Shown piece by piece: positions 1 to 64,000 of a DNA stretch of 64,000 nt (its first letter is position 1; every line of letters starts with the position of its first letter). The translations under genes were made by a program, and so were the position numbers. The DNA is taken from NCBI GenBank assembly GCA_016930695.1, contig JAFGGD010000044.1, positions 1 to 64,000 on the forward strand. Reading direction: 5' to 3'. The notes beneath the pieces were generated by a model. That model did not search any database, was not told the DNA's origin, and was given only the letters and a program-made list of their open reading frames with translations. Source of the stretch: Candidatus Eisenbacteria bacterium. GTDB taxonomy: Bacteria > Orphanbacterota > Orphanbacteria > Orphanbacterales > Orphanbacteraceae.

Positions 1-1464
1 CTTGTGGAACGATCCTCCGCCGTCATTCCGGTAGAGGATGTTGGGCGCGTTCTCCACCGGCCCGGTGCTCACGATGTACAGGTCCAAATCCATGTCGTTG
101 TCGAAGTCGCCGGAGAGGACGCCGCGCCCCGAGCTGGGTTCCAGGAAGCCCGCGCTCACGGTTCGGTCCTCGAAACCGTCGCCGAGATTGACCAAATAAT
201 GATCGGACAGAGGCGGCGCTTCCGGATCCCAGCCGATGGCGGAAAGAGCGAAAATCGACTCGGTGCTCGTCACGACGAGGTTGATCGCCATCTGCGAATG
301 CAGGATCTGCCAGCACTGGGAACAGGAGTCGTATCCGACGTACACGGCGAGTTCCGCGCCGGGCTCGTGCTCGCAGACGCCGCACACATTCGTGTCCGCG
401 GGGGAAAGGGTGAAACAGAAGTCTTCCGGGTGACAACCGCCGGCCCCGATGAAGATCTTGTCCAAGCCGTACTTCCACTTGGGATAGAGATCGATGGTCA
501 CTTCTCCGGCGGTTTCAAAACCGACTCCCATTTCCACGGGATGGGCGGCGAGAAAGGCCACTTCCACCGTGTTGCCGTCGACCTGGAGGAAACCTTCCTC
601 TTTCTCGCCGCGAATCATGAAGAGATCGTTGTCCAAGTCGCCGTCGAAATCCCCCGCAACGGCGTCGTTGACCCAGCTGTTCGTCGGTATTCCCAGGTCC
701 TCCCGGATGTCCTCGAACGGCACATCCGTCATTTCGTAGACCTTCTCGGGGAAGGGGCCCGTGACATGGGTGATCAATTCGAGTCTGCCGTCGCCGGACA
801 GATCGGCGAGCAGGGCGAATTCGTTGCCGTCTTCGCTCTGCTCCAGCCCCACCTGCTCCGACACATCCGTGAAACCGTAGGGGCCATGCCGGAACAACAC
901 CGTCGGTCCGTCGGCCGATCCCGGTCGCTGGCTCGTCGGGCGAAAAGCATCCAGCAATCCGTCCCGGTCGTAGTCCACCCAGAGGGGCATGCGCCCGCGC
1001 CCCAAAGGGTATTTCAAGCCGAGCGAGTCGGCGGATTCATCCATTTGACCTTCGTTGTTGATGAAAAAGAAATCGCGAAGAGGGAGGTAGCTCTCCGGAT
1101 CGAAATCCGCCAGATGATACAGGTCCTGATCGCCGTCGTTGTCGTAATCCACCCAGGTGGCGCCGTGGGTATCGTTCCCATAAAACTCCGCCGGGATGAT
1201 CTGAAACACCACGTCGACGAAACACCCGTTCCCCTGGTTCACGTAGAGTCCGGGCCGATTCCAATGGTCGACCAGCCACAGATCCGGGTATAGATCCCCA
1301 TTGTAATTTCCCCAAGCCGAACCCCAACTCGGACCTACATAGCCGATCCCCGCGGCGCCCGAGACCTCTTCGAACTGAATGCCGTCCGCCCGCGCCGAAA
1401 CGGCCCACGCGGCCATGACGATCACCATTCCTAGGAAGTACGATGCCCGAAGCCCCGCTTTCAT
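1..1464 (-). CDS. Secreted FG-GAP/VCBS (CRTAC1-like) repeat protein, 3' end outside window
   Basis: An uninterrupted frame of 488 codons runs from an ATG at 1464 off the left edge, so the C-terminus is missing. The first about 24 residues form a signal peptide (basic start, hydrophobic MVIVMAAWAVSA, cleavage near ARA-D). The mature part repeats calcium-loop motifs of the FG-GAP/VCBS type, such as DYDNDGDQDLYHL near residue 110 and DFDNDMDLDLYIV close to the edge. These repeats build beta-propellers on extracellular proteins. The start is supported by GGGAGATCGAAG just upstream. The early EEVSGAAGIGYVG segment resembles the opening of CRTAC1-like proteins. The substrate or partner cannot be told from sequence. 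A C-terminal sorting domain may lie beyond the edge. Confidence 0.85.
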   Translation of the reverse strand, partial: MKAGLRASYFLGMVIVMAAWAVSARADGIQFEEVSGAAGIGYVGPSWGSAWGNYNGDLYPDLWLVDHWNRPGLYVNQGNGCFVDVVFQIIPAEFYGNDTHGATWVDYDNDGDQDLYHLADFDPESYLPLRDFFFINNEGQMDESADSLGLKYPLGRGRMPLWVDYDRDGLLDAFRPTSQRPGSADGPTVLFRHGPYGFTDVSEQVGLEQSEDGNEFALLADLSGDGRLELITHVTGPFPEKVYEMTDVPFEDIREDLGIPTNSWVNDAVAGDFDGDLDNDLFMIRGEKEEGFLQVDGNTVEVAFLAAHPVEMGVGFETAGEVTIDLYPKWKYGLDKIFIGAGGCHPEDFCFTLSPADTNVCGVCEHEPGAELAVYVGYDSCSQCWQILHSQMAINLVVTSTESIFALSAIGWDPEAPPLSDHYLVNLGDGFEDRTVSAGFLEPSSGRGVLSGDFDNDMDLDLYIVSTGPVENAPNILYRNDGGGSFHK

Positions 1465-2089
1465 CTTCGATCTCCCCTGTCACGGATGTCCGCGGTGAAC
1501 CTCTTACCGATAAAAGGCGTCGTTCCCGGCTCGACCTCTCGGTTCGCCACGGCGAACGGGACCGCGGACCTCGGTCCCCCGGGTGAAAGCCGACGAACAC
1601 CGCCGGGTGCGTACACCCGGTCGATTCGCGAACGGCGCGCTAGGAATCGAACTCGGTTTAGACGGCAATTGAGACAAAAGAACCGTGAACGAGAAGGTCG
1701 TCCGATCGCAAGGGACCTTCCTTCTCGTTCCGGCCTCACGGGAGAAAAGAACCAAACTCGAAACAGCGCCGTTGTCGGGCGAAACCCCGAGCCGTCTCCG
1801 GAGGCCAAACTTACTAACGCTAATAATATCAGAATATTAGGTTGAACGGCAAGAGAAAAGTGGGGTGCTCTTCCGAGCAAGGGAAACGGCGGCCGTCGCC
1901 CCCTCGTTTCTCCCTTCAATCGCGGCGAGAGAAGATTCTCCCGGCGGGTCGTTCTCCCCGACCGCCGTTCATCCCCGAATGGGAACCGTTCGTCGGCGGG
2001 TCGTCGCTAGGCGCGTGGGCGCGGGCTAAACTCCCCATAGTCACGGACGGGATGGCTTCGACGCCCGTTCCGGCGAAAAGGAGTGACCC
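1465..2089. other. Intergenic region between divergent genes, with an AT-rich dyad
   Basis: No convincing gene lies between the divergent VCBS and ferredoxin genes. The only striking element is an AT-rich island in otherwise GC-rich DNA at about 1806-1845. It contains an imperfect 21-bp palindrome (1820-1840, arms CTAATA/TATTAG). This could be a promoter or operator for either flanking gene; that is inference. Confidence 0.4.
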
Positions 2090-3373
2090 ATGCCCGCCCG
2101 GCCAAGACGCAAATCGGTTTTCACCAGCGCATTGGTTTCCTTGCTCCTGCTCCTCCTGATGAGCACCTTCGTCATGGCCGGCCACGTGGGCGACGACACG
2201 CGCCTGGCGGCCAGCGGCCTCTGGACGCTGTATCTCACCTTCATGACTTTCATGATCCTACGCACCGGGCGAACCAAGCCTTGGCGCGGCGTCTTTTTCG
2301 TCGTCTACTCCTTCTCCTTCGTTTTCATCTTCATCGGCGATCTTATCGCCGAGCGCGGCTCCATGGCGTTGACGCCCGAAATCATCGCTGCGCACGAAAC
2401 CCCTCTCTGCCCGGTCGCCATTCCGCAGCTCATCCTGCCCGCGTTGCTGCGCAAGCTGCTTATTTTCCCTTCACAGATCGTGAGCGGTCATTACGGCGGT
2501 TTCTGGGCGATCTTCTTCCTCTGGCTGGTCGGTTTTCTCGCCATGGGGCGGGGGTGGTGCAGCTGGGGTTGTTTCTTCGGCGGCATCGACGAGGGATTCT
2601 CCAAGGTCCTGCGGAAGCCGCTGCTCGGCACCCGGCGGATGCCCGGGCGCCTGCGCGTTCTCCCTTACGCCGTGTTGCTGATCGTCGTGGTCTGGTCCTT
2701 TTGGACACTGGAACCGAAATACTGCTCCTGGCTCTGCCCACTCAAGTTGGTAACGGAGTATCCCGCCGTGGACAGCCCCGTCAGGTATCTGCAGGCGATC
2801 ATCTTTATCACTCTCGGCATGGGTCTTCTGGTGATTCTTCCGATCCTCACGAAGAAGAGGACGCAGTGCGGCCTCTTCTGCCCGCTGGGGGCGATGCAAT
2901 CGTTGATGAGTCCCCTCAATCCGTACCGCATCCGCATCGACCCCGACGCGTGCAAGGGTTGCCGGAAGTGCGAGGCGGCGTGTCCCACCTTCTCGATTGT
3001 CACGGCGACCGGGGCGGAAAACCGCCCGGCGGACGGGATCTCGTCGCGCGCCCCCATACCGATGATCACGCGCACCTGCACCCGCTGCGGCGAATGTATC
3101 TCCGTATGTCCGGAAGGGGCGATCGACTACGCGCTGGTCGGCGTGCCGGTGTATCGCCCGGCGGCCGGTGGCGAGGCGCCGTGGTGGAAACGCCTGTCGC
3201 GGGCGCCGCGGCGGATCCTGGGGGAGATTTTCGAAGCCCGGACCCTGTTCGTCTTCACCGCCGTCGCTTTCGGCGCCACGCTCTCCGGCGGTTTCGTCAC
3301 CCGGACGCTCGCCGGCCTGCTCGGTCTTCTGGTTCGACCGATTCTCGTTCTCTTCGGCTCAGGGGGTGGATGA
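2090..3373 (+). CDS. NapH/CcoG-like membrane polyferredoxin (4Fe-4S binding protein)
   Basis: A 427-residue membrane protein with an N-terminal half of about five hydrophobic helices and a cytoplasmic or membrane-edge ferredoxin region. Three CxxxC-type loops follow helices: WCSWGCFFGG near residue 160, CSWLCP near 215 and CGLFCPLGA near 263. Two classical 4Fe-4S motifs follow: CKGCRKCEAACP near 288 and CTRCGECISVCP near 330. A last hydrophobic segment closes the protein. This architecture is that of NapH/NosR/CcoG-type quinol-linked electron carriers. AAGGAG precedes the ATG. The gene overlaps the next ORF by ATGA and sits with a SafE/CcdA-like protein, so it may pass electrons to a periplasmic thiol or metal centre. 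Its redox partner is not evident. Confidence 0.85.
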   Translation: MPARPRRKSVFTSALVSLLLLLLMSTFVMAGHVGDDTRLAASGLWTLYLTFMTFMILRTGRTKPWRGVFFVVYSFSFVFIFIGDLIAERGSMALTPEIIAAHETPLCPVAIPQLILPALLRKLLIFPSQIVSGHYGGFWAIFFLWLVGFLAMGRGWCSWGCFFGGIDEGFSKVLRKPLLGTRRMPGRLRVLPYAVLLIVVVWSFWTLEPKYCSWLCPLKLVTEYPAVDSPVRYLQAIIFITLGMGLLVILPILTKKRTQCGLFCPLGAMQSLMSPLNPYRIRIDPDACKGCRKCEAACPTFSIVTATGAENRPADGISSRAPIPMITRTCTRCGECISVCPEGAIDYALVGVPVYRPAAGGEAPWWKRLSRAPRRILGEIFEARTLFVFTAVAFGATLSGGFVTRTLAGLLGLLVRPILVLFGSGGG

Positions 3374-3516
3374 TGCGGTTGCTCGTAATAATCAGAATGT
3401 CGCTCGTGTTCGCCTGGGCGATCGCGCTCGCGCTCCTGGTTCCCTTCTTCTTTCTCAACTACGGCGGTCGCTGGCTGCTCCGGGTCGCCGAACATTGGCC
3501 TCTTACACATCCATGA
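3370..3516 (+). CDS. 48-residue single-span membrane peptide
   Basis: A short frame starts at ATGATG, overlapping the stop of the ferredoxin gene, and ends 12 bp before the TPR gene. It has a short basic start, one clear transmembrane helix (VFAWAIALALLVPFFFLNY) and a short polar tail. Translational coupling by the ATGA overlap and the tight fit between two genes support it as real. I do not recognise the family. By position it could be an accessory subunit of the ferredoxin complex, comparable in size only to CcoS/FixS-type peptides. Confidence 0.6.
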   Translation: MMRLLVIIRMSLVFAWAIALALLVPFFFLNYGGRWLLRVAEHWPLTHP

Positions 3517-3528
3517 ACGGAGGATAGA

Positions 3529-4203
3529 ATGTCGCACAGGATCACATGTTGCTTGCTCGGACTCGTCATCGCCCTCGCGGTCTCATTCGCCGCCGCACCG
3601 GTCGCCGCCGGGGAAGCGACGGAGGCCGAGAGCCTGCTCGTCCAAGACCCGGACAACCTCTCCCTGCTGATCCGCGCCGGCAACGCCTGTCTGGCGGAAG
3701 CGCGGGCGGGGGACGGCGAAGCACTGAAGAGGGCGGAGAAGCATCTGGACAAGGCGCTGGGGCAGGCTCCCGACGATCCGTGGGTCCTGGTGCTCCACGG
3801 AAGCATGCTCGCTCTCAAGGGCCGCGACGCCATGCTTCCGATCATGAAGATGCGCCACGTGAAGGACGGGTTGAAGGAAATGGATCGCGCGGTCGAGTTG
3901 GCTCCCATGGATTTCGGGATTCGATACCAGCGAGGCGCCTTCTGTCTCAACCTGCCCGTTATTTTCGAGCGTGCCGGCACGGCCGTCGACGACTTCGAGC
4001 AACTGCTGATGATGGCCGAGCACGCGCCGGGAAGCGTGTCGGAAGGGGAAGTGCTCGGCATCAAGCTCAACCTCGCCCGGGCGAGGATGCAAAACGGCAA
4101 TGCCGGCGACGCGCGCTCCCTTCTGGAGGGGATATTGGCCGGCTCGCCCGACAGCGCTTCCGCGTCGGAAGCCAAAGCCCTTCTCGCGGAGATCGACGAG
4201 TAG
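3529..4203 (+). CDS. Exported TPR-like protein
   Basis: A 224-residue protein with a signal peptide (about residues 1-27, ending VAAG) and helical repeats of TPR style. Examples are the block around AEKHLDKALGQAPDDPWVLVLHG and the C-terminal stretch rich in alanine and leucine ending in AKALLAEIDE. GGAGGATAGA lies directly upstream of the ATG. It sits in the ferredoxin/SafE-like cluster with 9-12 bp gaps, so it is probably co-translated with them and acts in the periplasm, perhaps as an assembly scaffold. There are no catalytic motifs. Confidence 0.7.
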   Translation: MSHRITCCLLGLVIALAVSFAAAPVAAGEATEAESLLVQDPDNLSLLIRAGNACLAEARAGDGEALKRAEKHLDKALGQAPDDPWVLVLHGSMLALKGRDAMLPIMKMRHVKDGLKEMDRAVELAPMDFGIRYQRGAFCLNLPVIFERAGTAVDDFEQLLMMAEHAPGSVSEGEVLGIKLNLARARMQNGNAGDARSLLEGILAGSPDSASASEAKALLAEIDE

Positions 4204-4212
4204 GGAGGCGGT

Positions 4213-4830
4213 ATGTTCACGAAAGCCCTTCTGCTCGGGCTCTCCACGGGACCTTTCTGCCTGGTCTACTGCTTTCCCGTGCTCTTCCCCCTCTCCTGCG
4301 CCGGGGGGAAGAGCGCCCCGGGGGGCAGGCTCCGCATGCTGGGCGAGTTCAGCCTCGGACGTCTGGCCGCCTACCTCGCCTTCGGCGCCCTCGCCGGATG
4401 GCTGGGAGGGCGCTTCGAGCACCGGCTGCTCGCGTCGATGTCGGGGGCGGCGCTCGTGCTGCTCTCTCTCTTGCTGATCGCCTACGGCCTCGTGACCGGC
4501 TTTCCACGGCTCCGTCTTTGTGCGTCCTTGGGTCGAGTTCTACCTATGCGCGCCTTGCCGCTGGGGCTCGGCTTCTTCACGGGATTGAACGTCTGTCCTC
4601 CCTTTCTCGCGGCGGCTGCTTATGTCTTTACCTTGGGGCGCGTCGGGAACGGAATTGTCTTCTTCGCCGTCTACTTTCTAATGACGACTCTCTGGCTGCT
4701 CCCCCTCTTGTTGGCGGGCGCCGCAGCCCGCGTCGAGCGGGTGCGATGGCTGGCGCAGCTGTCCGCGCTGGTGGCGGGTCTTTTGTTTCTATGGATGGGA
4801 CTCGGCATGTTTGCGCGAGGGGCCGCGTGA
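4213..4830 (+). CDS. SafE/UreH-like (DsbD/CcdA-related) membrane protein
   Basis: A 205-residue polytopic membrane protein with about six helices in two halves. Each half begins with a cysteine-containing segment, STGPFCLVYCFPVLFPLSC near residue 12 and GLNVCPPF near residue 128. Paired cysteines in helix 1 and in the matching helix of the second half are what CcdA/DsbD-type thiol-electron carriers show. The family label sulfite exporter TauE/SafE or UreH-like transmembrane domain also fits. GGGAGGCGGT precedes the ATG, 9 bp after the TPR gene. With the polyferredoxin it could form a route moving reductant across the membrane. The physiological acceptor is unknown. Confidence 0.75.
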   Translation: MFTKALLLGLSTGPFCLVYCFPVLFPLSCAGGKSAPGGRLRMLGEFSLGRLAAYLAFGALAGWLGGRFEHRLLASMSGAALVLLSLLLIAYGLVTGFPRLRLCASLGRVLPMRALPLGLGFFTGLNVCPPFLAAAAYVFTLGRVGNGIVFFAVYFLMTTLWLLPLLLAGAAARVERVRWLAQLSALVAGLLFLWMGLGMFARGAA

Positions 4831-4899
4831 CGCGGCGGGCGGACGAAAAGCCGGTAGCATCGTCGCAGGGGATCGGCTAGATTCGCTCCGGAGGGTGTC

Positions 4900-5949
4900 G
4901 TGAAGGAAATCGCGCGGGAAGCCGTCATTTACCAGTTGGTCGCCGCCGCGTTGGCTCTTCTCGCCCACCACGACTCGGGTTTCCTGTCCAGTCTTCCGAG
5001 CTATCTGATCATCACGAACTGCATTGCCTGGAGCATTCGATCCCTGTTCGCCTACGCCTCGAACCATCACGGTTTTCTGAAATGGCGCCGGCCCCTGCAG
5101 ATCGCCTTCGGGCTTCCCGCCGTGGCCGCCGGCTGTTTCGTCGGCCTTCTGGCCGCGTCGTTGATTTTTCAAGTGTTCTTTCATCAGAGCGTTCTCGGCG
5201 GCCCGCTCTTTCTGGCGATCTTCAAGGGGAGCCTGCCCGGCGCCCTCATCGTGACGGCGCTGATTCTGAGTTATTACACGATTCGCGAACGCATGGCGAG
5301 CCAGGCTCTGGAGCAGGAGCGGTTGAAGGGCCTGCGGGCGAGGGCGGAGCTGGCGGCCCTTCAGTCCAAACTGAATCCGCATTTTCTTTTTAACACGCTG
5401 AACACCATGATCGACCTGGTGCACAAGGAACCGGACAAGGTGGAGGAGATGATCCTCGGTTTGTCGGATATCTACCGCAAGGTGCTTCACCTGCCGGCGG
5501 CCGAAAGGATCAGCCTGGCCGAGGAATTCGATCTGGCGCGGCAATACCTAGCGATCGAACAGGTCCGCCTAGGAGATCGTCTGCGTTACGACATCGATCT
5601 TCCCCGGGCGCTCGAGGCGAGGCGTGTGCCGCCGCTTCTCATACAACCGCTCGTGGAGAACGCGGTGGTGCACGGCATCACGCCCAAAACGGGCGGGGGG
5701 AATCTGTGCCTGTCGGCTATTGAGGCGGAAGGCTTCACGCGCGTCGTGGTGGAGGATGACGGCGTCGGCATCGATTCGCGGAAGAGCGGCCGTGACGGCG
5801 CGCTCCCGGTGGAGCGGAGCAGCGGCTTCGGCCTGCACAGCGCGCGCGAACGCCTGCGCCTTCTCTATGGCGGCAAGGGAATGCTGAGGATCGAATCGCC
5901 GGATAGCGGCGGGACGCGGATCACACTGGAGTTGCCCCTTGCGAATTAG
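4900..5949 (+). CDS. LytS/YehU-type sensor histidine kinase
   Basis: A 349-residue membrane sensor kinase. It has an N-terminal membrane region of about four helices (residues 8-125), then a short coiled coil and the internal-region kinase domain typical of LytS/YehU. The phospho-acceptor is H161 in LNPHFLFNTLNTM. An ATPase half follows, with N-box PLVENAVVHG, G1 DDGVGID and a GFGLHSARERL loop. The GTG start is set by GGAGGGTGTC. The stop overlaps the start of the response regulator by 11 bp. No extracytoplasmic sensor domain is visible, so the signal is probably sensed in the membrane, possibly linked to the preceding redox cluster. Confidence 0.88.
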   Translation: MKEIAREAVIYQLVAAALALLAHHDSGFLSSLPSYLIITNCIAWSIRSLFAYASNHHGFLKWRRPLQIAFGLPAVAAGCFVGLLAASLIFQVFFHQSVLGGPLFLAIFKGSLPGALIVTALILSYYTIRERMASQALEQERLKGLRARAELAALQSKLNPHFLFNTLNTMIDLVHKEPDKVEEMILGLSDIYRKVLHLPAAERISLAEEFDLARQYLAIEQVRLGDRLRYDIDLPRALEARRVPPLLIQPLVENAVVHGITPKTGGGNLCLSAIEAEGFTRVVVEDDGVGIDSRKSGRDGALPVERSSGFGLHSARERLRLLYGGKGMLRIESPDSGGTRITLELPLAN

Positions 5950-6685
5950 AACTCTCCTCGTGGAAGACGAACTCCATTCGCTGGAGCGCCTGAAAACCCT
6001 GTTGGCGGAACGGACGGAGATTGAATTGGTGGGTGAAGCCATGGACGGACTCCAGGCGATCACCCTTATCGACGAGCGGAAACCGGAGCTGGTCTTCCTG
6101 GACATACAGATGCCCGGTGCGACCGGGTTCGAGGTGTTGGAGCGCATCGCGCACAAACCGATGGTGATCTTCATGACCGCCTATGATGAATACGCAATCA
6201 AAGCCTTCGAGGCGAACGCGCTCGATTACATACTGAAGCCGAGTTCGGTGGGGCGCGTCGCGGAGGCGGTGGCGCGCGCCCTGGAGCGCCGCCGAATCGT
6301 GGACACGCGGTTTCTCGCCTCCCTGCGCGAAGCCGTGGAAAGGGAGCCCTATCTGAAACGCTTCGCGGTGAACCGTGCGGACGAGATCCTTCTCATTACC
6401 GAAGCGGACGTGTATTGCTTCAAGGCGGAGGAGAAGTGCGTGCTACTCTGCACCGAGGACGAAGAGCACTTCATCGACATGACCCTGAAGGAACTGGAGT
6501 CGAGGCTCGACCCCGCCGTTTTCTGCCGAATCCACAAGAGCCACATCGTGTCGCTCGAAAAGGTGAAGAAGATCCAGCGCTGGTTCCACGGCGATCTCGT
6601 CGTGCAGCTCGAGGACGCGAAGAAGAGCACGCTCAAGGTGGGACGCAGCTACCGGGAGGAACTGCGCCGAAGGCTGAGCTTATAG
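5939..6685 (+). CDS. LytTR-family response regulator
   Basis: A 248-residue regulator starting at a TTG that overlaps the end of the kinase gene. The N-terminal receiver domain has the acidic pair VED near residue 9, phospho-acceptor D55 in LVFLDIQMPG, the conserved T in FMTAYDE and K in YILKPS. The C-terminal half (about 140-246) is a LytTR DNA-binding domain, recognisable by ILLITEADVYCFKAEEK and FCRIHKSHIVSLEKVKKI. It pairs with the adjacent LytS-type kinase. LytTR regulators bind spaced direct repeats upstream of target genes. The targets here are not identifiable from the window alone; the upstream redox cluster is a candidate. Confidence 0.9.
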   Translation: MRIRTLLVEDELHSLERLKTLLAERTEIELVGEAMDGLQAITLIDERKPELVFLDIQMPGATGFEVLERIAHKPMVIFMTAYDEYAIKAFEANALDYILKPSSVGRVAEAVARALERRRIVDTRFLASLREAVEREPYLKRFAVNRADEILLITEADVYCFKAEEKCVLLCTEDEEHFIDMTLKELESRLDPAVFCRIHKSHIVSLEKVKKIQRWFHGDLVVQLEDAKKSTLKVGRSYREELRRRLSL

Positions 6686-6803
6686 TAAGGCGCGTTTTCT
6701 CTCCCGCGTTTTCTCTTTTCCCCCGGCCTCTAAAACGCTTTGCGGCGGCTCCCGCGACGCCGCGGCGGGCGACGTTTCGTTGCTTCATCACGGCGACGAC
6801 GAC

Positions 6804-8552
6804 CTACCGCATTATCTTCTCGTTCTCGTACCAATCCGTCGACGGTTGTTTTTGCATGAGGCGGCGGATCTCTTCGTTGGCGGCGGGGCGCTGGTTGGTG
6901 GATTTGAGAAGCTCGATGTAGTTCTGGTGGAGGTGAATGTCGTCGGGGCGTTCGCGGAAGGCGCTCCGGTAGGTCTGGTAGGTTTCGAGCATCTTCTCCT
7001 GTGACGCTCCCCTTTTCAGCTCCTCCATGCGGTGGACGGCGCGGGCGTACTTCTCCCCGTGATCGTACTGCTCGGGGAAGGGGTGGTCGTCCAGAAGCTC
7101 CAGGATGATGCCGAGAGCGCGGTGCTCGTTCCAATCGGTGTAGACGAGATAATCGGCGCACTCCTCCAGGGAGGGTGGGGCCGGCGGATCGGGTTCTCCG
7201 ACGCCGAGACGAGCGCGGAGCCTCTCGACGAACGCCGGGAAAACCGTCTCGGCGATCCGATAGTTTCCGGTGAACGTGGGATGCACGTGCTCGAAGAAGA
7301 GCGTCTCCGCCGGTATCGGATCGGGACCGCCCACCAGCTCGTCGAAGCGCGACTCCAGATCGACGAGGAAAACGTCCGGCCGGGCCGCCGCGACGGAACG
7401 GATCCGGCCGTTGATGACGCCGTCGGCCCGGAAGCGGAGCCCGTCCAGATCCCGCGCCCGCAGAAAACGCTCGCGCGCCCCGGCCACGTCGCCGGCGGCG
7501 AGCAGACAACGCCCCAACCGATACTGCGACTCCGCGTGGGCGTCGTCGATCGCCAGCGCCTCGCGATAGAGCGCGATCGCCTCCTCGGTCCGTCCGTCCT
7601 CGTCCCGCGCGACCGCCCGTGCGTAGATCTCCTCCCAGCGCGCCCTCTCTTCATCCGTCAGGTCCGCCCGATGGAGCGATGCGAAGGGGGCGCTGTCCCA
7701 AAGGTTGACGGGGACGGTACAGAGGAGAACCGGCGCCCCCGCGCCCTCCGCGGCGGCGCAGATGTCGCACAGGTTGCTCTCGAAGAAGTCGTACACCCTC
7801 GCCAGGCGGGGATCGCCGGCGGCGATCGTGTTCTCGGTGTACATCTCCATGCCGCCCCACCGTTGGATCAGCTCCTCCTCGTTCCGGAAGCGCCCGGTGA
7901 TCTCCTCGAGGAGCTGCCCGACCTTTGTGGCGCGCAGGCGTATTCCCAGCCGCACCAGGCCGAGGCTCCCGGCGCGGCGGCCCCCGTCGGAGGCGATCCC
8001 GTAGGGACCGATCACCTCGTTGTTCCCCAGATAGACGATGAAGAGATCCGGGTCTCGGCGGGCGAACTCTCGCGCGATGGGGAGGACCACGTGGGAGTTG
8101 GTCGCCACGATCGCTGTATTCACGAACTCGAAATCGATATCGGGAAAACGAAGGCGCGCCATCGCCTCGAGGGCGCGGGCGAAGCTGAATGTGTTGTCGG
8201 GATAACCCTGCGCCGCCGACGCGCCGAGGATGACGACACGATACGCGCCGGGCGCCTTCTCCTGCCGGAACGTGAAGAAGGGGCAGACGCGCGCGATGGA
8301 TCGAGGGAAGAAGCGCCAACCAAAACGAAGGTTGACGCCATAGGTGTCCCGCCCCGGCACGGGGATGGCGAGGTCGGTCGGATATCCGTAGCCGCCGACC
8401 CGGAGGCCGAGTTCGAGCAGGAGGAGCAGAAGGAGCGGGGCCACCGCCCCAACGGCGACGGGGAGGATCCACGACCAGGGGCGCGGGAGAGGGGCACGCG
8501 CGCGCTGTTTCGCCTTCCGTTTCGCGGTTCGTCTCTTGGGGTGTTTCTTCAT
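6804..8552 (-). CDS. Membrane-anchored SGNH/GDSL hydrolase-like protein with TPR segments
   Basis: About 582 residues from the ATG at 8552, which is preceded by GGAGAGAAGG. An in-frame TTG 60 bp upstream has no better support. After a very basic start there is one transmembrane helix. An SGNH fold follows: block I VVILGASAAQGYP, an FIVYLGNNEVIGPYG segment carrying the conserved Asn, and the catalytic His region EHVHPTFTGNY. TPR-like repeats are inserted before the His block (AIALYREALAIDDAHAESQYRLG) and again at the C-terminus. The Ser of block I appears as GAS. Family members are acyl-ester hydrolases or transferases, often on surface polymers. The substrate is unknown. Confidence 0.8.
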   Translation of the reverse strand: MKKHPKRRTAKRKAKQRARAPLPRPWSWILPVAVGAVAPLLLLLLLELGLRVGGYGYPTDLAIPVPGRDTYGVNLRFGWRFFPRSIARVCPFFTFRQEKAPGAYRVVILGASAAQGYPDNTFSFARALEAMARLRFPDIDFEFVNTAIVATNSHVVLPIAREFARRDPDLFIVYLGNNEVIGPYGIASDGGRRAGSLGLVRLGIRLRATKVGQLLEEITGRFRNEEELIQRWGGMEMYTENTIAAGDPRLARVYDFFESNLCDICAAAEGAGAPVLLCTVPVNLWDSAPFASLHRADLTDEERARWEEIYARAVARDEDGRTEEAIALYREALAIDDAHAESQYRLGRCLLAAGDVAGARERFLRARDLDGLRFRADGVINGRIRSVAAARPDVFLVDLESRFDELVGGPDPIPAETLFFEHVHPTFTGNYRIAETVFPAFVERLRARLGVGEPDPPAPPSLEECADYLVYTDWNEHRALGIILELLDDHPFPEQYDHGEKYARAVHRMEELKRGASQEKMLETYQTYRSAFRERPDDIHLHQNYIELLKSTNQRPAANEEIRRLMQKQPSTDWYENEKIMR

Positions 8553-8756
8553 CCTTCTCTCCGCTTTCGCCCGCCGCCCGCGCCGCGAGGGCGCGACCGC
8601 CAACGGGTTCAACCGTCGTATCTTACCACGCCCTTGCGGTTCCCGCTCGGGGTTTGACGACCGGAAACGGTCGCAGCCGATGGGGCGTGAGAAGGGAGGC
8701 GACTCACGGTGCGGGCCGCCGCATTCAATCGGGGCGGAAGAGCGGTCGCCGCGTCG

Positions 8757-10250
8757 CTAGCGGCGCCACGAGTTTAAAAATTCTTCCCTTAAATATTCGT
8801 GCATCGCCATTTCCGGATCGTCTGCGACGGACGGCTGGAGAAAGCGGAACGGTTCGTCGCTCTCGAAGGAGAGAATCGAGTGGCAGAGGGTGCAGTCGTA
8901 GGGGATCGTCCCGCCGTAGGCGTCGGTCATGTTCCGGTTGTGGCAGCGAAAGCAACCGCCGCCGTTCCGGTGTCCTCGGTGGTCCGGATAGGGGTTCCAG
9001 GTCACCCGCATGCGTGGATGAATATTGCGGCGATACGATGCCTGCAGGACCTCTACGGTCCGGTCGGTTATTGATGGGTCGGCCGGCTCGAATCCCTCGG
9101 CGCCGCGCCCGTAGAATCCCTCGATCGCGCTGCGGATGCCGGCCATGGCGGCGGCGGAATCGCCGTAGGCACCGGTGAGCGCCGCAAGCGCCTCCCGCTT
9201 GAGCCAGGGGAGCCCGGGGTCGAGGTCTCTCTCGCGGATTAGACGGTCCACCGCATGCTCCGGATCCTCATATACGTGTGTCGCCCGGTTGTGGCAGTCT
9301 ACGCAGTCGAGAATCCTCTCCTCACGGAAGAGCGTGTCCGCCGGGTCGAGGGCGCGGTTTTCGTAGCGCCAGAAATCATCCCCCTTGCGGACCTCCACCC
9401 AGGCCATTCTTTCCCGTGACTCGTCGGCCGCCGCGTAGAGGATTTCGTTTCGCGCGGCCACGTGCCAGTGTATTTCGCCACGGTTCTCGCCTCGTCCCGA
9501 TCCGACCTTGAGAGAGAGCGCGCTGTATCGAGGTGTCGAGAGGCGATCCAGAGCGCGCTTCGGGAAAATCCGGATGCGATCGCCGTAGAATTTGTCCGGC
9601 CAATGGCAGCGTTCGCAAGTCTCGCGGGCGGGGCGGAGTTGCCGCACCGGCGTAGGGATCGGCCGTTCGTACAGGTCGAAAGTGGCGGAGACGACCTGCC
9701 AGAGGCCGTTCAGCTTGGAATCGATCAGTGCCCCCGCCCCTTCGCCGACGTGGCACTCGACGCATTTCACGTGTGCGTGGGGAGAAACCTGGTAGGTGTT
9801 CCACTCCGGGTGCATCACCGAATGACAGGCCGTGCCGCAGAATACGGGTTCGTCCATGAAGTGCAGTATGCGGGCGCCGCCGGCGCCGAGAAAGAGGACG
9901 TTGATCAGGGTGAACACGGCGATGGTGGATACCAATCTGCTTCCGGTTGCGCGTGGCCGGACCATTTCGCCGCTGAATCGCTCGGCGAGGGGGTCCGCGA
10001 CGGAACGGGCCTTCGACGAGCGCAGGTAGATCCGCCAGCCGATCGGGATGAGCGCGAGCCCGAGAAGGAAAAGCGCCGGCAGCGTCATATAGGTGACGAG
10101 CCCCGTGTAGGCGTTGGTCAGCACACCCAGAAGGCGGAGCGCCTCCAGGAAGAGGAAGAGGAGGAAAGCGGAGGTGGTGAGCACCACTCCCGCCGTTCCC
10201 ACCCAATTCGCGGAGAGGCCGATGACGAAGAGACGAAAACGGCGGATCAT
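8757..10250 (-). CDS. NapC/NirT-type membrane multihaem cytochrome c
   Basis: 497 residues with N-terminal helices near residues 15-40, 50-72 and 108-126, then a periplasmic haem domain. Haem-attachment motifs are CGTACH at 138-143 (a CX3CH spacing), CVECH at 163-167, CERCH at 212-216, and CVDCH, CFRCH and CTLCH in the C-terminal half, giving six likely haems. The FCGTACHSVMHPEW block is typical of NapC/NirT-family quinol dehydrogenases. Its ATG lies 13 bp after the upstream HAO-like gene's stop, so the two form an operon. It probably takes electrons from quinol and hands them to that octahaem enzyme, as HaoC-type partners do in epsilon-proteobacteria. Confidence 0.88.
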   Translation of the reverse strand: MIRRFRLFVIGLSANWVGTAGVVLTTSAFLLFLFLEALRLLGVLTNAYTGLVTYMTLPALFLLGLALIPIGWRIYLRSSKARSVADPLAERFSGEMVRPRATGSRLVSTIAVFTLINVLFLGAGGARILHFMDEPVFCGTACHSVMHPEWNTYQVSPHAHVKCVECHVGEGAGALIDSKLNGLWQVVSATFDLYERPIPTPVRQLRPARETCERCHWPDKFYGDRIRIFPKRALDRLSTPRYSALSLKVGSGRGENRGEIHWHVAARNEILYAAADESRERMAWVEVRKGDDFWRYENRALDPADTLFREERILDCVDCHNRATHVYEDPEHAVDRLIRERDLDPGLPWLKREALAALTGAYGDSAAAMAGIRSAIEGFYGRGAEGFEPADPSITDRTVEVLQASYRRNIHPRMRVTWNPYPDHRGHRNGGGCFRCHNRNMTDAYGGTIPYDCTLCHSILSFESDEPFRFLQPSVADDPEMAMHEYLREEFLNSWRR

Positions 10251-10262
10251 GACCGGCTGCTC

Positions 10263-11597
10263 CTATTCGGGCGCGAGGAGGTCGGTATAGACCTTTTGCA
10301 ATTTCCCGGACCGGATCTCCGCCTGGATCTCCTCCGTCGGCCGGTTGATCCATGCGTGCATGGGATCAAGGGTGAGTAATTCGTCGATCCGGGCGTTTAC
10401 GTCTCCGTCGCCGTAGTCGCGCGCCTCGGGAAGGAACTTGAAATAGAAATGTTTTGCTACGTCGTAGATGCCGTGCCACCATGTGTAGTCGGGTCCCATC
10501 ATCGCCGCGCCGTGGCGGGCCCGCCGCCCTTCGTGGTGCCAAAGCTCCCAGTAGGTCCACTCGATTCGGTTGCCGAAGGAGGCGGGGCGCTCGAGCAGCC
10601 CTTTCTCTCGAATCATCTTCATGATTTCGCCCGACGGTCGCGCGAACTTCTCGTCATAGAGACGGACCACGCCGTCCATCTGCGCGTAATGCCCTTCGAC
10701 AAAGAGGTTGCCGTGGCAGTTGATGCATACTTCGAGCATGGCGCCTCGCCGCTCCCGCCAATTTTCCTTCTTCTTAGAGATCGGCGGGCGGAGGGACCAG
10801 GAGATGCGGCCGCCCACGTCGTGGGAAGAGGACGAAACGGGCGTTGCCGACATGTGGCAGGTTGCGCAGGTGGGCGCGTTGAAATAGTCCGCGCCGACCA
10901 CCCAGCGGTCCGCGTCGATATTCATGGACTCCAGGTGGGTTCTATAGGCGTTCCCGTGTTTGCTCTCTTCGTAGACTTCTTTCTGCGGGTGGTCCGGGCC
11001 GAGGTGACATTTGCCGCACGATTCCGGTCTTCGCGCTTGCCCCTTGGAGAAAGCATGTCGGGTGTGGCAAGCGTTGCAGGATCCCTTGCTCCCGTCAGGG
11101 TTCAGGCGGCCGATGCCGGAGTTGGGCCAGCTCTCCCTGGCGAGGCGGTTGGGAGAATCCGGGTCGATACGCACCTTGCAGCCGTGGCAACTCTCGCAGC
11201 CGGCGATGGCGACCGGCCGGCCGCCGGCGGCGTGGGCGAGGTAGGCGTCCTGTGATTCGAGGATCAGACCCGCCGTGGCGTGGTAGGAGTGATCCACCTG
11301 CTCCATCTCGCGGGGATGGCAGGAACCGCAATCCTTCGGCGTGACGAGCGTGGCGATGACCGCTCCTTCGTGCTCGAAGGCGTCCGGCTCCCCCCGCTCG
11401 GCTCCGTGGCAGTCGACGCAAGTGATGTTGTGAACGGCGTGCTCCGACGCGTACCACTGTCGGTAGAGGCCGGGCGAGACTTCCTTATGACAGGTCATGC
11501 ACCGGCCGGCGACGTTTTCGACCGGCGATGCCGCGAATGCAAAAAACGCGCAGACCACCGAGACGAGCAAGGGGATCAGGGCGTGGGACCGTTTCAT
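10263..11597 (-). CDS. Octahaem HAO-like periplasmic cytochrome c
   Basis: A 444-residue exported protein. The ATG at 11597 has GGAGG nine bases upstream, and in-frame starts further upstream are weaker. A signal peptide (about 1-23) is followed by exactly eight CXXCH motifs between residues 33 and 295: CMTCH, CVDCH, CGSCH, CESCH, CNACH, CGKCH, CATCH and CINCH. The C-terminal part has no haems but carries YTWWHGIYDVAKHF near residue 371, resembling the C-terminal block of hydroxylamine-oxidoreductase (HAO)-family proteins. With a NapC partner, reduction of nitrite or hydroxylamine is more likely than hydroxylamine oxidation, but direction cannot be read from sequence. Whether a haem-crosslinking tyrosine is present needs alignment. 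Confidence 0.85.
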   Translation of the reverse strand: MKRSHALIPLLVSVVCAFFAFAASPVENVAGRCMTCHKEVSPGLYRQWYASEHAVHNITCVDCHGAERGEPDAFEHEGAVIATLVTPKDCGSCHPREMEQVDHSYHATAGLILESQDAYLAHAAGGRPVAIAGCESCHGCKVRIDPDSPNRLARESWPNSGIGRLNPDGSKGSCNACHTRHAFSKGQARRPESCGKCHLGPDHPQKEVYEESKHGNAYRTHLESMNIDADRWVVGADYFNAPTCATCHMSATPVSSSSHDVGGRISWSLRPPISKKKENWRERRGAMLEVCINCHGNLFVEGHYAQMDGVVRLYDEKFARPSGEIMKMIREKGLLERPASFGNRIEWTYWELWHHEGRRARHGAAMMGPDYTWWHGIYDVAKHFYFKFLPEARDYGDGDVNARIDELLTLDPMHAWINRPTEEIQAEIRSGKLQKVYTDLLAPE

Positions 11598-12149
11598 GAC
11601 CGCACACCTCCGGTCGAGTGTGGATATTGGCGGGACGCCCACGAGTCTAGGGAATGTGCGTACGGCATATCGAGAGAAATCGGAGGACCGGAGAGCGCGG
11701 CGCCGGGTCGTACCCCCTCCGGATCGCCTTTTCGCCCCCGGCAGACCCCGAAAAGGGGTGCGTCCGGGACATTTTCAAATATTTTTTACGTGCCGTCCCC
11801 ACGATGGCCCGGACTTAACCGACTTATTATCAACAACATGGGGCCGGCCCGGCTCCGGGAATCCGGTTTCGCGGGAGAGGGGGAGAAGTTTATAGTTTGA
11901 CAACCATCGGTCGAGGACGATATCTTTAGTACAGCTGTGGGATAGTCCTACCGAGTCGACTCACCGTTTGCGCCCTCGTTGAATCGAAGATCGGTTTTGG
12001 AGTGATGTTCCCGAGCTTGCGCGAAGAGAGGGTCTCTTCGGGGCGAGAAGAGAGAAGTTCGAAAGGTAGGAGAAGAGCGGAGGAACCGCGTCGTCTCACC
12101 GATCGGACAGTGTTCGATTAGGGCGGAAATGGAAGAGAAGGATCCTGTT
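11598..12149. other. Intergenic region and long leader of the RRM gene
   Basis: This 552-bp stretch separates the divergent HAO-like and RRM genes. It holds AT-rich DNA at about 11770-11840, a good sigma-70 promoter at 11897-11926, and about 215 transcribed bases before the RRM start codon. No ORF in it looks real. The long leader could act as an RNA thermosensor of the cold-shock type; that is inference. Confidence 0.45.
11897..11926 (+). promoter_or_regulatory. Sigma-70-like promoter of the RRM gene
   Basis: A perfect -35 TTGACA at 11897-11902 is followed after 18 bp by TATCTT at 11921-11926. This would start transcription near 11933 and give an unusually long leader upstream of the RRM coding sequence. 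Confidence 0.55.
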
Positions 12150-12434
12150 ATGAAGTTGTACATCGGAAATCTGCCTTTCAGTGCGACCGAAGCCGAGATT
12201 CGTGAGCTGTTCTCCAAGCACGGCACGGTGGAAGAGGTCAATCTGATCACCGATCGTGACACGGGCAGACCGCGTGGATTCGGTTTCATCGAGATGGACG
12301 AAGCCGGAGCGAACGCGGCGATCAGCGCGTTGAACGGCACGGACATGGACGGTCGTTCGCTTACGGTCAATCCGGCTCGCGCCCGCGAGAACCGCGGTGG
12401 CGGCGGCGGCGGCGGCCGGCGCGATCGCTGGTAG
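12150..12434 (+). CDS. Single-RRM RNA-binding protein
   Basis: A 94-residue protein consisting of one RNA recognition motif and a glycine-rich tail. RNP2 is KLYIGNLPF at the N-terminus and RNP1 is RGFGFIEM near residue 47. The tail runs ENRGGGGGGG then RRDRW. The start was placed at the ATG at 12150, since bacterial RRM proteins begin at this strand and AGAAGGA lies upstream; an ATG 21 bp earlier is possible. Bacterial and cyanobacterial RRM proteins of this size are often cold-induced RNA chaperones. The long leader and strong terminator suggest an abundant, post-transcriptionally regulated monocistronic mRNA. Confidence 0.93.
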   Translation: MKLYIGNLPFSATEAEIRELFSKHGTVEEVNLITDRDTGRPRGFGFIEMDEAGANAAISALNGTDMDGRSLTVNPARARENRGGGGGGGRRDRW

Positions 12435-12449
12435 ATTACCGCAATCGCC

Positions 12450-12484
12450 GCGGGGGACGTCTACGACGTCCCCCGCTTTTTTTT
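12450..12484 (+). terminator. Strong intrinsic terminator after the RRM gene
   Basis: A perfect 12-bp stem (12450-12461 with 12465-12476) and a TAC loop are followed by eight T residues. It lies 15 bp after the RRM stop codon. Confidence 0.95.
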
Positions 12485-12562
12485 GTCCGCGTCGTGGAAT
12501 CCGGGACTCACGCATTCGTGGGAACGCATGGGGAACCGGCGCGCTAAAAAAACACAACTCGA

Positions 12563-12594
12563 CGCCCCCGGTGGAGTTCCGCCGGGGGCGTTTT
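12563..12594. terminator. Terminator hairpin between convergent genes
   Basis: Nine-bp arms CGCCCCCGG/CCGGGGGCG (12563-12571 and 12582-12590) are followed by TTTT on the plus strand. An A-run on the plus-strand left flank gives a T-rich stretch on the other strand. It can serve the end of the ars operon, which stops at 12611 on the minus strand, in either orientation. Confidence 0.7.
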
Positions 12595-12610
12595 CCGGAT
12601 CACGGGAAGC

Positions 12611-13927
12611 CTATTCCGTGAAGGCGCCGAAGATCATTCCGCTGACCGTCGCCATGACGATCACGAGAATGACGAAGGCGATTGTCTTCCGCGTGCCGAT
12701 CACGCTCCGGATAACGAGCATGTTGGGGAGGCTGAGCGCCGGTCCGGCGAGGAGAAGGGCGAGGGCGGGTCCCTTCCCCATTCCCGCGCCGAGGAGTCCC
12801 TGGAGGATCGGCACCTCCGTGAGCGTGGCGAAGTACATGAAGGCGCCGGCGGCGGAGGCGAAAAGATTCGCTCCCAAAGAATTGCCGCCGACGAGAGAGG
12901 CGATCCACCGGCTCGGGATGAGCCCCTCCTCGTTCGGCCGGCCGAGGAGCGCGCCGGCGACGAGCACGCCGAGGAGGAGGAGCGGAAGGATCTGCTTGGC
13001 GAATCCCCAGGCGGAACCGAACCACTCCGACGCTTCTCCGCGGCCGCGGGCCGTGAGAACCGACAAGGCGAGCGCGCCGGCGGCGAAGGGGATCACGGGC
13101 GTTTCCCGGAAGAGGAACGCGAGCGCGCCCGTTGTCGCCGCCGCCGCGACGAGCCACGCCCGCCGGACTCCGAACCATGTGCCGAGCATGACGCCCAACG
13201 CCGCCGCGCACCCCGCCGTCAGGAACCATTTGGCGAAATAGATCGCCGCCCAGACGCCGCCGTCTCCCCGCGGCGCGCCCCAGTTCGCGAAGACCAGTAT
13301 CCCGACGAGTGAGGCGAAGAGAAGGGCCGTTTGATGGAGAGGCCGTCCCTCTTCGGGCGCCGGCATCGCCGCCGCGGCCGCCGCCTTTTCCTTCTCTTCG
13401 CGCAGGAAGAGGAGGTGCATGAGCACGCCGATCACCACGCTGAAGAGGATCGCGCCGGCGGCGCGCGCGATTCCCATCTCCAGGCCGAGCACCCGCGCGG
13501 TGAGCACGATGGCGAGCACGTTGATCGCCGGCCCTGAGTAGAGGAACGCCGTCGCCGGTCCGAGTCCGGCCCCCATCCGGTGGATCCCCGCGAAGAGGGG
13601 GAGCACCGTGCAGGAGCATACGGCAAGGATCGTCCCGGAAACGCTCGCCACGCCGTAGGCGACGATCTTGTTCGCCCCCGCGCCCAGATACTTCATGACC
13701 GAAGCCTGGCTGAGAAAGACGGATATGGCGCCGGCGATGAAGAATGCCGGGACGAGGCAGAGAAGGACGTGCTCCCGGGCGTACCAGCGGACCAGGTGAA
13801 ACGCCTCGAAGAGAAAGTGGGGGAGGGGGAGGGCCCGTTCCAGCGCTTCGGCGGGGAAAAAGTAGGCGGCGAGGAAACCTCCCGTCATGAGAAGAAGCGC
13901 CCCTCGTTCCTTTTTCCATCGCATCAT
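12611..13927 (-). CDS. ArsP/YraQ-type permease (PF03773-like)
   Basis: A 438-residue polytopic protein, last gene of the ars operon. About ten helices are arranged as two related halves separated by a charged loop (REEKEKAAAAAAMPAPEEGR). The first half carries the VCSCTVLPLFAGI motif with two cysteines typical of this permease family, then GPATAFLYSGPAINVLAI. The second half has the matching FATLTEVPILQGLLGAGMGKGPALALLLAGPALSLPN. ArsP members export trivalent organoarsenicals, while others are described as metal efflux permeases. Genome context with ArsR, ArsC and an ArsF-like protein favours arsenical efflux. The two ATG codons at the start make the first residue ambiguous by one. Confidence 0.85.
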   Translation of the reverse strand: MMRWKKERGALLLMTGGFLAAYFFPAEALERALPLPHFLFEAFHLVRWYAREHVLLCLVPAFFIAGAISVFLSQASVMKYLGAGANKIVAYGVASVSGTILAVCSCTVLPLFAGIHRMGAGLGPATAFLYSGPAINVLAIVLTARVLGLEMGIARAAGAILFSVVIGVLMHLLFLREEKEKAAAAAAMPAPEEGRPLHQTALLFASLVGILVFANWGAPRGDGGVWAAIYFAKWFLTAGCAAALGVMLGTWFGVRRAWLVAAAATTGALAFLFRETPVIPFAAGALALSVLTARGRGEASEWFGSAWGFAKQILPLLLLGVLVAGALLGRPNEEGLIPSRWIASLVGGNSLGANLFASAAGAFMYFATLTEVPILQGLLGAGMGKGPALALLLAGPALSLPNMLVIRSVIGTRKTIAFVILVIVMATVSGMIFGAFTE

Positions 13928-13964
13928 TCCGCGGCCCTCTTTTCTTGATCCGATGAACGCGGGA

Positions 13965-14381
13965 TCACTCCCCTTCGGCCAGGTATCTCACGATTCTCGC
14001 GCGGATGCCGTCGCGCACCTCCCGAAAGGCGGCGAGACGCTTCTCCTCGTCTCCGGTCGCGTGGATCGGATCCGGGAAGGGCCAATGGAGGCGCGCCTTC
14101 GCGTCGGGGAAGAAGGGGCAGTTGCGGGCCGCGTGGTCGCACACGGTGACGACGAGGTCGAAGGTGTCCCCGAGAAAATCGTCGATCCCCTTGCTCCAAT
14201 GCCCGGAGATGTCGACGCCGATCTCCTCCATGGCGCGGACGGCGAGGGGGTGCACCCATCCCGCCGGCGCGGCGCCCGCCGAGTGGGCTTCCCACTCCCC
14301 ATTCCCCAACTCCCGCCAGAGCCCCTCCGCCATTTGGGAGCGGCAGGCGTTTCCGGTGCAGACGATCAAAACCCGCTTCAT
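13965..14381 (-). CDS. arsC: Arsenate reductase, LMW-phosphatase/thioredoxin-coupled type
   Basis: 138 residues with the low-molecular-weight phosphatase P-loop CTGNACRS (C8, C13, R14) at the N-terminus. The catalytic aspartate lies in the DPIH segment near residue 104. The region TVCDHAARNCPFFP near residues 79-93 carries the second and third redox cysteines expected for thioredoxin-coupled ArsC (pI258-like). The reaction is reduction of arsenate to arsenite, with electrons from thioredoxin. Two thioredoxin-like genes stand just upstream in the same operon and are plausible donors. Length is normal for the family. Confidence 0.93.
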   Translation of the reverse strand: MKRVLIVCTGNACRSQMAEGLWRELGNGEWEAHSAGAAPAGWVHPLAVRAMEEIGVDISGHWSKGIDDFLGDTFDLVVTVCDHAARNCPFFPDAKARLHWPFPDPIHATGDEEKRLAAFREVRDGIRARIVRYLAEGE

Positions 14382-14394
14382 GGGAGCACCATCC

Positions 14395-15075
14395 TTACGT
14401 AGTAAAAAGAATCGAAATTCCCACGACGAGAACGAGCGCGCCCGCCGCGCGGCGGGCGACGACGAGGCCGCGGGTCCAGCCGCGCGAGTTCGCCATCTTC
14501 TGCACGAGGCCCATGGACGTGCCGCCGGCGAGGACGAGCCCGCAGTGGCCGAGGCTGTACGCGCCGAGAAGGATCGCGCCGAAGGCGGTCCCTTTCAGCG
14601 GCACCACCGCGAGGAGGGCGAGGAGAATCGGTCCGGCGCAGGGGAGCGACACGAGCCCGAAGAGGAGCCCGAGCAGGAAGGCCCCCGGCAGACCGCCGCC
14701 CACGCGGGGGAGACGGGAGAGGCCGGGGGGGGACCAGCGGAAAACGCCCACCAGATGCAGTCCCATGAAGAGGCAGACCGCGACCGCCACATAGCGCCAC
14801 CAGGAGGCGCGGAGCATCGAGCCGGCCGTCCAGGCGACGAGGAAGAGGAGAGCGAACATCGCCGTGAGCCCGGCCGCGAAGCCGAGGGAGAGGAGGAAGG
14901 AACGGCGCACGCCCGCCCTCTCCTGCCCCGCCACGTATCCGATCATGAGAGGGACCATGGCGATCACGCAGGGATTCGCGGCGGTGAGCAGCCCGCCGGC
15001 GAAGGCGGCGAAGGGGGCGGCCCATAGGTTCCCTTGAACCGCGGCGGCGAGGCTCTCGGCGGCTCCTTCGAACAA
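14395..15075 (-). CDS. CcdA/DsbD-like membrane thiol transporter (ArsG-like position)
   Basis: A 226-residue protein with about six helices. Each half-domain carries a cysteine followed by membrane helices: TAANPCVIAMVPLMIGYV near residue 35 and VSLPCAGPILLALL near residue 145. This is the CcdA signature for moving reducing equivalents across the membrane. The gene abuts the thioredoxin gene, whose stop adjoins this start, so an exported thioredoxin is probably its direct partner. In described ars clusters the CcdA-like ArsG acts with an ArsF protein in handling aromatic arsenicals. An ArsF-like gene is present three genes upstream, so that role is possible here. Confidence 0.85.
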   Translation of the reverse strand: MFEGAAESLAAAVQGNLWAAPFAAFAGGLLTAANPCVIAMVPLMIGYVAGQERAGVRRSFLLSLGFAAGLTAMFALLFLVAWTAGSMLRASWWRYVAVAVCLFMGLHLVGVFRWSPPGLSRLPRVGGGLPGAFLLGLLFGLVSLPCAGPILLALLAVVPLKGTAFGAILLGAYSLGHCGLVLAGGTSMGLVQKMANSRGWTRGLVVARRAAGALVLVVGISILFTT

Positions 15076-15486
15076 CTACTCCACCCCCATTTCCGCGAAG
15101 CGGGCGACGATCTCCTCTTTCGAGAGGAAGCCCTCGTGTCGCCACACCTCGTTCCCCTCGCGGTCGAAGAAGATCTGCGTGGGAATGACGCGAACGCCGT
15201 GGCGGCGCCCTTCTTCCGGATCGATACGAACGTCTATGAAGCGGACCTCCGCCCGCCCGGCGTACACGCCGCGCAGCTCCTCCAGGATCGGCGCCATCTT
15301 TTGGCAGGGGATGCACTTGTCCGATCCCAGATCGACGAGACTCGGGAGCGTCTCCCGCGCGGGCGCCTCCACCGCCGTCGCGCCTTCCGCGCCCTCGCCG
15401 CGCCGGGCGCGCTCTCTTGCGTAGGTGACGGCCAGAAAGAGCAGCACCGCGAAAAGAAGAATGGAGACCAAACGTTGATGTTTCAT
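15076..15486 (-). CDS. Membrane-anchored periplasmic thioredoxin
   Basis: 136 residues: an N-terminal hydrophobic anchor (about 7-22), a short polar linker, then a thioredoxin fold. The active site is KCIPCQKM near residue 57. The cis-proline segment VIPTQIFFD and a terminal helix complete the fold. This is the architecture of CcmG/ResA/TlpA-like proteins reduced by CcdA, encoded immediately downstream with no gap. In an ars operon it may keep ArsF-like or ArsP-side thiols reduced in the periplasm. Confidence 0.88.
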   Translation of the reverse strand: MKHQRLVSILLFAVLLFLAVTYARERARRGEGAEGATAVEAPARETLPSLVDLGSDKCIPCQKMAPILEELRGVYAGRAEVRFIDVRIDPEEGRRHGVRVIPTQIFFDREGNEVWRHEGFLSKEEIVARFAEMGVE

Positions 15487-15539
15487 CTACTCTCCTCGAA
15501 ATCGATGTCGTGACGGGGGAGGCACTGAGGAGGGACCGT

Positions 15540-16004
15540 CTAGCGACAGGCTTCGCGCAGCTTCGCCTCAAGCTCCTCGACGGGGACGAACCCCTCCTTC
15601 CGCCACGTCTCGTTCCCATAACGGTCGATGAGCACGGTGGTGGGGAACGTCTTGGTCGCGGTTTTCTCTCGGTCCCGGTGGACCGGCAGATCCAGGTAGG
15701 CGACCACGGCGCGGTCTTCATACTCCCCGGCGAGGCGATCCACCGCCGCCTTCATGTCGCGGGATTCCTCGTTGTCGCCGGCGAGAACGAGGAGACGCGG
15801 CAGGTCCGCCCGCCATTCGCCCGTCGTCTCGGCGGGGAGATCCGCCGTCCAGGGGCGGGCCTCCTCGGTCCGTTCCGTCTCAGCGGGCGTTGTCGTCGTC
15901 GGGCCGTTCGGCCCGCGCGTCTCCCGGCTCCGCATGAAAAGAGCGACCAAAATCCCGAGTACGATGAATACGACCGCCTGGACCATGGAACGGCGATGGA
16001 TCAT
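15540..16004 (-). CDS. Thioredoxin-fold protein lacking the active-site cysteines
   Basis: 154 residues with an N-terminal hydrophobic anchor (about 8-24), a Thr/Glu-rich linker and a thioredoxin-like domain. Aligned by eye with the downstream thioredoxin, it keeps the cis-proline region (FPTTVLIDRYGNETWRKEGF against IPTQIFFDREGNEVWRHEGF) and the same ending. The CIPC active site is replaced by NEES in LAGDNEESRDMK. The only cysteine is the penultimate residue. It is therefore unlikely to be a dithiol oxidoreductase and may be a chaperone or binding partner. It starts two bases before the ArsF-like stop-codon boundary, so translation is coupled. Both genes probably arose by duplication. Confidence 0.85.
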   Translation of the reverse strand: MIHRRSMVQAVVFIVLGILVALFMRSRETRGPNGPTTTTPAETERTEEARPWTADLPAETTGEWRADLPRLLVLAGDNEESRDMKAAVDRLAGEYEDRAVVAYLDLPVHRDREKTATKTFPTTVLIDRYGNETWRKEGFVPVEELEAKLREACR

Positions 16005-16586
16005 TTAATCACTCCGCCGGGAATCCGACCCCGACTCGGGACCGGTGTTCTCCGATTCCGGCGTCTTCGCGCCGGCCTCTCCGCTCAGGAACGCCTCGAC
16101 CTCGCGGCGCACGTAATCCTGAACATTCCGCTTCTCTTTCTCCAGAAAAAGATCCCACAAGCGATCGAGCCGTTTCCACTCGGTCGTCGCGCCGTTTTCC
16201 CGACGAACGAGAACCACGGTCTGCGTGCCGGCGCCGAAGGTCCCGGCGAGGTGAGCGTTCTCCTCCGTGTCCATGTCGATGGACCGCCATTCGAGAACGC
16301 CGCCGGCGATCGCGTCCGCGAAACCGGTCTCGACCGCTTCCCGGGCGTACTCCTCGATGGTGAGGCAGGACCGGCAACGAAGCGTGTGGTGGCAGTAATA
16401 CGCGATGTACTCCGGCGAGGCGGGAAGGTCGGCCGCCCGTTCCGGTGTCTTTTCCGCCGGGAACGACGCCACCGCGCCGCCCTCCATTCCGCGCGGTGCG
16501 CCGGCCACGGCCGCGCCCCTCAGGACCGCTCCGGCGAGCAGAATCCCGGCGAGCAACGGAGAGAGCTTGAAAAGACGCAGCTTCAT
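16005..16586 (-). CDS. ArsF-family exported protein
   Basis: A 193-residue protein with a signal peptide (about 1-29). The start at 16586 was chosen because AGAGGAAGCGCTCA precedes it. The diagnostic block is YIAYYCHHTLRCRSCLTIEEYA near residue 60, matching the Y-x-H-x-T-x-R-C-x-x-C pattern of the ArsF family (annotated in public resources as nitrophenyl compound nitroreductase subunit). A thioredoxin-like half follows (WRSIDMDTEENAHLAGTFGAG), then a charged Glu/Ser-rich tail. The described ArsEFG system handles aromatic arsenicals such as roxarsone. The same co-occurring parts are here, but the substrate is inferred only from that comparison. Confidence 0.75.
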   Translation of the reverse strand: MKLRLFKLSPLLAGILLAGAVLRGAAVAGAPRGMEGGAVASFPAEKTPERAADLPASPEYIAYYCHHTLRCRSCLTIEEYAREAVETGFADAIAGGVLEWRSIDMDTEENAHLAGTFGAGTQTVVLVRRENGATTEWKRLDRLWDLFLEKEKRNVQDYVRREVEAFLSGEAGAKTPESENTGPESGSDSRRSD

Positions 16587-16645
16587 TGAGCGCTTCCTCT
16601 CTTTCGGGATCGGATCCGTGCGACGATGCCGCCGGCCGATCCCTC

Positions 16646-17437
16646 CTAGCGCGTCATCGCGGCGTTCACGCAGAGGAAAACCGCCGCCGCGAGTGTCGTG
16701 ATCGCGAAGATCCTCTTCAGCACTTTCGGCTTGGTGCGGAGCGTCAACCTGCCTCCCAGAACGCCCCCCGCGATCGCCGCCGCGGTCTGCGGGAGAATCC
16801 AAACCGGATCGAAGGCGCCCCGGCTGAGATGCCCGAGGAAGCCCATGAACGCGGTGGCCGCCACCATGACCGTCGCGGTTCCGACGGCGAGCCGCATCGG
16901 CAACCGGCAGGCGAGCACCATGAGCGGCACCAGGAAGGAACCTCCCGAGACGCCGACCATGCCCGCGAACAATCCCGTGGCGAGGGCGACGGGGACGGCG
17001 ATCCGGAGATCCACCGCGTATGTCCCTTCTCCGGCACGAAATCTCCAGGTGAGCACGCCGGCCGGCGGGGCTCCTTCCCGTTCGCGTATCGGGAGAAGCA
17101 TCAGAATTCCCGCGAGGACGAGCATCCCCGCGAATACCATCTTGAGCGTCCAGCCGTCGATGCCGTGGGAGATGAAGCCGCCGACAAAAGCCATCAGGCT
17201 CGTGGTGAGCCCGATAAAAATCGCCATCGGCCAGACGACGGCGCGGTGCTTCTGGAAAACGATCATCGCCGCGAGCGACGTGGAGGCCATGAGAAATTGT
17301 CCGGTGGTGGCCGCCAAGTGCATCGAAGCGCCCACGACGAGCTGAAGGAGGACATAGAAATTGCCGCCCCCCCGGCCGGCGATGGTCATGAGCACCGCGA
17401 TGACGAACACCAGGATGCTGACCCATCCGACGCTCAT
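16646..17437 (-). CDS. TauE/SafE-family membrane protein
   Basis: A 263-residue permease-like protein with about eight helices in two similar halves. Glycine-rich first-helix motifs are GRGGGNFYVLLQLVVG near residue 21 and MVGVSGGSFLVPLMV near residue 165, as in the TauE/SafE (DUF81) family of anion or sulfur-compound exporters. It sits between the rhodanese and ArsF-like genes in the ars operon. Sulfite, sulfonate or a thiolated oxyanion could be the substrate; none can be assigned from sequence. Confidence 0.82.
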   Translation of the reverse strand: MSVGWVSILVFVIAVLMTIAGRGGGNFYVLLQLVVGASMHLAATTGQFLMASTSLAAMIVFQKHRAVVWPMAIFIGLTTSLMAFVGGFISHGIDGWTLKMVFAGMLVLAGILMLLPIREREGAPPAGVLTWRFRAGEGTYAVDLRIAVPVALATGLFAGMVGVSGGSFLVPLMVLACRLPMRLAVGTATVMVAATAFMGFLGHLSRGAFDPVWILPQTAAAIAGGVLGGRLTLRTKPKVLKRIFAITTLAAAVFLCVNAAMTR

Positions 17438-17476
17438 CGTCGTTCCCCTCGGTGGTGCGTGCGGTTCATCGTGCGG

Positions 17477-17875
17477 CTATCCCCGGCGTGCGCGGAGCCG
17501 CCGAGACAACTTCCCCGGTGTCAGTTCCGGCAGGAGCGCGTCGTATCCCGATAAAAGGATCTTCGCGTTTTCGTACCCGTGGGCGCGGAGGTAGAAGTAC
17601 GCCATGGTGGAGCGGGTATGCGACGAGCAGAACAGCCCCACCGTTTTGTCCCTCGGGATCTCGGACAGGCGCTCCGGCAACTCGTCGAGGGGGAGGGAAA
17701 TGGTTTTGAGCAGCTCCTCCGGCCGGAGGTCGATGATCGCCCGCTCTTCGTCGGATCGGAGGTCGACCAGTATCGTGTCCGGTCCTTCGAGTAGTCTGTC
17801 GGCCGTGATCTTGAAGCGGCCTTCGCCTATAAAAGCGAAGTCCATCTCACGAAGAACGGCATCGAAGTCCGCCAT
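17477..17875 (-). CDS. Rhodanese-like sulfurtransferase
   Basis: A 132-residue single-domain rhodanese. It shows the N-terminal ILVDLRSDEER strand and the active-site loop LFCSSHTRST with catalytic cysteine near residue 91. The MAYFYLRAHGYENAKILLSGYDAL C-terminal part is conserved. It lies second to third in the ars operon, between the small thioredoxin and the TauE/SafE gene. Rhodaneses move sulfane sulfur from thiosulfate or persulfides. Together with the sulfur-anion permease it may link the operon to sulfur or thioarsenic chemistry; that is inference. Confidence 0.88.
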   Translation of the reverse strand: MADFDAVLREMDFAFIGEGRFKITADRLLEGPDTILVDLRSDEERAIIDLRPEELLKTISLPLDELPERLSEIPRDKTVGLFCSSHTRSTMAYFYLRAHGYENAKILLSGYDALLPELTPGKLSRRLRARRG

Positions 17876-17928
17876 GTCGTCACTCCTTGCGGCCGGGGAG
17901 CGCCGGGATTTCCGTTACATTCCTTGCG

Positions 17929-18162
17929 TCAGTCTTGGAGCATTCCTCGGATCTTTTCCACCGAGGGCACCTTTCCGGAAATTCGGATCACGCCGTCCAC
18001 GGCGAGGGCGGGGGTGAGGAGAACTCCGCGGGAGGCCATCTCGGCGATGTCGGACACCTTGATCAGCTCGTAGTCGATACCGAGCCCCTCCGCGGCCTCG
18101 CGGGCCGCCCCCTCCAGGGCGTTACACTTGGGACAGCCGGTCCCGAACACTTCGATCTTCAT
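17929..18162 (-). CDS. Small thioredoxin-like protein (TM0996/MTH895 family)
   Basis: A 77-residue glutaredoxin/thioredoxin fold with active site TGCPKCNAL at residues 9-16 and cis-proline segment LLTPALAVDGV. Length and pattern fit the TM0996/MTH895 (redox-active disulfide protein 2) family, frequent next to ArsR in ars operons. It follows the arsR gene by 58 bp. It may reduce ArsC or one of the exported thioredoxin partners. An ArsE-like role beside the ArsF homologue is possible but unproven. Confidence 0.9.
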   Translation of the reverse strand: MKIEVFGTGCPKCNALEGAAREAAEGLGIDYELIKVSDIAEMASRGVLLTPALAVDGVIRISGKVPSVEKIRGMLQD

Positions 18163-18220
18163 GTTTTCTCTCCACGCCCGGCGCCCGGCGCGGGCGCCCG
18201 CGATTCGCCGGCGAGTCGGT

Positions 18221-18544
18221 TCACCCGGAGAGGAGCTTTTTCTGCGCCTCCAGGTTTTCCCGGAGGACCGACTCGATGCAATCGAACATCCCGCCCAGAC
18301 AGCGGCAGGTGATCCGATAACGATGGGTCGTTCCCTCTTTGCGGGCGGCCACCAGGCCGATCTCGCGCAGAAGGGTGAGGTGCTTGGAAACCGTCGACTG
18401 GTCCACGCCGGCGAGCTCGGTCAACTCATTGACACACAACTCGTTATGTCCAAGAGCGTCCAAAAGGAGCAGGCGGGTGGGATGGGCGATCGCCTTGGCG
18501 ATCCGCGCACGCGCGTCATATTGCTGTGGCGATTTCAGGTTCAT
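18221..18544 (-). CDS. arsR: ArsR/SmtB-family repressor, first gene of the operon
   Basis: A 107-residue winged-helix protein. The recognition helix is VDQSTVSKHLTLLRE and the wing is RKEGTTHRYRI. Cysteines that could bind As(III) occur in NELCVNEL near residue 37 and in the C-terminal CRCLGGMFDC cluster. ArsR binds a dyad over its own promoter and releases it on metalloid binding. Such a dyad lies 13-26 bp upstream (18557-18570). The predicted transcript start is only about 6 bases before this ATG and no Shine-Dalgarno sequence is visible, so the mRNA may be almost leaderless. Confidence 0.93.
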   Translation of the reverse strand: MNLKSPQQYDARARIAKAIAHPTRLLLLDALGHNELCVNELTELAGVDQSTVSKHLTLLREIGLVAARKEGTTHRYRITCRCLGGMFDCIESVLRENLEAQKKLLSG

Positions 18545-18556
18545 GGTACTATGGCA

Positions 18557-18584
18557 ATATTAGCATATATCCGTGGTTCGTCAA
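18557..18584 (-). promoter_or_regulatory. ars operon promoter with ArsR operator
   Basis: Read on the minus strand: -35 TTGACG (18584-18579), a 16-bp spacer and -10 TAATAT (18562-18557). An imperfect 14-bp palindrome centred on GC (18557-18570, 10 of 14 positions symmetric) covers the -10 box. This is the usual layout of ArsR-repressed promoters. Confidence 0.7.
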
Positions 18585-18699
18585 GGGGGGAGGGGAGGAA
18601 ACATGCCCGCCGTTCTCTCCGCACCCGTGCGCGTTCACGTACACGAAGAGAAATCGAAATCGGGAAGCCGGATGAATCCGGTACCGAAAGTTCGCTCCT

Positions 18700-19425
18700 T
18701 TACGATTTCCCGCCGAACACTCTTTTCAAGAGCGCGGTCGTGCGGGCCGCCGGATCCTCGCGGATCTTTCCCTCTTCCTGGGCGAGGACGGTGAAGAGAC
18801 CGCCGAGCGCCCTCTCGGTCACGTAATCGGTCAGATCGACCGCCGGAGTGGTGACGAAGGGGAGGGCGTTGTAGCGCGTCGACAGGTCTCCGTAGATCCG
18901 CGCGAGCCCGACCTCTTCCATTTTTTCCGAGACGATCGGCCGGAAGCGCCCGCTCAGCTCTTCGGTGGTTTTCTCCTGAAAATAATCGGTCGCCGCCCGG
19001 TCGCCGCCGTTCAGGATGCCGAAGGCGTCGGCGATGGTCATCTGGGTGATGGCGGAGACGAAGACATCCGTCGCCTCGCCGGCGGCCAGTTCCGCCGCCC
19101 GGTTCATCGCCGTCTCCATTTCATCCACCTGGCCGCCGAGGCCGACCGTGCGGAGCGTGCCGGCCATCGACTCCAGCTGTTCCGGCATGGCGATCCGGAT
19201 CAGCTCGTTGCCGAGGAATCCGTTCAAGGCCGACGTGACGGAGACGGTCCGGTCGGTGCCGACGCGGAGCGCCTCTTTGAGGCCGGCCGCGACGGTCGAT
19301 TCGTCGAGGGGACCTCCGCCCCCGCCGAGGAGCCCGCCGAGGGTTTGTTCGGCGGCGCACCCTCCGAGCGCGAGGGGGACGATCAACAGCAAGGCGATGG
19401 CGACGGAACGAAGAGGGGCATCCAT
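18700..19425 (-). CDS. DUF4197 lipoprotein
   Basis: A 241-residue lipoprotein with lipobox LALGGC at residues 17-22. It matches the DUF4197 pattern: GGLLGGGG, then LDESTVAAGLKEALRVGTDRTV, the VGLGGQVDEMETAMNRAAE block, and a C-terminal VDLTDYVTERALGGLFTVLAQEE segment. Function of the family is not established. It stands alone upstream of the ars promoter on the same strand, with a REP-like element 20 bp before its start. Confidence 0.85.
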   Translation of the reverse strand: MDAPLRSVAIALLLIVPLALGGCAAEQTLGGLLGGGGGPLDESTVAAGLKEALRVGTDRTVSVTSALNGFLGNELIRIAMPEQLESMAGTLRTVGLGGQVDEMETAMNRAAELAAGEATDVFVSAITQMTIADAFGILNGGDRAATDYFQEKTTEELSGRFRPIVSEKMEEVGLARIYGDLSTRYNALPFVTTPAVDLTDYVTERALGGLFTVLAQEEGKIREDPAARTTALLKRVFGGKS

Positions 19426-19443
19426 CGGTTTCTCCTTTGTAAT

Positions 19444-19532
19444 TAGGGACAGTCACCTATTACCGTTACAGTGTACTCCGTTTCGAATCAGGCGATAGGA
19501 ATAGGTGTCCATCTGAATAGATGGCTGTCCCC
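19444..19532. repeat. REP-like inverted repeat (GGGACAG...CACCTATT type)
   Basis: TAGGGACAGTCACCTATTA at 19444-19462 is answered by AATAGGTG (near 19499-19506) and CTGTCCCC (near 19525-19532), forming an interrupted inverted repeat. A second copy of the first half is at 22304. The motif resembles ends of RAYT-associated REP elements. Confidence 0.6.
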
Positions 19533-19556
19533 CATACCAGTCCGGGAGGCCGAACG

Positions 19557-20867
19557 ATGAAGAGGATCCCACGCACGCGCCGCCGCGCGTTCCCCCTCGC
19601 CGCGCCCTTTCTTTTCGCAGCCCTCATCGCCGCGCCCGCGGCGGCGGAGGAGACCGACAGGACCGCGCCGATCACCGAATGTCCTCGCGAAGAGATCTTC
19701 CCCTCCTACGGCGCCTTTCTGGCGGAACTCGACCGCGTCACGGCGATCGAAGATGGGGAGGAGCGTGTCGACGCGCTCGACGCGCTCTGGCTTCGCCTCC
19801 GCGAGGCGAACCAGGTCCCCTTCGTGGCGGGCGATTCCGTCGCCTTCCTTTATCGCGGGCCGGCGCGCGCGGTGGAGTGGAGGGGGGACTGGAACGGTTG
19901 GGGGAACGGCGGTCCTCTCGGCTACGGCGCCGGTCGCCGGCTCGGCGCGTCCGACCTCTGGCTCTGCGAAGCGGTCTTCCCGCTCCGCGCGCGCCTCGAT
20001 TACAAGATCGTGCTGAACGGCTCCGAATGGATCCTCGACCCGGTGAACCCCCTCCGGCAGGTGGGAGGCTTCGGGCCGAACTCGGAACTCCGGATGCCGG
20101 GCTTCGTCTATCCGATGGAGACGGTGCGCCGGCCGGGCGGGCCGCGCGGCCGGTTGGAGGGGCCGTACACTCTGCCGAGCGCCGCCCTCGGCTACGACGT
20201 GAACGTCCTCGTCTATTCGCCCCCCGGCGCGGACACACTCTCCGACATGCCGGTCGTTTTCGCGACCGACGGCCACGAGTACGCCGCCGACGACATGGGG
20301 AGCATGGTGATCGTCCTCGACAACCTGATCGGCGACGGGAGGATCGAGCCGCTCACGGCGGTTTTCATCGACCCGCGCGAGGTGGGCGTCCCCTCCCACA
20401 ACCGCCGCGGCGAACAGTACACGGCGCGCGAAGACTTTCTCCGTTTCGTCTGCGACGAGTTGGTCCCTTGGACGGAGGGGCGCTACGCCGTGAGGCGGGA
20501 CGCGGCGGGGCGCTGCATACTCGGCACCTCTCTCGGCGGGCTGAACGCCGCCTACTTCGGCGCCATGCGCCCCGACATCTTCCGTAATCTGGTCGTCATG
20601 TCCCCCGCCTTTCGCGATTGGCCGGAGGTGATCGACCGCTACCGCGATCTCGATCCCGGCGGGGCGCGGGTTTTCCTGAGCGACGGCCTTCTGGGGGATA
20701 TCGGAGACGCGGCGCGTCTCGCCGGCGTCCTCGAGGAGAGGCGCTTCGATTTCTATTATGTGGAAATGAACGAGGGGCACTCCTGGGGGCAGTGGCGCGC
20801 CGTGCTGGACGACGCCTTCCTTTATCTCTACGGGATCGGCGGGGACGCCGCTTCGCCGCGGGAGTGA
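19557..20867 (+). CDS. Secreted esterase with N-terminal glycan-binding-like domain
   Basis: 436 residues from an ATG with GGGAGGCC upstream. A signal peptide (about 1-30) is followed by an E-set/CBM48-like domain (FLYRGPARAVEWRGDWNGWGN). A Fes/EsteraseD-type alpha/beta-hydrolase domain (PF00756-like) follows. The nucleophile elbow is LGTSLGGLNAAY, and the catalytic acid is probably in the FLSDGLLGD region. The histidine is in MNEGHSWGQWR near the C-terminus. The arrangement resembles enterobactin-esterase-like and glycogen-operon esterases. A siderophore, feruloyl-ester or other small ester could be the substrate; nearby genes give no further hint. Confidence 0.85.
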   Translation: MKRIPRTRRRAFPLAAPFLFAALIAAPAAAEETDRTAPITECPREEIFPSYGAFLAELDRVTAIEDGEERVDALDALWLRLREANQVPFVAGDSVAFLYRGPARAVEWRGDWNGWGNGGPLGYGAGRRLGASDLWLCEAVFPLRARLDYKIVLNGSEWILDPVNPLRQVGGFGPNSELRMPGFVYPMETVRRPGGPRGRLEGPYTLPSAALGYDVNVLVYSPPGADTLSDMPVVFATDGHEYAADDMGSMVIVLDNLIGDGRIEPLTAVFIDPREVGVPSHNRRGEQYTAREDFLRFVCDELVPWTEGRYAVRRDAAGRCILGTSLGGLNAAYFGAMRPDIFRNLVVMSPAFRDWPEVIDRYRDLDPGGARVFLSDGLLGDIGDAARLAGVLEERRFDFYYVEMNEGHSWGQWRAVLDDAFLYLYGIGGDAASPRE

Positions 20868-20943
20868 GCGCGGCCGCGGGCGGGCGCGCGCGTGAGTTCG
20901 CGGGGTTCGTGGCGGCGCGCGCCGCCGCCGGTCGGAGTCGGCA

Positions 20944-22284
20944 TCAGAGTTCGTCGGTCTCTTCGTCGACGACGCGGCGTCCGAAGAACGCCGGCTGGGC
21001 GGTCGCCTCGAGGACCGCCATCCAGAGGCGCCCCTCGGTCGAGATCCGCTTTTTGCGTGACGTGGCGAGCGGGATCGGAACGTGGATGAATGTGTCGTGG
21101 CGCGTCCCGATCAGCAGGTCCGTCTTCCCCGCCATGGCGGCGTGGACGGCGTGGCGCGCCAGATCGTTGCAGAAGACGCTGTCCTCGCCGTTCGCGCGGA
21201 TGCTCCGGATGATGTAGCTCGGGTCGATGTATTTCAGATCGACGGGGTCGCCGATCCCCTTGAAGTACGCGCCGATTCGTTCCTTCAAGAAGGCGCCGAT
21301 GTCGCGGAGCCGCACGTTCCCCGAGGCGTCCTTCTCCGCCTCCGCCGCGAGATGGTCCTGCCCCGCCCCCTCGGCGACGACGATCACCGCGTGGTGCCTC
21401 TTCGCCATCCGCCCCTCCAGAACCTTCAGGAACCCTTCGTCGCCGTCCATGTCGAAGGGAATTTCGGGGACGAGGACGAAGTTCACTTCCTGGCTGGCGA
21501 GGGTGGCGCCGGCGGCGATGAACCCGGCGTGGCGCCCCATCACGCGAACGAGGCCGATGCCGCGCCGCGTCCCCTTCGCCTCGGCGTGGGCGCAGTCGAT
21601 CACCTCGCGCGCTTTCTCCAGCGCCGTGCTGTAGCCGAAGGACTTCGCCACGAAGGGGATGTCGTTGTCGATCGTCTTGGGGATGCCGACGACGGCGACC
21701 GGCGCGCCCCGTCGCGCGAGTTCCTCGTGGATCGCGTGGGCGGCGCGCTGCGTGCCGTCGCCGCCGATGCAGAAGAGCATGTCGATGCCGCGGCCGAGGA
21801 GGAAGTCGACCATCACCGCCGGTTCCTGCGGCCCGCGGGTGGAGCCGAGCACCGTCCCGCCCTCTTTATGGATGTCCTCGACGAAATCGAGGGTGAGGGG
21901 GATGGGCGGGTCGCCCACCTTGGGATTCAGGCCGCGCAAGCCGTGCCGGATGCCGAGCACCTCGGCCACGCCGTACTGATGCCGGAACTCGTGGACGATC
22001 GCGCGGATCACGTTGTTCAGGCCGGGGCAGAGCCCGCCGCAGGTGACCACCGCCGCGCGCGTCTTCGCCGGATCGAAGAAGATGCGCTCCCGCGGGCCCG
22101 CCTTCTGGAAGCGGAGGTCTTCGCGGGGATCTTCGCCCGGGACGCGTTCGGCGAGGTAGAGGACGCGCGTTTTGTCCCGGATGAAGTTGCCGATTCCGTC
22201 GCCGCGGATCGTGGAGAAGTTGAGGGGCGACGCGTGGGCCCTCTCGCCCAGTTCGCGGATTTTGAGATCTTCCGTACGGATCAT
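20944..22284 (-). CDS. ATP-type 6-phosphofructokinase (plant/TP0108-like clade)
   Basis: 446 residues from the ATG at 22284 (GTGAGGAAGTCC upstream); a GTG 12 bases earlier is less likely. Signatures are VVTCGGLCPGLNNVIR, FCIGGDGTQRAA, GIPKTIDNDIPF, RVMGRHAGFIA and VPEIPFD. GGDG rather than GGDD argues for ATP over pyrophosphate. The K in PKTIDND is shared with PPi enzymes but also occurs in plant, trypanosomal and Treponema ATP enzymes. The reaction is phosphorylation of fructose 6-phosphate in glycolysis. Longer than the 320-residue E. coli type because of N- and C-terminal extensions. Confidence 0.92.
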   Translation of the reverse strand: MIRTEDLKIRELGERAHASPLNFSTIRGDGIGNFIRDKTRVLYLAERVPGEDPREDLRFQKAGPRERIFFDPAKTRAAVVTCGGLCPGLNNVIRAIVHEFRHQYGVAEVLGIRHGLRGLNPKVGDPPIPLTLDFVEDIHKEGGTVLGSTRGPQEPAVMVDFLLGRGIDMLFCIGGDGTQRAAHAIHEELARRGAPVAVVGIPKTIDNDIPFVAKSFGYSTALEKAREVIDCAHAEAKGTRRGIGLVRVMGRHAGFIAAGATLASQEVNFVLVPEIPFDMDGDEGFLKVLEGRMAKRHHAVIVVAEGAGQDHLAAEAEKDASGNVRLRDIGAFLKERIGAYFKGIGDPVDLKYIDPSYIIRSIRANGEDSVFCNDLARHAVHAAMAGKTDLLIGTRHDTFIHVPIPLATSRKKRISTEGRLWMAVLEATAQPAFFGRRVVDEETDEL

Positions 22285-22303
22285 GGACTTCCTCACCGGT
22301 AAA

Positions 22304-22322
22304 TAGGGACAGTCACCTATTT
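22304..22322 (+). repeat. REP-like half-element
   Basis: TAGGGACAGTCACCTATTT, differing from the copy at 19444-19462 only in the last base. It lies just upstream of the phosphofructokinase start. Confidence 0.6.
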
Positions 22323-22397
22323 CCAGGGTTCCCCGTGATTGTGGGCGGGCGAGGGGGCGGGGTCAAGAGGAGAGGGGGGCGTTCGGTACCAGTCGTT

Positions 22398-22450
22398 CGG
22401 TACCAGATACCTTTCCGCTCGCCCTGCTCGCGAAAAGGTATCTGGTACCG
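22398..22450. repeat. Palindromic REP element A
   Basis: Inverted arms starting CGGTACCAGATACCTTT and ending with its complement, with one mismatch and a loop of about 13 bases. A partial extra arm (CGGTACCAG) precedes it at about 22384. It lies downstream of the first duplicated lipoprotein gene and may double as its terminator. Confidence 0.8.
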
Positions 22451-22482
22451 ATAAAGCACCGAAAAAGCAGGCTCCCCTTTCC

Positions 22483-23688
22483 CTACCGCCAGAGCTGCTT
22501 CACCGATCCCCAGGAGGAATTATCTGTCGCGGCAATTTTATTGTACGGTTCTTTGTCGTACTGCCGGAAGACGACCCAGCCGCCGGAATCGTTCGGATCG
22601 GGGCGGACGACGAACTCCTGGTCGGAGGCGACGAGGAAAAGAGTCACCCCGTCGGGGGATTGGGGGTTCTCCACTTCGACGCGGAGGTCGACGGAGCAGG
22701 TGACTCTGTACCACGTCTCTCCCTCCGGAGGGAGGTCGGGTCCGAAGCTGGTCGTCTCCAATCGCTTGGTGATGTTGGAGAGGGCGAGGTCGATGGAGTT
22801 CACGTGCTGGCCGTCCGGATTCTGCCACCCGCCGAACATCCGCCCGGCGATCCGGATCTCGTCCTCTCGGTCCCACCACTCCACCGGGTAGCCGGGGCCG
22901 ATGTTGTTGGGATCCAGCTCGAAGATGTACAGGGAGTCGAGCAGTTCTTCGTAGGCGGTGCTGTCCTCCGCGTCGTAGACCTCGGCGAAGCGGGTGATCA
23001 GTTTCTCCGGCGTGTCGGCCGTGGTGTATGTGTCTCTCTCCCGAAAAAGCCCCTTCACCGCGCCCCAGGAGGCCTCCTCTGTCGCGGCAATTTTATTGTA
23101 CGACTCTTTGTCGTACTGCCGGAAGACGACCCAGAGGTCCGGATCGTCCGGATCGGGGCGGACGACGAACTCCTGATCACAGGCGACGAGGAAGAGAGTC
23201 ACCCCGTCGGGGGATTGGGGGTTCGTCACTTCGACGCGGAGGTCGACGAAGCAGGTGACCCTGTACCACGTCTCTCCCTCCGGAGGGAGGTCGGGGCCGT
23301 AACTGGTGTTGTCGATCTGGGGGGTGATGTTACCGAGGGCGAGACTGATGGAGTTCGCGTGCTGGCCGTCGGCGTTCGTCCATCCGGAGAACATCCGTCT
23401 CGCGATCTGGATCTCGTCCTCTCGGCCCCAATACTCCACGGGGTCCTCCGGATCGATATTGTTGGGATTCAGCTCGAAGATATACAGGGAGTCGAGGAGC
23501 GCCTCGTAGGCGGTGCTGTCCTCCGCGTCGTAGACCTCGGCGAAGCGGGTGATCAGTTTCTCCGGCGTGTCGGCCGTGGTGTATGCGTCCCCGTTCCCGC
23601 CGCCGGCCGGGTTGTCGTCATCGTCGCACGCGGCGGCGAGGAAGAGGACGGGGAGGATGAGAAGAAGGACGGCGATCGATCGTTTCAT
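22483..23688 (-). CDS. Lipoprotein with two tandem copies of an unrecognised domain
   Basis: A 401-residue lipoprotein: signal and lipobox LAAAC near residue 17-21, an acidic DDDDNPAGGG linker, then two nearly identical domains of about 185 residues each (roughly 36-215 and 220-400). Both copies start YTTADTPEKLITRFAEVYD, share the block LPPEGETWYRVTC, and end in FRQYDKE then SWG. The VYDAEDSTAYEALLDSLYIF opening recalls the SnoaL/NTF2-like style of secreted lipoproteins, but I do not assign a family. DNA identity between the copies is high over long stretches, so the duplication is recent. A paralogue follows on the same strand upstream. Confidence 0.75.
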   Translation of the reverse strand: MKRSIAVLLLILPVLFLAAACDDDDNPAGGGNGDAYTTADTPEKLITRFAEVYDAEDSTAYEALLDSLYIFELNPNNIDPEDPVEYWGREDEIQIARRMFSGWTNADGQHANSISLALGNITPQIDNTSYGPDLPPEGETWYRVTCFVDLRVEVTNPQSPDGVTLFLVACDQEFVVRPDPDDPDLWVVFRQYDKESYNKIAATEEASWGAVKGLFRERDTYTTADTPEKLITRFAEVYDAEDSTAYEELLDSLYIFELDPNNIGPGYPVEWWDREDEIRIAGRMFGGWQNPDGQHVNSIDLALSNITKRLETTSFGPDLPPEGETWYRVTCSVDLRVEVENPQSPDGVTLFLVASDQEFVVRPDPNDSGGWVVFRQYDKEPYNKIAATDNSSWGSVKQLWR

Positions 23689-23707
23689 CGGTTCATTCCT
23701 CGTGGTT

Positions 23708-23758
23708 GTAACCAGATACCTTTTCGCTCGTCCTGCTCGCGAAAAGGTATCTGGTTAC
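23708..23758. repeat. Palindromic REP element B
   Basis: A perfect 20-bp inverted repeat (arms 23708-23727 and 23739-23758, GTAACCAGATACC then TTTTCGC) with an 11-base loop. It sits between the two duplicated lipoprotein genes. Confidence 0.85.
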
Positions 23759-23770
23759 GAAAAAAGCCCT

Positions 23771-24985
23771 CTATCGCCAGAGCTGCTTCACCGCGCCCCA
23801 GGAGGCCTCCTCGGTCGACCGGGTTTTATTGTACGGTTCTTGGTCGTACTGCCGGAAGACGACCCACTCCTCCGGATCGCCCGGATCGGGACGGACGGTG
23901 AACTCCTGGCCGGAGGTGACGTGAAAGAGGGTTTCGCCATCCATGGACGTGGGATCATCCACCGCGACCAGGAGATCGATCGAGCAGACGATCCGGTACC
24001 ATGGCTCGTCGGAGAAGGGGTCGTACCCCTCGAAGGACCCCGTCTCCACCCGCGAGGTGATGGCGGATATCGCGAGGTCGATCGATTCCACGCTCCGGAC
24101 GTCTTCGTTTTCCCATCCGGAGAACATCCGCCCGGCGATACGCAGTTCATTCCCCAGATCCCACCACTCCACCGGACCGTCGGGGAAAAGGCCGGAAGGA
24201 GCCAACTCGAACACGTATTCCGGATCCAGGAAGGCGGCGTAGGCGGCGCTGTCCCGGGCGCTGTACGCCTCGGCGAAGCGCTCGATGAGGGCGCTCAACG
24301 AATCCGCCGGCGGGGGCATATTGGCGGGGTGGAAGAGGGATTTCACCGCGCCCCAGGAGGTTTCTTCCCTAGCGGTCCCTGAGCCCGCTTTGCCGTACGA
24401 CTCCTGATCCTCCTGCCGGAAGAGAATCCAGCGGGTCCTGTCCTCCGGCGCCGGGCGGGCGACGAACTCCTGGTCGGAGGCGACCAGAAAGAGGGTGACA
24501 CCGTCCGGGGAATGGGGGTTCTCCACTTCGACGCGGAGGTCGATCCACGCGGTCACCCGCCACCAGGTCTCCCCCGCCGGTTTCCCCGCGTAGGGAGTTT
24601 CGTCGACTTGTTTCGTAATATTGTAGAACGTCAGGCAGATGCTGTTTGTTCGCTGCCCGTTCTTGTTTGTACTGCCGGCGAACATATTACCGGCGATGGC
24701 GCACTCCGTCTTCTTCCCCCAGGTTGAATCGGTCCACCATCCGGGATTGATGTTGTCCGGGTCCAGGGCGAACACATACAACGAGTCGAGAAGGTCCGCG
24801 TAGTCCGTGCTGTCCTCTGTGTTGTAAGCATCTGCGAGAAGAACCACCAAGCTCTCCGGTGAGGCCGCTCCCCGCGGAGAGGGATCCGGATCTCCGCCGC
24901 CGACCGGGTTGTCGTCATCGTCGCAGCAGGGGAGGAAGAGGAGGGCGAGCGGAAAGAGCAGCGCGAAAAGGGCGGTCCGGCGCAT
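23771..24985 (-). CDS. Second duplicated-domain lipoprotein, paralogue of the gene at 22483
   Basis: 404 residues from the ATG at 24985, chosen for AAGGAG eight bases upstream and because it places a lipoprotein signal (LLFLPCCDDDDN) at the N-terminus. Two domains of the same family as its neighbour (about 38-215 and 225-404) are more diverged. Shared blocks are NTEDSTDYADLLDSLYVFAL, ENPHSPDGVTLFLVASDQEF and FRQYDQEPYNK. The two genes thus carry four copies of one domain. Function is unknown; surface attachment is implied by the lipobox and acidic linker. Confidence 0.72.
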   Translation of the reverse strand: MRRTALFALLFPLALLFLPCCDDDDNPVGGGDPDPSPRGAASPESLVVLLADAYNTEDSTDYADLLDSLYVFALDPDNINPGWWTDSTWGKKTECAIAGNMFAGSTNKNGQRTNSICLTFYNITKQVDETPYAGKPAGETWWRVTAWIDLRVEVENPHSPDGVTLFLVASDQEFVARPAPEDRTRWILFRQEDQESYGKAGSGTAREETSWGAVKSLFHPANMPPPADSLSALIERFAEAYSARDSAAYAAFLDPEYVFELAPSGLFPDGPVEWWDLGNELRIAGRMFSGWENEDVRSVESIDLAISAITSRVETGSFEGYDPFSDEPWYRIVCSIDLLVAVDDPTSMDGETLFHVTSGQEFTVRPDPGDPEEWVVFRQYDQEPYNKTRSTEEASWGAVKQLWR

Positions 24986-25118
24986 GGGGGGCTCTCCTTG
25001 CATCTCCAGGGGAGGAGCGAAGGCGAAACATGGGCAATTCAAGGGCATAGTATCACGAAAGCGCTTTTCGTGGAAGGAGAAAGGTTTCAAGGAATTCCTC
25101 GTAACCAGATGAATTCCT

Positions 25119-25158
25119 CGTAACCAGATACCTCTTCGCGAAAAGGTATCTGGTTACG
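25119..25158. repeat. Palindromic REP element C
   Basis: Arms CGTAACCAGATACCT and its complement around TCTTCGCGAAA-like centre. It shares its arm sequence with element B. Confidence 0.75.
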
Positions 25159-25170
25159 AAAGGTCGCCAT

Positions 25171-25229
25171 CCCGGTACCAGACACTTTTTCCCTCCCTGC
25201 GGTCGGGAAAAGGAGAGTCAGGTACCGGG
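25171..25229. repeat. Palindromic REP element D
   Basis: Outer arms CCCGGTACC at both ends. The inner parts AGACACTTTTTCCC and GGGAAAAGGAGAGTCA are imperfectly complementary. The loop holds CTCCCTGCGGTC. It is a second sequence variant of the same repeat family. Confidence 0.75.
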
Positions 25230-25499
25230 GTCGTACTCCCGCGGCCGGGTGGCGGCCACGGGCGCCCGCGAAGGGCGCGGCCACCGAGTGCGAAGGCGCG
25301 AATGGCCAGGCGCCCTCGCGGGCGGATGGCCGACAGGACCCGGCCGCGTTCCCGATTACGATTGCCCATGGCTATCGTTGTGGGGATCGATTTCGATAGC
25401 GATCCCGATCCCGATAGCGATAGTGATGGAAAGCTCTTCATGGTTTCATTTCCCGCGTACGGGTACGTGAACGGGAACATGTACGGAAAGAGGGCGAGG

Positions 25500-25553
25500 G
25501 GTACCGGAACCCTTTTCTCGTCGCTCCGCTCTTCGAAAAGAGATTCCGGTACC
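25500..25553. repeat. Palindromic REP element E
   Basis: Outer arms GGTACCGGAA and TTCCGGTACC, inner CTTTTCTC and GAAAAGAG, loop GTCGCTCCGCTCTTC-like. A third variant within 3.2 kb. Confidence 0.75.
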
Positions 25554-25691
25554 AAGGTCGTCCTCCCCGCGGACCGGTGGCGGCCGCGGGCCCGCGCTCT
25601 TGACGCTCCCCGGACCGGGTGCGACAATCGGCCCTTCTGTTGCGACCGAAAGGCCTTGAGGGGCGTGAGCCTCGTAACCGTAGAGGTGGAA

Positions 25692-27278
25692 ATGGATTGC
25701 ATGGTCAGACTCAACGGGGAACGCGTCCCCGGCGTCGGACGCGCGCTTCCGGCGCTCGCCCTGTTTCTGCTTTTGGTCTTCTCGCCGGCGCTCGTCTTCG
25801 CGGGCGGCGATCCTCATAATGGAGACGGCCACGCCGCCACCGCCGAGGAGCTCGCCGAAGCCCACGCCGCGGCCCCCGCCGGTGATCACACGGAGGCTCA
25901 CGAAGCCCACGGCGGACACCACGGCCCACCCCTCGGCGAACGCCTCCCCCTCTGGAGCGTCATTCCCTTCATCGGGATCCTCCTCAGCATCGCCCTCGGG
26001 CCGCTTCTGGCGCCGCATCTCTGGCACCACCACTTCCCCAAGGTGAGCTTCGCCTGGGCGCTCATCTTCGCGATCCCCTTCCTGATCGTTTACAGGGGGC
26101 AGGCCTTTCACGAGATCCTGCACATCTATCTGGTCGACTACATTCCGTTCATTATTTTGCTATGGGCGCTCTTCACCGCCGCCGGCGGGATCGCGGTGAG
26201 CGGCCGTCTCCCCGGCACGCCGCTGGCGAACACCATCGCCATCGCCATAGGCACTTTCCTCGCCTCCTGGATCGGGACGACAGGCGCGTCGATGATCCTG
26301 ATCCGTCCTCTCCTCCGGATGAACAAAGACCGGAAGCGAAAGGCTTACATCGTCATCTTCTTCATCTTTCTTGTCTCCAACATCGGCGGCTCGTTGACGC
26401 CTCTCGGCGATCCGCCCCTCTTCCTCGGTTTCCTGCACGGAGTTCCTTTTTTCTGGACGCTTCATCTGATCCCGATGATGGCCTTCGTCGTCGCGATCTT
26501 GCTGGCGGTTTTCTTCGTGATCGACACGCTGAACTACCGTAAGGAGAGAGAGCGGCTCGAAGAGGCCGCGGCCGCCGTGTCGGCGGCGCCCTTCAAGGTG
26601 GAGGGTCTCCGCAACCTGATTTTCCTCGGCGGGATCATGGCCGGGGTGCTCGTTTCCGGGCTCTGGAAGCCGGGGATCTCGGTGAACGCGCTCGGCGTCC
26701 ACGTCCCGATCGAGAACATGTTGCGGGACGGGACGCTCCTCCTGATGGTGGTTCTCTCCCTCCGGTTCACGCCGAAGAAAATGCGCGAAATCAACGAGTT
26801 CACCTGGTTCCCGATCAAGGAGGTGGCCTACCTCTTCGCCGGGATCTTCATGTGCATCGTGCCGGCGCTCGCGATCCTGCGGGCCGGCGAGAACGGCGCT
26901 CTCGGCTTCCTCGTGCGGGCGGCGGAGAGCCCCGCGGATTACTTTTGGATCGCCGGCGGCCTCTCCAGCTTCCTGGACAACGCGCCGACGTACCTCACCT
27001 TCCTGAACACCGAACTCGGGAAGTTCTACACCGGCATGCCGGAGCTGGAGGCGGTGCACGCGCTGATCGCGGAGCACGCCATCTATCTGAAGGCGCTCTC
27101 CGTCGGCGCCGTTTTCATGGGCGCCAACACGTACATCGGCAACGCGCCCAACTTCATGGTCAAATCGATCGCCGAGGAGGCGGGCGTCCCGATGCCCAGT
27201 TTCTTCGGTTACATGCTCAAGTATTCGATACCGATCCTTATCCCGATCTTCCTACTGGTCATGTTCGTGTTCCTGTAG
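25692..27278 (+). CDS. NhaD-type Na+/H+ antiporter
   Basis: 528 residues from an ATG with GAGGTGG upstream. A signal-like first helix is followed by an exported segment very rich in His, Glu and Ala (about 40-85), then about 12 transmembrane helices. The family motifs are ASWIGTTGASMILIRPLLR, SNIGGSLTPLGDPPLF, GLSSFLDNAPTYLTF and FMGANTYIGNAPNFMVK. These match the NhaD/ArsB-like ion-transporter superfamily. The LTPLGDPPLF and FLDNAPTYL motifs carry the Asp and Asn residues used for sodium in NhaD. The His-rich periplasmic stretch is unusual and might bind metal. A small gene follows 24 bp downstream. Confidence 0.88.
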   Translation: MDCMVRLNGERVPGVGRALPALALFLLLVFSPALVFAGGDPHNGDGHAATAEELAEAHAAAPAGDHTEAHEAHGGHHGPPLGERLPLWSVIPFIGILLSIALGPLLAPHLWHHHFPKVSFAWALIFAIPFLIVYRGQAFHEILHIYLVDYIPFIILLWALFTAAGGIAVSGRLPGTPLANTIAIAIGTFLASWIGTTGASMILIRPLLRMNKDRKRKAYIVIFFIFLVSNIGGSLTPLGDPPLFLGFLHGVPFFWTLHLIPMMAFVVAILLAVFFVIDTLNYRKERERLEEAAAAVSAAPFKVEGLRNLIFLGGIMAGVLVSGLWKPGISVNALGVHVPIENMLRDGTLLLMVVLSLRFTPKKMREINEFTWFPIKEVAYLFAGIFMCIVPALAILRAGENGALGFLVRAAESPADYFWIAGGLSSFLDNAPTYLTFLNTELGKFYTGMPELEAVHALIAEHAIYLKALSVGAVFMGANTYIGNAPNFMVKSIAEEAGVPMPSFFGYMLKYSIPILIPIFLLVMFVFL

Positions 27279-27302
27279 GCCGGGATTCACGGAGGCATAG
27301 TC

Positions 27303-27905
27303 ATGGCGGATGCATATCGCGTGCTCCTCGTTCAAGGACCCTACCCGCTGGTGCGCGGGTTCATCTCCGGCTTTTTGACCGGAAAGGGGATCGGCGGGCG
27401 GGTGCACTACTGTGAAAAGGAGAAGCTCCATGTGGACGTGGGGGACGAGGGATTTACCGACCGTCTCAAAGAGTGGATCGGTCTCAAGGATTTCCTCGCC
27501 ACGCCCGTCGTGATCGACGAGAGCCTGCACGGCCCGCTCGTGGAGGCGTTCCACAGCTCCCGGCACGACCTCTCCCTGTCGGTCAAGGTGGACGTTCCGG
27601 TGACCGGCGCCTCGTTCCGCGTCGATTTCCGTGTTTACTCGCCCGAGATGGGCGCCCAGGTCAAGGCGATGGTCGAGAATCCTCCGGCCGGCCTGTCGCT
27701 GGACGACGATTTTCGGTTGGAGGAAAAGAAGCATGAGGACGCCGCCGGCGTGGAAGCGTACGCGCCGGAGCACGCCTACGAGCTGCACGGCGAGGGGACG
27801 ATCCACGGAGAGCTGGAGGCGCTGATCGCTTTCCGCGATCGGATCCGGGAGAACCCGCTCGTTCACTGCGAGCCGATCCGAATCGAGATCCGGAAGGGGA
27901 ATTAG
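27303..27905 (+). CDS. Hypothetical protein encoded with the antiporter
   Basis: A 200-residue soluble protein with no signal peptide or membrane helix. It has an Arg/Gly-rich first 30 residues (VLLVQGPYPLVRGFISGFLTG), then alternating strands and charged helices. Near the end it has YELHGEGTIHGELEALIAFRDRI. GGAGGCATAGTC precedes the ATG and the gap to the antiporter gene is 24 bp. I do not recognise the family. Operon position suggests a cytoplasmic regulator or partner of the antiporter. Confidence 0.7.
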   Translation: MADAYRVLLVQGPYPLVRGFISGFLTGKGIGGRVHYCEKEKLHVDVGDEGFTDRLKEWIGLKDFLATPVVIDESLHGPLVEAFHSSRHDLSLSVKVDVPVTGASFRVDFRVYSPEMGAQVKAMVENPPAGLSLDDDFRLEEKKHEDAAGVEAYAPEHAYELHGEGTIHGELEALIAFRDRIRENPLVHCEPIRIEIRKGN

Positions 27906-27992
27906 GGGCGTCCCCCTCTTTCCTCGGGTGCGCGTCTCCCGCTTTGGTGTTACATTGGAATCACCCTCCGGTGTTTTCCCACGGGTGAGCCG

Positions 27993-29729
27993 ATGAACCT
28001 TCGCATCACTTTTCTTGTTGCGCTTCTCTCCGCGGCGGCGTTCGCGCACGGTTCCGCCGGGGCGTACGCCCTCGGCGACACGCTCACCGTGATCATGCGC
28101 CCCATCCTCACCGTGCCGACCATCCTCGCCGCGCGGGAGACGTTGGAGGTGACCGCCCTCGCGCCGCCGGAGACGGAAGGGTGGGAGGCGGCGCTCCTCC
28201 GGCCGCCCCGCGCCTTCCCTCTCGATACGGTCGCCGCGGCCTACGACACGGCGCTCGGGCGCTGGACGCTGCGCGCGGCGGTCCCGGCGGACACGCCGGA
28301 GGAGTTGTACGACCTCGTGCTCGTCGCGTCGGGGGGAGTGGCCGACACCGCTCGTCACGCCGTGAAGGTGCTCGCCTCCTATCCGGAGGAGTACACCGTT
28401 GTCCACGTCACCGACACGCACCTCCCCGGCCACACCTTCTGGCCTTTGCCGACCTGGGCGGGTGACGACACGGAGATGGACGACTTCCGCGAGGTGATCC
28501 GCGACATCAACCTGCTCGCGCCCGCCTTCGTGATCCACTCCGGCGATTACGTCAACGAAGGGGAGATGGAGGATTACAGCGGCTATCGCGCCTTTTCGCG
28601 CGCGCAGGAACTTCTCCTCGAGCTGGAAGTGCCGGTCTACGTGGTCGCCGGAAACCACGACGTGGGCGGCTGGCCGCACGCGCCCCCCTCGCAGGGGACG
28701 GCGCGGCGCAACTGGTGGCGCTTCTGCGGCTGGCCCTGGCTCGACGACCCGCCGGACGGTGTCCGCACGCAGGACTACTTCTTCGATTTCGGGCCGATCC
28801 GCTACATCGGGCTCGAGGCGTACATCAATTACGACGGCTGGCGGGGGGCGATCTACGGCGAGGACTCCTTCATCCCTTCGCAGATCGACTACTTAGACCA
28901 GGTGATCATCATGCGGCCGCTCGGTTCGAAAGTCGTCCTCTTCTATCACATGGATTTCAGCCAACAGCTCGGCGATCCGGGCGGGCGGGGGATCGATCTC
29001 GCCCTTTACGGGCACATCCACCGGAACAGTGGATCGGTGAACGATGCGCCGCCGGTGCTCGCCACGGACGCGGTGTGCGACGGGAGGCGAAGCTACCGTT
29101 TGATCCGCGTGCGGGGCGGGGACCAAATCACTCCCTGGGAGACGATCACCGCCGGTGGGCAGGGGGAGAACCTGGGGGTCCGCTTCAACATGCCGAACGA
29201 CGGGAGACATGCGCGCAACGTGGCGACCATCGTGAACCGCCACGGGGTCGACATGCCCGACTGCGAGGTGCGTTTCGTGGCGCCGGCGTCGGGCGCGCCT
29301 TATCTGATCACCGGAGGGTCGACCGCGCGCGTCTTCGACGCGGACACGGCGCTGGTGGTGGTCGCGCGCGTCTCGGCGCGGGCGGAGGACAGCGTGCGCG
29401 TGGAGATCGAGCCGGGCGGCGCGGCCCCGGAGCCGCCCCCGCCGTCGGCAGCCTTCCGCCTCCTCGGCAACCGCCCCAACCCGTTCAACGGAACGACGAG
29501 GATCCGTCTCGAGATCCCCGAGCCGGGCGGGCGCGTCGAGATCGACCTGTTCGACGCGGCGGGGCGCTATCTCTTCCCCATCGCCCGCGGCCCCTTCTCC
29601 GACGGAGTCCACGAGGTTCCCTGGGACGGGACCGCCCCCTCCGGCGCGCGCGTGCCGAGCGGCGTCTACCTCTACCGCGCACGATTCGCCGGGGCGGAAC
29701 GAACGGGGCGGATCGTCCTCGTCCATTAG
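27993..29729 (+). CDS. Secreted calcineurin-like metallophosphoesterase with FlgD-like C-terminal domain
   Basis: 578 residues: signal peptide (1-25) and an Ig-like domain (about 30-125). The metallophosphoesterase core runs from about 134, with DTH 141-143, GD 184-185, GNHD 220-223, YHMD near 318-321 and GHIH 340-343. A beta-rich section follows, then a FlgD-type Ig domain from about residue 485 opened by NRPNPFN and closed by a V-P-S-G-VYLYR strand. The core predicts a two-metal phosphoesterase acting outside the cell. The C-terminal domain is common on secreted proteins of FCB-type bacteria and may direct secretion or sorting. Substrate unknown. Confidence 0.88.
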   Translation: MNLRITFLVALLSAAAFAHGSAGAYALGDTLTVIMRPILTVPTILAARETLEVTALAPPETEGWEAALLRPPRAFPLDTVAAAYDTALGRWTLRAAVPADTPEELYDLVLVASGGVADTARHAVKVLASYPEEYTVVHVTDTHLPGHTFWPLPTWAGDDTEMDDFREVIRDINLLAPAFVIHSGDYVNEGEMEDYSGYRAFSRAQELLLELEVPVYVVAGNHDVGGWPHAPPSQGTARRNWWRFCGWPWLDDPPDGVRTQDYFFDFGPIRYIGLEAYINYDGWRGAIYGEDSFIPSQIDYLDQVIIMRPLGSKVVLFYHMDFSQQLGDPGGRGIDLALYGHIHRNSGSVNDAPPVLATDAVCDGRRSYRLIRVRGGDQITPWETITAGGQGENLGVRFNMPNDGRHARNVATIVNRHGVDMPDCEVRFVAPASGAPYLITGGSTARVFDADTALVVVARVSARAEDSVRVEIEPGGAAPEPPPPSAAFRLLGNRPNPFNGTTRIRLEIPEPGGRVEIDLFDAAGRYLFPIARGPFSDGVHEVPWDGTAPSGARVPSGVYLYRARFAGAERTGRIVLVH

Positions 29730-30087
29730 CCCGGCGATCAGGATCCCCATCTACTGCGGTTTCATGCCACGGGCTGCGGAGTCCCTTCTCCTTCGCCGAT
29801 TCCCTCATCGTGACTATGGCCACGACTCCGGGAATCGACTCGTCCGAAGGAACTCCTCGCCGCGCGTCATGAAACCTCGTAACGATGCGGATCCTGATCG
29901 ACGGGCTTAATCCGGAATGAAAAGCCTGACGAGAGGGAAAGGAGGATGAGAATAACGATATCCGGAAAGGCTCCCTCTCCCGTCCTGATATTTCACGGGA
30001 GAGGGTAGGGTGAGGGTTCGTATTCTTCTTCGTTCAGCGGGCGAAAAACCTCTTCTCATCCCCGTGCGGAGATTTCACAATCGCGGC
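29730..30087. other. Intergenic region with one repeat
   Basis: 358 bp without a supported gene. It contains an inverted GATTCC...GGAATC pair at about 29800-29840 and the hairpin described at 29973. Confidence 0.5.
29973..30005. repeat. REP-like hairpin followed by a GGGTAGGGTGAGGGT tail
   Basis: Arms CCCTCTCCCGT (29973-29983) and ACGGGAGAGGG (29995-30005) enclose an 11-base loop. The TAGGGTGAGGGT tail after the hairpin is familiar from small dispersed repeats of many bacteria. Confidence 0.65.
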
Positions 30088-31029
30088 ATGCGTCTATTCG
30101 TGGTCATCCTTCTCCTCCTCGTAGCTCTGCCGCTCCTTCTCTATCTGGGTCTCGTGCTCTACGCGGACGCGCGTTTGGGCCGCGCCGTCGATCGCGTCGA
30201 TCGCGTCCGCCTGAAGAGCGTGATCACCGGTGTTCCGGAGGAGAGCGGAATCACGCCGGTCCGTCTCGGCGGCGCGGAGGGAGAGCGGGTGGAAGGCCTT
30301 CTTCTCCCGCCTCGGGAGGGGGAGGGCGCGCGCCTCGCGATCCTTCTCCTCGGCGGCGTGGGGACGGGGAAGGAGGCGGTCCGCCTTATCGATCCGATCC
30401 CCGGCGCGGCGGTTCTCTCGATCGATTATCCTCTAAAGGAAAAACTGCCGGGGAATCGTCTGCTCGACAAGGCGGCGTCCCTGCCGGGACTCGTGGGCGG
30501 CGCGGCGGAGAGCGCCCGCGCCTCGGCCCTCGCCCTCCGCTATCTGCGGGCACGGGAGGGGACGGAAAGGGTGGTGGTGGTCGGCGTCAGTCTCGGCGTC
30601 CCCTACGCCGCCCTCCTCGCCGCCCGTTGCGAGGAGGTCGACGCGGCCGCGCTCCTCCACGGCGGCGGCGATGTTTCCCGGATCGTCGCGCGCGCCCTCC
30701 CGATCCCGGAGCGGCTGCGCGGCTTCGGCGGAGACGCCCTCGGGCGGCTGATCGCCCCTCTCGATCCGGCCCGCTTCGCCGGCGCGATCTCCCCCCGGCC
30801 CCTTCTTCTGGTGAACGCCGAGGACGATCCGCGTATCCCGCCCCGGTCGATCCGCGCCCTCCACGACGCCGCGCGGGAGCCCAAAACGATCGTGATGCTC
30901 GAGGGGGGACACGTGCTCCCGGAGAAACGGGACCTTGTGAGGGGGCTCATGAAGATCACCCTCGAATGGCTCGCGGAACTCCATTTTTTGCAACGCGATG
31001 CGACCCCGCCCCCGCCGCCCGCCCCCTGA
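30088..31029 (+). CDS. Membrane-anchored alpha/beta hydrolase
   Basis: About 313 residues from the ATG at 30088, which opens directly on a hydrophobic anchor (residues 3-20). An upstream GTG at 30010 would add a poorly supported extension inside the preceding repeat. The hydrolase fold shows a VVVVGVSLGVPYAA nucleophile elbow, an acidic NAEDDPRIPP block and a terminal histidine in EGGHVLPEK. This is an S9/dienelactone-hydrolase-like pattern. A proline run ends the protein. Substrate and partner are unknown. It is the last gene before the tRNA-Glu locus. Confidence 0.8.
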   Translation: MRLFVVILLLLVALPLLLYLGLVLYADARLGRAVDRVDRVRLKSVITGVPEESGITPVRLGGAEGERVEGLLLPPREGEGARLAILLLGGVGTGKEAVRLIDPIPGAAVLSIDYPLKEKLPGNRLLDKAASLPGLVGGAAESARASALALRYLRAREGTERVVVVGVSLGVPYAALLAARCEEVDAAALLHGGGDVSRIVARALPIPERLRGFGGDALGRLIAPLDPARFAGAISPRPLLLVNAEDDPRIPPRSIRALHDAAREPKTIVMLEGGHVLPEKRDLVRGLMKITLEWLAELHFLQRDATPPPPPAP

Positions 31030-31129
31030 TTTTCCCTCGATCCGTCCCCTCAAAAGGGCATTTTTCGGTTGCGCGTTTTCACCGGGTGCTCTTACACTTC
31101 ATCAAGTACAGGGACCGAAGTCCAGCGGT

Positions 31130-31204
31130 GCCGCTATCGTCTAGGGGTTAGGACGCCTGGTTCTCAGCCAGGTAACCGGGGTTCGAATCCCCGTAGCGGT
31201 ACCA
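31130..31204 (+). tRNA. tRNA-Glu (anticodon CTC)
   Basis: Complete cloverleaf of 75 bases including encoded CCA. The acceptor GCCGCTA pairs with TAGCGGT (one G-T). The D-arm contains the Glu-typical TCTAGGGGTTAGGAC. The anticodon stem CCTGG/CCAGG has loop TTCTCAG, and the T-arm is CGGGGTTCGAATCCCCG. It is followed by an intrinsic terminator and marks the left edge of a lower-GC accessory patch. Confidence 0.97.
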
Positions 31205-31212
31205 TTTTTGCC

Positions 31213-31246
31213 GGGCGGGGCATAAGCTCCGCCCCTTGTTTATTTT
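31213..31246 (+). terminator. Terminator downstream of tRNA-Glu
   Basis: A nine-bp stem (31213-31221 with 31226-31234, one G-T pair) closes an ATAA loop. It is followed by CTTGTTTATTTT. Confidence 0.85.
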
Positions 31247-31315
31247 CAGCGAGTTCGATTCATCAAACGCACGAGTCGGTTCCTGTCCGCCCTTGTCGGT
31301 TCTCGTTTCATTCCA

Positions 31316-31347
31316 ACAGGTTGGAGGTTCGAATCCCAGCTGGTTCA
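31316..31347 (+). other. tRNA 3'-end remnant
   Basis: This stretch contains GGTTCGAATCCC, identical over 12 bases to the T-arm of the tRNA-Glu 120 bp upstream. It ends in GCTGGTTCA. No matching 5' half is present and the T-stem does not pair, so it is a fragment, probably a scar of an integration at a tRNA gene. It reaches the end of the minus-strand ORF at 31345. Confidence 0.5.
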
Positions 31348-31509
31348 CTCACCTGACGACGCTCTTGCGTTCTCCGCGCATCTGAGCAACAGCATCCCTA
31401 GGTCGAATAACTTGCGCAGTGCCTCGATTGCCTCCTTCTCGGTGATCTCTTCCCCGCGGACCGCGTACTGATTCCGCATCCACTCGACGTCTTCTCGTCG
31501 TATCTTCAT
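31345..31509 (-). CDS. 54-residue hypothetical protein
   Basis: A short frame with GGGAGGATTCA directly before the ATG. It encodes a charged helical peptide: MKIRREDVEWMRNQYAV, then EEITEKEAIEALRKLFDLGMLLLRCA and a short tail. No transmembrane helix. It faces away from the tRNA-like RNA and the 243-residue gene, so the two units diverge from a common intergenic region of about 75 bp. A hairpin (CTCCCGGG/CCCGGGAG, about 31516-31538) lies in that region. I recognise no family. Size and charge would suit a small regulator or antitoxin, which is speculation. Confidence 0.55.
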   Translation of the reverse strand: MKIRREDVEWMRNQYAVRGEEITEKEAIEALRKLFDLGMLLLRCAENARASSGE

Positions 31510-31543
31510 TGAATCCTCCCGGGCTTGGTCCCCGGGAGAATGC

Positions 31544-31571
31544 TTGACGGATTAGACGAGTGTGCTTCAAT
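31544..31571 (+). promoter_or_regulatory. Promoter of the tRNA-like RNA
   Basis: -35 TTGACG at 31544-31549, 16-bp spacer, -10 TTCAAT at 31566-31571. Predicted transcription begins near 31578, at the first base pairs of the structured RNA. Confidence 0.5.
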
Positions 31572-31579
31572 ACCAAACG

Positions 31580-31725
31580 GTATCCGCGATGGCGGAATAG
31601 GTAGACGCAGTGGGCGGGAACTTCGGTGACCGACCGCATATAATGCCATGCGGAGGCGGTGAAGAAACGGAAAGTTGATGAGCGGCACTTCACCATGCAG
31701 GGTGCAAATCCCTGCTCGCGGGTAC
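31580..31725 (+). ncRNA. tRNA-like structured RNA without anticodon or CCA end
   Basis: A tRNA-Leu-like D-arm (GGCGGAATAGGTAGACGC at 31591-31608, with GG at the G18-G19 position) and a T-arm (31697-31715) are held by a closing helix. The T-arm is a six-bp GCAGGG/CCCTGC stem with loop TGCAAAT. The helix has ten base pairs, 31580-31589 with 31716-31725. Where the anticodon and variable arms should be there is an 88-base insert with three hairpins. They are TCGG/CCGA near 31622, CCGCAT/ATGCGG near 31633-31652, and GGTGAAG/CTTCACC near 31657-31694. A ten-pair closing helix, T-loop U55 replaced by G, and no CCA argue against an amino-acid acceptor. It ends 23 bases before the start of the next gene. 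Role unknown. Confidence 0.6.
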
Positions 31726-31748
31726 AGGCTGTCGATAGGAGAGTACCT

Positions 31749-32480
31749 ATGACGAAGGAATCATCTCCACCTACGCCACCGGGCTGGGGGAACGACTCCC
31801 TATCTGAGTACATCGACGTCGCGCGGCAGAACGTTTTCGCAACGTTCCACAACCTGAAACACATTTATGAGCGTCTGAGGGATATCTCTGGGGTCTTCAA
31901 AGAACTCGAAGCCCATCTCAACAATCCTAAAGAATGGTTCGCTGTCTTCTTTGTCGTCAGGGCGGAGTGTTCATATCTGTCGGCCGCCGAGCTAGCGCTG
32001 AGTGGAAAGGCCGTGGAAGCGTTTGTCGTCTTACGAGCCTGTCTTGAGGCAGCCTTGTACGGACTCTATCTGAGCCGGAATCCCGACAAGCAGGAAGTGT
32101 GGCTGCGGCGAGGTGAAGACGAAAAGGCCAGGAAAGCCTGCCGGAATGAGTTCACTTCTGGGCGGCTTCTTAGGTGTCTGAAAGAGGTCGATTCCGTGAC
32201 TCACGATCGAGTCAAAAAGCTCTACGACATTTCCCTCGATTTTGGCGGCCACCCGAATGAGCTGGCGATCACGAGCATGCTCGAATCCGATACGGAGGAC
32301 GGTCAGATCCACTTCAACCAGCTTTGCATGACCGACAACGATTACCGGTTGAGGCACGCCCTTGCGATGACGGCCAGAACAGGCATCTGCGTCCTGGATG
32401 TTTTTCGGAACGTGTTTTCAGAACGCTACGAGATTCTGGACTTGCCAGAGAAGATTGATGCTCTGAGGAAGGACCTATGA
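31749..32480 (+). CDS. Hypothetical protein of the tRNA-Glu accessory patch (possibly DUF5677/HEPN-like)
   Basis: A 243-residue soluble, mostly helical protein with AGGAGAGTACCT before its ATG. The central segment has the helical style of DUF5677-type proteins: RAECSYLSAAELALSGKAVE then FVVLRACLEAALYGLYL. That is a loose resemblance and I do not assign the family. Other features are a charged middle part with RRGEDEKARKACR and a C-terminal helix pair. Base composition is clearly lower in GC than neighbours, suggesting transfer. It is transcribed with the tRNA-like RNA just upstream. Confidence 0.75.
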   Translation: MTKESSPPTPPGWGNDSLSEYIDVARQNVFATFHNLKHIYERLRDISGVFKELEAHLNNPKEWFAVFFVVRAECSYLSAAELALSGKAVEAFVVLRACLEAALYGLYLSRNPDKQEVWLRRGEDEKARKACRNEFTSGRLLRCLKEVDSVTHDRVKKLYDISLDFGGHPNELAITSMLESDTEDGQIHFNQLCMTDNDYRLRHALAMTARTGICVLDVFRNVFSERYEILDLPEKIDALRKDL

Positions 32481-32588
32481 CTCAGTGGCGGGCTTCAGCC
32501 ACTTCTCTCTGACCGGTGGCGAAACCGCCCTCACTAGTGGCCTAAACGTCGCTAGATCAATCCGTTCGCATACTACGACCAGCTCGCC

Positions 32589-32626
32589 CCGGGTTCGAGT
32601 AAGCTCACGTGAGGTGTACCATTTTT
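32589..32626 (+). other. tRNA 3'-end remnant and 11-bp repeat of the tRNA-Glu tail
   Basis: CCCGGGTTCGAG...GTACCATTTTT looks like a degraded T-arm plus CCA end. Its last 11 bases (32616-32626) repeat exactly the end of tRNA-Glu and its first downstream bases (31199-31209). It could be the distal scar of the inserted patch. Confidence 0.4.
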
Positions 32627-32634
32627 ATTCATAG

Positions 32635-32664
32635 ACCCTTCGGCGGCGACGCCGGAGGGTTTAT
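32635..32664 (+). terminator. Terminator at the right end of the accessory patch
   Basis: Arms ACCCTTCGGC (32635-32644) and GCCGGAGGGT (32651-32660), nine of ten paired or wobble, followed by TTATTG. The T-run is weak. The surrounding 32481-32980 region holds no other supported gene. Confidence 0.6.
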
Positions 32665-32980
32665 TGTATGCGGACCAAGTGGTTACGCCGCCGGGCGGCC
32701 GCTAGGCATCGCCTCTGCTCCTTACCCGGTCGCTCACACCGCTCGTCGCGGATGTTCGGGTCGTAGACGATGATCCTCCCGTGGTCGGCCGTCCATTTCT
32801 TCTCCGATTCGAGCCGAACCGAATCCGCGCCGCCGATGCTCCAACGCGCGGAAATTAACGGATTAACCCCGACAGCCGAAAAGTAGGTGAACCCCCGGAA
32901 CAAGTTGAAACGGACGGGTGGGGGCTTTCTGCACAACAGGGGTGGACGGCCCCAAACGACGTCATGGGAAAGGCATCGGA

Positions 32981-33559
32981 ATGCCGGTGATTCCACTCAG
33001 ATTCTTTTCCGGCCGCCGGTTCAAGCCCGCGTTCGCCGTCGCGGCGTTTTCCCTCTGTATCCTGTCGGCGGACCGAATCCTCGCCGACCAGCAGCCGACC
33101 ACGGAATTGCAGATCAAGGGCGCTTACCTCATGAACTTCGCCCGCCTGGTCACATGGCCCGAAGGCAGCTACCGGTCGGAAGACGATCCCACGATCATCG
33201 GCATACTCGGGGATGACCGGTTGCTGGAGATTCTCGATGACGCGCTCGAGACCCACCAGCCTCAGTCGCGCCCCATCGTTCTCCTGCGGATCGACTCTCT
33301 GGAACAGATTTCGCAGTGCCACTTGTTGTACGTGTCGCGAAAGACGGACAGATCTCTCGAGGAGATCCTGAAACGGGTTGACGGAAACCCCATCCTGACG
33401 GTCAGCGACATCGATGAGTTCACGAGCCGGGGCGGCGCCATAGGGCTGTTCCCCGACAAGGACCGCATAGGCATCGACATCAATCGCATCAGCGAACGTC
33501 GCGCCGAGCTGCAGATCAGTTCGCGATTGCTGCGGCTGGCGAGGAAGATCCTGGAGTAG
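32981..33559 (+). CDS. YfiR-family periplasmic protein (DUF4154)
   Basis: 192 residues from the ATG at 32981; a frame extends further upstream but lacks coding character. After a signal peptide (about 1-33) the YfiR signature appears: ELQIKGAYLMNFARLVTWPEG, then IIGILGDDRLLEILD, CHLLYVSRK, ILTVSDIDEFTSRGGAIGLF and DINRISERRAELQISSRLLRLARK. In Pseudomonas YfiR is a periplasmic repressor of the CHASE8-containing diguanylate cyclase YfiN. Here the downstream kinase carries a comparable periplasmic domain, so YfiR probably controls that kinase instead. Confidence 0.9.
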   Translation: MPVIPLRFFSGRRFKPAFAVAAFSLCILSADRILADQQPTTELQIKGAYLMNFARLVTWPEGSYRSEDDPTIIGILGDDRLLEILDDALETHQPQSRPIVLLRIDSLEQISQCHLLYVSRKTDRSLEEILKRVDGNPILTVSDIDEFTSRGGAIGLFPDKDRIGIDINRISERRAELQISSRLLRLARKILE

Positions 33560-33601
33560 CGATCCAATCTCGGAACGCCGGGAGTCGACGAGGAAAAGAG
33601 C

Positions 33602-35572
33602 ATGAAACGAATCGGAACGGCAAGCGCAATCATCATCTCGCTCGCCTTGACAATCACGCCCGTCCGGGCGACGGATGGTGAAGAAGACATTTTCGACCTG
33701 TCCATCGAGGAGTTGACGCAGATCGTCATCACCTCCTCCAGGCGTCCCCAGGAAGCGAACCAAGCGGCAGCCAAGGTCTACGTCATAACGCGGCCCATGA
33801 TCGCCGGGAGCGGAGCCACCAGTCTGGATCAGATCCTCCGCCGCGTCCCCGGTTTCCAGGTGAGGAACTGGCTGTGGGGATTCACCAACACGTCCGTACG
33901 CGGCCTGCTCGGCGGATCGCCCATCAACGAGAGGATGCTGTGGCTTGTGGACGGCGTGTCCATCAACGACGTGCGGGACGGCGGCATCTGGACCGATCTC
34001 ACGGTGTTCCCCCTCGATATGATCGACCGCATCGAGGTTATGCCCGGGCCCCAGTCCTCGATGTATGGGAGCAACGCCTTTCAAGGCGTGATCAACATCA
34101 TCACGTTACAGCCCGACGACGTGCCGGATGGCGGTGAGTTCAGCGCCGCGTACGGCCGTCACAACACGGTGATCAGCACGGTGGCGATTCCTACGATCCG
34201 AGGCGAGACCGCGTCGCTGCTGAGCGCGAGTTACATCGGAACGGACGAGCACCGAATCGTCTCGAATCATTCCGGCAAAAGAACTCTTCATGTGCGCGGA
34301 AAAACCCGGCGTGGTTCTTTGTCTCTCCATTACGGCGGGCGCCTGGCCGAGATCGCCTACCCGTCGGTCTTCACCTCTCCGTACAGTCTGTACTCCGAAA
34401 CCAGGGACGAGCTCTACCTAAACATCAGGCGGGACATCGATCTGTCGGATGATCTGCGGCTCAGCATTCAGCCGAGCTTTCATCGCTGGCACGATCACTT
34501 CTTCGACTTCGGCGACGTCCCGGGATTGCAGTACGAACAGGTCTCCTACCGATTGGGGACCCTGGCTCAGCTCCACGGAAATGTGCGAGACGGTGACCGG
34601 ATCACTCTCGGCGCTCTGATCTTCCGGGAAGATTACGACGGAAACGACTTCGCTCCGGAACGACAGGATCTGGCGGTGACCAAGCTGGAGGTATTCGGAG
34701 AATACGAGCTGAAGCTCGCCGACCGTTTGCGGATGTTTCTGGGCGCCAGCGCACACAACACTCCGGGTTTCGACGTAGACGAGGATGCTTCCCGCATCCA
34801 CCCGCGCGCGTCGGCGTTGGTCGGCCTGACGGAAGATCTTCACTTCCGGGGCGTTTTTTCCACGGCATACCGGACACCCTCCTGGTGGCATCGCTACATC
34901 AACACCGTGGACGCGCGGGGCAACCCCGATCTTCACGCCGAGGAGTTGACAGGCTTTGAGTTCGGCCTCGATCAGGCCTTGCCGTCCGGTTCCATCTCGG
35001 CGACTTATTTTTCGCAGAAGGTGAATCATGGAATCCTGGAGATCTACGATCCGTCCCTCGCCAACCCGGATTACCTTCAATACGGCATTTTCGGAAAGTT
35101 CAACCCCATACAAACCGATGGCGAATTCAACCTCAAGGGTGTCGACATCAGCGCCACGCAGACCATCATCGCCGACCGGTGGTCCGCCGCCGGCTCCTAT
35201 TCGTATCTCGATTCGCGGCAACCCGACGGAGAGAAGACCCCTTACGACTCGCGCCACAAATTCAACATATTCAACAATTTCCACGCAACAGACCGGCTCT
35301 CTTTGGACTACGGTGTCCACTATATCGGCGAGACAGAGGATGCCGAGATGGAGTTCGTCCCCGTAGATGCGAACAACCCCGACGCCGGAACGATTGGACG
35401 CCGTCCGGTTGACACCTACGTCATTCACGAGCTGTCCCTGGCGTACCGGTTCACGGGCGGATTCGAAGCCAAGCTTTCGTACTGGGGTTTGGGGCAGGAA
35501 GTATACGAGCAGTACCTCGGCTCGGAGCAGACGGGGAACCAATGGTTGTTCACGGTTAGGTATCCTCGATGA
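33602..35572 (+). CDS. TonB-dependent outer-membrane receptor
   Basis: A 656-residue protein with signal peptide (1-24) and a short region [19 protein letters not shown] of TonB-box character. A plug domain follows with [34 protein letters not shown] and the [25 protein letters not shown] strand. The barrel has alternating aromatic strands and ends in an aromatic-flanked strand ([10 protein letters not shown]). AGGAAAAG precedes the ATG. It lies between YfiR and the kinase and overlaps the kinase start by ATGA, so it may act as a signal-transducing receptor. Ligand unknown; metal chelates, vitamins or glycans are typical of the family. Confidence 0.92.
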
Positions 35573-38013
35573 CAGGTTCGGAGGAAAACCGAACAATGAA
35601 CCAAAGACACCACGGTAAGCCGCATGTCGGGTTTTCGCTGCCGCGGGTGTTTCTGGATCTTTCCATCCGCAATAAGCTGCGGTGGATCGCTCTGTTGACC
35701 AGTCTGCTGGTCATTGTTCCTGTCAGCGCTATCTACATCTATATCGACTACGGCGCGACCACACGCGCCGTCGTCAACAATTTCCAGCTGACGGCCAGGA
35801 TGGTGGGGAGCAACACCGCGGTCCCCATGCTGTTCGGAGATCGGAAGACCGCGAGCGAGATCCTGCAGGCTCTGGACCAGGACGATCGGGTTCTGGACGT
35901 CGTCCTTTACGACGCCGATGGAGAGATTTTCGCCGGGCGACAGGCCGACGAGGCCACCAGGGCGCTTCACGTCAATATGTTGGAGGGGAGCGCCGTCATC
36001 GAGGGCAATCTGGCGCATATCCACGAGCCGGTCACCTTCGAGGACCAATACCTGGGCACCATCTGCCTGAAGGCCGATCTCCGGGAACGGCGCAGCAAGA
36101 TGATCAACAGCGTGATGATTCTCGTGATCCTGATCCCGCTGGCCACCACGCTGGCGTTTCTGGTCTTTTCCCGCATCCAGCGCGCGGTCACCATGCCGAT
36201 CGAATCGTTGGCGGCCACGGCGCGGCTGGTCTCGGAGAGCACCGATTTCTCCCGGCGCGTGGAAAAAATCTGTCACGACGAAACCGGGGACATGGTGGAC
36301 GCTTTCAACGAGATGCTTGTCCAGATCCAGAGGAAAACCGTGGCCAAGGAAAAGGCCGACTCCGCCAACCGCGCGAAAAGCGAGTTCCTGGCCAACATGA
36401 GCCATGAGATCCGTACGCCGATGAACGGCGTGATGGGCATGGCGTCGTTGCTTCTCGATACCAAGCTGGACCAAGAGCAGCGTGAGTGTTCCAACATCAT
36501 CTATCGTTCCGCCGAATCGTTGATGACCATCCTGAACGACATCCTCGATTTTTCCCGGATAGAGGCGAATGAGATCGTCCTGGAAAATGAACCGTTCGAC
36601 CTGCACGAGATGCTGGAGGACGTGGTCGAGCTTATGTCGAGCAAGGCTCGCGAACGATGTCTCGACCTGGATTTGGACTTTCAGGTGGACGCGCCGCGCC
36701 GGCTGCTGGGAGACGTCGGGCGCATACGGCAGATCATCGTCAACCTGTTGGGCAACGCCATCAAGTTCACGGAGGTCGGGCATGTCCGATTGACGGCGCG
36801 GACGGAAACGGGTCGAAACGCTCGGACGAAATGGCGGATCGCGGTCTCCGACACCGGTATCGGTATCGCCGAGTCGAAGATCGACAGACTGTTCGATCGT
36901 TTTTCCCAGGAGGACAGTTCCATTACGCGTCGCTTCGGGGGGACGGGTTTGGGCTTGGCCATCAGCAAGCATTTGGCGCGACTCATGGGTGGTGATATCA
37001 CGGTGAAGACCGTCCAGGGCGAGGGATCGACCTTCTGCCTGTGCATGGAGCTTCCCGTTCATGCTGAGCAACCCGAGTCGATCCGGCTCCCGGCCGCGGC
37101 AACGGGCGCGCGGGTCCTGCTGGTGGAAGCGGGCGGATTCCGTCGTGGAGTGGTCGCTCGACAGTTGCTGGCGTTGGGGCTGAAAGTCGATGCCCACGCC
37201 TCGGCCGCCGCCGCCCTTACCGCATGGAGGGCCGCGGGGGCTGCTCCCTACCGGCTTCTGCTGATCGGATCACCGGGAGACGCCGCCGATGCCGAATCCC
37301 TCCTGGCGGCTGTTCGCGCCGACACGCCCGACCGCGGAACCGGAACGGCGGTGCTTCGGCTCGGTGAAGAGTGGGAATCCGCAAGTGAGCGGGAATCGTG
37401 GCGTGATGTGCCCGGCATCCCCGTGCCGTATAGGGAGACGCATCTCGTCCGTTCGTTGGTCGCCGCCCTGACCGGGCACGAGACGATCGACTCGACGCGC
37501 TCTCGCGATTTCGCCAAGGCGGTCGACGAAGACCCGCCCTCCACCGGGGAAGGGAGTCCGCAGCCGCTGGTTCTGCTGGTGGAAGACAACCCGATCAATC
37601 AGAAGGTCGCCGCGAGCGTTTTGCGCAAGCTGCACTACCGGGTGGTGTCGGCCGCCGACGGCCGCGAAGCTCTGGCTTTGGTTCAAGAACGCACTTTCAA
37701 TATCGTGCTTATGGATTGCCATATGCCGGTGATGGACGGCTACGAATCGACGGCCGCCATCAGGGCGCTCCCCGGTCCGGCCGCCGACGTGCCCATCATC
37801 GCCCTGACGGCCAGCGTGATGCCCGAGGACCGGGAACGCGCCCTGGCGGCGGGAATGAACGATTTCCTCTGCAAGCCTTTTCATCGCAGACTTCTGGTGG
37901 GGATGCTCCGGCGATGGTGTCCTCGGGAAAATGCCGCACCGCCCGCCCGGAGTCACGCGCCCCGCCCCGGTCTTGCCGCCGGCATTCAATCGGAAGACAC
38001 TCACTCCCGCTAA
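35569..38013 (+). CDS. CHASE8-type hybrid histidine kinase with two receiver domains
   Basis: 814 residues. Helix 39-58, periplasmic CHASE8-like domain (about 60-178) and helix 180-200 are followed by HAMP (200-255) and dimerisation helix with H279 in [12 protein letters not shown]. The ATPase has [16 protein letters not shown] and [10 protein letters not shown]. After the kinase comes a receiver-like domain (about 505-640) lacking the phospho-acceptor Asp (LLLIGSPGD). An intact receiver follows with [23 protein letters not shown] and the LCKPF lysine. The gene overlaps the TonB-receptor stop. No output domain is present, so the signal must pass to a separate protein. YfiR upstream suggests periplasmic control. 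Confidence 0.9.
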
Positions 38014-38039
38014 AGCGACACCTGATTTCACGGGGCGGA

Positions 38040-38633
38040 TTATTCCTCGGCGGTCGCCGTCACGCGGCACGGAACGTCCAATCGGTTCTCCGCGCCGTGG
38101 TAGAGGAAGGCGTCGCCGTCGCCGTAGGAAAAGGGGATGAAGCGGATCTCGGCGGGGAAGAGCGCCCCTTCGGGGGATGCGGCGATGAGGGCGGCGAGGG
38201 AGTCGGGGGTGAGGTCGTCGTCGGCGATCCCCACGAGACGGCTCGCGGCGGTGTGGAAGCGGAAGGTGAGGCGGAGTTCGTCGTGAACGAAACAGGAGAG
38301 AACCAGTTCGTTCTTTGCGTCCGGCGCGCGCAGGAAGGGGCAATCGCCGCCGCCCCGCAAAGCCGCGCCCGGCCGGATCGTCTCGTTCAGTATGCGGAAC
38401 GCCTCGGCCCTCGCCTCTCGCGCGCAGATGGAGCAGGAGTCGACGGCGCTCTCGGAGAGAAGGTCGAAGGCGGCGCGGGAGAGTTCGTCGAAGGGGAAGT
38501 CGGCGCGTTCCTCGGTTTGTTCGACGGCCGCGCCGGCGCCGGGCGAGGGGGCGGCGCGGGGGGGCGCGTTTCTCATCGCCCCGGAGCAGGCGAGAACGAC
38601 CATCACCACGGCGCAGATCGATTCGCGCATCAT
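38040..38633 (-). CDS. Hypothetical lipoprotein downstream of DUF4105 gene
   Basis: 197 residues with lipobox LACSG near residue 14-18, then a proline/alanine linker and a globular part. This contains CSICAREARAEAF and PFLRAPDAKNELVLSCFVHDELRLTF. Several cysteines could form disulfides. AGGGACGAA precedes the ATG pair. It follows the DUF4105 gene by 7 bp on the same strand, so it is a third member of that operon. Family not recognised. Confidence 0.7.
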   Translation of the reverse strand: MMRESICAVVMVVLACSGAMRNAPPRAAPSPGAGAAVEQTEERADFPFDELSRAAFDLLSESAVDSCSICAREARAEAFRILNETIRPGAALRGGGDCPFLRAPDAKNELVLSCFVHDELRLTFRFHTAASRLVGIADDDLTPDSLAALIAASPEGALFPAEIRFIPFSYGDGDAFLYHGAENRLDVPCRVTATAEE

Positions 38634-38640
38634 TTCGTCC

Positions 38641-40587
38641 CTAAAAGAACTGTTTGAGAAGAACGCTCCACTCCACCCTCGTCTCGTCCCTCTCGCCGAT
38701 CACCGTCACCTCGCCGGCGAGGCCGCTGTTCGCGCCGAGGACCAGGTTCTGGCCGAGCCCCGCCTCGAAGCGATTATCCTCGTCGCCGAGCCCGTAGACG
38801 ATGTCCCGCCCGTAGAGATGCGCTTTCCACCGGCCGGTGAGGCTCCCGACGAATCCGATCGACGCGCCGGCGCCGGCGGACCAACTCCTCTCCAGCGCGC
38901 CCCCCACGTGGAGGTCCGTCTCGATCATTCCGTAGACGATCCCCGGAAACCCGCCGTCGTATGCGCGCCCGAAACCGGGATTCAGATCATAGACGACGTA
39001 GTCCCGGCCGTTCTCCATCGTCCGCCGAAAGAAGCCGGTTCTTATCTTCCAGGAGGTGTGCTTGAAGAACTCGTCCCGCGGAGCGATGGAGACGATGTCG
39101 ATCAGATCGAGGGCGTGGAGTCTCGCCTTCTCCCCGGCCGGATCGTAGCGGACCACCGCTTCGCCGAAGATAATCTGCGATCCCTTCTTATAACCGTCTT
39201 CGTTGTCCAGGAGGTCGTGGTACGCGGGGCGGAGACGGACCTCCCAGAAAGTCCTCTCCTCCACCGCGCCGCCGCCGAGGGCGAGCCGGTTGGAGCGATG
39301 GCCGTCGTCGGGACGGGGCGGCGCCGGAATCGCGTAGCGCTCCTCGGCCTCCGCGTCGCCGAAGACGCTCCGGACCCTTAAGGTGTTCAGAAATCGCTTT
39401 TGATAGATCTCCTTCGGGATCTCCTTCCCCATGTAACGGTACTGGAGGATCTCGCCGGCGAGATCGAGGATGGTGATCTTCTCCTCATCGGGGATCGCCG
39501 AGTCCCGGACCTCCTCCGGGTTCCGGCCGCCGCCGGCGATCGCCCGCGCCTCCCTCCGGTCTTCCCGGGAAAGGAGCGACGCCAAGTATTTGATTTTCGT
39601 CGACTTGGAGGGACGATACGCCGCGGAGCGAAAGAGGCCGGCCCTCTCGATTTCCCGGATCGTGTCGATCGGGATCACCCACCAGCCGGTCCGGTCGGTC
39701 AGATCGAGGCCGGGGCGCGCGGCGTCCAGAAGAAAGAGAAGGTCATAGGAGCAGTTCTCGTTGAAGAAGTAGTAGTCGGAGTAGATGTCCTCCAGCTCGT
39801 AGATGTGCATCATGAGACGGCGGATCTCCGCGCCGCTCAGATCAAGAGGGTACTCCCAGATGTCGCGGTCGTTGACGTCGCCGTACTCCTGAAGTTTCGC
39901 GTAGTAGGGGAGGATGGAGAAGTACCCCTCGTACATTCCGAAAAGCCCCTTCACGATGTAGAAGGGGCCGAAGGTCTCGTTGGTGATCGCCGAGTAATTG
40001 ACGGCGTAGGAGAGGAGGTCGCTCTTGTAGGAGGTCTCGACGGCGAGCAGCGTGTGCCCGTACATGGAGGCGGGGCTGTTCATGTGGGAGGTGGGGAAGA
40101 CGAGAGTGACCGACTCCGGCCGGATCTCTTCCATCAATCTCTCGAAGGGTTCGCACCCCGGGACCGGAAGACGGGACTCGTCGATGGAGAGCCTTTCCTT
40201 CAGCCAGTGGTAGCGGGCGACGAAGCGGCAGAGGGGATGTTTCCCCTCCTCCGGCGGGGGGAGGAAGAAGGCGCGCAGGGTGGCCTCCAACTCCGCCCGG
40301 GGATCGTGCTTTCCGTCCGGGGCGAGGAAGAAGTCCGGATCGTCCACCAGGCTTCGGAGCCCGAAAAGCCCCCTCTTATAATGGAGGAGGGTGTGCCAGT
40401 AGGGGGCGTCGTGCAGTTCCGCGCGGCGCGCATTTTCCAATAACTCCGCAAGATAGGGATTGTCCGGCGACGCCTCGGGAGGGGGTTCCGCCGCGGCGGG
40501 GAGCGCCGAGAGGAGAAAGAGGAGAAAGAGGAGAGGGAGCGCACGGATGAGAAGAACCAACCGCCCGCTCCCTCTTTCGTGTTTCAA
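38641..40587 (-). CDS. DUF4105 (Lnb-like N-terminal domain) exported protein
   Basis: 648 residues from a TTG start with AGGGCTGCGACG upstream, giving a signal peptide with a long hydrophobic core. The DUF4105 core spans roughly residues 130-330: VTLVFPTSHMNSPASMYGHTLL, NETFGPFYIVKGLFGMYEGYFS, ELEDIYSDYYFFNENCSYDLLFLLDAA. The His and Cys of MYGHTLL and NENCSYDLL suggest a papain/NlpC-like thiol hydrolase fold, as proposed for Lnb-like domains. The C-terminal third is rich in alternating strands and may be an outer-membrane barrel. It is preceded at 12 bp by the DUF3015 gene. Confidence 0.85.
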   Translation of the reverse strand: MKHERGSGRLVLLIRALPLLFLLFLLSALPAAAEPPPEASPDNPYLAELLENARRAELHDAPYWHTLLHYKRGLFGLRSLVDDPDFFLAPDGKHDPRAELEATLRAFFLPPPEEGKHPLCRFVARYHWLKERLSIDESRLPVPGCEPFERLMEEIRPESVTLVFPTSHMNSPASMYGHTLLAVETSYKSDLLSYAVNYSAITNETFGPFYIVKGLFGMYEGYFSILPYYAKLQEYGDVNDRDIWEYPLDLSGAEIRRLMMHIYELEDIYSDYYFFNENCSYDLLFLLDAARPGLDLTDRTGWWVIPIDTIREIERAGLFRSAAYRPSKSTKIKYLASLLSREDRREARAIAGGGRNPEEVRDSAIPDEEKITILDLAGEILQYRYMGKEIPKEIYQKRFLNTLRVRSVFGDAEAEERYAIPAPPRPDDGHRSNRLALGGGAVEERTFWEVRLRPAYHDLLDNEDGYKKGSQIIFGEAVVRYDPAGEKARLHALDLIDIVSIAPRDEFFKHTSWKIRTGFFRRTMENGRDYVVYDLNPGFGRAYDGGFPGIVYGMIETDLHVGGALERSWSAGAGASIGFVGSLTGRWKAHLYGRDIVYGLGDEDNRFEAGLGQNLVLGANSGLAGEVTVIGERDETRVEWSVLLKQFF

Positions 40588-40599
40588 TCGTCGCAGCCC

Positions 40600-41067
40600 T
40601 TAGCCCGCCGACAGCACCATCTCGATGTTGTTCAACACATCGATATGGGTGACGTCCTCGCTGGAATAGATGTTCGAGAAATTCGCCTGTAACTTGGCGT
40701 ACAGCGCCGGCCTCTCCTCGACGGGGACGTCCAGAAGAACCGCGAGAGTGGTCAGATACTCCCCGCTCCCTTTGGACATGTCCATGGCCAGGTTGTCCAT
40801 GTTGTCGCCGACGAAGTGATTCAGCTTCTCCTGGGACACGAAGGTCGGAGCCTTCTCGCACTCCAGCGTCCCCGAGGTGATCCCGAAGGTCTGATTGCCG
40901 AAGGAGCCGTTGAAGGTGGCGGCGCAGATCTGCGAGAGAAGGCCGTCCTTCCCCTCGAAGATGATGGTCCCGATGCCGCAGCCGGTATTGGACCGGGCCG
41001 CGTCGGCCGTCGCGGCGAAAGCCGCCACGCAACAGGCCGCGATTCCCAAGGCGATGATTCTCTTCAT
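40600..41067 (-). CDS. DUF3015 exported protein
   Basis: A 155-residue protein with signal peptide (1-23) and the DUF3015 core: NTGCGIGTIIFEGKDGL, an ATFNGSFGNQTFGITSGT segment, then a helical part with HFVGDNMDNLAMDMSKGSGEYLTTLA. In other Gram-negatives this family commonly neighbours DUF4105 genes, as here. First gene of a three-gene operon. Function unknown. Confidence 0.88.
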   Translation of the reverse strand: MKRIIALGIAACCVAAFAATADAARSNTGCGIGTIIFEGKDGLLSQICAATFNGSFGNQTFGITSGTLECEKAPTFVSQEKLNHFVGDNMDNLAMDMSKGSGEYLTTLAVLLDVPVEERPALYAKLQANFSNIYSSEDVTHIDVLNNIEMVLSAG

Positions 41068-41233
41068 AAGTCCCTCCCGTCCGTTTCGCGGTTTCCGGAA
41101 TGATGCCTACCCGCCCCGGCGTTCCCTCGCGGGATCGTTCCACCGGGCTACGGTTAAAGGGAGTAGCACCTTTCGGGGTGCGTATCAAGACGTTTGAGGC
41201 CGGCGGGAGGACGCGGGAGGAGAAGCCCTCGCC

Positions 41234-41974
41234 TCAGAAGGGGGCGCGAAAGAGGATGAGGCGCGCGCCGCCCGGGACCGGCTGAAGGGAGATGGGCGCG
41301 ACGACCGGCGTGAGGGCGGCCGTCTCTCCTCCGCCGTCTCCGCCGAGGACGAATTGCTGGATCAGGAAGAGGCCGGCGAAACAGCCCGCGGCGATCGTAT
41401 AGATCTTGGCGTTGTCGTCGTGATCGATCGTTTCGTCGTATTGGGCGTCCGCCTCGTCGAGTTTCCCGTCGTGGTGAAGCGCCTTGTACTCGTCGTAGGC
41501 GTCATTCCCCTTCCCGTGTTCGACATAGGCGAGGCCGCCGAGGACGCCGGCCCCGGCGAGGCAGCCCCACTTCAGCGCCGATCGGAGTGACGATCCGCCC
41601 TCTTCCCCCGTTTCGGGGATGACCGGCGGCGGGGCGGCGGAAGTCGCTTCTCCGGCTGCTTCGACGCCGGCCGCGGGCGCCGCGCCGGAGGGGTCCCGTA
41701 GAAACTCGAGGAAGCGGGAGGCGACCCATCCCTCAACGCCATCGTCGAGGATTACGCGGGACCAATCCCCGGCGGTTTCGACGACGCCCACTTCGGTCCC
41801 CTGGGAGATGGAGCGGATCACCGGATCGTCCGTGCTCGGACCACCGCGCACGTTGAGACTCCGGACGGAGACGCGGGCTTTGCGCTGTCCATCGCCGGAA
41901 GCGGCCGCGCCCGGCGCGGAAACCGCCCAAACCAACAGAAAGGCGAGCAGAAAGGCGAACGGCTTTCGGTTCAT
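41234..41974 (-). CDS. Exported SH3-domain protein with C-terminal membrane helices
   Basis: 246 residues from ATG at 41974 (GGAGATGAGAACA upstream). Signal peptide (1-25), then a bacterial SH3 domain: VRSLNVRGGPSTDDPVIRSI, GTEVGVVETAGDWSRVILDDGVEGWVASRFL. A proline/alanine linker follows, then two hydrophobic segments (SALKWGCLAGAGVLGGLAYVE and IYTIAAGCFAGLFLIQQFV) around an acidic helix. SH3b domains bind peptidoglycan or protein ligands. Role unknown. Confidence 0.78.
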   Translation of the reverse strand: MNRKPFAFLLAFLLVWAVSAPGAAASGDGQRKARVSVRSLNVRGGPSTDDPVIRSISQGTEVGVVETAGDWSRVILDDGVEGWVASRFLEFLRDPSGAAPAAGVEAAGEATSAAPPPVIPETGEEGGSSLRSALKWGCLAGAGVLGGLAYVEHGKGNDAYDEYKALHHDGKLDEADAQYDETIDHDDNAKIYTIAAGCFAGLFLIQQFVLGGDGGGETAALTPVVAPISLQPVPGGARLILFRAPF

Positions 41975-42186
41975 TGTTCTCATCTCCGGCGCGCGGCCCG
42001 AGCGGGCCGGTCGATCGGGCTCCATGTGAGGGTTCGGGGCGGGGACGCGGAAGAACCCGCCCCTCGACCGCCTTTCGTGAAACACCTTTCTATCATACTA
42101 TAGAGGGACCGATCGAGGGTCATCGGACCGCCCGGCGCGATATAATCCTCGGCCGGACGATCGCGCCGTGCCGCCGGAGGAGACCG

Positions 42187-43452
42187 ATGAACCGACCGAA
42201 AACGTTTTCTCTCCACGCCCTCTTTTTCTCGGTCGCCCTCCTTTTCTTGTCCGCGGGCTGTGGAGGGGACGATCCGGTATCGCCGAGCGGGGGAGGGTTC
42301 TCGGCCGACGAAGCGGTCGCCGCGCTCGATTCCGTGGCGGACGCGGTGATCGCGATCAGCGGCGTGGAGAACGCCGTCTTCCTGGTCGACGCGCCGGGCG
42401 AGGATTTCTCATGGACCGCCGCGCGCGGCCTCGCCGACCCGGCCGCCGGCGATTCGATGACCGCGGACCTCCCTTTCCGAATCGCGAGCGTGAGCAAGAT
42501 CTTCACGGCGGCGCTCGTCCTCGACCTCGTTGAAGAGGGATTGCTCGGTTTGGACGACAGCCTCGGGGCGCTCCTCGACTCCGCGTTGTTTCCGGAGGGG
42601 TACGCAGCGGCGGACCTTCATTCGCGAAGCGGTGTGCGATCGGGCGGCGCGATCACGGTGCGCCGCTTGCTGAATCACACGAGCGGGATGCGGGACTACA
42701 TCTTCGATGGCATTTCCGGCACGGGCGGCGCGCCGGGGAGCCTGATCTACGGGTACGCCCAAGATATCCTCACCACCGGCGGTGCCGGCGTCGCTTCGAC
42801 CCGTTGGACCCCCGAAGAGTTGTTCGCGTTTTATCTCACATCGGGGTTGTCGGGGGCGGCGCTCTTCCCTCCCGGAGAGGGGTTCCACTACAGCAACACC
42901 AATTACATGATCCTCGGCCACGTGGTGGAGGCGGTGACCGGCAACACCTTCGACGCGGAGCTGCGGAGTCGGATCATCGAACCGCTCGGCCTCGCGGACA
43001 CCTATTTGGAGTATCGCGAGACCGCCGTCGGCGAGAGCCCGGCGCATCACTTCTTCGATCTCCGTCGGCTCGGCGGCCCGAACATCGACGTGATCGGCAT
43101 GGGAATCGACACCTCCCTCGAGTGGGGGTGCGGCGGCATGGTCTCCACCGCCGGAGACCTCGCCCGTTTTCTCCGTGAGCTGGTCGAGGGTCGGCTCTTC
43201 GATCACCCCTCGACCCTGCAGGCGATGTTCGGCTGGGTCGGCGCCGGCGGAGGGGACGAGTACGGCCTCGGCGTGCGGCGCGGCACGGCGGCGGGCGTGA
43301 CCGTGATCGGCCACGGCGGATTCTGGGGGGCGCGCGCCGCGTACATTCCCGAGTGGGACGTGGTGGTGGTCTTCGCCGTGAACCAGGCTTTCGCGGATCT
43401 GGACGTTCCGCTCGAGGATATGGTCTCCGCGCTCCGCGACGCCGGCCTCTGA
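42187..43452 (+). CDS. Serine hydrolase lipoprotein (beta-lactamase/DD-peptidase fold)
   Basis: 421 residues from the ATG at 42187, with GGAGGAG upstream. A lipobox LSAGC lies at about residue 20-24. The class C/DD-peptidase motifs are present: S-x-x-K in RIASVSKIFTAAL, Y-x-N in HYSNTNYMILG and the H-G-G triad in GHGGFWGARAAY. The family covers penicillin-binding-protein-like peptidases, esterases and beta-lactamases, so the substrate cannot be fixed. The lipobox places it in the periplasm or on the outer membrane. Confidence 0.9.
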   Translation: MNRPKTFSLHALFFSVALLFLSAGCGGDDPVSPSGGGFSADEAVAALDSVADAVIAISGVENAVFLVDAPGEDFSWTAARGLADPAAGDSMTADLPFRIASVSKIFTAALVLDLVEEGLLGLDDSLGALLDSALFPEGYAAADLHSRSGVRSGGAITVRRLLNHTSGMRDYIFDGISGTGGAPGSLIYGYAQDILTTGGAGVASTRWTPEELFAFYLTSGLSGAALFPPGEGFHYSNTNYMILGHVVEAVTGNTFDAELRSRIIEPLGLADTYLEYRETAVGESPAHHFFDLRRLGGPNIDVIGMGIDTSLEWGCGGMVSTAGDLARFLRELVEGRLFDHPSTLQAMFGWVGAGGGDEYGLGVRRGTAAGVTVIGHGGFWGARAAYIPEWDVVVVFAVNQAFADLDVPLEDMVSALRDAGL

Positions 43453-43889
43453 GCCGCGACGGCCCCGCCGCGCCTCTCTCTCGACCGGACGGGCCGCCGG
43501 AACCGTCCCGCCGCGCCTCGCGCCCACCCTTTGCGCAGATGACGTAATCTTGCGCACCGCCTCCCTGCAACCGCTTTCCGGAAACCGCGTGCCGGATCGG
43601 CCGGATCCGGAAAATCCGTGCGAACTCCGGCCGGACCCCGCGCCGCCGACTATCCTTGAAGTAAAAAAATTTCGTTTCCTTTGCGAAGATAGCCGTTCCC
43701 GCGCCGGCGATGGATCCGCCCGCCGCGTTCGCCCGGGGGACGCGTTTCGCCGGCTCCGAGGCACGGTCCTTGCGAACGCACTCGCCGGGATCGGACCGGC
43801 GACTTCCGGCCCGCGATCCCTCGACGGGGTGGAGGGAGGGTCCCGCCGCCCCGGCGGCGATCGGCGAAGCGAACCGGAGAGGAGAAGAG
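43453..43889. other. Intergenic region
   Basis: 437 bp without a supported gene. A short A-rich patch (AGTAAAAAAATTTCG at about 43660) may be a promoter element for the beta-helix gene. Otherwise I see nothing distinctive. Confidence 0.45.
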
Positions 43890-45518
43890 ATGAACGGGAA
43901 CAGGAAGGATCGAAGGCGGAGGGGCGCGGCGAGGACCCGCGCGTTCGTGATCGGTGTATGCGCGCTCGGATTCGTGGGGGCGGCGTCCGGGCTTCGCGCG
44001 GCGACGGTCGTCTCGGGAGACGCCTCAGGCGTCTGGGACGTCGAAGGCAGCCCCTATCTGGTCGAGGGGGACGTGCTCGTTCCCGGAGAGAGCGCCCTCA
44101 CCATCGACCCGGGTGTGGAGGTGCGGTTCCGCGGTCCCTATCGGTTCCTCGTCGAGGGACTGCTCACGGCGACGGGCGCCGAGGAGGATTCCATTCTCTT
44201 CACCTGGGACGCGCCCGACTCGGCCTATCTGTGGCGGGGTGTTCGACTGATCGGCGCCGACGACTCATCGGCGCTCGAGTATTGCCGCATTGAACACGTC
44301 CGTTCATCCACGGCGTATCCGGAGGTGCGCGGCGGCGCGGTGTACGTCGCCGAGTGCGCGCCCTCGATCCGGCATTGCCTCCTGCAGGAGAACGAGTCGC
44401 ACAACGGGAACTGGAACGGCGTCGGCGGAGGCGTGGCTTGCTTCAACGCGTCGCCGACGATCGAGCATTGTCTCATCCGGAACAACCGGGCGGATTCCGG
44501 AGGCGGCATCGCCGTGCAGGAGGAGAGCGCGCCGGTCATCCGAAACAACAGAATCGAGGGGAACAAGGCGCCGTACTGCGGCGGCGGCGTCTATGTCGGC
44601 GCCTTCGCGACGCCGGTCATCGAGAACAACCTGGTCCTGGAGAACGAGGCGGACGGCTGGGGAGGCGGGGGGATCGCGCTCTGGACGACCAACTCGCTCC
44701 ATCATCGAACGGTCGGCAACAACGTGATCGCCGGAAACTCCACCTCCACCGACGGCGGCGGTTTCTACGTGCGTTACGACGGATCCACCCTGGCGGGGAA
44801 CACGGTGGTGAACAACTCGGCGGGCGAAACGGGCGGCGGGATCTACGTGCTGAACTTCGGCGGCGCCTCCGATTCCTGCCGTGTGGTGAACGGCGTGATC
44901 CGGGGGAACACGGCGCCGGCGGGCTCCGCCGTCTATCTCTACGACCCCTCCACCGCCTTCGAGGCGCGCTACTCCGACGTGGAAGGGGGATGGCCGGGGA
45001 CGGGGAACATCGACGCGGATCCGGTTTTCGCGGACGAGTCGTTCCGTCTTTGCCCCAACTCCCCGTGCGTGGACGCCGGCGATCCCGACCCGGCCTGGAA
45101 CGACGTCTGCTTTCCCCCGTCGCTCGGGACGGCGCGAAACGACATGGGCGCCTACGGCGATTCCCTCGCCTGCCGCTGGCCGGAGGAGACGAACACGGCG
45201 GTGACCGACGAATGGGACGCGGAGGGACTCGCTCCCCGGGCGGAGAGGGGACTCCGCAGCCTTCCGAACCCTTTCAACCCGCGAACCGAAATCGTCTTTC
45301 ACCTCGATCGACCCGAGGCGGTGGAACTTCATATCTATGACACCCGCGGACGGCTGACTCGGCGGCTCCTGGACCGGGAGATCCTCCCGGCGGGACCGCA
45401 CGTGATCGCCTGGGACGGCAGGGACGACGGCGGCGAACCGCTCGGCTCGGGCGTCTACTTCGGACGGCTCGGCACCGGAGAAGCGTTCACCACGATCAAG
45501 ATGACTCTGGTCCGTTAA
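43890..45518 (+). CDS. Secreted right-handed beta-helix protein with FlgD-like C-terminal domain
   Basis: 542 residues from the ATG at 43890 (GGAGAGGAGAAGAG upstream). Signal peptide (about 10-37), then a parallel beta-helix with repeated NNxI/GGGI turns, for example IEHCLIRNNRADSGGGIAV, VIRNNRIEGNKAPYCGGGVY, VNNSAGETGGGIY (about 150-380). A domain around SPCVDAGDPDP follows. The C-terminal FlgD-like domain opens with SLPNPFNPRTEIVF and ends in SGVYFGRL. Beta-helix proteins are often polysaccharide lyases or adhesins; no catalytic residues are evident. Confidence 0.88.
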   Translation: MNGNRKDRRRRGAARTRAFVIGVCALGFVGAASGLRAATVVSGDASGVWDVEGSPYLVEGDVLVPGESALTIDPGVEVRFRGPYRFLVEGLLTATGAEEDSILFTWDAPDSAYLWRGVRLIGADDSSALEYCRIEHVRSSTAYPEVRGGAVYVAECAPSIRHCLLQENESHNGNWNGVGGGVACFNASPTIEHCLIRNNRADSGGGIAVQEESAPVIRNNRIEGNKAPYCGGGVYVGAFATPVIENNLVLENEADGWGGGGIALWTTNSLHHRTVGNNVIAGNSTSTDGGGFYVRYDGSTLAGNTVVNNSAGETGGGIYVLNFGGASDSCRVVNGVIRGNTAPAGSAVYLYDPSTAFEARYSDVEGGWPGTGNIDADPVFADESFRLCPNSPCVDAGDPDPAWNDVCFPPSLGTARNDMGAYGDSLACRWPEETNTAVTDEWDAEGLAPRAERGLRSLPNPFNPRTEIVFHLDRPEAVELHIYDTRGRLTRRLLDREILPAGPHVIAWDGRDDGGEPLGSGVYFGRLGTGEAFTTIKMTLVR

Positions 45519-45613
45519 AGGGACCGTGAAAACACGGCGCCCGGTTCGAGGAGCGCCCGCCCGCCCCGCCCGCGGGGCCTCCGGGTGAAAGGGGCCGGGT
45601 GTTTTAAGGGAGC

Positions 45614-45645
45614 GCCGCCGGAACGGTCTTCCGGCGGCCTCCCCT
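45614..45645. terminator. Terminator-like hairpin after the beta-helix gene
   Basis: Ten-bp stem GCCGCCGGAA/TTCCGGCGGC (45614-45623 with 45629-45638), five-base loop, then CTCCCCTTT. The U-run is broken, so efficiency is uncertain. Confidence 0.6.
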
Positions 45646-45757
45646 TTCCATGCGTTTCCGCTCCTGTTGCGGGGCGCCTCTCGGAAGGGTATGATGCGGC
45701 GGGACCGCCCGCGCCGGGCGTGGGGCTCGGCGGCGGCGCGGCGCCGTCGGGAGCACC

Positions 45758-47242
45758 ATGCCTCTCCCCGCGTCCGAAGGCGTTTCGCGCGATCTATCGC
45801 GCCCGCTCCTTCTCCTCGTCACTCTCGCTCTCTTTCTGGCGCTCGTCCTGCCGCGGCTGACGAGCCGGGGAATGTTTTTCGACGGGATCACCTACGCGGC
45901 CATCGCCCGCAACTCGGCGGCCGGCGCCGGCTCTTTTTGGAATCCGCACTACACGGACACGATCTACTCTTCCTTTCACGAGCACCCGCCCCTCGCGTTC
46001 TGGATGCAGTCGATCGCTTTCCGGGTGTTCGGCGATTCTCCTTACGTCGAATCCTTTTATGGATTAGCCACTGGACTCGTCGTTCTTTTCTTGATGATGC
46101 GCCTCTGGGCGGCGCTCGGGGGAGGCGAGAGAGCGGGCGGTTGGTTCCCCGCGCTTCTCTTCGCCGTGTTTCCGCTCACGTCGTGGATCCTGGCGAGCAA
46201 CATGCTCGAAAACACGATGACCGTCTTCACCACCGCCGCCGTGCTCGCCGTCTGTCGGGCCGCCTTCGCCGGGTCGCGGGCCGGAAGGATCGTCGGCGGC
46301 GCGGTCGCCGGGCTGCTGGTCGCGGCCGCCTTTCTATCCAAGGGGCCGGTCGGCGTCTTTCCGATCGTCGCGCCGTTCCTCTGCGTCTTGGCCCTTCCGC
46401 GGGCGCGTCCCTCCGCCGGCCTCGCCGTCTTCGCCGGACTTTTCCTCGCCCTTCTCGTCGTCGCGGGGGCGCTTTACGCGGCGCCGGAGGCGCGGGATTC
46501 CCTCGGCATTTATCTCGAGAAACAGGTGTTGGCGAGCGTGAAGGGGGAGAGGGGGAGCGGGAGCACCTTCACATTCAAGACGTTGAAGGCGCTGATCGCG
46601 GACGGGATGGTTCCTCTCGCGCTCGCGGCGATCGTCGCCTTCGCGCACCGGCGGAGTGCCCCGGTTCGCCGGGACCGGCGCGCCCTCTTCATGCTCCTCG
46701 TCGGGCTCTCGGCCAGCCTCCCTTTCTTCATCGGTCCGCGGCAGTCCCGTTACTACCTCTATCCGAGTATTCCCTTCTACATGCTCGCCCTCGCCTTTCT
46801 TTTCGCCGGCGCCGCGGGGGCGCTCGAGGAGAGGCTGCGGCGGAGCGCCGCGGCGCGCGGCGTCGCGGCGACGCTGGCGGCGCTCCTTTTCGCCGGCGCC
46901 GTCGCGGGCGCGGTCGCGGAGAGGGGCGCGGTGCGAAAATACGGGGATTTTCACGAAGACTTCACGGTCCAAAAACCGGCGGTTCCGCCGGGAGAAGTCT
47001 ACTCCGTGCTTCCGCCGGATCTGCGGCACGAGTGGCCCTTCGTCGCGAACATGGCTCGCTGTTTCCGCGCGAGCCTGACCGACGAGCCCGGACACCGCTA
47101 TTTGATCCGCCGCTTGGACGCGGCGGAGCCGGCGCCGGTCGGGTATCGCCGGATCCATCCGCCCGCGCCGCGCCGCTACGAGGTTTACGAGCGGGACGAG
47201 AGGACGCCGGCACCGGTCCGGGCGTCCCGTTCCCGCCGATGA
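45758..47242 (+). CDS. GT39-type membrane glycosyltransferase (ArnT/PMT-like)
   Basis: 494 residues with about 10-12 transmembrane helices. The N-terminal loop carries the conserved acidic region FFDGITYAAIARN near residue 43 and HEHPPLAFWMQS near 78. These typify ArnT/GT39 lipid-phosphate-sugar transferases. A hydrophilic C-terminal domain follows from about 400. The donor is expected to be a polyprenyl-phosphate sugar; the acceptor is unknown. It stands alone upstream of the FKBP gene, with a second family member at 59401. Confidence 0.82.
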   Translation: MPLPASEGVSRDLSRPLLLLVTLALFLALVLPRLTSRGMFFDGITYAAIARNSAAGAGSFWNPHYTDTIYSSFHEHPPLAFWMQSIAFRVFGDSPYVESFYGLATGLVVLFLMMRLWAALGGGERAGGWFPALLFAVFPLTSWILASNMLENTMTVFTTAAVLAVCRAAFAGSRAGRIVGGAVAGLLVAAAFLSKGPVGVFPIVAPFLCVLALPRARPSAGLAVFAGLFLALLVVAGALYAAPEARDSLGIYLEKQVLASVKGERGSGSTFTFKTLKALIADGMVPLALAAIVAFAHRRSAPVRRDRRALFMLLVGLSASLPFFIGPRQSRYYLYPSIPFYMLALAFLFAGAAGALEERLRRSAAARGVAATLAALLFAGAVAGAVAERGAVRKYGDFHEDFTVQKPAVPPGEVYSVLPPDLRHEWPFVANMARCFRASLTDEPGHRYLIRRLDAAEPAPVGYRRIHPPAPRRYEVYERDERTPAPVRASRSRR

Positions 47243-47304
47243 TTCGCCGATTGCCGAAGGGGATTCATTCATCCACAAAACGACGGGAAAAGGAGACGAC
47301 AAAC

Positions 47305-47868
47305 ATGGAACATCGATGGATGAGCGTTTGCGCGGCGTTTCTCGTGATCGCCCTTTCGTTCGTCGCCGGTTGCGGCGGGGGAGGAGAGGCGGACAAAACG
47401 TCGGAGGCGGCCGCGGAGAAGAGCGAGGCGGCGGCGGAGAAAGCGGCGCCCCCGGCCGGGGAGAAGGAAGCGCTCCCGGAGGGACCGGAGTACATCGCCG
47501 AGCTTCTGGACGTCGACCTCTCCGCCAAGGTGGAAGGAGAGAAAGGGCTCTCTTGGATCGTGCGCGAGGAGGGGACAGGCCCGGTTCCGCAGAAGGGACA
47601 GAGAATCCGGGCGCACTACACCGGGTACCTGATGAACGGCACCAAGTTCGACTCCAGCGTCGATCGCGGGCAGCCCTTTGAGACCGAGATCGGCATCGGC
47701 CGCGTGATCCAGGGATGGGACATGGCCTTCACCAGCATGAAGGTGGGCGAGAAGCGGGTCCTCTTCATCCCCGCCCCGCTCGCCTATGGTCCCCGAGGCG
47801 CGGGCGGCGTCATTCCGCCGAACGCGGACCTCGTTTTCGACGTGGAGCTGATCGGTATCGTCCAGTAG
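47305..47868 (+). CDS. FKBP-type peptidyl-prolyl isomerase lipoprotein
   Basis: 187 residues. Lipobox VAGC near residue 20-23, then an Ala/Glu/Lys-rich low-complexity linker (about 30-60). A single FKBP domain follows with RIRAHYTGYLMNGTKFDSS, the active-site GRVIQGWDMAFTSMKVGEKR, IPAPLAYGPRGAGG and IPPNADLVFDVELI. The start was placed after AAAAGGAGACGAC. It is likely a periplasmic folding catalyst held on the membrane. A strong terminator follows. Confidence 0.93.
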   Translation: MEHRWMSVCAAFLVIALSFVAGCGGGGEADKTSEAAAEKSEAAAEKAAPPAGEKEALPEGPEYIAELLDVDLSAKVEGEKGLSWIVREEGTGPVPQKGQRIRAHYTGYLMNGTKFDSSVDRGQPFETEIGIGRVIQGWDMAFTSMKVGEKRVLFIPAPLAYGPRGAGGVIPPNADLVFDVELIGIVQ

Positions 47869-47890
47869 GCTCGCGCCGCTGAAAACAAGG

Positions 47891-47921
47891 GGGGCGGTCC
47901 GGAGTCGGATCGCCCCTTTTT
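47891..47921 (+). terminator. Terminator of the FKBP gene
   Basis: Six-bp GGGGCG/CGCCCC core (47891-47896, 47911-47916) extended by GTCCG/CGGAT-like pairing. It is followed by TTTTT. Confidence 0.85.
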
Positions 47922-48000
47922 CGACACGGAGACGCGGAGGCGTCCGGCGCGGTAGTATACGGGCGCGGCGGGGAGCCGCGAAAATTGCGGGGGGCGTCTT

Positions 48001-49527
48001 TTGAGCGGGAGCGGGCATTTCGACACCTCGGCGGTTCGGGCGGACCTGAGGGGGAAGTCGGTCCGCTCCGGCGCGGCGATGCTGGCGGCGCAAGGGGGGA
48101 AGGCGGCGTTCGGCCTCGCCTCGGCGATGGCGCTCGCCCGTCTCCTCACGCCGGACGACTTCGGCCGCGTCGCCCTCGTGGTGGTCTCCCTCTCCTTTCT
48201 CACCATCTTCCGCGACCTCGGGCTTCCCGAAGCGACGGTCCGCTTCGAAGCCATCGACGACGAGCAGGTTTCCACCCTTTTCTGGATGAACCTGGCGCTC
48301 GCCCTCTTGATCTTCGTCCCCGCGGCCTTCCTCGGACCGTTCTTCTCGCGCGTCTTCCGCACGCCCGGTTTGAACGGGATCACCGCCGCGCTGGCCGCCC
48401 TCTGTATAGTCTATGTGCTCAGTCTCCACCATACGGCGATCCTCCGGAGGAGGATGCGATTCGTCGTCCTCGCCGGAATCCAGGTGGCCGTGACCATCGT
48501 CGCCTCCATCGTCGGGATCATCGCGGCGTGGAAGGGGATGGGGGTCTGGGCTCTCGTCCTGCAGCGCTTCACCAACGGACTCGTCGAAACCGCGGCCGTG
48601 TGGATCTTCTGCTCCTGGAGGCCGCGCCTCCTCTTCCGCTTCGGGGCGATCCGCGGGATGATCCGGTTCGGCGCCTTTTATACGCTCTCCGCGGCGCTTT
48701 ACTACGTTTCCCGCCGCGCGGACCGGCTTCTTCTGGGGCGGTTCTCCTCCGCCGGCGCGGTCGGCCTCTATGAAAAATCCTACGAGTGGCTTCTGCTGCC
48801 GGCGGGGAACATCACCGTCCCGATCGGCAAGGTCGCCCTGCCGGGACTGTGCCGCCTCCAGGATGATCCGGCGCGTTTCCGCTCTTACTTCCGGCGGGCG
48901 GCGCTCCTCGTTCTCACGATCACCGTTCCCCTCATTCTCTTCCTCGCCGTCGACGCCCCCCGGTTCGTCCTTTTCCTGCTGGGCGGGCAGTGGATCGACG
49001 CGGTTCCCGTTTTCCGTTTCCTCCTCGCCGTAGCCCTCACCGCCGACTGGGTCATTCTTCTCGGCTGGGTCTACATCGCCCTCGGGCGCACGGACCGGGA
49101 GTTCCGTTTCTGGGCGGTCGCCGCCGCGGTGCTGGTCGCCGCCTTCCGGATCGGCGCACCCCACGGTCCGGCCGCCCTCGCCGCCTCCTTCAGCGCCGCC
49201 CAGCTCCTCCTCGCCGTTCCGTCGGTGTTCTACTGTTTCCATGGCACCCCCCTTCGCGCCGGGGACTTTTTCGGCGTTTTCGCGCGCCCGACGATCCGGG
49301 CTGCGGCGGCAGCGGCGGCGCTTCTCCTCTTCCGGCGATTCGTCGCCTTCGACGCCCCCCCGGCGATCGACCTCGCCGCCGGCGCCGCGCTCTTCTTCGG
49401 TGTCTATTGGGGCGCCTGGGCGGCGACCAAACCCGGCAGGGAAACGCTCCGCGCGGATTTCCGGCTCCTCCGGGAACTGCGATCCCCCGCGCCGCCGTCC
49501 CCTTCCCCGCCGGACGCCGTCGACTAG
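48001..49527 (+). CDS. MOP-family oligosaccharide flippase (Wzx-like)
   Basis: 508 residues from a TTG with GGGGGGCG upstream. About 12-14 hydrophobic segments are spread over the whole length; the opening RSGAAMLAAQGGKAAFGLASAMALARLLTPDDFGRVALV matches the oligosaccharide-flippase family. Members move lipid-linked oligosaccharides across the cytoplasmic membrane. It is the first gene of the polysaccharide locus, which also contains an ABC export pair. Two different export routes may therefore be encoded. Confidence 0.85.
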   Translation: MSGSGHFDTSAVRADLRGKSVRSGAAMLAAQGGKAAFGLASAMALARLLTPDDFGRVALVVVSLSFLTIFRDLGLPEATVRFEAIDDEQVSTLFWMNLALALLIFVPAAFLGPFFSRVFRTPGLNGITAALAALCIVYVLSLHHTAILRRRMRFVVLAGIQVAVTIVASIVGIIAAWKGMGVWALVLQRFTNGLVETAAVWIFCSWRPRLLFRFGAIRGMIRFGAFYTLSAALYYVSRRADRLLLGRFSSAGAVGLYEKSYEWLLLPAGNITVPIGKVALPGLCRLQDDPARFRSYFRRAALLVLTITVPLILFLAVDAPRFVLFLLGGQWIDAVPVFRFLLAVALTADWVILLGWVYIALGRTDREFRFWAVAAAVLVAAFRIGAPHGPAALAASFSAAQLLLAVPSVFYCFHGTPLRAGDFFGVFARPTIRAAAAAAALLLFRRFVAFDAPPAIDLAAGAALFFGVYWGAWAATKPGRETLRADFRLLRELRSPAPPSPSPPDAVD

Positions 49528-49652
49528 ACCCCTCTCGCGCGCGGCCGCCCCTCCCTTTGGATTCGAGCCCTCCGGTCGATGATTGGAATGGGAAGAGCGG
49601 GTTCCGACCGCTACAATTTGGAATGAACCATTTCACTTTTCGAGGGATGAGG

Positions 49653-52118
49653 ATGGGACGGCCGACGGTCCGCTCGCGGTCGAGAGAGGGTGAAGGGCGC
49701 CGGCCGGCGCGGTTCGTCGCGGACATCGCGGCGTTTCTCGTTTCGTCGCTCCTTTTTCTCGCCCTCCCGGCCGCGTCCTGGGGGGCTTCCTCCTCGCCCG
49801 GAGAGGTCCGGATCGGGGTTGTGATGGAGCGCCTCAGCGCGGAGATCGCTCCGCCGCTCGCCCACGCCTCCGGCCAGGGATGGTGCGCCGCCGTGAACCT
49901 CGCCGGCGTCCCCTATTCCGCCCTCCTGCTCGAGGATCTTCTCGCCGCCGGCGCCGATTCGGCGCTCCGCCGGTGGGACGGGCTGATCCTCACCGCCTGC
50001 CGCTATGTTCCCGACGAACGCTACGCCGGACTGTGCGATTTCCTGGAGAGCTACCTCGCCGGGGGGGGCGGTTTGATCGTGGACGGGCCGCCGGCGCTCC
50101 GCGACGGGGCGGGGGCGAGACGGAACTCGGAGAGAATCGAGGAGGTGCTCGGCGCGGAGTACGTCGGGTTCCGGGGCGACACGCGCCACAGGATCCGCGT
50201 GGAGAGGGCGGACCATCCGATCACGCGCGCCTGCGCTCCGGGTGAGATGCTGACGCAATGCCTCGACGACGGCCTCCGGATCCTCCGTTTCCGGGAAGGG
50301 GGCGCGGAACTGCTCTCCTCCTGGAGCGCGAAGGACGGATTCCCCTATCTCTCGGTGCGCGAAGGGGACGGGAAGCGGATCGCCCTTCTGAGCGATTTCG
50401 CCGCCTCGGCGGGGACGGCGATCTCCTTCCGGAACCACGAGCCGTCCGGTTTCTACCCGAACCGCCTCTACGATTGCATCGTCCCTCTCGTGCAGTGGGT
50501 CGTGTACGGGAGCGTCGACGACCCCGTTCCGGCGCTGCAGCTCGTCAACGCCGACGCCGCCGTTCTGGCCCGTCTGGACGCCGATTGGAGCTGGAACGGC
50601 GAAGTGCAGGAGAAGGCGGTCCGCTTTCTGACCGGGATGGCGCGGGAGTCGGGGGTGTCGACGGTCTACGGCGTGGTGACCGCCTCCGCCGCCGCCTCGG
50701 GCTGGGAACGGATCGCCCCCCTTCTCAGGGAGATCGAGAGCGCCGGCGGCATCGTCGCGACGCACAGCCGCCGCCACATCATCAACGGAGACCTGGACGA
50801 AGAGAGCGCCCGGAGCGAGCTGGATTCTTCGGTGGCGGAGATGGAGCTGGGGCTCCGGGAGGCCGGCGGCCCGGACCACCCGATCGATTGGTTCATCAAT
50901 CCGAACGACCAGCTTCCCATGGGACGATACGGACTGATCGCGGAGCGGTTCCCGGTCTTCCTCACGCACGGCTATTCGCAGAACGTGCCCCACGCCTACG
51001 GCGTGATGGAATGGTTCTGCGGAGCGGGCCGTGATCTTTTCGTGCTGAACTGTTCCTCCTCGCCCGACTACGAGTGGTTCTACGCCGAGGGTTGGGAGCG
51101 CTCGGTGTCGGAAGTCTCGGCGCTGCAGGAGTCGATCTTCGACCATATGCTCCGGGACGTGCGGCGCGGCGTTCTCTTCCATCCGATGTGGCACGACTAC
51201 TCGATCAGCTCCCGCTCCCTCGTAAAGCCGACCTGGCGGACGCGTCTCCCCCGCTTCCTCGGCGGCGGCATGGAGAAGCCTCCGAGCCACGCCCCTTATT
51301 ATGAAGGAATGGCGGCCCGATTCGCTTCGTCGCCGATCTACGCGCCCCGCCCCGTGGAGTTGACGCGCAAGCTGCGCGTGATGGCCGACTGCGGTTTCTC
51401 CTGGACCTCGTCGGAGCGCCGGGCGGACGTGGAGATCCGCCTTCCCCGAGAGGACCCGGACTCGCTGGCGTCATCGACGGGCGGGATGGCGGTGCGGATC
51501 GAGAACCCGCCGGGCCCGATCGTCTCGGTCCGTCTGAACGGAAGGGAACACCGAGCGTTCCGGGACGACCGGGTGATCCTGCCGGACCTGGAGCCGGGGA
51601 CGAACCGGATCGCGATCGAGTTCGGGCCGGCGCCGTTCCGGGGGACGAGGCTCGTCTACGTCTCCCAGCGGCTCTCCTCCGTCCGCGTTCTCGAAGACGG
51701 GGACGTGGAAGCGCGCATCTCCTCCCGTTCCCGTGCGCGGTTCACCTTCGAAACAAACCGCTCCTGCGTGCTCATCGGCGCGGACATGCAGAGTCTCGAC
51801 AGGCCCCCTTCGCATGCGGCGCGTGGCGTTCTTTTCACCGACGGGACCGTGCGCGTTCATGCCGTCGCCGGCGAGCGCTTCGTCGTCGTCGAGTCGACGG
51901 TCCCTTTCCTCGACTACCGGGAAGGGGAGGGGCGCGTCGAGATCGTGCTCGGCGGAACGGCGGAGGAGGAGAAGCGCATTCGTTTCCACGCCGCCTCTCC
52001 GCCGCGCGCGATCCTCCTGGACGGTGAGGCGGTCCGGGTGACTCGTGACGAAGACGGTTACGCCGTGGAATTGCCGCGGTCCGCCGCGAGGGGAGGAACT
52101 CTGTGCGTGATCCTCTGA
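49653..52118 (+). CDS. Exported polysaccharide-deacetylase-like protein with N-terminal amidotransferase-like domain
   Basis: About 821 residues from the ATG at 49653 (GAGGG six bases upstream); an ATG 30 bases earlier lacks a binding site. A signal/anchor region is followed by a ThuA/GATase-like alpha/beta domain with LILTACRYVPDERYAG and YLAGGGGLIVDGP. A NodB-like segment near residues 300-480 has an LDADW strand and an ATHSRRHIING H-x3-H pattern, consistent with a metal-dependent deacetylase. It lacks the other usual NodB blocks, so catalysis is uncertain. A beta-rich C-terminal part follows. The stop overlaps the following GT4 gene start. Confidence 0.7.
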   Translation: MGRPTVRSRSREGEGRRPARFVADIAAFLVSSLLFLALPAASWGASSSPGEVRIGVVMERLSAEIAPPLAHASGQGWCAAVNLAGVPYSALLLEDLLAAGADSALRRWDGLILTACRYVPDERYAGLCDFLESYLAGGGGLIVDGPPALRDGAGARRNSERIEEVLGAEYVGFRGDTRHRIRVERADHPITRACAPGEMLTQCLDDGLRILRFREGGAELLSSWSAKDGFPYLSVREGDGKRIALLSDFAASAGTAISFRNHEPSGFYPNRLYDCIVPLVQWVVYGSVDDPVPALQLVNADAAVLARLDADWSWNGEVQEKAVRFLTGMARESGVSTVYGVVTASAAASGWERIAPLLREIESAGGIVATHSRRHIINGDLDEESARSELDSSVAEMELGLREAGGPDHPIDWFINPNDQLPMGRYGLIAERFPVFLTHGYSQNVPHAYGVMEWFCGAGRDLFVLNCSSSPDYEWFYAEGWERSVSEVSALQESIFDHMLRDVRRGVLFHPMWHDYSISSRSLVKPTWRTRLPRFLGGGMEKPPSHAPYYEGMAARFASSPIYAPRPVELTRKLRVMADCGFSWTSSERRADVEIRLPREDPDSLASSTGGMAVRIENPPGPIVSVRLNGREHRAFRDDRVILPDLEPGTNRIAIEFGPAPFRGTRLVYVSQRLSSVRVLEDGDVEARISSRSRARFTFETNRSCVLIGADMQSLDRPPSHAARGVLFTDGTVRVHAVAGERFVVVESTVPFLDYREGEGRVEIVLGGTAEEEKRIRFHAASPPRAILLDGEAVRVTRDEDGYAVELPRSAARGGTLCVIL

Positions 52119-53590
52119 CGGGTCCGGCGGAGGGGCGGGACGAACGCCCGGCGGCGCTTTTCTTTCTCCCCACCCTCGAGGCGGGAGGAGCGGAGCGGGT
52201 TTGCCTGCACCACGTGAACGGTCTCCGGCGTTTCCGCCCGATCGTTCTGGTGCAGCACCTGCGCGGCGATCTCCTCGACGAACTGGACCCGGGCGTGCCG
52301 GTCCACGTCATCGGCGACCACGGAAGAGGCCCGGCTCCCCGGAAGAGGACCCGGGGCCGTCTGCGCCGCGCCCTCCGCAGGCGTCGCAGGCGAGCCGTCG
52401 TTCGATTCCGCCGTTTTAAGAGGAGGCTGTGCCTCGCCGACTCTCGACTCCGGGCGCGGACGAAGGAACGGTGCGGCCCGCGGACGACACGATTGATCGA
52501 GGAGGCGGAACGCGTCTTTCGCGCCTCGGGCTGGCGCCTCCGCGCCGGTTTTGTTTTTTTCTTCGTGGGGTGGACCGGCGCCTCCCGCGGGAGGAGTCGG
52601 GACGGGCGCGCTGCCGCGCAACAGGGATGGTCGGCGCTCCCTCTCTGCGTCTGCTTTCTGCTCAAACAGGCGCGTCTGCTCGCCCGTTTCGCCCGGGAGG
52701 AGCGGTGCGTTCTCGTCGTCTCCATCCTCCCCTTCACCAACGGGATCGCGATCCTGGCCAAACTGCTCTTCCATCGGCGGCTGCGCGTTTTGATTCACGT
52801 ACATAGCATGAAGAGCCGCTTGATTCGGGAGGAGACGCCCCCGCATGAGCGTTTTCTGATTCGCCTGGTCGTGAAGCACTTGTATGGGAGGGCGGACCGC
52901 ATCGTCGCCGCCTCCGAGGGTATCCGGCGCGACCTGGTCGAGCGGTTCGGCGTGCCGGACGGGAAGATCCGCGTCGTGCCGAATCCGATCGATCGGGAGC
53001 GGTTGCTCGCCCTGGCCGCCGAAACGCCGGAAGAGAACATTTTCGGAAACGGGCGCCCGGTGGTCGCCGCGGTTGGGCGGCTGGTCCGGGTCAAGGGCTT
53101 CGACATTCTGCTGCGCGCATTCGCGCTCCTCCCCGAGGGGATCGGCGCGCGTCTTGTTCTGGTCGGCGACGGCGCGGAGCGCCCCCTCCTGGAGAAGATC
53201 GCCGAAGAGGAGGGAATCGCGGGCCGGGTCCTCTTCGCCGGTTTTCGAGCCAACCCCTGGGCGTACATGGCTCGGGCGCGATGCCTGGTCCTCTCCAGCC
53301 GCACCGAGGGGCTCCCCCTCGTGCTCGGCGAGGCGATCGCCCTCGGCGTGCCGGTGGTGGCCGCGGACTGCTCGCCCGGAGTACGGGAGTTCGTGCCCGA
53401 CGAGAACCACGGGCTTCTGGCGCCGCCGGAGGATCCCGCGGCGCTCGCCGTCGCTCTGGAGAGAATGCTCGCGGACGGCGCGCTCCGGGAGAGGGTCGCC
53501 GCGCGCGCGGACGAGAGGGTGCGGCCTTACGAACCGGCGCGGGTGCGGGCCGTCTTCGAGAGGGAGATGGAGGAGGCGTCGGGACGATGA
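52103..53590 (+). CDS. GT4 glycosyltransferase with an arginine-rich insertion
   Basis: 495 residues from a GTG overlapping the previous stop by 16 bp (GAGGGGAGG upstream). GT-B fold: N-terminal FFLPTLEAGGAERV. C-terminal donor domain with VVPNPID, VGRLVRVKGFDILLRAF, VGDGAERP and the SSRTEGLPLVLGEAIALGVPVVAADCSPG loop carrying the conserved E-x7-E. Between about residues 74 and 185 there is an extra segment, very Arg-rich (including RRALRRRRRR), absent from the sister gene that follows. It may be real or reflect compensating frameshifts. The sugar donor is unknown. Confidence 0.85.
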   Translation: MRDPLTGPAEGRDERPAALFFLPTLEAGGAERVCLHHVNGLRRFRPIVLVQHLRGDLLDELDPGVPVHVIGDHGRGPAPRKRTRGRLRRALRRRRRRAVVRFRRFKRRLCLADSRLRARTKERCGPRTTRLIEEAERVFRASGWRLRAGFVFFFVGWTGASRGRSRDGRAAAQQGWSALPLCVCFLLKQARLLARFAREERCVLVVSILPFTNGIAILAKLLFHRRLRVLIHVHSMKSRLIREETPPHERFLIRLVVKHLYGRADRIVAASEGIRRDLVERFGVPDGKIRVVPNPIDRERLLALAAETPEENIFGNGRPVVAAVGRLVRVKGFDILLRAFALLPEGIGARLVLVGDGAERPLLEKIAEEEGIAGRVLFAGFRANPWAYMARARCLVLSSRTEGLPLVLGEAIALGVPVVAADCSPGVREFVPDENHGLLAPPEDPAALAVALERMLADGALRERVAARADERVRPYEPARVRAVFEREMEEASGR

Positions 53591-54852
53591 TCCAAGCGGA
53601 TTCGGCCGAGTCCTCCCGCGGGGGTTCCGGCGTTCGGGCCGGGGCTTCAACGCGTGCGCTCTTTCTCATTCGAAGCCTGGAGACGGGCGGCGCGGAACGC
53701 GTTTTTTCCTTGTATGTGAACCATATGGTCGCGATCGAACCGGTGCCGGTTCTGCAGGCGCCGATCGTCTCGGAGGGGAACCGGCTCCGGAAGGGGCTCG
53801 TCGCCCGCGCCTCTTTGGACGGGGGCGGTGAAGGGGGCGTTTCCGCCGGTCTCCGCCGCGTTCTCTCCCGACTCCCCCTTTTGGAGCGTCTCGTCGAGGC
53901 GCGCCGGATCGCCCGGATCGCCCGGCGAGAGGAGTGCCGGCTCCTCTGCTCCTTCCTTCTGAAGAGCAACCGGGTGGCGGCGCTCGCCAAGCTCTTCTTC
54001 CTCTCCGATCTTCCCCTCGTCGTCTGCGTGCACGAGATGCTGAGCCTTCACCTGGAGAGCGCCCATCGTTCCGCGGCGTCGCGCACCCTCCATCGCTGGA
54101 TCGCCCGCCTCGTTCTCCGCGAGGCGGACCGGATCATCGCCGTCTCCGAGGGGGTGCGCCTCGACCTCACGGAACGTCTCGGCGCGTCGCCGGAGAAGAT
54201 CGTGGTTCTGCCCAACCCGGTCGACCGGGAAGCGGTCCTGGCCGCCGCCGCGCGCCCCCCGTCCGAGGATCCTTGGGGGGAGGGGGCGGGCGCGAGGATC
54301 GTCGCGGTGGGGCGACTCGTTACGATCAAGGGTTTCGACCTGCTCCTTCGTGCGATGGCGGCGCTGCCGGAAAGCCCGGGCGCCCGGCTGGCGTTGATCG
54401 GCGAAGGGCCGGAGAGGGGGGAGTTGGAGAACTCCGCCGAGCGCCTTGGGTTAGGCGACCGGGTCCGTTTTCTCGGCGAGCTGTCCCGGCCCTGGACGGT
54501 CATCGCTCGGGCGGACCTCTTCGTCCTCCCCTCACGGGAGGACGCCGCGCCCAACACCCTCGCCGAAGCGATGATCCTCGGGTTGCCGATCGTCGCCGCC
54601 GACTGCTCGCCCGGCGTCCGGGAAATGCTGGAAGGGGGTGCCGCCGGCCTGCTCGTTCCGCCCGGCGATCCGGACGCTCTCGCCCTCGCCATGGAGCGCC
54701 TCCTCGGCGACCGCGCGCTCCGGGAGCGGCTCGCGGCTCGCGCGTCGGAGCGCTCCCGCGCCCACGACCTGGAGGGGGCGGTTCGGCTTTTCGAGGAGAT
54801 CCTTCTCCCCCTCATGGACCGCGATAATCATTCACGCTCGACCGCCCTTTAG
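53587..54852 (+). CDS. GT4 glycosyltransferase
   Basis: 421 residues beginning with ATGA that overlaps the previous stop. N-terminal LFLIRSLETGGAERVFSLYV, central VLPNPVDREAVL, C-terminal GRLVTIKGFDLLLRAMA, IGEGPERGELE and LPSREDAAPNTLAEAMILGLPIVAADCSPGV, so the fold and loops are those of GT4. It is closely related to the preceding gene, without its Arg-rich insertion, and likely arose by duplication. It acts in the cytoplasm on lipid-linked intermediates. Confidence 0.92.
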   Translation: MIQADSAESSRGGSGVRAGASTRALFLIRSLETGGAERVFSLYVNHMVAIEPVPVLQAPIVSEGNRLRKGLVARASLDGGGEGGVSAGLRRVLSRLPLLERLVEARRIARIARREECRLLCSFLLKSNRVAALAKLFFLSDLPLVVCVHEMLSLHLESAHRSAASRTLHRWIARLVLREADRIIAVSEGVRLDLTERLGASPEKIVVLPNPVDREAVLAAAARPPSEDPWGEGAGARIVAVGRLVTIKGFDLLLRAMAALPESPGARLALIGEGPERGELENSAERLGLGDRVRFLGELSRPWTVIARADLFVLPSREDAAPNTLAEAMILGLPIVAADCSPGVREMLEGGAAGLLVPPGDPDALALAMERLLGDRALRERLAARASERSRAHDLEGAVRLFEEILLPLMDRDNHSRSTAL

Positions 54853-54988
54853 ATACGCTTTCAAAAGATCGATAGTAGATAGAGAGCGAATTGCCGGTCT
54901 TCGCGCCGGTCCGGGTCCGAAAGAAACCCTTCTTCGGCCGGTCGCGGGGGCGGGCGCCGAGGCGGAGCCCCTCGGGCGAGGCGGGACG

Positions 54989-56200
54989 ATGACAACCCAG
55001 TCGCCATCCACGGGGAAAGGAGCGATCCTCGTGATCGCCCCCCAACCCTTTTACGAGGACCGGGGGACGCCGATCGCGGTGCTGCAGCTTCTACGCGCCC
55101 TCACCGAGCGGGGGGAACGGGTCGACCTGTTGACCTTTCCCGTCGGCGCCGACATGGAGATCCCCGGCGTCCGCGTGATCCGCGTCGCCAATCCTCTTCG
55201 CATCCGAAGCGTTCCGATCGGGTTTTCTTTGCGGAAAGTCCTTCTCGATCTTCTTCTCACGCCGGAGATTCGGCGGCGACTGCGAAGCGGCGCGTACCGC
55301 TGCGTCCACGCGGTGGAGGAGTCCGCCTTTCCGGCGGCGCACTACGCCCGCCCCCTCGGCATCCCGGTGATCTACGACATGCAGTCCTACCTCCCGGAAC
55401 AGATGCGGAAGCATTTCGTTTTTCGCGGTCCCCTCGCCCAACGGGCGCTCCGCCGGTGCGTGCGCCGGCTCGTGCGGCGGTCGGACCGGATCATCTGCAG
55501 CAGCGGCTTGGAGGAGCGGGTCCGCGCCCTCGTCCCGAACGCGTGGGTGAGGGAGTGGCGCTTCGCGGGCGAGTTCGCCGAGGCGGTTCCGGCCGAGGAG
55601 ATCGCCCGCCAGCGGGAACGGCTGGGGATCGGACCGGAACGCCGCGTGATTCTTTACTGTGGAACTTTCGAGTCCTATCAGGGACTGGATCTGCTCGCCA
55701 AGGCGATCCCCGAGGTAATGCGCCGCGCGCCGGAGGCGTTTTTCCTCCTGGTCGGCGCGGGAGAGAGAGACGCGCTTCGATTCTTGGGCCTATCGGAAGG
55801 GATGTCGCGGAACGGTTCGCTCCGAATCCTCCCTCGCCGGCCCCGCAGGGACCTTTCGGCTTGTCTCGCGCTCGCCGACGTGGCGGTCTCTCCGCGCGCT
55901 TTCGGCGACAACCTCCCCCTCAAGGTCTTCGATTACATGACCGCCGGTCTTCCGATCGCCGCCACGGACATCATGGCGCACAGGCGCGTGCTGAACGAAG
56001 AGCGAGCCGTCCTCGCGCGGCCGGAAGTCCACGCCCTCACGGACGCCATCGTCCGACTGATCCGGGACCGCGAAGAAGCGGTCCGGCTCGGCGCGGCGGC
56101 GCGCGTCTACGCCGAAGCGGAGCTGGGGTGGCCCGCCTTCGTCGGACGCGTCGCCGATCTCTACGAGGGCGTCACGGGGGGCGCGAAGAGTGAGCGCTGA
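54989..56200 (+). CDS. GT4 glycosyltransferase
   Basis: 403 residues from the ATG at 54989 (GCGGGACG upstream). N-terminal VIAPQPFYEDRGTPIAVLQLLRAL, which is a typical donor/acceptor loop of GT4 enzymes, then ILYCGTFESYQGLDLLAKAIPEV and VSPRAFGDNLPLKVFDYMTAGLPIAATDI at the C-terminal donor site. More distant from the two preceding GT4 genes. Its stop overlaps the start of the GT2 gene, so they are co-translated. Confidence 0.9.
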   Translation: MTTQSPSTGKGAILVIAPQPFYEDRGTPIAVLQLLRALTERGERVDLLTFPVGADMEIPGVRVIRVANPLRIRSVPIGFSLRKVLLDLLLTPEIRRRLRSGAYRCVHAVEESAFPAAHYARPLGIPVIYDMQSYLPEQMRKHFVFRGPLAQRALRRCVRRLVRRSDRIICSSGLEERVRALVPNAWVREWRFAGEFAEAVPAEEIARQRERLGIGPERRVILYCGTFESYQGLDLLAKAIPEVMRRAPEAFFLLVGAGERDALRFLGLSEGMSRNGSLRILPRRPRRDLSACLALADVAVSPRAFGDNLPLKVFDYMTAGLPIAATDIMAHRRVLNEERAVLARPEVHALTDAIVRLIRDREEAVRLGAAARVYAEAELGWPAFVGRVADLYEGVTGGAKSER

Positions 56201-57161
56201 CGCCGCGGCCGCGGTTTTTCCCGTCGTTTCGGTGGTGATCCCGGCGCGGAACGAAGAGGCGCGGATCGGCCGAACCGTGCGGGCGGCGCTGGAGCAGCGC
56301 CCGGAGGGGACGGAGCTGGAGGCGATCGTGGTGGACGACGGCTCGACGGACGGGACCATCCGCGAGGCGGAGCGGGCCGGCGCGCGGGTGGTCGGCGCGG
56401 GCGCTCGCGCCGGGGGGGGACCCGCGGCGGCGCGCAACCGGGGCGCCGAGGCGTCCCGCGGCGATCCGATCCTCTTTCTCGACGCGGACTGCGTCCCCGA
56501 ACCGGGTTGGCTCCGGGCGATGCTCGATGGGCACCGGTCCGGCGCGGAAGCGGTGGGCGGTCCCCTGGTCCTTCCGCCCGGGGAGTCGATCTCGATCCGG
56601 TCGGATTACTACGGCTGCTGCTACCACATGCACCCCCGTCGCCGCCGGGGTCCCGTCCGGCAACACTCTCCCTGCAATCTGAGCGTGAGGCGGGGCGTCT
56701 TCCTGAATACCGCCCGTTTCGACGATCGGCGGGCGGTTCGCTTCGCCCATGAAGAGCTTTCCTGGCAGGGGGAATTGGCCGCCGCCGGAGGGACGATTCT
56801 CTTCGAGCCCGCGGCGCGCGCGCGCTTCTCCGGGCGGCCCGGTTTCCGGAGCGTTCTCGCGCGGAGCTACCGCTGGGGTCGCGGCGCGGCCGAAGCGAAG
56901 GCGGGGCTTCGAATCGTCCGCTGGAGCCGCCTCTACCGTCACCCGCGACTCGTCGCCGTCGCGGGTGTTCCCCTCGGCGCGCTTTCGTTCCTCTACGTGA
57001 TGGGATGCTGGCTCCGCGCGGGGACGTGGGAGCCGCTCCTCCTCTGGCCCCTGCTCTTCCTTCAGCGGGCCGCCTACGCCGCCGGTTTGGCGCGGGGCGG
57101 GCTCGCGGCGGCGAACCTGCGGGCGGACGCCTCGCCCCGCCCACTCGCGAGGGAACGATGA
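56190..57161 (+). CDS. GT2 glycosyltransferase
   Basis: 323 residues from a GTG inside the end of the previous gene. GT-A features: VVSVVIPARNEEARIG, VVDDGSTDGTIREAE and LDADCVPEPGWL with DxD-type metal ligands, then a C-terminal hydrophobic part with one or two helices (near 250-300). Family members transfer a sugar from a nucleotide donor to a membrane-bound acceptor. Confidence 0.9.
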   Translation: MSADAAAAVFPVVSVVIPARNEEARIGRTVRAALEQRPEGTELEAIVVDDGSTDGTIREAERAGARVVGAGARAGGGPAAARNRGAEASRGDPILFLDADCVPEPGWLRAMLDGHRSGAEAVGGPLVLPPGESISIRSDYYGCCYHMHPRRRRGPVRQHSPCNLSVRRGVFLNTARFDDRRAVRFAHEELSWQGELAAAGGTILFEPAARARFSGRPGFRSVLARSYRWGRGAAEAKAGLRIVRWSRLYRHPRLVAVAGVPLGALSFLYVMGCWLRAGTWEPLLLWPLLFLQRAAYAAGLARGGLAAANLRADASPRPLARER

Positions 57162-57976
57162 GGGCCGGCGGCGGGTGGACGGCCGCGCTCCGCGCCGCGC
57201 GCGGCCGTTGGGAAGGGATCCGCCGGAGCCGGTACCTCCTCCGGAGCTTGGTGATCCGCGACCTGAAGGTGAAGTACCAGCGTTCCTCCCTCGGTTTCCT
57301 CTGGACCCTGCTGAACCCTCTTCTCGTGGTCGTTATTCTGACCGCCGTTTTCCGCACCGTGGTGCGGATCCGGATCGAGGGTTATTGGGCTTTTCTCCTG
57401 AGCGGTTACTTCGTCTGGAACACGGTGCAGCACACGCTTCTCTCCGGTTCCTACACGCTGCAGGAGCATTCCTCCCTCGCCCGGAGCGTCGCCTTCCCTC
57501 GAGAGGTGCTCCTCTTCGGCGCCGCCCTCTCCCGTCTGGTGGAATTTGCCGCCGAGATCCTTCTCGTCCTCGTGGTGATCGTGGCGGCGCATCATCACGG
57601 TTTCCCTCCCGGGCTCCTCTTCCTGCCTCTGCTGATCCTTTTTCAATTCCTGATCGCCGCGGGCCTGATGATGCCGGTGGCGGTCCTCTCGACGCGCTTC
57701 ACCGACGTGCAGCACGCGCTCCCCATCCTGATGACCGCGCTGTTTTATCTCTCGCCGGTGTTCTATCCGGCCTCGATGGTGCCCGATCCCTATCGCGCTT
57801 TCTATTTTCTGAATCCCCTCGCCGGGATACTCACCCTCTACCAACAGACGCTCTATGAGGGGCGGATTCCGTCGCCGGCGTTGCTCGGCGTCGTCGCCGC
57901 GTCGTCGATCGTCGTGTTCCTCGCGGGGTACGCGGTCTTCCACCGCTCCGAGGAGGCGTGCAATGAACTCCTCTGA
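57158..57976 (+). CDS. ABC-2 polysaccharide exporter permease (Wzm-like)
   Basis: 272 residues with six helices, ATGA-overlapping start. The family marker LVIRDLKVKYQRSSLGFLWTLLNPLL near residue 31 and the SPVFYPASMVP block near 215 identify an ABC-2-type Wzm/KpsM permease. It pairs with the ATPase downstream to export a complete lipid-linked or lipid-free glycan. Confidence 0.92.
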   Translation: MRAGGGWTAALRAARGRWEGIRRSRYLLRSLVIRDLKVKYQRSSLGFLWTLLNPLLVVVILTAVFRTVVRIRIEGYWAFLLSGYFVWNTVQHTLLSGSYTLQEHSSLARSVAFPREVLLFGAALSRLVEFAAEILLVLVVIVAAHHHGFPPGLLFLPLLILFQFLIAAGLMMPVAVLSTRFTDVQHALPILMTALFYLSPVFYPASMVPDPYRAFYFLNPLAGILTLYQQTLYEGRIPSPALLGVVAASSIVVFLAGYAVFHRSEEACNELL

Positions 57977-58748
57977 GAGTCGCGCCGCCCCCGCGCCGGC
58001 GGTGGACTGCCGGGACGTGGTGAAACGTTTTTACTACTACACGCACCGCACCACGACACTCCGCGAGTGGTTCATCCGCGTCGCGCGCCGCCGCCCCGTC
58101 GACGTGCGGGGCGCCGAGTTCGTGCTGCGCGGCTTCCGTCTCCGCGTCGATCCGGGCGAGGCGGTCGCGCTCATCGGGCCGAACGGATCGGGAAAGAGCA
58201 CCGTTCTCCGGCTCATCGCCGGCATCTACAAGCCGACCGAGGGAACGATCCGCGTGGAGGGACGCTTGGCGGCGGTGATGGACCTCGGCGTCGGCTTCCA
58301 TCCGGAGCTGACCGGCACGGAGAACGCGCGCGTCTCCGGCGCGATCCTCGGCATGAGGCCGGCGGAGCTGGACAGGCGTTTTCCCGAGATCCTCGCTTTC
58401 GCGGAGATCGGTGATTTCCTGGACACGCCGGTGAAGTACTACTCCTCGGGGATGCGTGCGCGCCTCGCCTTCGCCGTCTCCCTCGGCGTGCGTCCCGACG
58501 TGCTCCTCCTGGACGAGGTTCTCGCGGTGGGGGACGAGAGTTTTCGCGGGCGCTGCCTGGAGAGGCTGCGCGCGCACCGCCGGGAAGGGGGAACGTTGAT
58601 CCTCACGAGCCACGATCTGGGCGCGGTGACGGAGCTTTGCGATCGAGCGGTTTGGCTCGAAGGAGGGGAGATCCGAGCGGTCGGTCCCGCCTCGGCGGTG
58701 ACCGAGGCGTATCGGGAGGCGGCGGCCCGGACCGGCGCGGGCGCCTGA
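57963..58748 (+). CDS. ABC polysaccharide exporter ATPase (Wzt-like)
   Basis: 261 residues beginning within the end of the permease gene. Walker A GPNGSGKS, signature YSSGMRARLAFA, Walker B VLLLDEVLAVGDESF and H-loop LTSHD are all intact. The leading EFVLRGFRLRVDPGEAVALIGPNG is typical. No C-terminal carbohydrate-binding domain is present, so it belongs to the short TagH/KpsT-like form rather than the long Wzt form. It powers the preceding permease. Confidence 0.93.
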   Translation: MNSSESRAAPAPAVDCRDVVKRFYYYTHRTTTLREWFIRVARRRPVDVRGAEFVLRGFRLRVDPGEAVALIGPNGSGKSTVLRLIAGIYKPTEGTIRVEGRLAAVMDLGVGFHPELTGTENARVSGAILGMRPAELDRRFPEILAFAEIGDFLDTPVKYYSSGMRARLAFAVSLGVRPDVLLLDEVLAVGDESFRGRCLERLRAHRREGGTLILTSHDLGAVTELCDRAVWLEGGEIRAVGPASAVTEAYREAAARTGAGA

Positions 58749-58805
58749 CCGTCGCCTCCTTGACGGGTGGGAAAGTCGGTGAAGGGAGGATGTGCCTTCC
58801 CTCGC

Positions 58806-59219
58806 TCAGGATCCCGGCGGCCGGTAGATCGCCGCGGTGATCGCCCCGCCCACCAGGTTCTCCACCATGCCGATCACGAACCACATGCCGGCGAGCCAGC
58901 CGGTCAGCGGCATGGAGACGTAGCTCCCGATCGCCATCGGCGCGCTGAACAGGATGCCGATAGAAAGGCCGAAGCGGAGCCCCTCGCGGATTCCCTTCCC
59001 CTCACGTCCCTTGCTGAAAACGAAGACGAAGAAGACGCAGTAGATCAGCGTCCCGAGCCCCATGAGCGGCATCAGGCGGGACATCTCCTCCGGCGATCTC
59101 CACAGGCCGGGCGTCGCTCGATAGGCGTCGCCGAGAAGGACCTCGTGGAAGAGATAGTCGAGGATCATCCAGACGATGAAGAGCACCGCCGACGCGATCC
59201 AGAACCTTTTTCCCTTCAT
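58806..59219 (-). CDS. Four-helix membrane protein
   Basis: 137 residues on the opposite strand to the glycan locus, with GCAGGAGGGAGAACC before the ATG. Four transmembrane helices: 5-21, 48-67, 84-102, 106-125, with the SKGREGKGIREG loop between the second and third. A GMWFVIGMVENLVGGAI final segment resembles DUF1761-type small membrane proteins only loosely. Family not assigned. Confidence 0.65.
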   Translation of the reverse strand: MKGKRFWIASAVLFIVWMILDYLFHEVLLGDAYRATPGLWRSPEEMSRLMPLMGLGTLIYCVFFVFVFSKGREGKGIREGLRFGLSIGILFSAPMAIGSYVSMPLTGWLAGMWFVIGMVENLVGGAITAAIYRPPGS

Positions 59220-59400
59220 GGTTCTCCCTCCTGCGTTCGAGCCCCGACTTGTTGATGCGGCAAGAAACGGTCGCGGGTCAATGAAAATCGTCCGGGCCGC
59301 GGCGACGGCCGGAGATTGAGACCGCCAACCGAAGGCGATATAATCGGTTCGGCGGCGAGGCGCGCGGGCGGCCCGCCGCGCGGAGGGAGGGCGGAGCCTT

Positions 59401-60780
59401 TTGCGTGTTTCCTGGATCGCGATCGCGGCGCTCGGCGTGGGGGTGCGGCTCCTCTTCCTCCTCCTCGCCCCCCATATCGAGCCCCACGCCGACGAGTCCA
59501 CCTATCTCTATCTGGCGGCCTGCTGGAACCGCTTCGGCGTCTACTCCGATTGGGTCCGCTTTCTCTGGCCGCCCGGATATCCCTTCTTTCTCTCGCTCTT
59601 TCTCCGCGCCGCCGGTGGGGGCGGCGTCCTCGCGGCCAAGGCGGTCCAGGTTCTTCTCTCCGGCGTGATCGGCGCATCGGTTTATCGGTTGGGTCTCCGG
59701 TTCTTCGATCGCCGCGCCGCCCGCGCCGCCCTCTGGGTTTGGGCGCTCTATCCGCCCCTCATCGGCTACACCCACACCCTCTGGCCGGAGACGCTCTTCC
59801 TCGCTCTCTTCTTCTCCGCCTTCGCCCTGATCGCCGGCCCGAACGTCGCGCCCGCGCCGGGCGCGCGGGGGGACGTCCGGCTCCTTCTCGGCGGTTTCCT
59901 TTTCGGCGGCGCGCTCCTCGTAAAAGAAGGGGCGCTCCCCCTCGTCGCGGTGATCCTGCTCTGGCTTTTTCTCCGGGAAGGCGCGGGAAGACGCGGCGCC
60001 GGCGCCCGCGGCGCGGCGCTCACCGCGCTCGCCGTTCTCGTCGTGATCCTCCCCTGGACGATCCGCAATCACTCCGTCTACGGGAGGTGGCAGCCGGTCG
60101 GCGCCACTCTCGGCATGAATTGCTACGTCGGACTGAACGGCACGTATCGCAACCTGGATTATCCGTCGGACATGATCGCCGACATGGTCCGCGCCAACCG
60201 GCGCGTCGCGGGCCCCTTCCTCGGCTCGCCCCCTCCCGCGTGGAAGCGCTCCGAAGCGATGAACATCATCGACCGATCCCGGGAGGACACGGCCGCCGGG
60301 ATCCGATTCGCCCGGGCGAACCCGGGTTACGTGCTCCGCTCCCGAGTCAAACGGATCGCCGACTATCTCTCCCCGACGTCCAATCCGGTGCGCCACTACG
60401 CGCTCCGCCTGTACCCCGGCATCCTGAGCGCCGGGCCGGTGCGCCGCGCCTTCGTCCTTTTCGCGCTCTTCGCCTCCGCCGCCGTGACGGCTCTTGCCGT
60501 CCCCGGGATCTTCCACGCCGTCCGGCGGCGGGACGGGTGGATTCTCGCGCTCCTTCCGGCGGCGCTCTTTCTCACCGCCGGTCTTCTCGTCGGCGCGTCC
60601 CGTTTCCGCGTGCCCGTGCTGCCGGTCCTGATCGTGCTCGCCGGGCGGACCCTCGCGGGAGGGGAGGGGCGCCTCCGTGCGGCGGAGCGGTGGACGATCG
60701 CAGCGGCATGGGCGGCGCTCCTCTTCTTCTGGGTCCTGAACTCCGCGGAGCTTTTAGTCCTGCTCCGGAGGGTTTGGTAG
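59401..60780 (+). CDS. GT39-type membrane glycosyltransferase, second copy
   Basis: 459 residues from a TTG with GGGCGGAG upstream. Multiple helices with an N-terminal first loop carrying the acidic pair and aromatic residues of the family (PHIEPHADESTYLYLAACWNRFG near residue 25) and LWPPGYPFFLSLF. A soluble region around YVGLNGTYRNLDYPSDMIADM follows. It probably uses a polyprenyl-phosphate sugar. It ends 2 bp before the next small gene. Confidence 0.82.
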   Translation: MRVSWIAIAALGVGVRLLFLLLAPHIEPHADESTYLYLAACWNRFGVYSDWVRFLWPPGYPFFLSLFLRAAGGGGVLAAKAVQVLLSGVIGASVYRLGLRFFDRRAARAALWVWALYPPLIGYTHTLWPETLFLALFFSAFALIAGPNVAPAPGARGDVRLLLGGFLFGGALLVKEGALPLVAVILLWLFLREGAGRRGAGARGAALTALAVLVVILPWTIRNHSVYGRWQPVGATLGMNCYVGLNGTYRNLDYPSDMIADMVRANRRVAGPFLGSPPPAWKRSEAMNIIDRSREDTAAGIRFARANPGYVLRSRVKRIADYLSPTSNPVRHYALRLYPGILSAGPVRRAFVLFALFASAAVTALAVPGIFHAVRRRDGWILALLPAALFLTAGLLVGASRFRVPVLPVLIVLAGRTLAGGEGRLRAAERWTIAAAWAALLFFWVLNSAELLVLLRRVW

Positions 60781-60781
60781 C

Positions 60782-61279
60782 ATGACGGCTGGTGAGCGGG
60801 CGCCGAGAATCGAGGAAAGAGGGCGAAGCGCGCCGCGCCGGTTTTTCCCGCACATCGCGCTCCTCCTGATCGCCCTCTTCGAGGTCGTGTTCGGTGTCGC
60901 CGCGAGGCCGGGCGACGCGGATCTGTCGCGCCTGGCGCGCGAGGGGACTCCCCGCGAAAAGGTGTCGGCGATTTTCATCCGCACGAACCGGGACGTTCCC
61001 GCGCCGATCTCGGCGGAGGAGCTCGGCCGCGTCCTCGCCGAGGAGCCCCGCCTCGTCCGGGAGTGGACCATGACGAGCAACTTCTCCCGCTTCGGCCACG
61101 AGAAACGGCTCCACGCCTATGCCGATTCCCTCTCCGAAACGCCCCACGGAGCCCGGTGCCGCTTTCTTCTGAATCATCGCGTCGGGAGTTTCGTCTGGGA
61201 CCACGGCGTGATCCGATACGAGTGGATCACTCTCGACGAACTGGACGTTTTCCTCCGGTCCGAAGAAAACGATCGATAA
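60782..61279 (+). CDS. Hypothetical membrane-anchored protein
   Basis: 165 residues with a basic start and one hydrophobic helix (about 24-42). The soluble remainder is charged: REGTPREKVSAIFIRTNRDVP, TSNFSRFGHEKRLHAYADSLS and RVGSFVWDHGVIRYEWITLDELD. It starts 2 bp after the GT39 stop, so the genes are co-translated. No family recognised; likely an accessory protein of that transferase. Confidence 0.65.
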   Translation: MTAGERAPRIEERGRSAPRRFFPHIALLLIALFEVVFGVAARPGDADLSRLAREGTPREKVSAIFIRTNRDVPAPISAEELGRVLAEEPRLVREWTMTSNFSRFGHEKRLHAYADSLSETPHGARCRFLLNHRVGSFVWDHGVIRYEWITLDELDVFLRSEENDR

Positions 61280-61699
61280 AGGCGGCGGCCGATTCCCGCG
61301 GCGGACCGCTTTCCAAAAAACGACCCTTTTTCACCCGGTCTTTTCTTTTCTTCCCTTTCCGCGCTCCGTCCCCTCGGCCTCTCGCGCCCTCCGCGCATTC
61401 CCCGAAAGGGCGCGAAGCGCCCGCCGGCGCTCCTCTCCCCCCGGGGGAGTTTCCCCGTCCTCACGGCGCCCGATGCGCCCCGGGGGTGGAGAGGAAAGCC
61501 CTTCCTGCCGATACCGTTAGAAGACAACCCGCGGGAGACCGCAACGTCCCCGGTTTTGCGGCATCTCTCTCGCGAACAGTCCTTTGCGACGAACGACGGC
61601 CGAGTGCGGGAGATCATCGAATTGCATCACGAGAAAAATAAAAAAACGACGGACGCCCGCGGTGGAACGCGGTGGGGACTGCGGACGGCGAATTTTCCT
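61280..61699. other. Intergenic region before the PAS kinase
   Basis: About 420 bp, with a pyrimidine-rich run near 61330-61360 and no supported gene. The kinase frame extends into this region back to a TTG at 61556, but there is no ribosome-binding site there and composition is poor. Confidence 0.4.
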
Positions 61700-63490
61700 A
61701 TGCGATGGGTGTTCCTGCAAGGAGCGGCGCTTCTCATTCTCGCCGTGGGAACGACCTGGCTGTTGCAGCGAGGGGAGAGCATGGAGGAGTCGAAGAGGCT
61801 CACCTCCAAGAGCCACTCGCTGGCGCAACTGCTGGCGCAGGCCGCGGGGCCGGACTACTCCGCCGGTGACTCGGCGCGGCTCCTTCGCGTGCTCGAATGC
61901 GCCACCCGTGGCGGGGACCTGCGCGCCGCCGCGATCGTGGACGACACGGGGCTTATCGTCGCGCACACCGATGTCTCTCTCGCCGGGTCCTCGCTCGGCA
62001 CACCGCTCCCGATCGGCCCGATCGGCGAGCGGGAGAGCGCCCTTCTGTCGATGGAACTCTTCGGCGAAAGCGGCGGGCGGGTGATCCTGCATCCGCTTCT
62101 CGGGGCGGAGGGCGTCGAGGGAACGGCGGCACTCCTGTTGCCCGATCCGGATTCGACCGGCCTCTCCGCCGACTGGGTCCGCATGCTTCTTCCCGCCGGC
62201 CTCCTGCTGCTCGCCTTCACTCTGGTCACCCAGGGGACCATCCGCTGGGCGATGCGCCCCGCCTCGGATTTTATGAACCGCCTCGCCGGCGCGCTCGAGT
62301 GCGAGGAGAAGAACGCCGCCGCGGAGGACGAAAACGAGACGGGCGACGAGTCGGGGATCATGGACATGACCGTCACGCGAGTCACGGCGCTTACCCGCGT
62401 CAAGGACGAGCTGATCATCAAGTCCCGGCTCCTCAACTACGAGAAGAAACGGATGGAGATGATCCTCGACGCCTTCCCGGACGGCCTGATCGTCACCGAT
62501 CTGTTGAAGAACGTGGTGCTCGTCAATCGCCGGGCGTTGAACTATTTGGGTATTAACGACGACGGAGCGGGCGTGCGGGAATTGGAGGGCCATCCCGAGT
62601 TCCGGCGGCTCGTGCGCGAGGCCGAGAAGACCGGCCGGACCGTCCTTCCCGTCGAGAAGGGGGCGCGGGAGAGGAATATCCTCTTCAGCCGGATCCCTCT
62701 CGCCGCGGGCGAACGGACGGCGGGAACGCTCTACACGATGCGGGACGTCACCGCCCAGGAAGCCTCCCAGCGGGCCCAAGCGGAGTTTCTCTCTCAGGTG
62801 ACCCACGAGCTGAAAGCGCCTTTGAACACGGTGATCACCTTCGTCGAGGAACTGGCCGAGGGGGAGGATCTCACGCCGGAGGAGCGGAAGGATTTCTGCA
62901 ACACGCTGAACGCCGAGACGACGCGGATGGCGCAGCTCATCTCCAACCTGCTCCAGCTTTCGCGGATCCAGATGGGGAACCTGTCGGTCCGATTCTCCTT
63001 CATCAAGCCCGCGGCGCTGCTGAAGGAGCAGTCCGAGTCGCTCCGGCGCCAGGCGGAGGGGAAGGCGCAACGCTTCACCGTCCGAGTGCCAGAGTACCTC
63101 CCGGCCCTCGCCGGCGACAAGGACCTCCTCGGCGTGGCGATCAACAACCTGATCTCCAACGCGATCAAGTACACGCCCGAGGGGGGGGAGATCACGGTCA
63201 GCGCACAAGAAGGGGACGGCGCGATCGAGGTGGAGGTGCAGGACACCGGCTTCGGCATTCCCGAGGGGGCGCTGGACAAGATCTGGGAGCGTTTTTACCG
63301 GTCGGAACAGGAAGAGGTGCGCAAGCTGAACGGTTCCGGCTTGGGCCTTTCGCTGGTCAAGGAGATCGTGGAAGCCCACGAGGGCGAAATCACCGTGGAG
63401 AGCGAAGTCGGGGCCGGCACCCGGTTCCGTTTTCGACTTCCCATCAAGGAAGCCGGCGCCCGCCTGGACGTCGTGGAGACCATGACCTAG
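61700..63490 (+). CDS. PAS-domain sensor histidine kinase
   Basis: About 596 residues from the ATG at 61700; this start lacks a clear binding site and in-frame starts up to 61556 remain possible. Helices at about 3-20 and 165-185 enclose an extracytoplasmic sensing region (SHSLAQLLAQAA to LLPDPDS). A cytoplasmic coil and PAS domain follow (MILDAFPDGLIVTDLLKNV, NYLGI). The dimerisation helix has the phospho-acceptor in SQVTHELKAPL, and the ATPase has NNLISNAIKYTPEGG, DTGFGIP and GSGLGLSLVKEIVEAH. A response regulator follows after 63 bp. Confidence 0.88.
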   Translation: MRWVFLQGAALLILAVGTTWLLQRGESMEESKRLTSKSHSLAQLLAQAAGPDYSAGDSARLLRVLECATRGGDLRAAAIVDDTGLIVAHTDVSLAGSSLGTPLPIGPIGERESALLSMELFGESGGRVILHPLLGAEGVEGTAALLLPDPDSTGLSADWVRMLLPAGLLLLAFTLVTQGTIRWAMRPASDFMNRLAGALECEEKNAAAEDENETGDESGIMDMTVTRVTALTRVKDELIIKSRLLNYEKKRMEMILDAFPDGLIVTDLLKNVVLVNRRALNYLGINDDGAGVRELEGHPEFRRLVREAEKTGRTVLPVEKGARERNILFSRIPLAAGERTAGTLYTMRDVTAQEASQRAQAEFLSQVTHELKAPLNTVITFVEELAEGEDLTPEERKDFCNTLNAETTRMAQLISNLLQLSRIQMGNLSVRFSFIKPAALLKEQSESLRRQAEGKAQRFTVRVPEYLPALAGDKDLLGVAINNLISNAIKYTPEGGEITVSAQEGDGAIEVEVQDTGFGIPEGALDKIWERFYRSEQEEVRKLNGSGLGLSLVKEIVEAHEGEITVESEVGAGTRFRFRLPIKEAGARLDVVETMT

Positions 63491-63553
63491 GCGAATACGA
63501 GCGACCGGCGCATGCATCAACCGGAGCGGTCCGGACCAACGGGGGGAAAGGCA

Positions 63554-63943
63554 GTGGAGAACTTGCGGGCGTTCATCGTGGACGATGACTCCAGCGTACG
63601 GCGGATCCTGGTGCGCAACTTCGAACGGGCCGGATTCACGGTCGCCACGGCCTCCAACGGCCAGGAGGCGCTGGAGAAAATACGCCGCGACGAACTCTAC
63701 GACATCCTGATCAGCGATCTCCACATGCCGAGGATGGACGGCCGGCGGCTCTGCGAAGCCCTCGCCGAGGAAAAAACCCACCTCCCGGAGTTCATCTTCA
63801 TCGTCACTTCGCGCGCCCATGAGGACGAGCGGTCCTGGGTCGAGCGTTTCGACAACATACAGCTCGTGGAGAAACCGGTCGGACCCCGGCATCTGCTGCG
63901 TCTGGTACGGCGGCGGTTGATGGTGGGAGTCGCGGGCGAGTGA
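63554..63943 (+). CDS. Single-domain response regulator
   Basis: About 129 residues from a GTG with GGGGGAAAGG upstream; an ATG at 63512 is an alternative. One receiver domain: FIVDDDSSVRRIL, phospho-acceptor in ILISDLHMPRMDG, conserved T/S in IVTSRAHED and K in LVEKPVGPRH. No output domain, so it either docks on another protein or the phosphoryl group is passed on. It lies right after the PAS kinase. Confidence 0.88.
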   Translation: MENLRAFIVDDDSSVRRILVRNFERAGFTVATASNGQEALEKIRRDELYDILISDLHMPRMDGRRLCEALAEEKTHLPEFIFIVTSRAHEDERSWVERFDNIQLVEKPVGPRHLLRLVRRRLMVGVAGE

Positions 63944-63966
63944 AGACCGGGGAGATGGAGGGGGAA

Positions 63967-64000
63967 ATGACGGATCCGAAGCGCGACGATTTCGCGGGAT
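63967..64000 (+). CDS. Start of a downstream gene (partial)
   Basis: An ATG with GGAGATGGAGGGGG upstream opens a frame (MTDPKRDDFAG) that reaches the window edge. It follows the response regulator closely and is probably co-transcribed. An in-frame ATG 12 bases earlier could also be used. Confidence 0.45.
   Translation, partial: MTDPKRDDFAG

Follow-up and report, generated by a model that had tools for sequence, protein, structure and literature searches.

A small insertion behind a tRNA-Glu gene carries a member of a phage family of tRNA-Leu-like RNAs that lack the anticodon stem

The window analyzed here, a 64-kb stretch of a Candidatus Eisenbacteria contig, contains behind its tRNA-Glu(CTC) gene a patch of DNA that is most likely a small mobile insertion at the tRNA 3' end, carrying two items of phage or mobile-element cargo that are independent of each other, namely a gene for a 243-residue protein and a structured RNA upstream of it. 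The RNA almost certainly belongs to a family of tRNA-Leu-like RNAs that comprises at least 298 distinct sequences, nearly all of them from phage contigs, and is most likely a phage tRNA mimic that is excised by the tRNA-processing enzymes of the host. Taken as a whole, a patch of mobile cargo that includes an excised, trans-acting phage tRNA mimic is the best explanation of the locus, with a probability of roughly 0.5.

The target of integration is the host tRNA-Glu(CTC) gene (31130-31204, + strand; called by ARAGORN and matched by Rfam RF00005 at 60.5 bits), the tail of which forms the proximal copy of a direct repeat, GTACCATTTTT (31199-31209, +). The distal copy lies at 32616-32626 (+), and the sequence occurs exactly twice in the window and not at all in shuffles. 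The patch is ~1.4 kb in size, extends from the tail of the tRNA to the apparent terminator of the same tRNA, and has a GC content of ~0.54-0.57, as compared to 0.63-0.78 immediately upstream and ~0.60 downstream. Just past the distal repeat is the hairpin CCCTTCGGCGGCGACGCCGGAGGG-TTTATT (32636-32659, +), which is probably the native tRNA-Glu terminator displaced by the insertion; another terminator-like hairpin, directly 3' of the tRNA (31213-31234, +), was probably brought in with the insertion. In two relatives from the same family (loci L517 and L518) the site is empty, such that tRNA-Glu is followed at once by a hairpin terminator, and it is because of these empty sites and the comparable hairpin right behind the distal repeat in the window that the stretch between the repeats is taken to be an insertion. 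An earlier note on this DNA had proposed a lower-GC accessory unit between the two repeats and had suggested comparison with relatives that lack it; the uniqueness of the repeats, the GC values and the two empty loci all bear this out, the insertion having separated the tRNA from its terminator.

The 3' end of tRNA-Glu is a hotspot that has been used repeatedly. A sister genus (L006, G006) has an insertion at the same tRNA that encodes a protein 84% identical to the 243-residue protein, together with a different upstream gene and an internal copy of CCCCGTAGCGGTA, and a third genus (G004) has a decayed copy of the 243-residue gene ~9 kb behind the same tRNA-Glu (L516, ~9350-9670). Two other genera thus have a relative of the orphan protein at this tRNA, intact in one and decayed in the other. 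Among the features by which tRNA-targeting integrative elements are known, the direct repeat of a tRNA 3' end and the empty sites in relatives are both present and an integrase of the element's own is missing, there being, as the note had said, no recognizable integrase or transposase among the ORFs of the patch.

The interior of the patch is arranged divergently, with a 54-residue ORF on one side and the RNA and the 243-residue coding sequence on the other, just as had been described. As to the further tRNA 3'-end fragments of that description, there is a T-arm-like fragment (31320-31345, +), visible in the sequence and weakly similar to several host tRNAs, which is possibly a relic of another attachment event. 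The 54-residue ORF (31345-31509, - strand) is preceded by the Shine-Dalgarno sequence GGAGGA and is an orphan, with no relatives in 59 other genomes, plasmids, Pfam or NCBIfam and only insignificant matches in PADLOC and PHROG. Between the divergent units are a perfect inverted repeat, CTCCCGGG...CCCGGGAG (31516-31538), and, shortly 5' of the RNA, a weak promoter-like sequence, TTGACG-17-TCAATA (31544-31572, +). Of the promoter-led structured RNA that had been claimed, the structured RNA has proved real, whereas the promoter is weak and was not reported by a consensus promoter scan.

The first lead to the nature of this RNA came by eye, from the resemblance of the sequence ahead of the 243-residue gene to a tRNA-Leu with an odd centre. 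Distant blastn searches of phage and plasmid sequences then gave short matches to intergenic DNA, unannotated in each case, in phi3T, in phages of the Lactobacillus group and in a Bacillus plasmid, and direct comparison of these matches revealed that they have in common a matching acceptor stem, a D arm and a T arm whose loop reads UGCAAAU. Viral contigs were scanned with patterns, each scan giving at least 120 matches, and 155 distinct sequences were read from the first lists; in 143 of these 155 the T stem has 6 bp, and in at least 130 the 7-bp acceptor has all of its pairs. Since the original patterns fixed the letters of the D and T arms, scans anchored on only one half were also run. With the T half as sole anchor, the D arm was where predicted in 142 of 156 sequences, and with the D half as sole anchor, 109 of 124 were well formed and 96 had the 6-bp stem and the loop UGCAAAU. 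Several of the T-anchored loci (e.g., L364, L378, L380, L390 and L414) read TGGCGGAATAGAC... and have an altered, apparently shortened D loop with full or nearly full acceptor pairing; this subclass is possibly a second branch of the family.

Members of the family are built on a common shell, consisting of a 7-bp acceptor, U8-G9, a D arm of the tRNA-Leu type, a T stem of 6 bp closed by the loop UGCAAAU and, in many members, a long variable arm, such that the stacked acceptor and T helix has 13 bp and not 12. The shell has clearly been maintained as a structure. Variants of the D stem change on both of its strands (TGGTGG..GACAC, TGACGG..GACGT), and in an alignment of 56 diverse members 98.4% of the shell cells are paired, 11 of the 16 pairs exhibit double changes, and 231 cells carry such changes as compared to 64 in shuffles. 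The covariation score of 0.689 stands against 0.168 for shuffled sequences (0/500) and 0.06-0.12 for slid ones (maximum 0.119). The note had held out, as an alternative, a decayed tRNA in random context, for which the resemblance of the D arm to that of tRNA-Leu might speak, but with acceptor and T-stem pairs all intact and at least 298 related sequences that include compensatory changes, the chance that this is a tRNA gene in decay is close to nil; covariation rules the candidate out, and the RNA belongs, intact, to a conserved and covarying phage family.

The RNA in the window (31583-31723, +) scores 58.5 bits (E 7e-13) with the covariance model R1. Its 5' half consists of the 7-bp acceptor stem (31583-31589 with 31716-31722), UG (31590-31591) and the D arm (31592-31608), GCGGAAUAGGUAGACGC, and has the structure of the family with 7/7 pairs and 19/19 letters. 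In place of the anticodon arm there is a UUCG-capped hairpin with G-A mismatches (31610-31637), and this is followed by a 7-bp variable arm (31658-31664 with 31688-31694) and by a T arm of the family type (31697-31715), GCAGGG-UGCAAAU-CCCUGC, which is preceded by AU. All of these elements are on the + strand, and the discriminator is U. Thermodynamic folding is by itself uninformative for this RNA (z -1.1), and Rfam, even at a loose threshold, gave no tRNA, RF00023 or other match to it or to the tRNA-like RNA of the member loci checked. The RNA ends only ~25 nt ahead of the start codon of the 243-residue gene, so in the window it may have a role in cis, as part of a 5' UTR. It does not lie between genes for a late activator and terminase, which is a positional habit of the family and not part of its structure.

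More broadly, the family has escaped the usual detection tools. ARAGORN called none of the 298 members, Rfam 15 had no family for those checked, and most of the listed phage and plasmid records have no annotated feature at the match. No match was found in 5,426 complete genomes of E. coli, and the covariance model, when run on 385 other genomes, gave listed matches of at most 49.7 bits and of tRNA-Leu length. Searches of the open-access literature, signature sequences included, turned up no description of the family, although absence from that literature or from Rfam 15 is not proof of novelty.

The likeness to class II tRNA-Leu (RF00005) takes in U8, A14, the D arm GGCGGAAUAGGUAGACGC, the U before the T stem, the G19-C56 and U54-A58 letters and the frequently long variable arm. 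The differences are that the family RNAs have no anticodon stem, a T stem of 6 bp (13 bp stacked), a T loop that reads UGCAAAU where tRNA-Leu has UUCRANU, and a centre of 30 to >100 nt. Like tmRNA (RF00023), they combine tRNA-like ends with a centre that is not tRNA, but their D arm is of the Leu type and not the Ala type, and there is no full RF00023 match. The acceptor plus T helix of tRNA-Sec also has 13 bp; in the family RNAs this is made up as 7+6, unlike the 8+5 or 9+4 of tRNA-Sec and the allo-tRNAs, and there is no anticodon. YrlA and the other bacterial Y RNAs are noncoding RNAs with a tRNA-like domain, from which the family RNAs differ in having no Rfam match and in acceptor ends that are open as in tRNA. 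The stable RNAs C and D of phage T4 are likewise phage-borne and non-decoding.

The centre of these RNAs is free in both length and sequence, ranging from ~30 to >100 nt, and related phages with the same flanks and the same shell can have wholly different centres. A 5-bp stem at the anticodon position was seen in 2 of 206 members, as compared to 4.4 in shuffles, and a variable-arm helix ending just 5' of the conserved AU in 100 of 206 (33 when shuffled). In four loci (L214, L160, L262 and L251) an extra T-arm-like hairpin, GGAGTTCGAATCTCC and similar, is found within the variable centre. Constancy of the shell around so changeable an interior, in sequence as in length, is what might be expected if the RNA were a natural tRNA scaffold, a stable shell that shields a hypervariable regulatory RNA such as a phage-specific antisense RNA; the loop letters are, however, more conserved than a scaffold should require, and we consider this reading unlikely.

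The ends of the RNA point more directly to its processing. RNase Z is known to prefer a U after the discriminator, and in the family enrichment of U falls exactly on the first two bases past the discriminator, of which it makes up 53% and 45%, respectively, compared to a background of 25% (p 5e-23 for the first base). A CCA is encoded in only 2 of 282 members and absent from the other 280. Cleavage of CCA-less precursors is a documented activity of RNase Z (PMC7479834), and the enrichment of U together with the lack of an encoded CCA is the pattern expected of CCA-less tRNA precursors that are cut by this enzyme. No promoter is found at a fixed distance 5' of the RNA across members, and intrinsic terminators follow the RNA in 50 of 292 (12 in shuffles). 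In the mechanism that we propose, the RNA would be co-transcribed with phage genes and then excised like a CCA-less tRNA, RNase P cutting at the 5' end and RNase Z just past the discriminator, with CCA being added afterwards; excision as a tRNA-like product is somewhat more likely than not.

Where the flanking sequence is sufficient, the RNA often has a characteristic position in phage genomes. Neighbour profiles built from clusters and labelled by PHROG consist of late transcription activators, an HNH endonuclease and the small and large subunits of terminase. The late activator is upstream of the RNA in 72 cases and downstream in none, the large terminase subunit is downstream in 101 and upstream in 5, and every scored neighbour is on the strand of the RNA. 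This position by the packaging genes applies to 76 of 155 members with enough flank, and the rest are in tRNA arrays or elsewhere; the large lytic Enterococcus phage EFDG1 (L359, 2495-2699), for example, has a long member of 205 nt within its tRNA array. Other structured RNAs have also been noted nearby. In Listeria phage LP-101 (L358, 2782-3237), rli62, rliG (partial) and mcrA RNA directly adjoin the tRNA-like RNA, so that several structured RNAs are crowded together at this junction, and in phi3T (L081, 2861-2926) a DUF3800-VIII RNA is found ~1.2 kb downstream of it.

Placement on one strand between activator and packaging genes, along with the U-rich position past the discriminator, the missing CCA and the hypervariable centre, would also suit a fold that does nothing other than mark sites of cleavage by RNase P and RNase Z, separating early from late phage mRNA and leaving an excised RNA without function. 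The letters of the D loop and T loop are nearly invariant, which goes beyond what either enzyme presumably needs, and the RNA is also present among the arrayed tRNA genes of a large lytic phage; such processing punctuation is accordingly an improbable account of the family. It is still less probable that the RNA is a decoy, soaking up a tRNA-directed enzyme of host anti-phage systems and thereby sparing the tRNAs that the phage needs. Retention of the L-shaped core of a tRNA with loss of the decoding arm, and the presence of another tRNA gene within 1.5 kb in 80 of 298 members, would fit this idea, but the RNA offers anticodon nucleases nothing to cut, no association with a particular defence system was seen, and a late-gene position is atypical of early counter-defence.

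The second piece of cargo is the 243-residue orphan protein (31749-32480, +), which is mostly helical and related to DUF5677. It matches PHROG_36906 (E 6.7e-18), and its match to DUF5677 in Pfam is weak, at 15.2 bits against a cut-off of 27.1, and thus falls short of the gathering score. Its relatives are found on 25 viral contigs and on plasmids, those of rhizobia and Klebsiella among them; one plasmid relative has a gene for a Shedu immune nuclease nearby, and another has HNH and CHAT-domain genes. The residues R96, E100, Y104, W118, F135 and DFG-x-HPN (164-170) are invariant, and the R-x3-E-x3-Y and DFG-x-HPN motifs are common to the protein and its viral relatives. An earlier structure model from 2 sequences was poor (pLDDT 52), and an AlphaFold2 model from 19 sequences is confident and mostly helical (pLDDT 88.5). 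This model has no significant match in the PDB or among viral structures; as regards a HEPN fold, Foldseek returned only weak, non-significant matches (e.g., 4nqf), and the R-x4-6-H motif of HEPN ribonucleases is missing from the invariant residues. Neither NCBIfam nor PADLOC gave anything significant for the window proteins, and searching the PDB by sequence yielded no useful match. From its genomic context, we infer that the protein is accessory or defence-island cargo.

A structured RNA that ends ~25 nt ahead of an orphan gene at a tRNA hotspot had suggested to the author of the note a type III toxin-antitoxin or other RNA-protein defence module. What counts against such a module is that the RNA accompanies the protein nowhere else: it is absent from all tested loci with relatives of the protein, that is, from the same-family relatives, among them the sister-genus copy at the same tRNA, from 10 plasmid loci and from 25 viral contigs, so the expectation that it would be kept upstream of homologues failed. 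Nor do the phage loci of the RNA contain any relative of the protein. The RNA has no tandem repeats, unlike a type III antitoxin array, and the confident helical model of the protein, with no significant structural match, does not have the fold of a ToxN-like endoribonuclease. Relatives of the protein without the RNA rule out a conserved type III pairing, and a module of this general kind is very improbable. With no RNA at the protein relatives searched and no protein relative at the phage loci of the RNA, the layout in the window is, on the present data, a combination of mobile cargo that occurs only here, and the RNA and the protein are very probably independent of each other.

For the phage tRNA mimic that we favour, the product of excision would be a stable, L-shaped, non-decoding RNA that acts in trans, its target being a host protein that recognizes tRNA-Leu by its elbow and variable arm, and in the window it would have travelled together with a gene to which it has no relation. 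That it acts in trans on a host protein that binds tRNA is a tentative proposal, somewhat short of even odds. Leucyl-tRNA synthetase (LeuRS) does not read the anticodon and is for that reason the best single candidate, although it is unlikely that this enzyme in particular is the target. LeuRS depends on A73; the discriminator is A in only ~54% of members and U in the window, and this lack of conservation argues against routine leucylation. Binding to LeuRS without charging, or another partner that binds the elbow, is at least as likely.

What has emerged is a phage RNA family of at least 298 members, some of them in or near tRNA arrays, that both ARAGORN and Rfam 15 have missed. More tentatively still, these RNAs may represent a large undescribed class of anticodon-less phage mimics of tRNA-Leu, in which a constant L-shaped shell encloses a hypervariable centre and which would engage the tRNA machinery of the host, e.g., LeuRS, at the switch to late expression. 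The family has kept the protein-binding parts of tRNA and has dropped the codon-reading one, and this points to a target in the host other than decoding.
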